A stretch of DNA of 34,864 nt from contig NZ_LR734839.1 of NCBI RefSeq assembly GCF_900010725.2, positions 76,919-111,782 on the forward strand, given 5' to 3'. Both the position numbers and the translations under genes were made by a program. The DNA is from Planktothrix serta PCC 8927 (lineage in GTDB: Bacteria; Cyanobacteriota; Cyanobacteriia; Cyanobacteriales; Microcoleaceae). This document shows positions 1-34,864 of this stretch, piece by piece; position 1 is the stretch's first letter, and each line of letters begins with the position of its first letter. The notes under the pieces are model-generated. The model was given only the letters and a program-made list of their open reading frames with translations, made no database searches and had not been told where the DNA came from.

Positions 1-1
1 T

Positions 2-478
2 ACTGTGGTAAACTCAACTCGATGGGCACTGTTTAATCGATTAAAAGAAACAGGTTTACCTGTTTCAACTGGTTCCGGTGGTTTAACTAAATTTAACCGA
101 ATCCGATTAAACCTACCTAAAACCCATTGGTTAGATGCAGCTTGTGTTGGAAAACTTGAATCAATAAAGGTGTTAACCAATAAACCTTTATTGATTCAGG
201 CAACAGGACGTGGTACTCGTCAAATGTGTGGTACAGACAAATACGGATTTCCAACGAGACATCGCTCACGAATACAGATTCATCAAGGCTTTCAGACGGG
301 CGATATTATTAAAGCTGTTGTTACTAAAGGCAAGAAAATAGGCTTTTATTTAGGTCGAGTTCTTTGTCGCGCATCTGGCAGTTTTGATATTGTTACTCAA
401 AATGGAAGAGTAGCAGGAATTAGTCATAAATATTGTCAATCAATTCATAAAAAGGATGGTTATTCTTATGGATTTTAA
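2..478 (+). CDS. iscB: IscB-family RNA-guided nuclease, C-terminal part (cut by window edge)
   Basis: The open frame enters from the left edge, so only the last ~158 residues are seen. It carries the RuvC-III motif of IscB/Cas9-type nucleases (THWLDAACVG, pattern H-x-x-D-A) preceded by a GGLTKFNRIRLNLPK segment. After it comes the conserved TGRGTRQMC..DKYGFP stretch and a small beta-rich C-terminal domain, which in IscB contacts the target-adjacent motif. RuvC-I/II, bridge helix and HNH would lie upstream. IscB is a nuclease encoded in IS200/IS605-type elements and guided by an omega-RNA encoded just upstream of iscB, so that RNA is outside the window. The GTG at 5 is internal, not a start. 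The reading frame is intact to its TAA; whether the full protein is functional cannot be judged here. Family call is firm. Confidence 0.9.
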   Translation, partial: TVVNSTRWALFNRLKETGLPVSTGSGGLTKFNRIRLNLPKTHWLDAACVGKLESIKVLTNKPLLIQATGRGTRQMCGTDKYGFPTRHRSRIQIHQGFQTGDIIKAVVTKGKKIGFYLGRVLCRASGSFDIVTQNGRVAGISHKYCQSIHKKDGYSYGF

Positions 479-565
479 AAGAACTCAGGCGGTTAAAACC
501 GCGCTTAGTCGGTTTTCCTCCTCGCTCTAAAGAGACGAGGCTTCCAACCTTCCCATGTTTTTCTT
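479..565 (+). mobile_element. Right end of the IscB element, ending before GTGA
   Basis: After the iscB stop comes an inverted repeat GCGGTT-AA-AACCGC, then a hairpin at 520-540 (CCTCG CTCT AA AGAG A CGAGG). Next is GACGAGGCTTCCAACC and a T-rich tail TTTTTCTT that stops before GTGA at 566-569. The terminus resembles the ends of the two ORF-less elements in this window (GACGGGGTTTCTACC...ATTTTTCTG before ATGA). From that three-way match I infer that the element ends at 565. The hairpin may also act as the iscB terminator. Confidence 0.7.
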
Positions 566-689
566 GTGAATGGTTTTAAAGACTGAGGTTGAAGTTTATA
601 CCTAGTCCGTAAATTCTAACAAATGAGTTAGAATTCCTTTTCAGAATTTTATCCGTACAACTCCAGAATCTACAGCATTGATCATCAAT

Positions 690-929
690 ATGAAAGAACT
701 TCTAATTAGCTTGCTTAACGCTTTTGGGTTTGCTTTCTGGGTGGAAATTTTGACAGAAACCCCAAACTGTACCTACTATTTTGGGCCGTTTATCAACCAA
801 CAACAGGCTCAAGCTTCTGAATCGGGTTATCTCGAAGACCTGGAAGCAGAGGGGGCACAAGGGATTAAAGTTAAGATTAAACGGTGTAAACCCAATACCC
901 TAACAATTGCAGAAACCTGTTCTATATAA
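690..929 (+). CDS. DUF1816 domain protein
   Basis: Small (79 aa) soluble protein with the cyanobacterial DUF1816 signature: WVEILTETPNCTYYFGPF, then SGYLEDLEAEGAQGI and a basic strand KVKIKRCKP. The family is restricted to cyanobacteria and is often encoded near light-harvesting or stress genes; its function is not established. An in-frame TTG at 678 would add four residues. I prefer the ATG at 690 because the family motif begins soon after it. No clear Shine-Dalgarno is seen. It lies ~120 bp downstream of the IscB element end, in the same direction, with no evidence of a functional link. Confidence 0.8.
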   Translation: MKELLISLLNAFGFAFWVEILTETPNCTYYFGPFINQQQAQASESGYLEDLEAEGAQGIKVKIKRCKPNTLTIAETCSI

Positions 930-933
930 AAGT

Positions 934-1755
934 TTAATTTTTGTTAACAATTTCAGGATATTGAGCCATCCAATTATCAATATCAGTGAGTACCGTTTGA
1001 GGAATTTCCCAAGGAAATAAATGGGCGGTATTTGGATAACAATAAAATTGAGAATTTGATAAATATTCTGAGGTTTCTTGACTGGATTTAGCGGTAATAT
1101 GGCGATCGCATTCTCCGGCTAAAACTAAACAAGGACAGTCTATCTGTTGTAAATGTTCTAAACGATTATAGCTTAATCTTAACGCTTGATTTAAAGCCTG
1201 AGTCGCTAACCCAGATGTTTGAATAAAAGCGGGAACTGCTTCTTGTGCTAAATAGTGGTAAGCGATCGCATGATGTTGTTGAATTAAATAGCGAAAGAGC
1301 GATCGCTTTCCCAAGGTTTCAATATTCCATCGCCAACTCGGAAATATCCAATTAATCAGTCCAGCTAAACCTGTATAAACATAATCTAATCCTGAAATCG
1401 GAGGATGATTTCCTCTAGGTTTGGCGGCGGAAGCAATTAAGATTAAACCTTTAACTTTTTCGGGGAATTTTAACGCTAATTCCAAGGCTAAAATCCCTCC
1501 TAATGACCATCCTAAAATTAGACATTGGTTAATATTAAAGTCTTGGAAAATAGTTTCTAAATCTTGTAAATGATCTTCCATCTTAAACCGTTGGCGGGTG
1601 TGGCTGTTTCCATACCCTCTTAAGTCCGGTGCTAGGGTGAGATATCGTTGTGAAAGATGGTTTGTAAATACAGACATACAGTGACTAGAACCCGGATGTC
1701 CATGTAAACAAATAATCGGAAATCCTTGACCTTGTATTCGGGTATTTAACCGCAA
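934..1755 (-). CDS. alpha/beta-fold hydrolase
   Basis: 273 aa, complete alpha/beta hydrolase fold. An HG oxyanion motif (LHGHPGS) is near residue 17. The nucleophile elbow is GWSLGG with Ser near residue 84. A likely catalytic Asp is in GECDRHI and the catalytic His in NTAHLFPWE near the C-terminus. A lid-like insert with aromatic residues lies between the elbow and the Asp. No signal peptide, so probably cytoplasmic. The start is a TTG, chosen because a perfect Shine-Dalgarno (TAAGGAGGTG, complement of 1761-1770) sits 5 nt before it and the next residues lead directly into the fold. Substrate cannot be told; haloperoxidase-, BioH- and MenH-like esterases all look like this. Convergent with the DUF1816 gene. 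Confidence 0.88.
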   Translation of the reverse strand: MRLNTRIQGQGFPIICLHGHPGSSHCMSVFTNHLSQRYLTLAPDLRGYGNSHTRQRFKMEDHLQDLETIFQDFNINQCLILGWSLGGILALELALKFPEKVKGLILIASAAKPRGNHPPISGLDYVYTGLAGLINWIFPSWRWNIETLGKRSLFRYLIQQHHAIAYHYLAQEAVPAFIQTSGLATQALNQALRLSYNRLEHLQQIDCPCLVLAGECDRHITAKSSQETSEYLSNSQFYCYPNTAHLFPWEIPQTVLTDIDNWMAQYPEIVNKN

Positions 1756-1760
1756 TTGTT

Positions 1761-1770
1761 CACCTCCTTA
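1761..1770 (-). promoter_or_regulatory. Strong ribosome binding site fixing a TTG start
   Basis: Read on the minus strand this is TAAGGAGGTG, complementary to the 16S rRNA tail, followed by AACAA and TTG at 1755. It supports TTG initiation of the hydrolase. Confidence 0.8.
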
Positions 1771-1870
1771 ATCTGTTCTCTATACATTAGCATTCAGTGA
1801 ACCGATGAGATAGACAGATTCAGATGATAGAATATTAATATTGAGCAAACAACAAATTTAAGAATCGGCT

Positions 1871-2101
1871 ATGAGTATACAAGATGAAACTATCACTAAA
1901 ATTAAACAGCTTCCTGACGAGCTTGTTTATAAGGTCAATAATTTTATAGATTTTTTATTGATCAATGTTCCCAGCAACTCTTATAATTTTAACACCATTG
2001 TAAATGAAGATTTGGAGATTTCAGAGTCAGATTTTTCGGACTACCTCAAAAATTTAGAAGACTATGAAGATCGTTTAGCAAAAGGCGAAATTCAATGGTA
2101 G
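1871..2101 (+). CDS. Antitoxin of a MazEF/PemIK-type pair (DUF2281-like)
   Basis: 76-residue acidic protein. Its N-terminus (DETITKIKQLPDELVYKVNNFIDFLL) is the amphipathic helix pair common to small cyanobacterial antitoxins (DUF2281-like). The acidic C-terminus (LEDYEDRLAKGEIQW) probably wraps the toxin. The stop codon overlaps the start of a mazF-like frame in another phase (ATG at 2095), the usual translational coupling of type II toxin-antitoxin operons. The toxin is truncated, so this antitoxin is orphaned here. It may still neutralise related toxins elsewhere; that is inference. The family call rests on size, charge and linkage. Confidence 0.7.
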   Translation: MSIQDETITKIKQLPDELVYKVNNFIDFLLINVPSNSYNFNTIVNEDLEISESDFSDYLKNLEDYEDRLAKGEIQW

Positions 2102-2193
2102 AGATTTATCGTGGAGATATTGTTTTGTGTAATCTCAATCCCGTTATGGGTACAGAACAAGCAGGAATAAGACCTAGTGTAATTTTACAATAG
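2095..2193 (+). pseudogene. Truncated MazF/PemK-type toxin
   Basis: ATG at 2095 overlaps the antitoxin stop and opens a frame encoding MVEIYRGDIVLCNLNPVMG followed by TEQAGIRPSVILQ, then TAG. This is the N-terminal third of MazF/PemK endoribonucleases (RGDIV...DLxP..GxEQxGxRPxVV.Q). The rest of the family's ~110 residues is missing. The frame ends where a short palindrome begins (2191), just after the conserved ILQ, and no downstream mazF sequence is left before the next gene. Almost certainly inactive. Too short for routine gene callers. Confidence 0.75.
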
Positions 2194-2221
2194 GTGCGTG
2201 CATTGGCACTTACGCACCCTA
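2191..2221. repeat. Short palindromic element interrupting mazF
   Basis: Arms TAGGTGCGT and ACGCACCCTA flank an inner stem GTGC-ATTG-GCAC, giving one 31-nt hairpin. Elements of this GTGCGT...ACGCAC type are common dispersed repeats in cyanobacteria. It starts at the exact point where the toxin homology ends. Confidence 0.6.
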
Positions 2222-2229
2222 CAAAGTGA

Positions 2230-3540
2230 TTATAGTTGCCCATTTTCAACAATATATTCTGCTATTTTATGAACGGACGTACTAATTTGAGGAACATTAG
2301 CGGTGTTATTATCAATAGCTGTAATAATATATTTTTCCCCATTAATTTGAGCCGCAACCGTTGTTCCAATTACCCTAGAATTTTGACCTGTTTTTTCGCC
2401 TAACCATTGAGTTTTAGGTAATCCTTGTAAACCAGCATAACCAATGACCCGATCATATTGACGATTTAACGCATCAATTAATACTTGGGAGGAGGGTTGT
2501 TCATAATTATAAATCTGTACCATCATTTCCGTGAGTTCATTACTGGTTAATCGATTTCTGCCTTTTCCCGGTCGCCAAGGCATAATATGATCCCCCATTA
2601 ATTTAAAATTAACTTTTGTGAATTTATAGCCTTGGGATTCTAAAAACTTATTAATATAATCTGAACCTAAATAATCAATTAATTGATTGGTGGCAATATT
2701 ACTACTGTGATCAATCATTTCTCCCATTAATTGTTTTAAAGAGTAAGATTGACGAGCGCGAATGGATGAAGCATCTTCTGTAAAGTTTCCTCCTGCAACT
2801 AGAACTTTTTGATCTAAACTAATTTTTTCCTCGGCTGTTTTATGTAAAAGCGCGATCGCAACGGGAACTTTAATTAAACTAGCAGGACTAGCTGGAGGTT
2901 CATTTCCGCGTAAATGAACGCAGTCTCGTTTTAAGCTACAAACTGTCAACATTGCTTGACGAGTTAACCCGCTTTCTTGACGAATTTGTTCTAATATTTT
3001 TCCCCGTGCATCCAATAATTCATCCGTAATTTCTGATAGGCTAGATTGGTATTCTTTAATTTTGTTAGAGGTTTGACGCGCTAATAAAGAATGGGGGGAA
3101 ATTTCCTGTAAGTTATTAATGGCTTTTTCCCAAAGCTCTTTGACTTGTTTTCGGTGTTGGGGAGAGGGATCATTAGGATTAGCGACTTTTTGAGCTTGGG
3201 TTGCTAAACGGATTGCTTGTTGCCAATTATCCTCGGCTCGTTCTTCAACTAAAATTTGAACTTCAACAATTTTTAATTTCTGTAATATCGTTTCATTGGG
3301 TTCAAATTGCAAGGGGTCGGCAAATAAAGAATTAAAAAAATTAGGTTCGGGTCGATTTTTTGGTGGCGTTTCTAACTCTTGAATTAAGCGATCGCGCAAG
3401 GTAATTAATTCTTTTAAGGAATCAGCACCATAGAATTCAGAAGCAGTTCCTAACGAGGGGAGAGCTTGAGTTAATCCAATACCCACGATCAGAGCCATAC
3501 TACCTGTTACCGTTGTAGCCCAACGCCAGACTTGACGCAT
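2230..3540 (-). CDS. Secreted class A beta-lactamase-like serine hydrolase
   Basis: 436 aa with an N-terminal hydrophobic segment (SMALIVGIGLTQALPSLG) that looks like a signal peptide or anchor. A helical, charged region of ~170 residues follows. The C-terminal half is a penicillin-interacting serine hydrolase: S-L-I-K (Ser near residue 221), S-S-N near 280 and K-T-G near 383, the three active-site motifs of class A beta-lactamases. The helical N-terminal extension is not part of a resistance enzyme, so a periplasmic peptidoglycan-related role is more likely than antibiotic resistance (inference). A GTG at 3561 is in frame, but ATG at 3540 is preceded by GAGGAG at ideal spacing and is chosen. 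That leader is exactly complementary to the Yfr1 core motif (see 3547-3557). Confidence 0.85.
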   Translation of the reverse strand: MRQVWRWATTVTGSMALIVGIGLTQALPSLGTASEFYGADSLKELITLRDRLIQELETPPKNRPEPNFFNSLFADPLQFEPNETILQKLKIVEVQILVEERAEDNWQQAIRLATQAQKVANPNDPSPQHRKQVKELWEKAINNLQEISPHSLLARQTSNKIKEYQSSLSEITDELLDARGKILEQIRQESGLTRQAMLTVCSLKRDCVHLRGNEPPASPASLIKVPVAIALLHKTAEEKISLDQKVLVAGGNFTEDASSIRARQSYSLKQLMGEMIDHSSNIATNQLIDYLGSDYINKFLESQGYKFTKVNFKLMGDHIMPWRPGKGRNRLTSNELTEMMVQIYNYEQPSSQVLIDALNRQYDRVIGYAGLQGLPKTQWLGEKTGQNSRVIGTTVAAQINGEKYIITAIDNNTANVPQISTSVHKIAEYIVENGQL

Positions 3541-3546
3541 CCTTAA

Positions 3547-3557
3547 ACTCCTCACAC
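3547..3557 (-). promoter_or_regulatory. Shine-Dalgarno region complementary to the Yfr1 core motif (candidate sRNA target)
   Basis: The minus-strand leader reads GTGTGAGGAGT just before the serine hydrolase ATG. This is the perfect 11-nt reverse complement of ACUCCUCACAC, the invariant single-stranded core of the cyanobacterial sRNA Yfr1, which represses targets by pairing at ribosome binding sites. The GAGGAG inside it is also the ordinary SD, so part of the match is expected anyway. Confidence 0.45.
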
Positions 3558-3770
3558 ACACGCTTCATCGGTTTACAGACGGTTTAGATAACGTCTCTAC
3601 CTCAGCAAAGAGATATCTTTAGCCAGTTTCTTAAACAGATGAGATACGAGATTAGATTACCATGATTGCTATCAAAAAGGAATAAGAATATTTGATCCCT
3701 GAATCATTAATCTCTAGGAGCGAGGAGTTGACAGAGATTAACTCGACCTTTTTCCTACGGATAAAATCGG

Positions 3771-4673
3771 TTATTTTTTCCGTCTTTTTAGGGCTTTTTT
3801 AATTAATATTGGAATTTCAGAAGGACGTTCAGCGACGAGAACTTCAGCCGTTTTAAACGCAGAAATTTTACTTTCAACCGTTCCCGCATCCACCATATTC
3901 GTAACAACTTTTGACGTCATTAATAAACTAGCATGACCTAATAGTTTAGTAGCTGGAGCGTGCAACCCAGCAATATAAGCAACAACAGGTTTATCGATCG
4001 CTTCGGCAATATAAGAAGCCGCTTCTTCTTCGCTAGTTCCCCCCATTTCTCCCACTAAAACAATCACATCCGTATTTTCATCTTCATCTAAAATTTCCAA
4101 CCATTGCAGGAAAGAAGAACCCACAATAAAATCACTACCAATACTAACAGCAACAGATTCACCTAATCCCGCTTGGGTTAATTCCGCCGCCACCTCATAA
4201 GTTAGGGTACTACTCCGACTTAATAACCCCACATTTCCAGGTTTATAAAATTCACTAGGATGAGTTCCTAATAACAATTTATCCGGGATAATAATCCCCG
4301 AACAATTAGGGCCAACCACTAAAGTTTCTGTAATTTCCGCCTTCCGAACCAAACGCACCATATCCAAAGGAGGCATACCTTCGGTGACAATAATTAACTG
4401 ACGAATACCCGCCGCGATCGCCTCTAATGCCGCATCCAAAACCTTATAAGGATGAACAAAAATCACACTAATATCAATTTCGCCCACATTCGTAATCACT
4501 TGTTCAACCAAATCAAAAACCGGAATTCCACTTAACTCCTGTCCTCCTTGACCCGGACTAACACAGGCGACAATACCAGTCCCATAAGTTTTCATCTGCA
4601 CCACAGCATGAGCCAAGGAGGGCGAGATCGTTGTACCCTGTACAATCACTTTACTATCAGGAGTTAAATTCAT
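3771..4673 (-). CDS. sucD: Succinate-CoA ligase alpha subunit
   Basis: 300 aa, the usual length. N-terminal CoA-binding Rossmann-like domain (SKVIVQGTTISPS, PGQGGQELSGIPVF), then the ligase domain with VTEGMPPLDMV, VGPNCSGIIIP, and LLGHASLLM carrying the phosphorylated His near residue 246. With SucC it interconverts succinyl-CoA and succinate with nucleotide triphosphate; in cyanobacteria this serves an unusual TCA cycle. Several loops differ from the enterobacterial enzyme (GFTG becomes GTTI, GGDP becomes GSDF, GHAG becomes GHAS). This is in line with cyanobacterial homologues as I recall them, but substrate range may differ. It lies 46 bp after sucC in the same operon. Confidence 0.88.
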   Translation of the reverse strand: MNLTPDSKVIVQGTTISPSLAHAVVQMKTYGTGIVACVSPGQGGQELSGIPVFDLVEQVITNVGEIDISVIFVHPYKVLDAALEAIAAGIRQLIIVTEGMPPLDMVRLVRKAEITETLVVGPNCSGIIIPDKLLLGTHPSEFYKPGNVGLLSRSSTLTYEVAAELTQAGLGESVAVSIGSDFIVGSSFLQWLEILDEDENTDVIVLVGEMGGTSEEEAASYIAEAIDKPVVAYIAGLHAPATKLLGHASLLMTSKVVTNMVDAGTVESKISAFKTAEVLVAERPSEIPILIKKALKRRKK

Positions 4674-4719
4674 ATTTGATCATCCAATCTGGGGAAATTT
4701 TACAAGGGAGAAAAACAGA

Positions 4720-5874
4720 CTATTTGGCTAAATTAACAGCCGCAACAACAGCTAAATCTAAGCGATCAAATAAACTTACAGGTAAATCAGCAAACTCTAA
4801 CCGACAGGATTCGGGTTGAATTCCCGCTAACCGCAGAACAAATTGAGGTAAGTTACTGGTTCGAGATTTTCGTTTCAAATACCCAGCAATTTCTCCTAAT
4901 AATGGCAGACGAATTGTAGGTTGAACCCAGAGATTAGCAACAACCACCTTGACGGATTTTGATTGGGTCATTAAATCAATTCCTTGATACAAACGTTGGC
5001 GAAAATCCTCCGTAATTTCATAATGATCCGCCCCGCCCAAATTTAAGAAATTTGCCGGTTTGCCCGATGATTGGATAACTAAATCTAAGGTTGCCATAGT
5101 TAAACCAGCACCATTACACAAAATCCCAATATTACCGTTTAATTCCACTAAATTGAGTTGGGGATGAAACAATTCATCAGCAATCATCGGTAAAGAAACC
5201 GAATGATAGTTGGGTTGAGCTTTAAGGAGAAGAATTAAGTCTTCATGGCGTCCCAACGCTCCACTATTAGCAATCACTTTGCCATCCAATGCCATCACCT
5301 CCCCCGTGGGACTAATCCCCAAAGGATTAATTTCCACGAGATCTAAATCTTTCTCCACAAATAGACGATACATTTTCTCAACAATCGCACTCACCGCCAG
5401 AATTAAATCCCCCTGTAACCCCATTTTGAGGATTAACCGTCGAGCATAAAAAGGGGAAAAATCCTGATCGACAATCTCTTGCTGAATGGTTGATAGGGTG
5501 GCTTCCACATTCACCCCTCCCTGTTGCGATCCCAATAACACCGGACGGCGTGACCCCGGATCAAGGGTAACAGCTAAGTATAATTCCCGATCCGCATCAT
5601 ATTTAGCCTCTGCTAATAGAACTTGGGGACATTCACCCCGGATCGGTAAATGAAAAATCATTTGGGCGGCGGCGACCGCATCAATCGTATTTTCCACAAA
5701 TCGAATTCCTCCGGCTTTCCCCCGTCCTCCCGCACGGACTTGGGATTTCAGCACCACCGGATAGGGAATTTTCAAACCCTTCAAATCTTGAGACTGATCA
5801 ATCCGTTGTGAGGGTAAAACCGGAATCCCCATTTCACGAAATAACGTTTTAGCTTGATACTCTAGCAAATCCAT
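4720..5874 (-). CDS. sucC: Succinate-CoA ligase beta subunit
   Basis: 384 aa from the ATG. Starts with the family hallmark MDLLEYQAKTLFREMGIPV, followed by the ATP-grasp domain (VVLKSQVRAGGRGKAGGI, LLAEAKYD..REL, DLVEINPLGI) and the C-terminal ligase domain (GILCNGAGLTMATLDLV, PANFLNLGGAD). The later NIFGGI motif of typical SucC is replaced by NLWVQP, so the C-terminal domain is somewhat divergent. A TTG at 5880 is in frame, but GAGGA lies 7 nt before the ATG at 5874. The glycosyltransferase gene ends 10 bp upstream, so the two are probably co-transcribed. Confidence 0.9.
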   Translation of the reverse strand: MDLLEYQAKTLFREMGIPVLPSQRIDQSQDLKGLKIPYPVVLKSQVRAGGRGKAGGIRFVENTIDAVAAAQMIFHLPIRGECPQVLLAEAKYDADRELYLAVTLDPGSRRPVLLGSQQGGVNVEATLSTIQQEIVDQDFSPFYARRLILKMGLQGDLILAVSAIVEKMYRLFVEKDLDLVEINPLGISPTGEVMALDGKVIANSGALGRHEDLILLLKAQPNYHSVSLPMIADELFHPQLNLVELNGNIGILCNGAGLTMATLDLVIQSSGKPANFLNLGGADHYEITEDFRQRLYQGIDLMTQSKSVKVVVANLWVQPTIRLPLLGEIAGYLKRKSRTSNLPQFVLRLAGIQPESCRLEFADLPVSLFDRLDLAVVAAVNLAK

Positions 5875-5884
5875 GCACAATTCC

Positions 5885-7513
5885 TCATTCAGTGGTTAGG
5901 GTTCCTTGATGAACAGTCTTAACCCACTTCAGTCGTTTGGGACGAATTGAAATCCGAGCCGTTGTACTTCCCACCACCAATAACCAGTGAAGCATATACA
6001 CTGTACCGCGTAGTGTATCAATCCAGAGGGTTAACTGGTTTGGAAATCGGAATCCTGTGGATTTCCCCGATGCAGTTGTTGACTCAGATGGGGACAATTC
6101 CCGGCTTTGATTGGGTTGAGTGTTAACCTTTACCCTCATCGGTTGAGTTTGGCGAATACGCCGTAATCCTAGAAACATTCCCAATAAAGAAAGCGTCAGG
6201 GTAAAACAGGTTAAGGGGGTTGTTAAGGGTAAACGGCGTTGAATTAACGATAGTACCAAATCAGGAACCGCCGCCGTCGGTAAGATATATTGGGTAATCC
6301 AAAAACTCAGTAAATCGATGGTTTTTGGGGTTCCCATGCGATTACGAACAATCAACTGCCAATAGTCTAAATAGCGTTGATAGCCCCCTTCCGCCCAACG
6401 ATTGCGTTGATGCCAAAGGGCTTTAAACTGGGTGACTCCCTCCTCATTTACGGGGGGAAAAGACAAACATTCAATGTCCCATTGATCTAAATGCAGCCGA
6501 ATTGTTAAATCTAAATCATCGGTAATCGTTTCTTCATTCCAGCCCCCACAACTTAAGAGTGCTTCTCGTCGGACAAACTGGCCGTTTCCCCGCAGTTCGC
6601 CAACGCCACCAATGGAAATCCGTTGTTCTTGAAAATAGGCATCTAAAGCCATCTCGGCGGCTTGAGAACGAGTCCAAAAATTTTCTGAGGCATTGGCGAT
6701 CGCTTTTCGGACTTGGACAGCCCCCACCTGTTCGACATTGAATCGGGGAACGACATGGCGTAGCATATCCGGTGCGATTTGAGCATCGGCATCAAACACC
6801 CCTAGAATTTCCCCTTGAGTTAAGGGTAAGACTTGATTTAAGGCCCCTGATTTTCCCCCACTCATCAGAGCCGAGCGCCGTAATATTTTCAGTTGGGGAT
6901 AATCTTGGGTGAGTTTTTCCAGAACAATAGCGGTTTGATCACTACTATTATCGTCAACAACCCAGAGTTCATAACAATGACTGGGATAATCCAAACTACA
7001 GAGATTTTTAACCAGACGACCAATTACCGCTTCTTCATTTTTAGCCGCTACTAATAACGAAACATAGGGCCAATTTTGTTGGGGATGTTCCGCTAAAATT
7101 TCCCCTGGGGATCGGGTTTTAGCCCAAAAAATTCTTAGGGCATGAATTGACAATAAACCTGTTAAACCCAGGATAAATCCCATCCCCCAAGAAACAAAAT
7201 GTAGGGTAATAATTCCGCCCCAAATTAAGGTTAGGGAAACAGCTGCTTTCTGTCTTCGACCTTGATACCAATTGGGGAAAACCTCGAAAGTTGGCTCCTT
7301 TTGGCCGGAACTTGTGTCAGATTGTTGCGAGGTTTTAGCAACCGAGGGATAAACCATTGATGATCCAGTCCCACCGACCCCACTGTCCGGCTGATTTCGT
7401 TGAGATTTCCAAGTTGGAGATTGATCAGGATAGTTTTGATCACTGGTTAGCGCTTTTATGTCACTGTTGCATAAGCGGTCAGCATCCTTTTCGGGCCAAG
7501 ACTGTTTTGGCAT
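5885..7513 (-). CDS. Family 2 glycosyltransferase, membrane-bound, cellulose-synthase-like
   Basis: 542 aa. Residues 1-~85 are hydrophilic and low in complexity. Two membrane segments follow (VSLTLIWGGIITLHFVSWG, GFILGLTGLLSIHAL), then a GT-A catalytic domain: VAAKNEEAVIGRLV, ELWVVDDNSSD near 184, DADAQ near 240, TDDLDL near 330, and QRNRW near 370. This is the D, D, D, Q-x-x-R-W set of processive beta-glycosyltransferases. Two or three membrane spans and a basic tail follow. It probably makes or extrudes a polysaccharide or glycolipid head group. First gene of a likely operon with sucC and sucD. A HEARO-like element lies 30 bp upstream, in the same sense, and forms most of its leader. Confidence 0.88.
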   Translation of the reverse strand: MPKQSWPEKDADRLCNSDIKALTSDQNYPDQSPTWKSQRNQPDSGVGGTGSSMVYPSVAKTSQQSDTSSGQKEPTFEVFPNWYQGRRQKAAVSLTLIWGGIITLHFVSWGMGFILGLTGLLSIHALRIFWAKTRSPGEILAEHPQQNWPYVSLLVAAKNEEAVIGRLVKNLCSLDYPSHCYELWVVDDNSSDQTAIVLEKLTQDYPQLKILRRSALMSGGKSGALNQVLPLTQGEILGVFDADAQIAPDMLRHVVPRFNVEQVGAVQVRKAIANASENFWTRSQAAEMALDAYFQEQRISIGGVGELRGNGQFVRREALLSCGGWNEETITDDLDLTIRLHLDQWDIECLSFPPVNEEGVTQFKALWHQRNRWAEGGYQRYLDYWQLIVRNRMGTPKTIDLLSFWITQYILPTAAVPDLVLSLIQRRLPLTTPLTCFTLTLSLLGMFLGLRRIRQTQPMRVKVNTQPNQSRELSPSESTTASGKSTGFRFPNQLTLWIDTLRGTVYMLHWLLVVGSTTARISIRPKRLKWVKTVHQGTLTTE

Positions 7514-7543
7514 AGATAATCTGATTTAACCCTCAATATTCAT

Positions 7544-7866
7544 CAGAAAAAATAGGTAGAAACCCCGTCCACCTAGTTAGGCTTTATATTTCCCTTTTCA
7601 GGGAGGAGGGTATGATGACCCTCCTAACTCCTATTTCTAGGGTAAGGTTAGCTTCAATAAGGTTTTAAGAGCTTGTTAGGCTAGGAGCATCAGTCTTACC
7701 CCTCGTAAAACTGTTTAACTACTAACGACAGAGCCAGGGACTAGCTACGCATCCAACAGGGTGTCTTGACTCAAAAAACATAGTCAGTTAAGACTTAGGC
7801 GGGTACGAACTAACTAAAGTTAGAGGCATGAAGCCCCGTCACTTCAGTGCCGGGTGTTGACCCAAT
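7544..7866 (-). mobile_element. ORF-less HEARO/omega-RNA-like element, copy B
   Basis: Read on the minus strand it begins near TCAACACCCGGCACT (left edge approximate) and ends with GGACGGGGTTTCTACC and TATTTTTTCTG, directly before ATGA (7543-7540). It shares several blocks in the same order with copy A at 32997-33240: GTGACGGGGCT, TTACCCTAGAAATAGG, GTTAGGAG, AAAGCC and the terminus. A hairpin (GGAGGG/CCCTCC, 8-nt loop) and a GAAA-loop stem (TCCCT/AGGGA) occupy the same places as in A, with different paired bases. It carries ~110 nt more than A in the left half and has no reading frame. HEARO RNAs are the omega-RNAs of IscB and insert before ATGA/GTGA; the assignment is inferred from that and from the IscB end at 479-565. 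Confidence 0.65.
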
Positions 7867-8014
7867 CTGCTTCTAGTATCCAATATTGTGACACTTGTTA
7901 ACGGTTTGGGGCGGATTAACTGTTCAGATCTGATCATCAGCATTGTATCCGTTAGGCGAGGATCTCGGCTAAATTAGGATTGATGAACACACTTTGCACC
8001 GAACTTGAAAATCT
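7867..8014. other. Intergenic leader before the EbsA-like gene
   Basis: Rest of the 501-bp gap after element B. AT-rich, with no reading frame, clear hairpin or strong promoter that I can defend. It must hold the plus-strand promoter of the gene at 8015. Confidence 0.4.
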
Positions 8015-8404
8015 ATGACTGATGCCACAGTGGCTCTAACTCAACTCAAACCTGCCGAAAAACGGGAGATAGGAGTCTATATTCCCTATTATGATGAGAA
8101 GAAGCGCAAATATTTACCCTATTCGATTAGCCTTTATAAGGAAAAAAGTTTAGAAGGCGCTCGCAATATTGATGGGGGTGACGGCATTCCTTTTGTGGCA
8201 ACTTGGAATGTATCGTCTTTACCTGCCGATTTAACTCGTTGTCGGGTTCAATTTGATGGCAATGCTGATCTTAGTTATGAGGTGATCCTGTGTAACCATG
8301 AGTTTATTAAATATTTAATTGAAGTTCTGCAAAATTTTAGTCGGACTCGTACTATTGATTTTTCTCAGGAGTTCTACAAACGGCTATTACATTTGGATCA
8401 TTAA
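8015..8404 (+). CDS. ebsA: EbsA-like protein (type IV pilus / biofilm self-suppression)
   Basis: 129 aa, soluble. Conserved stretches include VYIPYYDEKKRKYLPYSISL, the SLEGAR.IDGG..IPFVATW segment and LPADLTRCRVQFDGNADLSYEV, followed by a helical end (KYLIEVLQNFSRTR...FYKRLLHLDH). From memory this resembles the cyanobacterial EbsA family, needed in Synechococcus for type IV pilus assembly and biofilm self-suppression; I could not search to confirm. No signal peptide or membrane span. The next gene, 314 bp away in the same direction, is a BioD/DRTGG protein. Identification is moderate; that it is a real conserved cyanobacterial protein is firmer. Confidence 0.6.
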   Translation: MTDATVALTQLKPAEKREIGVYIPYYDEKKRKYLPYSISLYKEKSLEGARNIDGGDGIPFVATWNVSSLPADLTRCRVQFDGNADLSYEVILCNHEFIKYLIEVLQNFSRTRTIDFSQEFYKRLLHLDH

Positions 8405-8717
8405 TCTTCGTTGTTTCTCGGCTTTGGGGGAAAACTCTGTTGTTACCGTTGCGTTTACCTGTCTCAGGTGTGTTTCCCCATAATAGAGCTACTCCCCCTG
8501 TTCTGTTCACCCCAATGTCAACTCAATGCAGCATTAAAAGCTAAAAAGTTTACCGAAAGCGGTTAAGAATTCACTCTACAATAGAAAAGCTATTGTTCAA
8601 CTGTCTCAATTTCCTTTAAAAAGGCTGATCCCGCTAATATTTTCAGGGTTTAGCCAGAAGAGAGGAAAATGTCATCATTTGTTGAATCCAATCCGATCAA
8701 ATTGAGGAGTAAATTGC
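8405..8717. other. Intergenic region, nothing recognised
   Basis: 313 bp between two plus-strand genes. No convincing terminator, repeat or small frame. GAGGAG at 8704-8709 is the ribosome binding site of the next gene. Confidence 0.5.
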
Positions 8718-9809
8718 GTGGCTGAATCCGTCAAGTATTTATTAATCGGGTCAACAGAGCCTTACACAGGTAAATCAGCAATTGCATTAGGTCTGGCTCA
8801 TCTGCTTGGGAACAAAGGTTTAGAGGTTGCTTATGGTAAGCCTTTGGCAACTGATTTAAGCGATGGAGATGGAACGTTGGATGCTGACCTTCAGTTCGTC
8901 GCTCAAACGTTACAATTATCTGACGAGCAACTGCGATTCCCTATTTTGACCCTGGATGAAACCACCATTCATCAGCGTTTGGTCGGGAAAAATTGGGTGA
9001 ACTCTCGTCAATCTTTTACCTCCTATCAATACCAAGCATCTGCTGATCTGATCTTACTCGAAGGGCCAAGAACGTTACAAGAGGGGCTGTTATTTGATTT
9101 ATCTGTGCCTCAAATTGCCGAGCAATTGGATGCGTCTGTATTGTTGGTGGTGCGTTTACATTCTCATTTGGCTTTGGATGATTTATTGTCCGCTCAACAA
9201 CGTTTAGGCGATCGCTTATTAGGAATTGTTATTAATGATGTTCCTCCAGAAAAATTAGAAATTACAACCACTGAAATCCAACCGTTTTTGGAAGCACAAG
9301 GAATTCCAGTTTTTGGAGTTTTACCCAGAAATCCTATCCTCCGCAGTGTGACGGTTAAACAATTAGTTAAACAGTTAAAAGCACAGGTGCTTTGCTGTAA
9401 AGAACGCCTAGATTTAATGGTAGAAAGTCTGAGTGTCGGTGCGATGAATGTTAGCTCCGCCATGAAGTATTTTGATAAATCTAGAAATATGGCTGTTGTT
9501 ACCGGGGGCGATCGCACGGATATTCAACTGGCGGCTTTGGAAAAATCCACCCACTGTTTAATTCTCACAGGTCAACTTCCTCCGGCTCCAATGGTATTAA
9601 GTCGGGCTGAAGATTTAGAAGTTCCGGTTTTATCTGTTGATCTTGACACGTTAGCAACTGTAGAAATTATTGATCGGGCTTTTGGTCAAGTGCGCCTCCA
9701 TGAACCAATCAAAGTTGAATCGGTTAATCAACTCATGAAGGAACATTTTTATCTGGATCGTTTTATAAAACAGTTAGGAATTTCTTTGCCCGTATCCCTG
9801 ATTAGTTAA
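8718..9809 (+). CDS. BioD-like P-loop and DRTGG domain protein (phosphotransacetylase N-terminal family)
   Basis: 363 aa. The N-terminal ~200 residues form a dethiobiotin-synthetase-like P-loop domain (GSTEPYTGKSAIALGLA, Lys near residue 19; LLEGPRTLQEG; VVRLHSHLALDDLL; GIVINDVPPEK). The C-terminal ~130 residues match a DRTGG domain (MAVVTGGDRTDIQLAAL, CLILTGQLPPAPMVL, VPVLSVDLDT). This arrangement equals the regulatory N-terminal part of long phosphotransacetylases, without the catalytic PTA_PTB domain. It is therefore more likely a nucleotide-binding or regulatory protein than an enzyme of acetate metabolism. Start is GTG, supported by GAGGAG 8 nt upstream. Function unknown. Confidence 0.8.
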   Translation: MAESVKYLLIGSTEPYTGKSAIALGLAHLLGNKGLEVAYGKPLATDLSDGDGTLDADLQFVAQTLQLSDEQLRFPILTLDETTIHQRLVGKNWVNSRQSFTSYQYQASADLILLEGPRTLQEGLLFDLSVPQIAEQLDASVLLVVRLHSHLALDDLLSAQQRLGDRLLGIVINDVPPEKLEITTTEIQPFLEAQGIPVFGVLPRNPILRSVTVKQLVKQLKAQVLCCKERLDLMVESLSVGAMNVSSAMKYFDKSRNMAVVTGGDRTDIQLAALEKSTHCLILTGQLPPAPMVLSRAEDLEVPVLSVDLDTLATVEIIDRAFGQVRLHEPIKVESVNQLMKEHFYLDRFIKQLGISLPVSLIS

Positions 9810-9818
9810 TATTAAGAT

Positions 9819-9848
9819 TGTAGGGACGTTGTTTACAATGTCTCTACA
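9819..9848. repeat. Inverted repeat (GTAGGGACGTT type)
   Basis: TGTAGGGACGTTG, a 4-nt loop, then CAATGTCTCTACA: 13-bp arms allowing G-U pairs. A relative lies at 27163-27190 and a half-copy near 3584-3598, so it is a dispersed repeat. It lies just after the DRTGG gene and might end its transcript, but lacks a T-run. Confidence 0.6.
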
Positions 9849-9964
9849 AGGGGCGTTTCTATCCGAGAATCATAGCCATTAATATTATTTTGCAAGCAAT
9901 TTGGAACGTCGGTTAAAATATAAAAATACTAATTAGTTAGGAAATCCGAAAAATCAAGTTATAG

Positions 9965-10429
9965 TTATAGCTCCAAATTTTTAAGGGTCACTAATTGCTG
10001 TGGACATATCACAGTAATCATTGACTTGACTGCAAAATCACTGGAATTGAAGGTTAGAATATGTGTAATATTATTGGCAAGCACGACAGCCATAAGACGG
10101 GCATCGTGAGTCCGTTTACCCATGACTTGATTAGTTGTGACCAAATCTAACCAAGTGAAAAAAATCTGTGGGGATTCTTCTAGTAATGGGAAACGATTGA
10201 GAAGTTCATCTATTATTTGCCTCGTTTTTTCTGTAGTCCATCCTAAGCCATTTACTTCAACTGGTCTTGTGGCAACAACCCAAAGTTCAATCAATACTTG
10301 CCCTGTCAGAAAACATTCATCTCCTTGGTTTAGTAAATAAGATATTGCTTCTGTGGCGAGATCATGTTGTACATCTGAAGGGTTACAAAAACGCAAGATA
10401 ACATTGGTATCTAGCAGATATCTAATCAT
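9965..10429 (-). CDS. PIN-domain toxin (VapC-like)
   Basis: 154 aa from the ATG. PIN fold with the acidic quartet of these Mg-dependent RNases: LLDTNVIL (Asp near residue 7), VLIELWV (Glu), THDARLMA (Asp) and TFNSSDF (Asp). VapC-type toxins cleave tRNA or rRNA when not bound by the partner. The ATG overlaps the antitoxin stop as ATGA, a tight coupling that decides the start over a GTG at 10444. Slightly longer than many VapC proteins but of normal architecture. No broken residues are evident, so probably active. Confidence 0.85.
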   Translation of the reverse strand: MIRYLLDTNVILRFCNPSDVQHDLATEAISYLLNQGDECFLTGQVLIELWVVATRPVEVNGLGWTTEKTRQIIDELLNRFPLLEESPQIFFTWLDLVTTNQVMGKRTHDARLMAVVLANNITHILTFNSSDFAVKSMITVICPQQLVTLKNLEL

Positions 10430-10674
10430 TCTTCGTAAATGCACTCACGGCTAAAGGCTTCATCAGGCAAGCTCACACTTGTTGTAGGGAGTTGAGAAAT
10501 CCAATCACGGAACTCTTTAGCCCGCTCTGTTGGTGTTGCTTTTTGCCAAAATGGAACAAAAGATGATGTCACTTGACCAGATTGAGATTCAATCAAACTG
10601 ATGAAATTAGCAATCTCCTTCAGTTGATCTTCATTGAGTTTGTCTAATTCCTGTTTAAGCTTTTCTCGCAGCAT
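10426..10674 (-). CDS. Antitoxin partner of the PIN toxin
   Basis: 82 aa. An N-terminal helix (MLREKLKQELDKLNEDQLKEIANFISLIES) is followed by a linker and an extended C-terminal part (FWQKATPTERAKEFRDWISQL, ending DEAFSRECIYEE) that would wrap the toxin's active site. It is the first gene of the pair and overlaps the toxin by 4 nt. No AbrB, RHH or Phd motif is obvious, so the DNA-binding class is unknown. Called from position, size and composition. Confidence 0.75.
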   Translation of the reverse strand: MLREKLKQELDKLNEDQLKEIANFISLIESQSGQVTSSFVPFWQKATPTERAKEFRDWISQLPTTSVSLPDEAFSRECIYEE

Positions 10675-10733
10675 AACTGACTAATAAGTCAAATATCATT
10701 AATTATATCATAACCCTAGTTCCGTTTAGCCTA

Positions 10734-10800
10734 AGAAACCCGGTTTCTGACCGTTATTTATCGACTTAAACAAGATTTGTTGTTCAGAAACCCGATTTCT
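10734..10800. repeat. Paired AGAAACCCGGTTTCT palindromes
   Basis: AGAAACCCGGTTTCT at 10734-10748 and AGAAACCCGATTTCT at 10786-10800 are near-palindromes of a kind often dispersed in cyanobacterial genomes. Two HIP1 sites (GCGATCGC) follow within 60 bp. Confidence 0.6.
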
Positions 10801-10910
10801 CTGTAAATTCTGATGAAGTTGCGATCGCCTTTGAAAATAAAAAGCGATCGCACTTGAATATTATTTTTAGGTTGGGTTGATTTAATCCAACTGAATATTC
10901 CTATCAATTA

Positions 10911-11336
10911 TTATCTATTAAGACGAAATTCGGTTCCAGGAAAACCTCTCTGACCAGCTAATAGACAGGACTCATAAATGTTCGGCTGATTACCGACCCA
11001 CCGACAAAAATCAGCCCTTCCATCTCCATTGACATCTTCCATCCATCTCGGCATATCATTATATCCTTTGTCAACTCCTGCTATAGTATTAAACGTAAAC
11101 TGATTAGGATGAAAACCATCATTAGTTGCTAACTGACAAGATAAGAAAACTTTTCCTTCGTTACCAACAAAACGGCAAAAATCTGGTTTTCCATCTGCAT
11201 TTACATCAGCCATCCAGTTAGGAAGCTCTACATATCCTCTATCCGAACCCAGTGGTGCTGCTAGAGATGATTTCATCACGAATATCGAGCTTATCCCTAA
11301 TATAATCAGGAATATTTTTTGGCTTTTATTTTTCAT
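10911..11336 (-). CDS. Secreted protein with two FG-GAP/VCBS-like repeats
   Basis: 141 aa. The N-terminus MKNKSQKIFLIILGISSIFVMKSSLAAP is a clear signal peptide, with probable cleavage after the SLA or LAA. The mature part holds two repeats of ~50 residues: GYVELPNWMADVNADGKPDFCRFVGN...LSCQLA and GYNDMPRWMEDVNGDGRADFCRWVGN...ESCLLA. Each has a DxNxDGxxD calcium-binding-like loop and two Cys that may form a disulfide. Such repeats build beta-propeller lectin-like or adhesin domains; two are too few for a full propeller, so it may oligomerise or be a fragment. Periplasmic or extracellular; function unknown. Confidence 0.75.
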   Translation of the reverse strand: MKNKSQKIFLIILGISSIFVMKSSLAAPLGSDRGYVELPNWMADVNADGKPDFCRFVGNEGKVFLSCQLATNDGFHPNQFTFNTIAGVDKGYNDMPRWMEDVNGDGRADFCRWVGNQPNIYESCLLAGQRGFPGTEFRLNR

Positions 11337-11471
11337 GTTTTTATTCCCTCAAAAACTGTTTTTTGTTAGTCTTGTTATTATAATATTCTATAGAATTAGA
11401 GTCTGTCTATTGTTATAAAGTATGATTTTGTAAGCTATTTTGTTGTCTTTTTTTATGTTAATTTTAAAAAA

Positions 11472-11516
11472 AATGTTGGAAAATGTTGGCAATTGTTGGA
11501 AAATGTTGAGTATAAT
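11472..11516 (+). promoter_or_regulatory. Four 10-bp phased repeats leading into a TATAAT box
   Basis: From 11471 the sequence runs as consecutive 10-mers AAATGTTGGA, AAATGTTGGC, AATTGTTGGA, AAATGTTGAG, then TATAAT at 11511-11516, about 30 nt before the STAND gene's ATG at 11546. TTGGCA at 11486-11491 could serve as a -35 (19-bp spacing). The 10-bp period puts every TGTTGG on the same helix face, as expected for cooperative repressor or activator binding. Confidence 0.6.
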
Positions 11517-11545
11517 AGGATGAATCATCACATCTACGATAGGGT

Positions 11546-12931
11546 ATGACTCTGGACGAAATGTTAAAACTGGCTGATGATTTGGTATTTGCTAAAACAG
11601 GTCAGCACCTTAGTGACTTACAGGAAAAAGTTGTATGGGGAACTATACAAGGAGAGACTTATGAGAAAATAGCAGAAGACTTTCATTGCAACGAAAGCTA
11701 TGTTAGAGATATTGGGTCAAAGTTATGGCATATTTTTTCAGAATCATTAGGAGAAGAAGTTAATAAATCAAATTTAAGATCATCAATGCAGAGGTTACAA
11801 GTCTCCCTATTTTCATCAAATTCCCTATTCTCATCAAATATTGCACAAGAATCTGTACAGATTAGGAACATTAACTTTTGTGAAAAAACAAGACAACCCC
11901 CAGATATACCTAACTCAAATTCAGATTATCAACAACCACAAACCGAAAATCACGAATTAAGTGAAATGCCAGAATTAGGTGTTTTTTACGATCGCACTTC
12001 CGAACTCGAAACCCTAAAAACCTGGATTTTACAAGAACGTTGTCGCTTGATTACTATTACTGGTATCAGTGGTATTGGCAAAACGAAATTGACCGTAAAA
12101 CTCATACAAGAAATCCAACATAATTTTGAATATATTCTTTGGTACAATTTAGATAATTCCTCAAGTTTTACTGAATTTAAAGCCGAATTAATAGAGTTAT
12201 TTGACCCAAATACAGATAGTGAATTAATCGCCAAAAATGGAAAGCGTTTCAAACCTATTAAATATTTACAGAAGCATCGCTGTTTAGTTGTTATTGATAA
12301 TCTTCACAACCTGTTTTTTAGTAATCAACTAGCAGGTCAATATCAATCAAAATATGAAGAATTTCGCTATTTATTCAAACAGATAGAAGAATTATCTCAT
12401 CAGAGTTGTTTTCTGCTCATTGGTTGGGAACAACCCATAGAATTAACTGAAATCAGAAGCTCAAATCCTAAATTTAAAACCCTAACCCTTAGAGGATTAG
12501 AAACAACAACTATAGCAGAGTTTTTTCGAGATCAAGAAGTGGGAGATGATGAGAAATTAATCAATATAATTCATCAATATCAAGGCAATCCCTTATGGTT
12601 AAATATAATAGTCAATTCTATCCTAGACCTCGAAAATGTTATTCAAAAAATTATCGAAAATAATACTATTTTTTTACCCCAAAGTTTAAAGGATAATTTA
12701 CAACAGCAATTTAATCGTTTATCTCCTCTGGAAAAACAAGTTCTATTAGAATTAGTTCAGGATGAGGAGCCTGTTAACTTAGCCCAACTTTTGATCAGAG
12801 GACAAATTCCTTCCTCAGATTTACTCAACGCCCTACAATCTCTATTGAGACGGTGTTGGCTAGAAAAGCAAGACCATCTCTACTGTTTACCTGCTGTGGT
12901 TAGACAATATATCACAGACCTGAATCATTGA
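11546..12931 (+). CDS. STAND-type (NB-ARC/NACHT-like) NTPase with vMAP-type N-terminal helix domain
   Basis: 461 aa. Residues 1-~85 match the helical, HTH-like domain found at the N-terminus of many cyanobacterial NB-ARC proteins (LADDLVFAKTGQHLSDLQ, GETYEKIAEDFHCNESYVRDIGSKLW). A polar linker follows. The NTPase has Walker A GISGIGKT (~173-180), Walker B CLVVIDN (~246-252), and the GNPLWL motif that marks the winged-helix side of NB-ARC proteins. The end (LLRRCWLEKQDHLYCLPAVVRQYI) looks like the winged helix. Unlike typical STAND proteins there are no C-terminal WD40, TPR or LRR sensor repeats. The frame ends cleanly, so it may be a naturally short form or a truncated one. Possible signalling or defence role is inference. 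Neighbours are toxin-antitoxin genes and repeats. Confidence 0.8.
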   Translation: MTLDEMLKLADDLVFAKTGQHLSDLQEKVVWGTIQGETYEKIAEDFHCNESYVRDIGSKLWHIFSESLGEEVNKSNLRSSMQRLQVSLFSSNSLFSSNIAQESVQIRNINFCEKTRQPPDIPNSNSDYQQPQTENHELSEMPELGVFYDRTSELETLKTWILQERCRLITITGISGIGKTKLTVKLIQEIQHNFEYILWYNLDNSSSFTEFKAELIELFDPNTDSELIAKNGKRFKPIKYLQKHRCLVVIDNLHNLFFSNQLAGQYQSKYEEFRYLFKQIEELSHQSCFLLIGWEQPIELTEIRSSNPKFKTLTLRGLETTTIAEFFRDQEVGDDEKLINIIHQYQGNPLWLNIIVNSILDLENVIQKIIENNTIFLPQSLKDNLQQQFNRLSPLEKQVLLELVQDEEPVNLAQLLIRGQIPSSDLLNALQSLLRRCWLEKQDHLYCLPAVVRQYITDLNH

Positions 12932-12958
12932 TCCTGCGATCGCCCCAACTCAAAAAAC

Positions 12959-13088
12959 GTAGTAAGCCCTAAAGGGCTAAGAGTCCTGAAGGACTCACTA
13001 CTAGATTTTGTAGTAAGCCCTAAAGGGCTAAGAGTCCTGAAGGACTCACTACGAGATTTTGGGCTAAGAGTCCTTCAGGACTCACTAC
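12959..13088. repeat. Tandem 43-bp palindromic repeat, 2 full and 1 partial unit
   Basis: Units 12959-13001 and 13010-13052 are identical. Each holds the palindrome AGCCCTAAAGGGCT and the hairpin GAGTCC-TGAA-GGACTC, framed by GTAGT...ACTAC. A third unit (13061-13088) lacks its first 15 nt and has the loop as TTCA, the reverse complement of TGAA, so its hairpin is inverted. Spacers are 8 nt (TAGATTTT, GAGATTTT). A dispersed cyanobacterial repeat type rather than a CRISPR. Confidence 0.75.
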
Positions 13089-13159
13089 GAGATGCTTTTC
13101 AGAAGGATCACCCAAAACCCTAAGTATAAATACTCGATACAGACTTTCTGAATAAATCT

Positions 13160-13173
13160 GTAGCTTACGTTAC
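13160..13173. promoter_or_regulatory. Candidate NtcA site (GTAN8TAC)
   Basis: GTAgcttacgtTAC fits the NtcA consensus exactly. It lies 51 bp before a TATAAT box and 94 bp before the small gene at 13267, farther than the ~22 bp typical of NtcA-activated promoters. About eight such matches are expected by chance in a window this size, so support comes only from location. Confidence 0.3.
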
Positions 13174-13266
13174 AAAATTTTAAGATTTTGCCCCAATGTC
13201 ATGTATTTTTAACCCTAGGGGGGATATAATAGGAAGGTAAGCACAAAAGATTATAAAAGAAAGTCC

Positions 13267-13422
13267 ATGCTGAACCAAAATTTACGCAGAAACTCCGTTA
13301 AACTCTCTGATGTCCATCGGGCTAACATCCAAAAAAGATTAGAACATCGCTTGGAAGTCGCTAGAGCCAATGGGGATGAAAATCTGATCCGTGCTCTTGA
13401 AGCCGAAATGCGCCAGATATAA
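13267..13422 (+). CDS. Small 51-aa basic/helical protein, possibly PirA-like
   Basis: Encodes MLNQNLRRNSVKLSDVHRAN, then IQKRLEHRLEVARANGDENL and IRALEAEMRQI. The pattern is a short basic N-terminus followed by a helix with RLEVARANGD..L...LE.E. This resembles small cyanobacterial proteins related to PirA, which binds PII and controls arginine synthesis; I recall the pattern but cannot verify it. The frame has a TATAAT box 37 nt upstream and a good terminator downstream, which argues for a real transcription unit. The antisense frame over it is a shadow. If it is PirA-like, the upstream GTAN8TAC site would fit nitrogen control. Confidence 0.6.
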   Translation: MLNQNLRRNSVKLSDVHRANIQKRLEHRLEVARANGDENLIRALEAEMRQI

Positions 13423-13523
13423 AAGTTATCAAATCCCAACAATACCTACATTCGGCTAGGAGGTGGTGATACCTGTTTGTGTTAACCTTAGTCCTAGTAG
13501 AATATATGATCAAAACTTTCTCT

Positions 13524-13556
13524 AAAGCCTGGTTGAATCAGATCACCAGGCTTTTT
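13524..13556 (+). terminator. Rho-independent terminator
   Basis: AAAGCCTGGT (13524-13533) pairs with ACCAGGCTTT (13545-13554), 10 bp, followed by TT after the stem T-run. It ends the small-gene transcript ~100 nt after its stop. Confidence 0.85.
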
Positions 13557-13566
13557 GGTTATAGCA

Positions 13567-13594
13567 GGGAACAGGGAACAGGGAACAGGGAACA
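13567..13594. repeat. Heptanucleotide tandem repeat (GGGAACA)x4
   Basis: Four perfect units preceded by TTATAGCA and followed by a GAAAGA run. The same unit and flank recur at 18823-18857 (inverted) and 19550-19577; the unit also occurs at 31573-31600. Confidence 0.95.
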
Positions 13595-13672
13595 GAAAGA
13601 GAAAGAGAAAGAGAAGAAAAAACTTCTCTGTCTAGGTGTCAAACATTGTTCTGGCGACTGCTTGAGTTTAAA

Positions 13673-15049
13673 TTAACGGCCCCCCACCACTACATTTTTC
13701 ATGCGGACATGGGGCCCCCCAACACTGACGGGTAAGGGCATTTGTCCCCCTTTACCACAGCCCCCATTGGTGTAAAGTAAATCATTACCAATGGCTTCAA
13801 TATCTTTGAGGGTTTGAAACACATTTCCACTCAGGGTCACATCGCTGACGGGTTCAGCAATTTTACCATTGCGGATCATATATCCTTCGGCGGCGGCAAA
13901 GGTAAACATTTCGCCATTGGTCTGTCCTCCCAACATTCGGACAGCATAAACCCCTTCTTCAATATCGCTAATCATTTCTTCAAAGGTGCGATCGCCCGCT
14001 TCAATGGCCGTATTCGTCATTCGCACAATGGGAGGATAGGTCGCACTCAAAGCCCTAGCATTTCCCGTGGGCGTTTCCTGCATTTTTCCAGCCGTTTCTA
14101 AGTTGTGCAACCGTTGGGTGAGGATGCCATTTTTAATTAAATATTTGCGTTGGGCCGGAACTCCCTCATCATCATAGCGAATTGAACCCGGTAGGTCTGG
14201 AATTGTAGCATCATCGACCACCGTTAATTGTTCAATTCCCATCAATTTCCCCAATTGCAATAACTCCTGCATTCGGGGATTTTCATAGACAAAATCGGCT
14301 TCTGATAAATGACCAAAGGCTTCATGAATAAACACCCCGGCTAAATAGGGATCTAAAACGACGGTATATTGACCCCCTTTAACGGGTTGGGCTTCTAACT
14401 GCCGAATTGCCCTTGCTGCTGCACTTTGCACCCGATCTTCAATTCCTACAAGCACGTTATAATCGCAGCGAGAGGCAACAGATTCAAACCCCTGACGAAT
14501 AATGCCTCCGTTTCCTCTGGCGATCGCCCCAAACCGTCCATTCACATCCAAACGTTCTTGAATAATACAACTTCCTAGGGAATTCACAAAATAGGTAATC
14601 CCAAATTGATCGCTATAACTAACAGCCGTTGTTTGAATTCGCGGGTCAAAATCTAACAGCAATTGGTTATAATTTTCAATCAGTTGACGTTTTTCTGAGA
14701 GTGAAACTCCTCTGGGATCACGTTTCAATTCGACTTTCACCCAATCTTGAATCGCTTCACTCGTAGCGAGTTGAGTGGTTTCTTCCCCAACTAAATGAGC
14801 TTGAGAAATCGCTTCTTCAATGCGGTTGTTTAATTCATCCCAACCATTAAACGTCACGAAACTCCACCCTCCTCGATGACAAGCCCGAATTCCACCTGCG
14901 AGGGAAAAATTACGATTCACGGCATCCAGTTGGGAACCTCGATAGGTAATAGCCGTTGATTCACTTTGTTGTAACCGAATTTCCAGGTAATCGACCTGAT
15001 TTCGGTAGGTTGCTATCGTTGTGAGTAACCGATCTTGAATTAAATCCAC
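13673..15049 (-). CDS. tldD: TldD/PmbA-family metalloprotease
   Basis: 458 aa from the chosen start. Typical TldD features: VDYLEIRLQQSESTAITYRG near the N-terminus, the zinc motif HEAFGH (H-E-x-x-x-H, ~242-247), and the C-terminal MIRNGKIAEPVSDVTLSGNVF and GGCGKGGQ..PVSVGGPHVRMKNVVVGG, where another metal ligand lies. TldD works with TldE (PmbA) as a heterodimer that degrades unfolded peptides and matures some modified peptides. No tldE is in this window. There is no ATG: TTG at 15079 is possible, but GTG at 15049 has AAGGA 8 nt upstream and is preferred. Confidence 0.88.
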   Translation of the reverse strand: MDLIQDRLLTTIATYRNQVDYLEIRLQQSESTAITYRGSQLDAVNRNFSLAGGIRACHRGGWSFVTFNGWDELNNRIEEAISQAHLVGEETTQLATSEAIQDWVKVELKRDPRGVSLSEKRQLIENYNQLLLDFDPRIQTTAVSYSDQFGITYFVNSLGSCIIQERLDVNGRFGAIARGNGGIIRQGFESVASRCDYNVLVGIEDRVQSAAARAIRQLEAQPVKGGQYTVVLDPYLAGVFIHEAFGHLSEADFVYENPRMQELLQLGKLMGIEQLTVVDDATIPDLPGSIRYDDEGVPAQRKYLIKNGILTQRLHNLETAGKMQETPTGNARALSATYPPIVRMTNTAIEAGDRTFEEMISDIEEGVYAVRMLGGQTNGEMFTFAAAEGYMIRNGKIAEPVSDVTLSGNVFQTLKDIEAIGNDLLYTNGGCGKGGQMPLPVSVGGPHVRMKNVVVGGR

Positions 15050-15137
15050 AGCCCAGTTCCTTTTAAAATTAACGCCCAAATTAAAATTATGTTGTCTTTA
15101 TTTTAGTCGTTCTGGGATTTTAGGGATCGGAACTCAG

Positions 15138-15911
15138 CTACTCCCCACCCGCCATCATTTTTTGTAAGGAACTTAAGCCTTTTTTCACCCGACGAGAAAC
15201 TGTGACCGAACTAATTCCTAAACGTTCTGCGGTTTCTTTTTGGGTTAAATCATAGAGGAATACAAATTCCAAGACTTTTCGAGTTCCGTCTTCTAATTTG
15301 GCTAAAGCTTGCTGTAACCGAATTTGATCTTCTTGGGCTAACTGAAAACTACGATAACGGCTATCGGGGACTAATTCCCCTAAACAGGTTGTCCCATCTT
15401 CGTCATCTTGAATGGGAGCATCTAAACTGAGTAAAGAACGATTACGACAGGCTAGTTTGACTTCGTTCCATTCGTTGACGGAAATTCCTAATGCTTCGGC
15501 TACTTCTGTATCCGTAGGATGGCGTTTGAGTTGCAAATGGAGTTGTTGAATCACTTTCAATGATTGTCGTTCTAAAGCCAACCATTGACGGGGAACTCGA
15601 ACACATGGGCTTTTGTCTCTTAAATAGTGTTGAATTTCACCCCGAATATAGGGAATAGCAAAGGAACTAAAGGCATGGCCTTTAGAGAGGTCAAATCTTT
15701 CAATCGCACGAATCAAGCCGATGCACCCGACCTGAAGTAAATCTTCATAACTTTCGGTACACTGGTTCACCCAATGGTGTACCTCCTTACGCACTAAGCC
15801 AATATTTAATTGAACAATCCGGTTGCGGATATCTTTGGAAGGACACTGTTGATACTGGCGCAACAGTTCTAAACTTTCACTTCTGGGATAGTTGATGACT
15901 TGAGTAGGCAT
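15138..15911 (-). CDS. sigF: Group 3 RNA polymerase sigma factor, SigF-like
   Basis: 257 aa. Region 2 (NRIVQLNIGLVRKEVHHWV, YEDLLQVGCIGLIRAIERFD, HAFSSFAIPYIRGEIQHYLRD), region 3 (LKRHPTDTEVAEALGISVNEW) and region 4 with a helix-turn-helix (LTQKETAERLGISSVTVSRRVKKGL). No region 1 and a shortened linker place it in group 3. Cyanobacterial SigF controls pilin expression, motility and stress genes. AGGA lies 7 nt before the ATG. No anti-sigma or anti-anti-sigma gene is adjacent. Followed 88 bp later by tldD on the same strand. Confidence 0.9.
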   Translation of the reverse strand: MPTQVINYPRSESLELLRQYQQCPSKDIRNRIVQLNIGLVRKEVHHWVNQCTESYEDLLQVGCIGLIRAIERFDLSKGHAFSSFAIPYIRGEIQHYLRDKSPCVRVPRQWLALERQSLKVIQQLHLQLKRHPTDTEVAEALGISVNEWNEVKLACRNRSLLSLDAPIQDDEDGTTCLGELVPDSRYRSFQLAQEDQIRLQQALAKLEDGTRKVLEFVFLYDLTQKETAERLGISSVTVSRRVKKGLSSLQKMMAGGE

Positions 15912-16443
15912 GACAAGATCCTGCGTTGGTAGGGCTGGCTAATTAGTTCAGTATCAATCTTGACCACACTCGGCTTAACATGGGAGGTGAGGTTAGGGGG
16001 GTAATGCCTGGGGGAGGCAAAACTCTAAACCTAGATGCAATAGTCAATGTGAGGTCGAGGCTATGCACTAAACGAGGACTTTTGGGTAATTGCCTGAAAG
16101 CCAAGCTTGAATCAATTTATACAGATTAAGGGCAACAATATACTATTTTAGCTCTACTTGTAGGGTATACACAAGATCTTTATAAGAATTGATCTATTAT
16201 TTTCTAAAACTGGGAATTATATAATGCTACTAGGTAAAAATAACGTTGAAGAAATTGACAATAAAGCGGTGTATTTAATTTGAGTGTAGGAAGGTTGAGG
16301 GTTAAACCGTTACCCCTCAGCAGTTAACCGTCAATCGATTTAGAGTTACGGTGAACAATAAACTGGAGACAGGTAACTGTCAATCCCCCATTCTTCCTGC
16401 ATCAAAATCTCTGATTCAGAGGTCAATTTATGGATAGGTTAGC
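15912..16443. other. 532-bp gap between sigF and psbO
   Basis: AT-rich, without a firm gene. One 19-codon frame (ATG 16224, TGA 16281-16283) follows TATATA but has no clear ribosome site; I do not call it. A small perfect dyad CTCTGATTCAGAG lies at 16409-16421, just after psbO, with a short T-rich stretch on the psbO strand; it could be a weak terminator. The region must contain the sigF promoter. Confidence 0.4.
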
Positions 16444-17280
16444 TTAGGAAGCTGATTCAATCCGACCATAGAATACACCCCGAACTTTAATATCTAAGGA
16501 TTCTTTGGCTCCTAAGTCGTCATCAGAAGGCTGTTCACTTTCAAAAATTCCAGCAATTTCTCCAGTTTCGCCGTCGATTTTAGAGACTTGTAAGGAAATA
16601 TGACCGGCTTTGGCTTTGGTGTCGGCTAATTTGACATTAGCACTGGTTAAGTTTTTTTCATCGGCGGTTGCAGGTAAAGCAACAGCATTATCATAGCCAG
16701 CAGCCACCCCACGAGCTTTGGGGTCTAAGAAGTTAGCGCCTCGATAGGAGGGGACGTTAAAATCCCCACTGAAATCAAGAGAGGTGTTAATACTAGAGAC
16801 TCCGCCTTGGGAACTGGCGACTAAGCCTTTAATGGTGAACAGGAAAGGAACTTCTTCGCCACCGGGTAATAAAAGGGTAATGGGTTGGAAGTCAAATCCA
16901 TCTTTTTCTTTAAAAGTCAGTGAGCCGTCGGAACCAATCAGAAGGTTTCCACTAATTTGATCTAAGCTGTAAGTGAAACGGGTTAACAGACGACCCGGAA
17001 CAAATTCGGCTTCTTTGCGCTTATTGGTGGGTTCTTCTTTAACAAAATAGTTAGTGGGTTGCAGACACAAACCACTGAGGGTGTAAGACTCTTTAGGATC
17101 AATGGGAATAGAACCCCGTGCTGTTTCTGGTAGGGTTGGACAGTTTACAGCTAATCCTGTATTTCTAATATCATCATAGGTCAGCAACTTGCTTTCTTTA
17201 GCCTGTGGGGCATCAGAACAAGCTGTGATTACTGTCAAACAGATTGCTAATAGTGCAGCAACCAAAGCGCGATATCTCAT
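16444..17280 (-). CDS. psbO: Photosystem II manganese-stabilizing protein PsbO
   Basis: 278 aa. The N-terminus MRYRALVAALLAICLTVITAC ends in a lipobox-like VITAC (Cys21), so it may be a lipoprotein, as in other filamentous cyanobacteria. The mature part has the PsbO signature LLTYDDIRNTGLAVNCP, NYFVKEEPTNKRKEAEFVPG and LLTRFTYSLDQI. Cys47 and Cys72 correspond to the conserved disulfide. PsbO caps the oxygen-evolving Mn4CaO5 cluster on the thylakoid lumen side. ATG at 17280 is chosen over TTG at 17292 because GAGG lies 6 nt upstream. Monocistronic by context. Confidence 0.96.
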   Translation of the reverse strand: MRYRALVAALLAICLTVITACSDAPQAKESKLLTYDDIRNTGLAVNCPTLPETARGSIPIDPKESYTLSGLCLQPTNYFVKEEPTNKRKEAEFVPGRLLTRFTYSLDQISGNLLIGSDGSLTFKEKDGFDFQPITLLLPGGEEVPFLFTIKGLVASSQGGVSSINTSLDFSGDFNVPSYRGANFLDPKARGVAAGYDNAVALPATADEKNLTSANVKLADTKAKAGHISLQVSKIDGETGEIAGIFESEQPSDDDLGAKESLDIKVRGVFYGRIESAS

Positions 17281-17612
17281 TGTCAACCTCAATATCCTAA
17301 ATTGATATGTGAAATTACGAATTGTGGCGTTGAAATCGTTGTCGGCGACCTAGCCACAAAGGGGAACACTTCTAGGGGTGCGTTCTAAAACTCCTCCGTC
17401 TAAGGACATGAGGATTATGGCTTCAACAGGTTTGGTCAAGTTGAATCAGGGATCTATTGGGTAGTTTAAAGATAACCCAATAGAGATTTTACACGGCTTG
17501 TGACTCTTTTTTTTACTACAAGTACAAATTCCTCAACGATCAGTTAAACTACTTAAGTTAATTTACCAATCGCCCTCGCTAACGGGGTGTCCGCCAATGA
17601 GGGCTCGCAATT
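17281..17612. other. Divergent promoter region of psbO and a small gene
   Basis: 332 bp between divergently read genes. It holds the perfect inverted repeat at 17454-17483 and a T8 run near 17510. No box is clear enough to call a start site. Confidence 0.45.
17454..17483. repeat. Perfect 9-bp inverted repeat upstream of psbO
   Basis: CTATTGGGT, 12-nt loop, ACCCAATAG. It lies between divergent promoters (174 bp from psbO, 130 bp from the gene at 17613). It could be an operator or an RNA hairpin. Confidence 0.55.
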
Positions 17613-17936
17613 ATGGACAGTCAAACTCAATTTGATTCACAAGCTCTGTTGATTCAGCTTCAATCTCTAGCTGAGGAGGTTTGGACATTAGCGAAGACTG
17701 TTGAAGGAAATAGTCTGGAGCTTTTGGCTGTACTTAGGCTTTTAGAACAGCTACACCAAGATATTCGAGATAGTCTATTTCAACAATCTTTACCGGATAA
17801 TCGTCAGCAACTCTATCATTTATTACGAGAGATTGAATCTAAAGGCGGTTGGCCCTATATTCCTCGGAATTCTCTTAAATCAGTTATGGAAAATTGGCAG
17901 AGGGAGTCTCCAGAAGTTGGATTAGAGGAGGAGTGA
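17613..17936 (+). CDS. Conserved-looking hypothetical protein, helical, 107 aa
   Basis: Not recognised. It is nearly all alpha-helical and acidic: LLIQLQSLAEEVWTLAKTVE, LELLAVLRLLEQLHQDIRDS, QQLYHLLREIESKGGWPYIPR, ending in an acidic tail EVGLEEE. No signal peptide, membrane span or catalytic motif. The heptad-like spacing of leucines suggests a helical bundle or coiled coil. The gene is divergent from psbO and convergent with the RTX gene. Its codon use looks like that of its neighbours. Confidence 0.65.
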   Translation: MDSQTQFDSQALLIQLQSLAEEVWTLAKTVEGNSLELLAVLRLLEQLHQDIRDSLFQQSLPDNRQQLYHLLREIESKGGWPYIPRNSLKSVMENWQRESPEVGLEEE

Positions 17937-17979
17937 GGGAATCAATTTTGGGGTGTGAGGAAAGGGATCAGGCGTAAGT

Positions 17980-18729
17980 TCAAAATTGATTCAGGGAGTT
18001 ACTGGCGAGGAAGACTCCATCAAGGGCAAAGTCATCAACGTTTAAAACTATAGCTAAAATTGCTTGAGTTTGAACCAGGGTAATTACGGTATCGTTGACT
18101 AAACCATCGCCTTCATAATCGATGAGTTGTTGATAGTTTAAATCGGTATTGGTTAGCCCATCGGTTAATGCTATTTTATCATTTTGGCTAAACCATTCAA
18201 AGTCTGTAATAACATCAACTTGCTGTAAATTGGAGTTGGTTTCGTCGGTTCTGAGGATAAAAATATCGCTCCCTTCACCTCCGGTTAAGGTATCAATTCC
18301 TAAGTCTCCCGATAGCAGATCTTCTCCGGCTTGACCGAATATCTGATCGTTTCCTTTTCCTCCGTATAATTGATCGTTTCCGCTTCCACCATCGATTAAA
18401 TCATTGTCGATATCTCCTCGGAGAAAGTCCTCTCCGGCTTCTCCAAAAATTTGATCATTTTGTTGACCTCCAAAGACTTGATCATTCCCTTCGCCGCCAT
18501 AAACACTGTCTTGTCCTTGATTGGAAAAGATATTTTCATTATCAATACTTCCTATAATTTGATCGTCTCCGGCTAAACTCCAAAGTCCATCGGGATAGTT
18601 AGTAAGTTCTCCTTGAAATAAACTAATATATTCTGAGGTATCACTTGCTAATAATCGGGGGAAACCGTCGGGGTCAGGAATTAATTGAAAACTGGAAGAA
18701 TTCAAGGGAGCAATAACTGGGGTGTTCAT
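17980..18729 (-). CDS. RTX (hemolysin-type) calcium-binding repeat protein
   Basis: 249 aa. Residues ~60-175 hold several GGxGxDxhx nonapeptides (GGEGNDQVF, GGQQNDQIF, GGSGNDQLY, GGKGNDQIF, GGEGSDIF) that form a calcium-bound parallel beta-roll. The C-terminal ~75 residues (DVITDFEWFSQNDKIALTDGL...LVQTQAILAIVLNVDDF) resemble the tail of cyanobacterial RTX proteins, which carries the type I secretion signal. No N-terminal signal peptide, in line with export by an ABC transporter that is not in this window. No enzymatic domain, so probably a surface or matrix protein. Confidence 0.88.
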   Translation of the reverse strand: MNTPVIAPLNSSSFQLIPDPDGFPRLLASDTSEYISLFQGELTNYPDGLWSLAGDDQIIGSIDNENIFSNQGQDSVYGGEGNDQVFGGQQNDQIFGEAGEDFLRGDIDNDLIDGGSGNDQLYGGKGNDQIFGQAGEDLLSGDLGIDTLTGGEGSDIFILRTDETNSNLQQVDVITDFEWFSQNDKIALTDGLTNTDLNYQQLIDYEGDGLVNDTVITLVQTQAILAIVLNVDDFALDGVFLASNSLNQF

Positions 18730-18812
18730 ATTATTAATAAGAATTGGGAATTGGGAATCGGGAATAGTTTAATTAGAAATAGCTTAATTAGAAATAGGGA
18801 ATAGAAATAACA

Positions 18813-19478
18813 TTATTTTCCCTGTTCCCTGTTCCCTGTTCCCTGTTCCCTGTTCCCTGCTATAACTTGAAATAATAGACGAACTTTGGCTAAATCTTTA
18901 TCACCCGGAGAACGTTCAACACCACTAGACAGGTCAATTCCATCAGGTTTTAACTGTTGTAAGGCTTCCTGAATATTATTAGGTGTTAATCCTCCAGCGA
19001 GAAACCAAGAACAGGGGGGATTAAATTGTTGTAAACTTTGCCAGTCTAAGGTTTGACCTGTACCCCCCAATTGTTGAGGGTGATAAGCATCTAATAACAG
19101 GACATCAACCTGGTTAAAATAGTCTTGGGTTTGGACTAAAGTAGCTGGAGATTTAATCCGTAAGGCTTTGATCAATTCTATCTCAGGAAGTAGTTGACGT
19201 AGGCGATCGCAAAAATCGGGAGATTCATGACCATGCAGTTGTACACCCGTTAACCCCGTTTCAATAACAGTTTGATAAATTTGATCTAAACTGGCATTGG
19301 CAAAAACACCAATCGTTTGTATAGAAATCGGTAAATCCTGTAAAATTCTGCGAATTTGTTCAGAGGTGACATAACGAGGGGAAGCCGGGACACAGATAAA
19401 TCCTAACATTGTGGCCCCAAGTTGAGCGATCGCACAACCTTGATCCGGTTGGGTAATTCCACAAATTTTAATTCGCAT
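18813..19478 (-). CDS. trpF: Phosphoribosylanthranilate isomerase
   Basis: 221 aa. TIM-barrel enzyme of tryptophan synthesis that converts N-(5-phosphoribosyl)anthranilate to CdRP. Seen: [14 protein letters not shown] (catalytic Cys in KICG), [28 protein letters not shown] (catalytic Asp region), [12 protein letters not shown] and [16 protein letters not shown]. The family ends soon after LFQVI. Here ~14 extra residues ([15 protein letters not shown]) are encoded by the (TGTTCCC)5 heptanucleotide repeat running into the gene's 3' end, so the tail comes from a repeat insertion and is probably dispensable. Not in a trp operon here. Confidence 0.93.
18823..18857. repeat. Heptanucleotide repeat (TGTTCCC)x5 inside the trpF 3' end
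   Basis: Five perfect units, the reverse complement of GGGAACA. On the minus strand they follow TTATAGCA, the same flank as at 13567 and 19550. Translated, they give the [12 protein letters not shown] tail of TrpF. Confidence 0.95.
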
Positions 19479-19549
19479 TTATCCTTTTCCTGTTGAGTTT
19501 AGGGTCTGATTCCCGGCGGCAATTCGTATCAAAATTTTACATTATAGCA

Positions 19550-19577
19550 GGGAACAGGGAACAGGGAACAGGGAACA
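19550..19577. repeat. Heptanucleotide repeat (GGGAACA)x4
   Basis: Four perfect units after TTATAGCA, in the trpF-psaK gap. It faces the inverted copy at 18823-18857 across trpF, so trpF lies between two copies in opposite orientation. Confidence 0.95.
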
Positions 19578-19734
19578 CCGGAGGAAGGGATAAATATTAA
19601 TTTTTTCAACAAATTGAGAGTTTTTACAATCGGATTTCTATAATGCTTGGGGTTATTGACTGTCATTTTTCCAAGGCGAAGGATTACAAGAGGATACAGT
19701 CAATTGCTGAAAATTAACAAATTTGTAGATTCAT

Positions 19735-19740
19735 AAGGAG
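19735..19740 (+). promoter_or_regulatory. Ribosome binding site fixing the psaK TTG start
   Basis: AAGGAG, then 8 nt, then TTG at 19749. The nearest in-frame ATG (19770) is 29 nt away, too far for this site. Confidence 0.75.
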
Positions 19741-19748
19741 ATAGAAAC

Positions 19749-20030
19749 TTGATTTACACTTCATTACTGATGTCGATACAAAACAATGTTCCCACCACCG
19801 TCAGTTGGTCTCCTGGGGTGGGAATTGTGATGATTGTCTGTAACTTGTTAGCAATTTTCATCGGTTTCTATGCCATTTCTAAAGAAAATCGGGGCAAAGG
19901 GCCAGGTTTACCCGGTTTACCTCGGATGTTTACGGGTTTCGGTGTTCCTGAATTATTGGCAACCGCCAGCTTTGGACATATTTTAGGGGCTGGGGTGGTT
20001 TTAGCATTAGGTAATGCGGGCGTTTTGTAA
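19749..20030 (+). CDS. psaK: Photosystem I subunit PsaK
   Basis: 93 aa. PsaK is a peripheral PSI subunit with two transmembrane helices. Helix 1 is GVGIVMIVCNLLAIFIGFYAI; the stromal loop SKENRGKGPGLPGLPRMF is typical; helix 2 is ELLATASFGHILGAGVVLAL. It binds chlorophyll at the edge of PSI and helps couple antenna complexes. Translation appears to begin at TTG, set by AAGGAG 8 nt upstream; from the ATG at 19770 the protein would lack seven residues. Followed by an 8-bp inverted repeat at 20062-20089. Confidence 0.95.
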   Translation: MIYTSLLMSIQNNVPTTVSWSPGVGIVMIVCNLLAIFIGFYAISKENRGKGPGLPGLPRMFTGFGVPELLATASFGHILGAGVVLALGNAGVL

Positions 20031-20061
20031 GGCAACTCTGACGCTAAAGTTGAAAAGAATC

Positions 20062-20089
20062 AGGAAATTTTAACCCCCTAGAATTTCCT
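20062..20089. repeat. Inverted repeat after psaK
   Basis: AGGAAATT, 12-nt loop, AATTTCCT, 31 nt after the psaK stop. No T-run follows, so it may stabilise the mRNA end or be a weak terminator. Confidence 0.5.
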
Positions 20090-20191
20090 CTGTTATTCTC
20101 GATTCAACCTTCTAACCTGCCCTGGCGAATTGAGCGCGGGCTAAATTTTCACAGCTGGCGCGATTCCCTTTATTAACGATGCCTCCAGGGG

Positions 20192-20216
20192 CTAACAGTT
20201 CTTGATACACTGTTAG
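20192..20216. repeat. Inverted repeat before the site-2 protease gene
   Basis: CTAACAGT, 9-nt loop, ACTGTTAG, 60 bp before the ATG at 20277. A possible operator or leader hairpin. Confidence 0.5.
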
Positions 20217-20276
20217 AAGGGGAGGTTTAACCGACCCAATCAAACAGACTGAAACAAACGGAGTCAAAAGCATCTC

Positions 20277-21467
20277 ATGCAGGCAGGTTGGCGGATTGGA
20301 TCGTTATTTGGAATTCCACTCTTTGTTGATTCTTCTTGGTTTGTGATTGTTTTACTGTTTACAGTCGCCAATCGCCAAGACTATTCTCAATGGGGGCCGA
20401 CTTTATCTTGGATCGCGGGGTTAGCGATCGCATTGTTGTTATTTGCTTCAGTGTTGTTACATGAACTTGGCCATAGTTTAGTCGCTCAGTCCCAAGGAAT
20501 TCGAGTCAATTCGATTACTCTATTTCTGTTTGGGGGAGTTGCTTCTATTGACCAAGAATCTAAAACACCGGGTCAAGCGTTTCAAGTGGCGATCGCTGGC
20601 CCTCTAGTGAGTTTTAGCTTATTTTTTATTCTCAATATCCTGGCACAAATCTTACCGAGTTCGAGTTTAATTTATTCCTTGGCGAGTGAATTAGCGAGAA
20701 TTAATTTAGTGTTAGGGGTGTTTAATTTAATTCCCGGATTACCCCTAGATGGGGGACAAGTTCTCAAAGCAGCCGTGTGGAAAGTCACAGGAAATCGGTT
20801 GACGGGAGTACGTTGGGCGGCAAAAACAGGTCAATTTTTAGGAATTTTAGCTATTTCCTTGGGCTTATCGGCGGTTCTTTTAGCTAAAAGTTATGGTGGG
20901 TTATGGATTGCTTTAATCGGGTGGTTTGTCTTACAAAATGCAGGTTCTTATAATCGTCTCACGGATCTACAAGAAGCTTTAATTAATATTAAAGCCGGGG
21001 ATACAATGACCCGTGAATTTCGAGTTGTTGATGGGGATTTAAGCTTACGTCAATTTGCGGATGAATATTTAATTGGAGTTGAAACAATTCCGGTGTATTT
21101 TGCCGCCTCCGATGGTCGTTATCGAGGGTTAGTGTCTGTAGATGCGTTACGAATAATTGAACGAAGTCAATGGGAGAGTCAAACCTTAAATCAAATTGTT
21201 CAACCTCTGAATGAACTGATGACGGTATTAGAAAAAGCTTCCCTAGTTGAAGTGATTAATGCCATGGAAGAGAAAGAACTCCCTCGAATTACTGTATTAT
21301 CTCCGGCGGGAGCCGTTGCAGGTATGATTGATCGGGGGGATGTGGTACGATCGGTGGCGAATTATCTCAAAGTTCCGATTCCAGAAACCAGTATTCGGCG
21401 GATTAAAGAAGAAGGAATTTATCCTCCGGGTTTGCCATTACCCGCCTTAGCAAAAACAATGGTTTAA
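20277..21467 (+). CDS. Site-2 protease (M50) with C-terminal CBS region
   Basis: 396 aa. Intramembrane zinc protease: HELGH at residues 62-66 in the second membrane segment, and the third ligand in NLIPGLPLDGGQ (Asp158). About five to six membrane segments lie within residues 15-220. The C-terminal ~160 residues (MTREFRVVDGDLSLRQFADEY...YRGLVSVDALRII...VVEVINAMEEKELPRITVLS-like layout) look like a CBS pair that may bind adenine nucleotides. Bacterial site-2 proteases cut membrane-bound anti-sigma factors and similar regulators. The substrate is unknown, and no anti-sigma gene is adjacent. Confidence 0.9.
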   Translation: MQAGWRIGSLFGIPLFVDSSWFVIVLLFTVANRQDYSQWGPTLSWIAGLAIALLLFASVLLHELGHSLVAQSQGIRVNSITLFLFGGVASIDQESKTPGQAFQVAIAGPLVSFSLFFILNILAQILPSSSLIYSLASELARINLVLGVFNLIPGLPLDGGQVLKAAVWKVTGNRLTGVRWAAKTGQFLGILAISLGLSAVLLAKSYGGLWIALIGWFVLQNAGSYNRLTDLQEALINIKAGDTMTREFRVVDGDLSLRQFADEYLIGVETIPVYFAASDGRYRGLVSVDALRIIERSQWESQTLNQIVQPLNELMTVLEKASLVEVINAMEEKELPRITVLSPAGAVAGMIDRGDVVRSVANYLKVPIPETSIRRIKEEGIYPPGLPLPALAKTMV

Positions 21468-21481
21468 TGATAGGAGTTTCT

Positions 21482-21979
21482 TTAATTTTGGGCTACTGTT
21501 TCTAATCCTTGTTCTTGAATAATAAACTCTAACAATCCAGCACAAGAATCTAATAATAAATCAATCACCTGATTAAATCCTTCAGTTCCCCCATAATAGG
21601 GATCAGGAACCTCTTTTAGGGTGTGATGACGGCAAAATTCACACATTAATTTAACTTTGTGACGATATTTTCCAGAAGGATCAAGATAGAGAATATTTTG
21701 ATAATTCTCTTGATCCATTGCTAAGATTAAATCAAATTGTTCAAAATCATCTCGTTTAAATTGACGGGCTTTTCCGGTCATTTTAATTCCCCGTTGATTT
21801 GCTGCTTGGGTCATGCGTCGATCGGGGGAACTACCAATATGATAACTTGAGGTTCCGGCGGAGTCGCAAATAATGCGATCGCTCAAATTTGCCTGATCAA
21901 TTAAATGATTCATAATATTTTCCGCCGACGGAGAACGGCAAATATTGCCAAGGCAAACAAATAGCAGTTTGTAAGGCAT
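21482..21979 (-). CDS. Low-molecular-weight protein-tyrosine phosphatase
   Basis: 165 aa. P-loop C-x5-R at the N-terminus (VCLGNICRSPSAENIM: Cys9, Arg15, Ser16) and the general-acid motif VPDPYYGG near residue 130. Cytoplasmic. This family dephosphorylates tyrosine on kinases of exopolysaccharide export, or arginine in some bacteria. The stop of the convergent protease gene is 14 bp away. No partner kinase is nearby. Confidence 0.93.
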   Translation of the reverse strand: MPYKLLFVCLGNICRSPSAENIMNHLIDQANLSDRIICDSAGTSSYHIGSSPDRRMTQAANQRGIKMTGKARQFKRDDFEQFDLILAMDQENYQNILYLDPSGKYRHKVKLMCEFCRHHTLKEVPDPYYGGTEGFNQVIDLLLDSCAGLLEFIIQEQGLETVAQN

Positions 21980-22140
21980 AAGTGAAGAATTTAGTTAAAA
22001 AATTAGTATTAAATTAAAAATGAGGAGTCAGAAGCCGTAGAAATCCCACCTTTCGGGTTTGGGGTTGAATCAGAAGGCAGATTTCGCAATCTTCTCGGCG
22101 TCTTCTCCTCCTGAGTCCTCTATTTTTCGTCCTTCGCGCT

Positions 22141-22488
22141 CTAACCTAATCCCGGTATATTTAAGCCACCTGTGAGTTCTTCCATCCGTTCCCGCATAGT
22201 ATTAGTGGAGTTTGTATAAGCGTCTTGCATAGCGACGAGAACCAGATCAGAGATCACCTCAGCACCTTCGCCCAAAACATCCGGTGAAATTTCAACCCGA
22301 CGGGGTTCTTGGTTTCCACTCAAGTAAACCTTAACTAAGCCTCCTCCAGCTTCCCCAGGAATTTCCAACTTATCCAGGTCTTCCTGAAGCTGTTTAGCTC
22401 CTTCTTGAACTTGCTGCGCTTTTTTAAACGCTTCAGCCAGTTCTTTCATTTTGCCCAGACCAAAACCAAATCCTTTTTCTTGTGTCAT
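22141..22488 (-). CDS. YbaB/EbfC-family nucleoid-associated protein
   Basis: 115 aa. Helical N-terminus ([34 protein letters not shown]), then the central strand motif [23 protein letters not shown] and a C-terminal helix with [20 protein letters not shown]. YbaB forms a tweezer-like dimer that binds DNA. Typical length. It lies downstream of murB on the same strand with a 143-bp gap. Confidence 0.93.
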
Positions 22489-22631
22489 AGTTTGTTCATG
22501 TCGCGCCGAGAACGCCTTGAAGATTGACTAAAGTAAACAGTAGATCAAGTAAGCAATAGTAGCATTTTTTGGACTCATCAACTGCATCCTAGGGGAAGAG
22601 ATCACTCCCCATTTAGGAACAAAGATGAAAA

Positions 22632-23594
22632 TTAACAAACTTGGAACTCACCCATAATTTTAACCTCCGGTTCTAATAAAAACGACCAACGCCGTTCAAC
22701 CTGTTCTTGAATATGACGAATTAACGAAAAGATATCGTTTGCTGTTGCACCGCCACAATTGAGAATAAAATTGGCATGGCGTTCTGCAACCTGAGCTTGA
22801 CCGATACTGTAACCTTTTAAACCCGTTTGTTCAATCAGCCAGCCCGCCGCTTGAGGGCCAGGGTTGCGGAAAACACTGCCACAACTGGGAAGATGATAGG
22901 GTTGACTATTGCGACGTTGATTAAAATGAGCCGCCGTATCAGCAAGAACTTGTTTAGGATCATGACCCGGTTCTAACTGGAAAGTAGCTTGGGTCACAAA
23001 GCGATCGCTCCCTTGTAAAATCGAAGTGCGATACCGATAAGCCAAATCTTCAGGAGTTAAAACCTGTAAACCCCCAGATCTCGATACAACATGAGTATTA
23101 ACTAACATGGATGCGGTACAGGATTTGTGTGCCCCCGCATTCATCACCACCGCACCCCCAATACTTCCGGGTATTCCCACCGCCCATTCTAAACCTCGCC
23201 ATCCCAAACGAGCCGCTTTCCAAGCTAGACGAGGAAGAGAACTTCCAGCACCCGCCGTTAGTAACCCCGTTTCCATCTCAAACTCAGCATGGCGTAAATG
23301 GCGAGTCGCAATCACTAACCCTGACAATCCTCGGTCGCTAATCAATAAATTTGATCCCGCACCCAGTAGGGTAATCGGTAAACCCTTAGTATTGGCCCAT
23401 AAGAGCGTTTCTTGAAGTTGTTCTACCCCTTGAGGCGCGACATACCACTCGGCTGGCCCGCCGACCCGAAAAGACGTCATGGTGGTTAAAGGAACTAAAG
23501 ATTGAATCAAACAGTCTGTTTCCGGTAAGGCTATGCAGCGCTCGGAATCGCAGTTCGTTTGACCGGGAGAGTCATAAGAAAGTGTCATGACCAT
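22632..23594 (-). CDS. murB: UDP-N-acetylenolpyruvoylglucosamine reductase
   Basis: 320 aa. FAD-binding domain with [37 protein letters not shown] and [22 protein letters not shown]. The C-terminal substrate domain has [16 protein letters not shown] (catalytic Ser region), [12 protein letters not shown] and ERHANFILN. It reduces UDP-GlcNAc-enolpyruvate to UDP-MurNAc with NADPH. It follows murC on the same strand, the usual cyanobacterial order, but a heptanucleotide repeat array fills the 124-bp gap. A second ATG two codons in (23588) is also possible. Confidence 0.95.
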
Positions 23595-23639
23595 ATCGAA
23601 ATGAATACCTTAGAACTTGGATGTAAATCACCGATATAA

Positions 23640-23699
23640 TAATTAACAATTAACAATTAACAATTAATAATTATCAATTATCAATTATCAATTATCAAT
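23640..23699. repeat. Heptanucleotide repeats (AACAATT / ATCAATT) between murC and murB
   Basis: About four AACAATT units followed by about four ATCAATT units on the plus strand. The change of one base between the two blocks suggests separate expansions. It sits inside the presumed murC-murB transcript. Confidence 0.85.
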
Positions 23700-23718
23700 T
23701 GAATATCAACTCAATCCA

Positions 23719-25275
23719 TTAAGCAGTTTGGCGCCAAGGCTCAATCCCACCCGTCTCCGGGGAAGTCTGATAAAATGCCATTACCTCTGGAATGATTTTA
23801 TTCAGGTTGCCAGCACCGAGAAATAAAGCTAAATCACCCGGTTGCAAGAGTTGAGCCAAACTCATCTTAATGGCATCCATAGAAGGCTGATATAACACTT
23901 GAGGATGGTAATGGGCAATCAAGTCTGCTACATTTTGTCCTTCAATTTGCCAAAGATTCGGTTCCCCAGCACTATAAACTTCAGTCAGGATAACAACATC
24001 CGCATCACTGAAACACTGAGCAAAATCTTGTAAAAAGGCATGAGTTCGACTATAGCGATGGGGTTGAAAGATAGCAACAATACGCTGAAGGCGAGGTTGA
24101 GTATTCAAGGCACTATCAAGCAGACGATGGCGGGCGGCGGCGAGGGTAGCGCGAATTTCACTGGGATGATGGGCGTAATCGTCCACAAATAGGATGTCGT
24201 TGTAACAACCTCGATGCTCGAAACGACGTTTCGCCCCTTCAAAGAGCGCTAATGATCGGGCTATGACGGAAAACTCCAAACCTAACTGTCGTCCTACCGC
24301 GATCGCAGCTAAGGCATTACTGAGATTATGCTGCCCTAACAACTGTAACTCCAACTCTCCGAGGAAATTGCCCCGTTCCCAAATGTGAGCATAAATTCCA
24401 TTGGCTCGATATTCAATCTCCCGCGCTTGATAATCGGCTCCTGAGTCTGGGTTCAAACTGTAGGTGATCTGGGGTTGAATTTGCTCTCGTACCGTTGCAC
24501 AATCGATGCACCCCACTAAAGTTTTACAGTTGGTTTCAAACACTTTGAACGTGTTGATTACTTGTTCTAGGCTTTCATAGTGATCGGGATGATCTAACTC
24601 AATATTGGTAATTACACCAATTTCAGCCGTAATTTTCACCAGAGAGCCATCGGATTCATCCGCTTCCGCCACCATATAAGGCCCCTGACCCATGCGAGCA
24701 TTCCCTTCCCAGGCGTTAACTTCTCCCCCAACTAAAATCGTGGGGTCAAGACCCGCAAAGAGCGCCATGAACGCAATCATGCTGCTCGTGGTTGTTTTTC
24801 CATGGGTTCCCGCGACAGCAATACTTTGGTAATCCTGAATCAGAGCCGCTAGTAAATCTGAACGATGAAAAATCGGACAACCTAACTCCTTAGCCGCTTG
24901 ATACTCTAAGTTCCCCGAATGAATAGCCGTTGAACAAATAACTTGAGGCAATTCTATCGCCTGAGTCTTCTGTCCATTATGAACAACCGAAGCCTTATGT
25001 CCCGCTTTGACGACATGATCAGAAACTGATAGCTTCAGTTCTGTATTCTCCGCATCCAGGGACTGTCTAACATACTCAAAATTACTCGCCTCTTGACGGC
25101 AAAAAATTTGCGCCCCTAAAGCTTGTAAGCGTTGAGTAATATGGCTGCGCTGAATATCAGAGCCATAAATGGGTAGCTTTCGCTTCGCTAGGATGTAGGC
25201 GAGGGCTGACATTCCAATCCCACCAATCCCAATGAAGTGAAATGGCCTGCCAGTGAAATCAACAGAACTCGGCAT
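23719..25275 (-). CDS. murC: UDP-N-acetylmuramate-L-alanine ligase
   Basis: 518 aa. N-terminal Rossmann domain FHFIGIGGIGMSALAYILA, central ATP-binding domain with VAGTHGKTTTSSMIAF (P-loop near 155) and EADESDGSL, HPDHY, C-terminal domain with LFEGAKRRFEHRG, VDDYAHHPSEIRATL and FQPHRYSRT. It adds L-Ala to UDP-MurNAc. A ~35-residue hydrophilic insert (SLDAENTELKLSVSDHVVKA onward) in the first domain makes it longer than the E. coli enzyme; related inserts occur in other cyanobacterial MurC proteins. AAGGAG lies 6 nt before the ATG. Confidence 0.96.
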   Translation of the reverse strand: MPSSVDFTGRPFHFIGIGGIGMSALAYILAKRKLPIYGSDIQRSHITQRLQALGAQIFCRQEASNFEYVRQSLDAENTELKLSVSDHVVKAGHKASVVHNGQKTQAIELPQVICSTAIHSGNLEYQAAKELGCPIFHRSDLLAALIQDYQSIAVAGTHGKTTTSSMIAFMALFAGLDPTILVGGEVNAWEGNARMGQGPYMVAEADESDGSLVKITAEIGVITNIELDHPDHYESLEQVINTFKVFETNCKTLVGCIDCATVREQIQPQITYSLNPDSGADYQAREIEYRANGIYAHIWERGNFLGELELQLLGQHNLSNALAAIAVGRQLGLEFSVIARSLALFEGAKRRFEHRGCYNDILFVDDYAHHPSEIRATLAAARHRLLDSALNTQPRLQRIVAIFQPHRYSRTHAFLQDFAQCFSDADVVILTEVYSAGEPNLWQIEGQNVADLIAHYHPQVLYQPSMDAIKMSLAQLLQPGDLALFLGAGNLNKIIPEVMAFYQTSPETGGIEPWRQTA

Positions 25276-25813
25276 CGATCACTCCTTATCACACCACACC
25301 ACACCAATAACACGCGATATCATATCAAGAATTGTTTTTTACCGATACTCCTCAGCCAACATTTCTCAGATGGTATTTTACGCTAGCATCTTTAGATTTT
25401 AGGTAAATTGAGTTCTCTCAGTAGTTGAATAGTTAGAAAAACCCTAGACAAATATCTCAGGTCTGACTTTGCAGGTGTTAGCCTGACGGGGTGAACTACA
25501 ACACCCTCTATCCCATAGCTGTAAAGCATTTGGGACTGCTTTTTTCTTTCAACTCTTGTTTAATTACCTCTTGATTTAACTCTAAGTTGAGTGCAGTTTT
25601 ACAATACTATATACCCCTTGGGTTAATAAATCACCGGAGTCCCATTAAATCTACAGAGGGATTCAGGAAACGGAGCGGTGAATCCTCAACCTTGGACAAT
25701 TTAACTCCGTTTTAATCCCGACAAAAAAAGTCGGGTATGGTTGACGACAATTTTTAAGCTGTGATACCTTATTCTCAACATTCCAGTATCGGATTTTCAG
25801 TGGAGGATAGGTC
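25276..25813. other. 538-bp divergent region between murC and thrC
   Basis: Holds the predicted pseudoknot and hairpin at 25656-25735, a GGTGTT...AACACC stem near 25477-25503, and a weak hairpin with a T-run at 25523-25545 (AAAGCA...TGCTTTTTT). TTGACG at 25741-25746 with TACCTT 18 bp on is a possible thrC promoter. No reading frame is convincing. Confidence 0.5.
25656..25735 (+). promoter_or_regulatory. Possible pseudoknotted leader element upstream of thrC
   Basis: Stem 1: GAGGGATTC (25656-25664) with GAATCCTC (25680-25687), one bulge. Its 15-nt loop contains AAACGGAG (25668-25675), which pairs perfectly with CTCCGTTT (25705-25712): an H-type pseudoknot. Directly after it comes the hairpin CCCGAC-A7-GTCGGG (25717-25735). 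Seen as base complementarity only; no known riboswitch class is recognised. Confidence 0.4.
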
Positions 25814-27118
25814 ATGACTCAGGCAACAACGAACAACTTCAGCTTAACCGGGGCTACCTTTGACAAACTTAAATGTAAAGAGTGTGGCGAAGAATACGCC
25901 CCCGAAGCCAAGCACGTTTGTGAAGTGTGTTTTGGCCCGTTGGAAGTTCAATACAACTATGACCTGATCCGCCAAACCGTAACTCGCGCTACGATTGAAG
26001 CTGGCCCTAACTCCATCTGGCGTTATCGCAAATTCCTCCCGGTCGCTACTGAGAATGTAATTGATGTTGGCACCGGAATGACCCCCCTCATCAAGTCAGA
26101 ACGGTTAGCCCGTCGCCTGGGTTTAAAAAATCTTTATATTAAAAACGATGCTGTAAATATGCCCACCCTGAGCTTCAAAGATCGGGTGGTGTCCGTTGCT
26201 CTGAGTCGCGCTAGAGAATTAGGATTTTCGACCGTTTCCTGCGCCAGTACCGGAAATTTGGCCAACTCCACCGCCGCCATTGCTGCTAGAGCAGGTCTGG
26301 ACTGTTGTGTGTTCGTCCCGGCGGACTTAGAAGCGGGTAAAATCTTAGGAACCTTAATCTATAACCCGATTTTAATGGCCGTTAAAGGCAATTACGATCA
26401 AGTTAACCGCCTGTGTTCGGAAGTCGCCAATACTCATGGTTGGGGATTTGTAAATATTAACCTGCGTCCCTACTATTCCGAAGGCTCAAAAACCCTAGGT
26501 TATGAAGTGATTGAACAATTGGGTTGGAAATTACCCGACCATATTGTCGCCCCCATTGCTTCCGGTTCTCTGTTCACCAAGATTCATAAAGGCTTCCGAG
26601 AATTTGTTGAAGTCGGTTTAGTCGAAGATAAAGCCGTGCGTTTCAGTGGGGCTCAAGCCGAAGGTTGTTCTCCCGTTGCTTCTGCGTTTAAAGAAGGACG
26701 AGATTTTATTACTCCGGTTAAACCCAATACCATTGCTAAATCCATTGCGATTGGAAATCCTGCTGATGGAATTTATGCTGTTGAATTAGCCAATAAAACC
26801 AACGGAAATATTGAATGCGTCAACGATGAAGAAGTGATTCAAGGGATGAAATTATTAGCCGAAACTGAAGGAATTTTCACAGAAACCGCAGGCGGAACCA
26901 CCATCGCAGTCTTGAAAAAATTGGTAGAAGCGGGTAAAATTGATCCTGAAGAAACCACCGTTGTTTATATCACGGGCAATGGCTTGAAAACCCAAGAAGC
27001 CGTGCAAGGGGATGTCGGTGAACCCTTAACCATTGAACCGAAATTAGAAAGTTTTGAACGAGCCATTGAACGCGCTCGCACCTTAGACCGTCTGGAATGG
27101 CAACAAGTATTAGTTTAA
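25814..27118 (+). CDS. thrC: Threonine synthase
   Basis: 434 aa. PLP enzyme that converts O-phosphohomoserine to threonine. An N-terminal zinc-ribbon-like motif has Cys21, Cys24, Cys36 and Cys39 (CKEC...CEVC). The PLP lysine is in LSFKDRVV (Lys122). The phosphate loop region is SCASTGNLANSTAA, and the late motifs are ETAGGTTIAVLKKL and VVYITGNGLKT. GGAGG lies 7 nt before the ATG. Followed by a MoaD/ThiS-like gene in the same direction, 110 bp away and separated by an inverted repeat. Confidence 0.95.
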   Translation: MTQATTNNFSLTGATFDKLKCKECGEEYAPEAKHVCEVCFGPLEVQYNYDLIRQTVTRATIEAGPNSIWRYRKFLPVATENVIDVGTGMTPLIKSERLARRLGLKNLYIKNDAVNMPTLSFKDRVVSVALSRARELGFSTVSCASTGNLANSTAAIAARAGLDCCVFVPADLEAGKILGTLIYNPILMAVKGNYDQVNRLCSEVANTHGWGFVNINLRPYYSEGSKTLGYEVIEQLGWKLPDHIVAPIASGSLFTKIHKGFREFVEVGLVEDKAVRFSGAQAEGCSPVASAFKEGRDFITPVKPNTIAKSIAIGNPADGIYAVELANKTNGNIECVNDEEVIQGMKLLAETEGIFTETAGGTTIAVLKKLVEAGKIDPEETTVVYITGNGLKTQEAVQGDVGEPLTIEPKLESFERAIERARTLDRLEWQQVLV

Positions 27119-27162
27119 ATTTCCAGTTGTCAAACCTGAAATTAACCCCGAATATTCTAACA

Positions 27163-27190
27163 GTAGAGACGTTCTCGATAACGTTTCTAC
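27163..27190. repeat. Inverted repeat (GTAGAGACGTT type)
   Basis: GTAGAGACGTT, 6-nt loop, AACGTTTCTAC (one mismatch). Same family as 9819-9848. Between thrC and the MoaD-like gene. Confidence 0.65.
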
Positions 27191-27228
27191 TCATCCCAGA
27201 TTGTTAATTTATCGTTTTGTTGAACATT

Positions 27229-27504
27229 ATGGCTGTTAAAGTTTTAATTCCCACACCCCTGCAAAAATTTACCAATAATCAAGCTACGCTTGAGTGTGAA
27301 GGGTCTAATGTTTCTGAATTAATTGAATCCTTAGAAGCCAATTGTCCAGGGATTAAAAAAAGTCTCTGTGATGATGTGGGAAAACCTCGTAAATTTTTGA
27401 ATTTCTATGTTAATAGTGAAGATATTCGCTTCTTAGAAGGAACAAAAACAGAACTGAAAGATGGCGATGAAGTCAGTATTGTTCCGGCGGTTGCTGGCGG
27501 TTAA
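27229..27504 (+). CDS. MoaD/ThiS-family ubiquitin-like sulfur carrier
   Basis: 91 aa from ATG 27229 (TTG at 27217 is in frame but poorly placed). Beta-grasp fold: [37 protein letters not shown], and the C-terminal strand [13 protein letters not shown]. The Gly-Gly end is the site of adenylation and thiocarboxylation. Such carriers donate sulfur for molybdopterin, thiamine or, in the CysO type, cysteine. Its place just after thrC suggests a link with homoserine/threonine-branch sulfur chemistry, which is inference. It lacks an adjacent E1-like activating enzyme. A strong terminator follows. Confidence 0.88.
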
Positions 27505-27530
27505 CCTAGTTTAATATTAATATAATTTTT

Positions 27531-27559
27531 AAGGACATGGTGTTAATCATGTCCTTTTT
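27531..27559 (+). terminator. Rho-independent terminator after the MoaD-like gene
   Basis: AAGGACATG (27531-27539), 8-nt loop, CATGTCCTT (27548-27556) and further T residues. Ends the thrC/MoaD-like transcription unit. Confidence 0.85.
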
Positions 27560-27588
27560 AATCTGATAAAAATTAGAAGTTGCTATGA

Positions 27589-28137
27589 TCATGCAGATTG
27601 ATACTCCCCAAAACTATTGTAGCAAGACTGCATTAACAAACCCTGAGCAAACTGTTGAACATAATCATTAAATCGCTCAGAACTTAACACATCCGTCATC
27701 TGCATCGCCCATTGATTTAAACCCTCTACTAAATTAATAAGTTCTGATTTTTCCGCGACAAAACTGATTTCATAGTAGCCCTGGGAATGAGAAATCGTCT
27801 CTACATTGTCTAAAATTATTTGACAAAAACAGAGCATTTTATCTAAATATAAGCGAATCCGATTAATCGCCAGACTATTAGAAGGAGCTTGATTAATCTT
27901 CTCAATGACCCGATAACAATTAGCCTCCAAGCATTGAGCCGCATCTTGAATCAAGATGGCATATTCTAAGGGGGACTTCGCAACTTTTTTGTCTCCGGTC
28001 AGAGCAATTTGAAGCAAATAAGATGAGGAAGCAATAATAGAGGCGGGAGTTCTTAAATAATGATGAATTTCCGTTGTAATATCCTGAACAGTGGTAAAAT
28101 CTCGATCCAAATTTAAGACTAGATTTAAGAGTGACAT
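27589..28137 (-). CDS. Lone H-box (HisKA-like) helical protein without ATPase domain
   Basis: 182 aa, all helical. Residues 19-40 (DITTEIHHYLRTPASIIASS) closely match the histidine-kinase H-box SHELRTPL; His26 aligns with the phosphorylated His, but the following Glu is Tyr27. No N, G1, F or G2 boxes follow, so there is no HATPase domain. The rest (LEANCYRVIEKINQAP, LYLDKMLCFCQIILDNVETI) is a further helical bundle. It could be a dimerisation or phosphotransfer protein, or a decayed kinase. No response regulator is adjacent. Convergent with the terminator of the thrC unit. Confidence 0.65.
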   Translation of the reverse strand: MSLLNLVLNLDRDFTTVQDITTEIHHYLRTPASIIASSSYLLQIALTGDKKVAKSPLEYAILIQDAAQCLEANCYRVIEKINQAPSNSLAINRIRLYLDKMLCFCQIILDNVETISHSQGYYEISFVAEKSELINLVEGLNQWAMQMTDVLSSERFNDYVQQFAQGLLMQSCYNSFGEYQSA

Positions 28138-28399
28138 AAGTTGACTGCTCCTGATTGATTGAATCTAATCATCGGTGATTAACCCCAAAAACCCAGTGAA
28201 ATAAATCGCCTAACTCCGATGAACTTAATCACGAGTGTTTGTGATCTCGATACATCCGGTGATTGTTCTAAATCAACCTAATATTGTGATATAGATCACA
28301 GAGGATTAACCCCCATCCCCTGAATCCTCCTTCTTTGTGTCTTTGTGTCTTTGTGGTTTCAAGTGTAGAAGAATTACGAATTAAGAATTAATAATTAAA

Positions 28400-28430
28400 T
28401 TCGTAATTCGTAATTCGTAATTCGTAATTC
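28400..28430. repeat. Heptanucleotide repeat (TTCGTAA)x4 plus a half unit
   Basis: Four perfect units that end exactly at the rnj stop codon (28431-28433). Upstream, imperfect GTGTCTTT units lie near 28334-28355. This 293-bp gap holds nothing else clear. Confidence 0.9.
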
Positions 28431-30311
28431 TTACGAAGCGACTCGCGCCGTACTCCGAGGACGACGACGACCTGTTACTTTTGCTGAGGAAGAAGTTGAA
28501 GGTTCTTGTTCTCCTTCTCCTTCTCTTCCTCCTCCTCCTTCTCCTTCGGGGGTTTGTACTAATAACACTAACAACGGATTACTAGGAATTTCTCGACGCA
28601 AAACACGCTGAATTGAGCGCTCAATTTGAGTCTTTAATCCTTCCCAATCAATTTCTTTCGTGTCCGTTCCAAACGTGCGAGCAAATTCTGTCCAACGTTC
28701 CGTTAAAACATTCTCAATCGTTTGGCTTAATTGTTGTTGGATAGAAGCTTGATCAACACTATTGACAACCCCTTTTAAATGAATCTCTGGTCGCGCCAAT
28801 AACTTGCCATCAACTCCCACCGCAGCCGCTACGGTCACTACACCTTCTTCCGCTAATTGACGCCGTTCTTTCATCGTTTCATCTTTAACAACGCCAGAAC
28901 GAGAGGAGTCTACAGGTTCAATTCCGGCTTGAACTTTACCCGCAATTCGGATCGATTCTTTCGTTAATTCTACGACAAAACCGTTATCAATTAACACCAT
29001 ATTTTCGGCAGGAATTCCCATACTTTGGGCTGTCTTTTGGTGTTGAACTAACATCCGGTGCTCTCCATGAACCGGAACAAAGAACTTCGGACGAGTTAAA
29101 GCTAACATTAACTTCTGATCTTCTTGACATCCATGACCCGAAACGTGAATCCCTTTTTCCCGTCCATAAATCACATTTGCCCCCTGCATCATCAACTTAT
29201 CAATCGTATTGACAACTGCAATCGTATTACCCGGAATCGGGTTAGCAGAGAAGACAACAGTATCCCCTTGCTTAATATTAATTTGACGATGGGCACCTTC
29301 AGCAATTCGCGTTAATGCTGATAAAGGTTCCCCTTGAGAACCAGTCGTTAAAATCAGTAATTTGTCATTAGGAATCCCACTAATCGCATTCAAAGGAACA
29401 AACAACCGATCTTCACATTTGACATAGCCTAATGTTCGAGCGTGAGCAATCACATTCAACATGGATCGACCCACCACCGAAACTAACCTTCCCTGCTTTT
29501 GGGCAATATCTAAAATAATATTCAGGCGGTGAACAGAAGAAGCAAAAGTCGTAACTAAAATTCGACCCTGAGCTTGAGCAAAAATCCGATCTAAATTAGG
29601 ATAAACCGAACTTTCAGAAGGCGTAAACCCTGGAGTTTCAGCGTTGGTAGAGTCACTTAATAAACAATGAACGCCTTTTTCTCCATACTCTGCTAACCGT
29701 TGAAAATCAAAGAATTCTCCGTCCACAGGAGTATGATCAATTTTAAAATCTCCTGTATGAACAACCACACCCACAGGGGTTGTAATTGCTACGGTAAAAC
29801 TATCCGCAATTGAGTGAGTATTCCGAATATATTCCACCAGGAAATATTTACCAATTCGCACCATTTCACGGGGACGAACTGAACGCAATTCAGTCCGATC
29901 AGCAACACCCGCTTCCTCTAATTTTCCTTGTAATAATGCCATCGCTAACCGAGGGCCATAAATTACCGGAACTTCAAATTGTTTGAGGTGAAAAGGAATT
30001 CCGCCAATGTGATCTTCATGTCCATGAGTGACAATCATCCCCTTAATTTTTTCCCGGTTTTCCCGCAAATAAGTCACATCCGGTAAAACAATATTAACAC
30101 CGTGCATTCCATCCGTTGGAAAGGCTAACCCGGCATCTAAAATTACAATTTCATCTTCATATTCAAACACACAAGTGTTTTTTCCAATTTCATGTAATCC
30201 CCCTAAAGGAATAATTTTAAGGGCACCGGAATTAAACACAGGAGTTGAAGTTGATGAAGTCATAGCAGAGGTTCTTTTTCTAATAATCGGGGTGTTACCG
30301 TTTGTCATCAT
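28431..30311 (-). CDS. rnj: Ribonuclease J
   Basis: 626 aa. Metallo-beta-lactamase/beta-CASP RNase with endo- and 5'-3' exonuclease activity, central to mRNA decay in cyanobacteria. Seen: THGHEDHIGG (metal ligands, near residue 94), VVHTGDFKIDHTP, the LLSDSTNAETPG region, beta-CASP motifs (TTFASSVHRLN, ILTTGSQGEP), and VPVHGEHRML. The C-terminal ~150 residues include the dimer domain and a Gly/Glu-rich low-complexity tail (EGEGGGGREGEGEQEPSTSS) ending in a basic patch GRRRPRS. The first ~20 residues are extra and polar. AAGGA precedes the double ATG. Third gene in the asd-dapA-rnj order. Confidence 0.95.
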   Translation of the reverse strand: MMTNGNTPIIRKRTSAMTSSTSTPVFNSGALKIIPLGGLHEIGKNTCVFEYEDEIVILDAGLAFPTDGMHGVNIVLPDVTYLRENREKIKGMIVTHGHEDHIGGIPFHLKQFEVPVIYGPRLAMALLQGKLEEAGVADRTELRSVRPREMVRIGKYFLVEYIRNTHSIADSFTVAITTPVGVVVHTGDFKIDHTPVDGEFFDFQRLAEYGEKGVHCLLSDSTNAETPGFTPSESSVYPNLDRIFAQAQGRILVTTFASSVHRLNIILDIAQKQGRLVSVVGRSMLNVIAHARTLGYVKCEDRLFVPLNAISGIPNDKLLILTTGSQGEPLSALTRIAEGAHRQINIKQGDTVVFSANPIPGNTIAVVNTIDKLMMQGANVIYGREKGIHVSGHGCQEDQKLMLALTRPKFFVPVHGEHRMLVQHQKTAQSMGIPAENMVLIDNGFVVELTKESIRIAGKVQAGIEPVDSSRSGVVKDETMKERRQLAEEGVVTVAAAVGVDGKLLARPEIHLKGVVNSVDQASIQQQLSQTIENVLTERWTEFARTFGTDTKEIDWEGLKTQIERSIQRVLRREIPSNPLLVLLVQTPEGEGGGGREGEGEQEPSTSSSAKVTGRRRPRSTARVAS

Positions 30312-30482
30312 GCTGATTCTTTCCTTTTTTGTTGATAGTTGTGCGTTTGAAATGATTTCAGAATTTAAGATTTTCTAGCTTACAGGATTATCCTAATTTT
30401 GGGGTAAATCCTGTCCATCCTGCTTGATATTTAGTTGTCAGAAACCTAGAAAAGTTTGCTCTTGTTTTAGGGGTTTTGTAGC

Positions 30483-30510
30483 AGGTTTCAGGTTTCAGGT
30501 TTCAGGTTTC
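30483..30510. repeat. Heptanucleotide repeat (AGGTTTC)x4
   Basis: Four perfect units in the dapA-rnj gap, followed 30 bp later by a different heptad array. Confidence 0.9.
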
Positions 30511-30540
30511 AGGTGAAGCCTCAAATCTCAAACCCACTCT

Positions 30541-30568
30541 CCGACACCCGACACCCGACATCCGACAC
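30541..30568. repeat. Heptanucleotide repeat (CCGACAC)x4
   Basis: Four units, one with C to T (CCGACAT). Just after the dapA stop on the minus strand. Confidence 0.9.
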
Positions 30569-30583
30569 CCATTTAACGAGAGA

Positions 30584-31471
30584 CTACCTGATTAGATTTA
30601 ACTGACCCAGCACGTCCTTTAATCTGTTTGTGACTTCAACTGCTGGATCATACAAAGGTAAACGAGTTGATCCCACATTCCAACCTTGCAAATTGAGCGC
30701 TATTTTCACCGGGATGGGGTTTGCGGTCAGAAACAAAGCTTTAAACAACCCAAATAACCGGATATGGATCTCCGTTGCTACTTGCACTTGACCGACTTCA
30801 AAAGCTTGAATCATCTCTTGGAGTTGCGTTCCCACCAGATGACTCGCCACACTAACCACCCCAGAACTGCCAACGGCTAACATGGGCAACGTCAGAGAAT
30901 CATCCCCAGAGTAGATGGCAAATTCGGAGGGTGTCAACCGTCGAATCTGGCTGACTTGCTCTAAATTACCACTGGCTTCCTTAATCGCCACAATATTCGG
31001 AATCTCCGCTAAACGCGCTACCGTTTCCGGCAGAAGATTCTGTCCCGTGCGTCCCGGAATATTGTAAAGCATCATCGGTAAATCGGGACTTGACTGAGCG
31101 ATCGCTTGGAAATGCCGATACAAACCCTCTTGAGGAGGTTTATTGTAATACGGGACAACCTGTAATGTGCCATCTAATCCCAGTTTAGCGGTTTTTTGGG
31201 TGGCATTAATCGCTTCGGTGGTGCAGTTCGATCCCGTTCCCGCGATCACCTTCGCTTGAGCCGACACCGCCTTCTGCACAACTTGAAACAACTCGTATTC
31301 TTCATCCCAAGTCAAGGTCGGGGATTCTCCCGTCGTTCCGCACACAACTAAAGCATCCGTTCCTTGCTCTACTAGATGGGCGGCTAACTTTTCCGCCTCT
31401 GCGTAATTGACACTACCGTCCTGGTGAAACGGCGTCACCATTGCCGTTATAACTCGTCCAAAACTTACCAT
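30584..31471 (-). CDS. dapA: 4-hydroxy-tetrahydrodipicolinate synthase
   Basis: 295 aa. TIM-barrel aldolase that condenses pyruvate with aspartate semialdehyde for lysine and diaminopimelate. Motifs: [50 protein letters not shown] (Tyr136), AIKEASG (Schiff-base Lys164), [11 protein letters not shown]. Weak ribosome site (AAGAAGACA). Lies 133 bp after asd, which makes its substrate, with repeat arrays in between. Confidence 0.96.
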
Positions 31472-31505
31472 TTGTCTTCTTGTCAGTTATCCTGTGTTCT
31501 GCATT

Positions 31506-31554
31506 AGTCATCAGTCATCAGTCATCAGTTATCAGTCATCAGTTATCAGTCATC
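31506..31554. repeat. Heptanucleotide repeat (AGTCATC/AGTTATC)x7
   Basis: Seven units in the order C C C T C T C at the variable fourth base. In the asd-dapA gap. Confidence 0.9.
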
Positions 31555-31572
31555 AGTTTATTTCCTATTCCC

Positions 31573-31600
31573 TGTTCCCTGTTCCCTGTTCCCTGTTCCC
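31573..31600. repeat. Heptanucleotide repeat (TGTTCCC)x4
   Basis: Four perfect units of the GGGAACA family, directly after the asd stop (31605) on the minus strand. It lacks the TTATAGCA flank of the other copies. Confidence 0.95.
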
Positions 31601-31604
31601 TGTT

Positions 31605-32633
31605 CTAAGACCGATGACCCAGGAGTTGTTTTTCCACTAATAATTCAGCAATTTGCACGGCATTTAACGCTGCACCCTTGCGGATTTGATCGCCACAGAG
31701 CCACAGTTCTAAACCACAGGGATGAGACAAATCCTGACGAATGCGACCCACTAATACCGGATCACGTCCACTGGCATCAATGGGCATGGGGAAATAGTTC
31801 GCCTGTGGGTCTTCCACCAGTTGCACTCCCGGCGCCGTGCTGAGGATATCCCGTGCTTTTTCCACACTGAAGGGTTGCTCAAATTCTAAGTTAACCGCTT
31901 CTGAATGGGCACGCAATACGGGAACCCGCACACAAGTTGCTGAAATTCTCAGATCACTCACCCCAAAAATTTTGCGGGTTTCGTTAATCATTTTCATTTC
32001 TTCTTCACAATAACCCAATTCATTAATCGGTGTGTTGTGAAGGAAAAGATTAAAGGCTAACGGATAGGGAAAAATCTCCGTTTTGGGCGTTTCTTCCTGC
32101 AAAATGGCAGAAGCTTGCTGTTTCACTTCCTCCATCGCCCTAGCCCCAGCCCCACTTGCTGATTGATAGGTAGAAATCACCATCCGGCGAATAGGTTGTA
32201 CCTGATATAACGGCCAAACTGCCACCGTCATTAAAATCGTGGTGCAGTTAGGGTTGGCAATAATCCCTTTGTGGTTGTTAACGGCTTCTGGGTTAACTTC
32301 CGGGACGACTAACGGTACATCCGGGTTCATGCGGAAGGCGCTGGAGTTATCGACCATAACGGCTCCATTTGCCACTATCTTTGCAGCCCAAGCCTTAGAG
32401 GTTGATCCTCCGGCGGACGCTAACACAATATCAACATTGTGAAACGAGTCCTCCGATACCGCCTCAACGGGTAAAGTTTCCCCTTTAAAGGTTAACGAGG
32501 TTCCGGCTGAACGAGGAGAAGCTAATAACTTTAACTCCCCCACTGGAAAATTTCGACTTTCCAGGAGTTCGATTAACTCCGTACCGACAGCGCCCGTCGC
32601 CCCTAAAATGGCAACTCGATAGGAATTTGACAT
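31605..32633 (-). CDS. asd: Aspartate-semialdehyde dehydrogenase
   Basis: 342 aa. Reduces aspartyl phosphate to aspartate semialdehyde, the branch point to Lys/DAP, Thr and Met. NADP-binding GATGAVGTELIELLESRNFP, VDNSSAFRM, the active-site Cys130 in ANPNCTTILM, TYQSASGAGARAMEE, and the substrate/His region ISATCVRVPVLRAHSEAVNLE. GGAGG lies 9 nt before the ATG. First gene of asd-dapA-rnj; divergent from tig, as commonly found in cyanobacteria. Confidence 0.97.
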   Translation of the reverse strand: MSNSYRVAILGATGAVGTELIELLESRNFPVGELKLLASPRSAGTSLTFKGETLPVEAVSEDSFHNVDIVLASAGGSTSKAWAAKIVANGAVMVDNSSAFRMNPDVPLVVPEVNPEAVNNHKGIIANPNCTTILMTVAVWPLYQVQPIRRMVISTYQSASGAGARAMEEVKQQASAILQEETPKTEIFPYPLAFNLFLHNTPINELGYCEEEMKMINETRKIFGVSDLRISATCVRVPVLRAHSEAVNLEFEQPFSVEKARDILSTAPGVQLVEDPQANYFPMPIDASGRDPVLVGRIRQDLSHPCGLELWLCGDQIRKGAALNAVQIAELLVEKQLLGHRS

Positions 32634-32996
32634 GCATTGTAACCTCCGTAATCAAAAACTCGCAATTTTAATAAATCGAAATTTTTATAGCAACACAAGG
32701 TTTAGGGTATTGAGACTCTCTGCTCTGAATAGACAAGGATTCTTTAACAGAAGATCACCACCGATGATTAATTGATCGGGGGGCTTAAGTCCCTTATTGA
32801 TTGGAGTTGAGCCGTTCTTATTCTCGCCCAAATGGAACAGAATCTAACGAACAGGTACACAAGGGCGCATAATCAGTTACGATCACTCATTGAGTACACA
32901 ACTGGATTTCTAGCAATCTTAACTTGCTAACCCCAGATTATAGTTCCCCCGCGAGTGAAATGTGTTGGGGTATTGAATTCAGAATATCACGATTGT
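32634..32996. other. Divergent promoter region of asd and tig (element-free part)
   Basis: 363 bp between asd and element A. Contains a small dyad TAGCAA-N7-TTGCTA near 32914, but no box I can assign. The 3' end (…CACGATTG) was probably next to the tig ATG before element A inserted. Confidence 0.45.
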
Positions 32997-33240
32997 CAGC
33001 ACCCCGCACTCTCTGTGACGGGGCTACGCGCGGAGCGCAGGCTACGCCAACGTGCCTCACTCCTAGCGTGATAGTTGACCAGCCTAGCTAACTTTACCCT
33101 AGAAATAGGTGTTAGGAGACAACCAGATCTCCACAGAGGGGCAACCATACCCCTCTACCCCGAAAGGGGAAATGTAAAGCCGTCCTAGAAGGCTTGCCCT
33201 GAGCTTGTCGAATGGGACGGGGTTTCTACCCATTTTTCTG
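32997..33240 (+). mobile_element. ORF-less HEARO/omega-RNA-like element, copy A, abutting the tig start codon
   Basis: Starts near TCAGCACCCCGCACT (left edge approximate) with the hairpin CCCCG CAC..GTG A CGGGG. It continues with TTACCCTAGAAATAGG and GTTAGGAG. Next are stems AGAGGGG/CCCCTCT (33135-33156) and CCCC-GAAA-GGGG (33158-33169), then AAAGCC. A terminal stem CCGTCC (33180-33185)/GGACGG (33215-33220) leads to GGTTTCTACC and CATTTTTCTG, ending at 33240. The next four bases are ATGA, the start of tig. Same blocks and order as copy B (7544-7866, inverted) and same terminus as the IscB element. It has no reading frame. Two loop regions carry other repeats: CCCTGAGCTTGTCGAA, and GGCTACGC given twice. 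Confidence 0.7.
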
Positions 33241-34647
33241 ATGAAAGTAACCCAGGAAAAACTTCCCGCAAGTCAAATTGGATTGGACATTGAAATCACA
33301 CCGGAAATGTCTAAAAACGCTTATGAGCAAGTTGTTCGGCGGATGAGCCGTTCGGTGAATATTCCTGGGTTCCGCAAAGGCAAAGTGCCTCGTCACATTC
33401 TCATTCAGCGCTTAGGCCAGGAACGCATTAAAGCTGCTGCGTTGGATGATTTAATGAACCAGTATTTACCCAAAGCTGTCGAACAAGAGAACATTCAAGC
33501 GATTGGTAGCTTTGAACCTCGAGGTGATATCGATCAACTCATCCAGCAATTTGAACCGGGACAAACGCTGACGATTCAAGTGACTGTAGATGTGGAACCC
33601 GAAGTTAAACTCGGTCAATACAAAGGCTTAACCGTTCAAGCAGAAGAAGCCAAGTATGACCCCGAACAGGTGGAACAGGTATTACAACGGGAACAAGAAA
33701 AAAGAGCAACCTTAATCCCCGTTGAAGGCAGACCAGCCCAAGAAGGGGATGTGGCGTTTGTCGATTTTCAGGGGTACTTTACCCAAGAGCCCGAAGAAGC
33801 GGAACCCAAAGAAATTCCGGGTGCAAAAGGCGATAATTTCCAAGTGGAATTAGAGGAAGGACGGTTTATTCCGGGTTTTATCGAGGGTCTTTTTGGTATG
33901 AACCCTGGAGAAACCACAACCTTAAATCTGAAGTTTCCCGATGAATATGGGGATGAAGATGTTGCCGGGAAAGATGCCACCTTTACAATTACTCTGAATG
34001 AACTTAAAGAAAAAGAACTGCCAGAGTTAGATGATGAGTTTGCCGAGGAGGTTAGCGATTTTTCGACTTTAGCAGAACTGCGGGAGTCTTTGGAAAAGCG
34101 GTTTCAAGGGGAAAAAGACGATCAAACTAAAGCCAATAAACGTAAAGCTTTAGCAGATGCGTTAGTGGAAACGATTGAAGTCGATTTACCTGAAACCCTG
34201 ATTCGCCAAGAAGTTGACCGACTGATTACCCAACAGGTGATGCAGTTGAGCAATATGGGACTGGATGTTAAACGCTTATTCACGGGTGAAATGATCCCTC
34301 GTCTGCGGGAACAAGCCCGTCCAGAGGCGATTGACACGTTGAAGCGTTCCCTAGCCTTGAAAGAAGTAGCGAAACAGGAATCTTTAACCGTTACTGAGGA
34401 AGAAATTCAAGCGGAAGAAACTAAAGTTCTTAAAGAACTCGAAGGTCAAGACGTTGACCCCCAACGCTTAAGAGCTTTTGTCACAGAAGATTTGCTTCAG
34501 GACAAAACCTACTCCTGGCTGGAAGAAAACGCCACCATTGAGTTAGTTCCCGAAGGAACTTTAACACCCCTAGAAGACGAAGACGAAGACGAAGACGAAG
34601 ACGAAGACGAAGACGAACTCGAACTCGAAAGTACCGAGGAAGAATAG
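33241..34647 (+). CDS. tig: Trigger factor (ribosome-associated chaperone / PPIase)
   Basis: 468 aa. N-terminal ribosome-binding domain (MKVTQEKLPASQIGLDIEIT; signature GFRKGKVPR), central FKBP-type prolyl isomerase domain (EGDVAFVDFQGYF ... FIPGFIEGLFGMNPGE ... FPDEYGDEDVAGKDATF), and a long helical C-terminal chaperone domain. The tail is acidic: seven Glu-Asp pairs encoded by a GAAGAC hexanucleotide repeat, then ELELESTEEE. ATG at 33241 is chosen since it gives the family N-terminus. An in-frame TTG at 33205 would translate the mobile element and is rejected. No Shine-Dalgarno is visible, because the last 244 nt upstream are element A. In cyanobacteria clpP and clpX often follow; they would be beyond the window. 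Confidence 0.96.
   Translation: MKVTQEKLPASQIGLDIEITPEMSKNAYEQVVRRMSRSVNIPGFRKGKVPRHILIQRLGQERIKAAALDDLMNQYLPKAVEQENIQAIGSFEPRGDIDQLIQQFEPGQTLTIQVTVDVEPEVKLGQYKGLTVQAEEAKYDPEQVEQVLQREQEKRATLIPVEGRPAQEGDVAFVDFQGYFTQEPEEAEPKEIPGAKGDNFQVELEEGRFIPGFIEGLFGMNPGETTTLNLKFPDEYGDEDVAGKDATFTITLNELKEKELPELDDEFAEEVSDFSTLAELRESLEKRFQGEKDDQTKANKRKALADALVETIEVDLPETLIRQEVDRLITQQVMQLSNMGLDVKRLFTGEMIPRLREQARPEAIDTLKRSLALKEVAKQESLTVTEEEIQAEETKVLKELEGQDVDPQRLRAFVTEDLLQDKTYSWLEENATIELVPEGTLTPLEDEDEDEDEDEDEDELELESTEEE
34573..34614 (+). repeat. Hexanucleotide microsatellite (GAAGAC)x7 in the tig coding region
   Basis: Seven perfect units that encode (Glu-Asp)7, followed by GAACTC twice. Unit gain or loss keeps the frame. 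Confidence 0.95.
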
Positions 34648-34756
34648 TATTGAGCAGGGGGATGGGGAGTAGGGGCTGGGTTTCCCATCGGTGTCAACAA
34701 TCGCACTAAAAGTAGGCTTGTTACCGAAAGTTCTTTGATTTTTTTTAAGCGTCGTA

Positions 34757-34833
34757 GATCCCCCCTAACCCCCCTTGGAAAGGGGGGAATAGGAGATCAA
34801 AGTCCCCCTTTTTAAGGGGGATTTAGGGGGATC
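34757..34833. mobile_element. Small palindromic MITE-like element
   Basis: Begins GATCCCCCCTAA and ends TTAGGGGGATC, near-perfect terminal inverted repeats over 77 bp. Inside are two hairpins, CCCCCCTT-GGAA-AGGGGGG and CCCCCTTTTTAAGGGGG. This is a common non-coding repeat type of filamentous cyanobacteria. It lies 110 bp after tig and could also serve as a bidirectional terminator. Confidence 0.75.
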
Positions 34834-34864
34834 TAATCTGGGCTATAATCACCAGTTTTTGGCT

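Follow-up and report, generated by a model that had tools for sequence, protein, structure and literature searches.

The trigger factor gene tig of Planktothrix serta PCC 8927 is preceded by a mobile element that stops at the base before its start codon, and this element is very probably a non-autonomous, internally deleted copy of the HEARO/IscB (OMEGA) type. It consists of omega-RNA sequence followed by a hairpin right end and contains no ORF, with the native tig leader on its left and the tig ATGA on its right. The window, by which we mean the whole 34,864-nucleotide stretch of DNA that was analysed, corresponds to G000:C19:76919-111782 of the 6.27-Mb draft genome (G000), and within it the element occupies 32995-33240, flanked by tig and by a divergent gene (Table 1). 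It begins with GTCAGCACCCC and ends with CTACCCATTTTTCTG; its last base is 33240, and from the next base on the sequence reads ATGAAAGTAACC, whose ATGA opens tig. The 5' border (GTCAGCACC...) was set by the GTCAG start of most related copies together with empty sites. The original prediction, which ran from 32997 to 33240, had placed the right end correctly and the left border two bases too far in.

Table 1. Features of the window, with the evidence on which each assignment is based
Feature	Position	Strand	Basis
IscB-type element remnant	1-565	+	Weak HEARO match at G000:C19:76834-76941 (42 bits), just before and into the window
Second copy in the window, same right-end type (L048)	7544..7861	-	HEARO RNA at 7642-7861, RF02033 104.5 bits, over gathering
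Native tig leader left of the element (AATTCAGAATATCACGATT)	32976..32994	+	Also precedes the start codon in empty congeners
5' part of HEARO/omega-RNA	32995..33085	+	Aligns to the full-length same-site copies of G002 and G003
Junction of the ~141-nt internal deletion, give or take a base or so	33085..33086	+	Gap columns against G002/G003; no HEARO match
3' end of omega-RNA (AGCTAACTTTAC)	33086..33097	+	Found where the HEARO match of other copies stops
Right-end domain, a series of hairpins ending CTACCCATTTTTCTG	33098..33240	+	Right-end type common to 25 other copies
ATGA, target-adjacent motif and tig start codon	33241..33244	+	Empty sites at tig; exact NTGA junctions at 14 of 15 other sites
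tig, gene of the 468-aa trigger factor, with its stop	33241..34647	+	Pfam Trigger_N, FKBP_C, Trigger_C

Comparison of the tig locus in related genomes revealed both empty and filled alleles. Six congeners (G001, G004, G006, G007, G008, and G009) have an empty site that reads CACGATTTTTT|ATGAAAG, the leader running straight into the gene (AATATCACGATTTTTT|ATGAAAG). The empty site of a seventh congener, G005, has one T fewer than these six, and that of G011, which belongs to another genus of the same family, reads CACGATT|ATGAAAG. Two further congeners, G002 and G003, carry full-length elements of 393 and 365 nt, respectively, at the same tig site, with HEARO matches of 124.8 and 124.7 bits, above gathering. 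A DNA search with the 244 nt originally delimited gave 31 matches in the strain's own genome at an E value of 0.001 or below, including the query itself, the others being partial; at an E value of 1e-5, no plasmid copies of the tig element were matched. It had been predicted that the region is a mobile omega-RNA-like element, that it inserted directly before ATGA, and that the start codon itself served as the target, and all three proposals are borne out by these alleles. Far from all relatives sharing the same 244 nt with no copies elsewhere, relatives have empty sites and the genome has further copies. None of the empty alleles has the exact wording proposed, in which ...CACGATTG is followed directly by ATGAAAG. 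The tig junction is also not exact. All three carriers (G000, G002, and G003) read CACGATT before the element, with two T's as against six in the six empty congeners, a difference of four T's. The T-run before tig varies (2, 5, or 6), and the missing T's may have been either absent in the ancestor or lost at insertion.

The HEARO covariance model (RF02033), which had been suggested as a check, recognizes the same-site copies of G002 and G003 and gives no match to the window copy even at E = 10. The reason is that about 141 nt of the omega-RNA core are absent from the window copy, as measured by 141 gap columns against those two copies. Because RF02033 does not match it, we file the window copy as a deleted derivative and not as a HEARO RNA; judged by alignment, it is a core-deleted relic and not a complete omega-RNA. 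The family nevertheless resembles HEARO RNA, the omega-RNA of IscB, in its GTCAG start, its insertion before NTGA, its dispersed copies, the scores of the same-site copies, and, for some copies, a putative IscB-type ORF directly downstream; the window copy differs from it in having lost the core, in having no ORF, and in going undetected by the model.

Across the ten genomes of the genus, RF02033 matches over the cut-off numbered 31 in G000, 21 in G006, 16 in G002, 8 in G001, 7 in G003, 3 in G004, 2 in G009, and 1 in G005, with none in G007 and G008. There were 115 HEARO matches of any score, and 101 of them were parsed (41 of 41 in G000, 20 of 32 in G006, 16 of 17 in G002, 2 of 3 in G009, and all in the other genomes). 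A right end could be read in 70 copies, 60 by pattern and 10 set by hand, representing 62 distinct sites. Among the 31 other parsed copies, five (L021, L041, L043, L050, and L134) had an apparent right end that would give a span of more than 520 nt and was set aside, and 26 had no readable right end, comprising IscB-type frames that run past the fetched end, degenerate copies, and contig ends. The 62 sites are followed by ATGA in 57 cases, GTGA in 4, and TTGA in 1. All of them end at NTGA because the reading patterns required it, and independent support for this motif is provided by the empty alleles. The two flanks of each of 16 sites (15 start sites and L039) were fused and used as queries against the ten genomes; 15 gave full-length empty matches and L044 gave none. 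Alignment of 20 empty alleles of these 15 sites showed that 14 of the 15 junctions are exact, meaning that at least one allele has neither an insertion nor a deletion there, the sole inexact junction being that of L042, which is off by 9 nt. Empty sites free of target duplication, the pattern of the IS200/IS605 family, were thus observed, with a difference of four T's from six empty congeners at tig and of 9 nt at L042. At folD, the empty allele begins with GTG and the filled allele with ATG.

The window contains two further traces of this family. The second copy adjoins the upstream side of a gene that starts at 7513, its ATGA lying about 30 nt before that start, and plasmids of cyanobacterial genera gave eight partial matches to it, 72 to 78% identical. 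The remnant at the left edge of the window includes, by reading, the C-terminal part of an IscB-type frame and has the right end CCCATGTTTTTCTT|GTGA. In the strain's own genome there are nine matches to RRXRR (IscB), all partial and several beside N gaps, and no intact IscB driver was seen among them; there are also nine matches to Y1_Tnp (TnpA), some of them partial. IscB-type frames follow some other copies; in one set they extend to the limit of the sequence fetched and may be incomplete. Non-autonomous derivatives of IS200/IS605 elements of the MITE type are short, ORF-less, and multi-copy and have hairpin right ends. The tig element and its relatives share these properties, and insertion is exact at 14 of the 15 sites compared, but many of the relatives differ from such derivatives in keeping a complete omega-RNA. 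IscB/TnpA machinery with NTGA as its recognition motif would have mobilized the element in trans. Transcription from the tig promoter upstream of the element would then produce a structured 5' leader of about 246 nt, and ribosomes would initiate, as on the empty allele, at an ATG that the insertion left unchanged and that follows a U-rich stretch lacking a Shine-Dalgarno sequence. An intrinsic terminator at the right end was considered and rejected, as the terminator scan lists no intrinsic-terminator-like site on the + strand inside the element.

Across the genus, a frame of at least 60 codons opens at 39 of the 57 distinct ATGA sites and at one of the four GTGA sites. As background we took, from 20 stretches of G000 totalling 400 kb, the ATGA sites located outside predicted coding sequence or coinciding with a predicted start. 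Starts account for 114 of 522 such sites (22%) under strict counting and for 205 of 613 (33%) under lenient counting, which includes in-frame ATGA up to 150 nt from the longest start. The excess is therefore 2 to 3 times background (p ~7e-14 strict, ~7e-8 lenient). Starts were predicted by a longest-frame rule with no gene caller, and errors are possible in the sites and in the background alike. An earlier count, based on the 60 pattern-read copies, had found a frame of at least 50 codons at 36 of 55 ATGA and GTGA sites. Eight of the 62 sites are common to two genomes, and seven of these eight are starts. Ten hosts are backed by Pfam: trigger factor, DNA polymerase III beta (dnaN), EF-P (efp), a FolD-type protein, acyl carrier protein (acpP), phosphofructokinase (pfkA), peptide deformylase (def), an isocitrate/isopropylmalate dehydrogenase (leuB by reading), an NADH dehydrogenase subunit (ndhA by reading), and a type II/IV secretion ATPase (pilT by reading). 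The frame that begins at the sole TTGA site encodes, judged by eye, a P-II (glnB) protein.

Such an excess could mean that the machinery prefers transcribed leaders or starts over and above NTGA, so that host promoters make the omega-RNA. We consider this unlikely. It would fit the start-codon excess itself and also the non-start sites of the earlier count. For 16 of those 19 sites, a sense frame of 60 codons or more begins no farther than 150 nt away, some cases being doubtful, set against a background of 47 to 55% of ATGA sites that are a start or lie within 150 nt of one. But in G000 alone 11 of 21 ATGA sites are at starts (p 0.002 strict but 0.057 lenient), and copies that are probably young lie mostly elsewhere. 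These are found in G018 (L271-L290), whose HEARO elements, some ORF-less and some IscB-bearing, are near-identical, hence the presumption of youth. All 14 G018 copies with a readable right end, from 20 fetched of at least 32, stand before GTGA; at four of the 14 a frame of 50 codons or more begins, by eye at most two resemble true starts, and some copies lie inside open frames. As a test of targeting this set is not clean, since it uses GTGA, a rare start (a predicted start at 7.6% of such sites in the G000 sample), and it does not exclude a start preference in the ATGA sub-families. Selective retention would account for the start-codon excess more simply than targeting. On the simplest account, elements insert wherever NTGA and chance allow, and the copies that persist are those that leave promoter and coding sequence undamaged. 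Many copies would thus be found at or just before starts because NTGA is frequent there and because insertions at such places spare the promoter and the coding region and are retained.

The original prediction also held that the insertion had cost tig its native Shine-Dalgarno sequence. This idea was rejected, because the empty leader has none: the anti-Shine-Dalgarno score is +0.2 kcal/mol in the six empty congeners, compared with -2.2 in the window and +1.3 in G002 and G003. The median for predicted starts in the 400-kb G000 sample, -2.2 kcal/mol, equals the score of the window tig leader. One right-end type ends in GGAGGAAGAAAG or GGGGGAAGAACG before ATGA, which constitutes a strong Shine-Dalgarno sequence, and at seven start sites (L153, L192, L197, L201, L205, L031, and L202) it scores -9.4 to -10.9 kcal/mol, against +0.7 to -5.1 for the native flanks. 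The G018 right end, AGGAGTTTTAC|GTGA, scores -6.9. Some elements therefore bring a ribosome-binding site with them, and others, the tig element included, do not. A more speculative extension, to which we would give some but limited credence, is that the elements are parasites that dock on start codons, with the start codon as TAM, with the host promoter expressing an omega-RNA guided by the gene's own leader, and with some right ends restarting translation (GGAGG-AAGAAAG|ATGA; AGGAG-TTTTAC|GTGA in G018), so that essential genes tolerate them.

The tig element is predicted to be highly structured. The segment 32995-33270, comprising the element and 30 nt of tig, folds with -105.7 kcal/mol, compared with -82.65 (sd 4.6) for shuffled sequences (z -5.0). 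The arms of the terminal hairpin lie at 33180-33185 and 33215-33220. Among copies, CCTAAC/GTTAGG alternates with CCGTCC/GGACGG, the form present in the window, such that three pairs are altered on both sides in 6 of 26 right ends and broken in 2 to 3. The loop of this hairpin harbors GCTTGCCCTGAGCTTGTCGAA at 33192-33212, as it does in L177 (where it reads GCCTG...), L178, and L186, as if a small repeat had been inserted into the element. Folding estimates on leaders of assumed length put the opening energy of the start region at 11.1 kcal/mol for G000, at 7.3 and 7.5 for G002 and G003, and at 7.15 for G028, as against 4.9 to 5.9 for five empty alleles, those of four congeners among them, which suggests that the tig start may be less accessible in carriers. 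The strong fold, the paired changes, and the less open start region predicted for carriers could all be read as signs of a domesticated leader, in which the element has become a cis-regulator that affects the translation of tig or the stability of its RNA, with the core deletion in the window genome as part of the adaptation. We regard this as quite improbable, since other copies show the paired change too and gene conversion or a transposon-end function could account for it, and the undeleted form has been kept in two congeners.

It is still harder to believe that the window copy remains a working guide RNA. In an intact IscB omega-RNA, the leader bases to the left of the element would be the guide, and the 5' part and the 3' end of the omega-RNA are indeed retained, but with its core deleted and no HEARO match at E = 10 the copy probably cannot guide. 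That the region is merely an ordinary conserved leader or an unrelated dispersed repeat, a view to which the presumed resemblance of GGCTACGC... and CCTGAGCTTGTCGAA in the element to common dispersed palindromes might lend color, can be dismissed, given the empty sites in congeners and the HEARO elements that G002 and G003 carry there.

The history of the tig site is also more complex than that of a single insertion passed on by descent. Empty G006 groups with the carrier G000 (95/97 on tig and 96/98 on tig plus left flank; the left flank alone gives no resolution), and because an empty genome thus falls inside the carrier group, such a simple history was not accepted. Either insertion followed by loss or recombination in G006, or filling of the site more than once within the genus, is needed. 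In G028, which belongs to yet another genus, a different HEARO element (L080; its match spans 37547-37770 of C23 and begins 192 nt ahead of tig) ends exactly at the tig ATGA, and its relatives G024, G031, G034, and G019 have the empty leader ...AAAGCCG|ATGAAAG. The tig start codon has therefore been hit at least twice independently. The gene itself was matched in all 59 genomes searched, including that of the strain. Near the C-terminus of the encoded trigger factor, a run of GACGAA repeats at about 34574-34617 specifies an acidic tail (EDEDED...).

The rule reported for HEARO elements is insertion before ATGA or GTGA. Among the titles and abstract openings listed in our literature search, none dealt with the placement of HEARO/IscB elements at start codons, and we do not claim that the subject is absent from print. 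In work on OMEGA systems, IsrB proteins, two of them cyanobacterial, have the TAM NTGA or NTG (PMC9581776). The junction motif described here fits this TAM of IsrB/IscB systems, a motif that overlaps ATG, GTG, and TTG starts; unlike those systems, the tig copy encodes no protein partner.

An IsrB-type TAM of NTGA contains a start codon, and the overlap becomes visible here as repeated 5' leaders in front of unbroken genes. For many genes, core genes included, the 5' leader is now probably made up of an OMEGA-type element with the start codon in its motif, with trigger factor, the DNA clamp, EF-P, and acyl carrier protein among those that have been given element leaders. The number of host genes makes the surprise larger than the tig site alone would, and the pairs of filled and empty alleles in related species make the cost of insertion and the supply of guides by host promoters directly testable.
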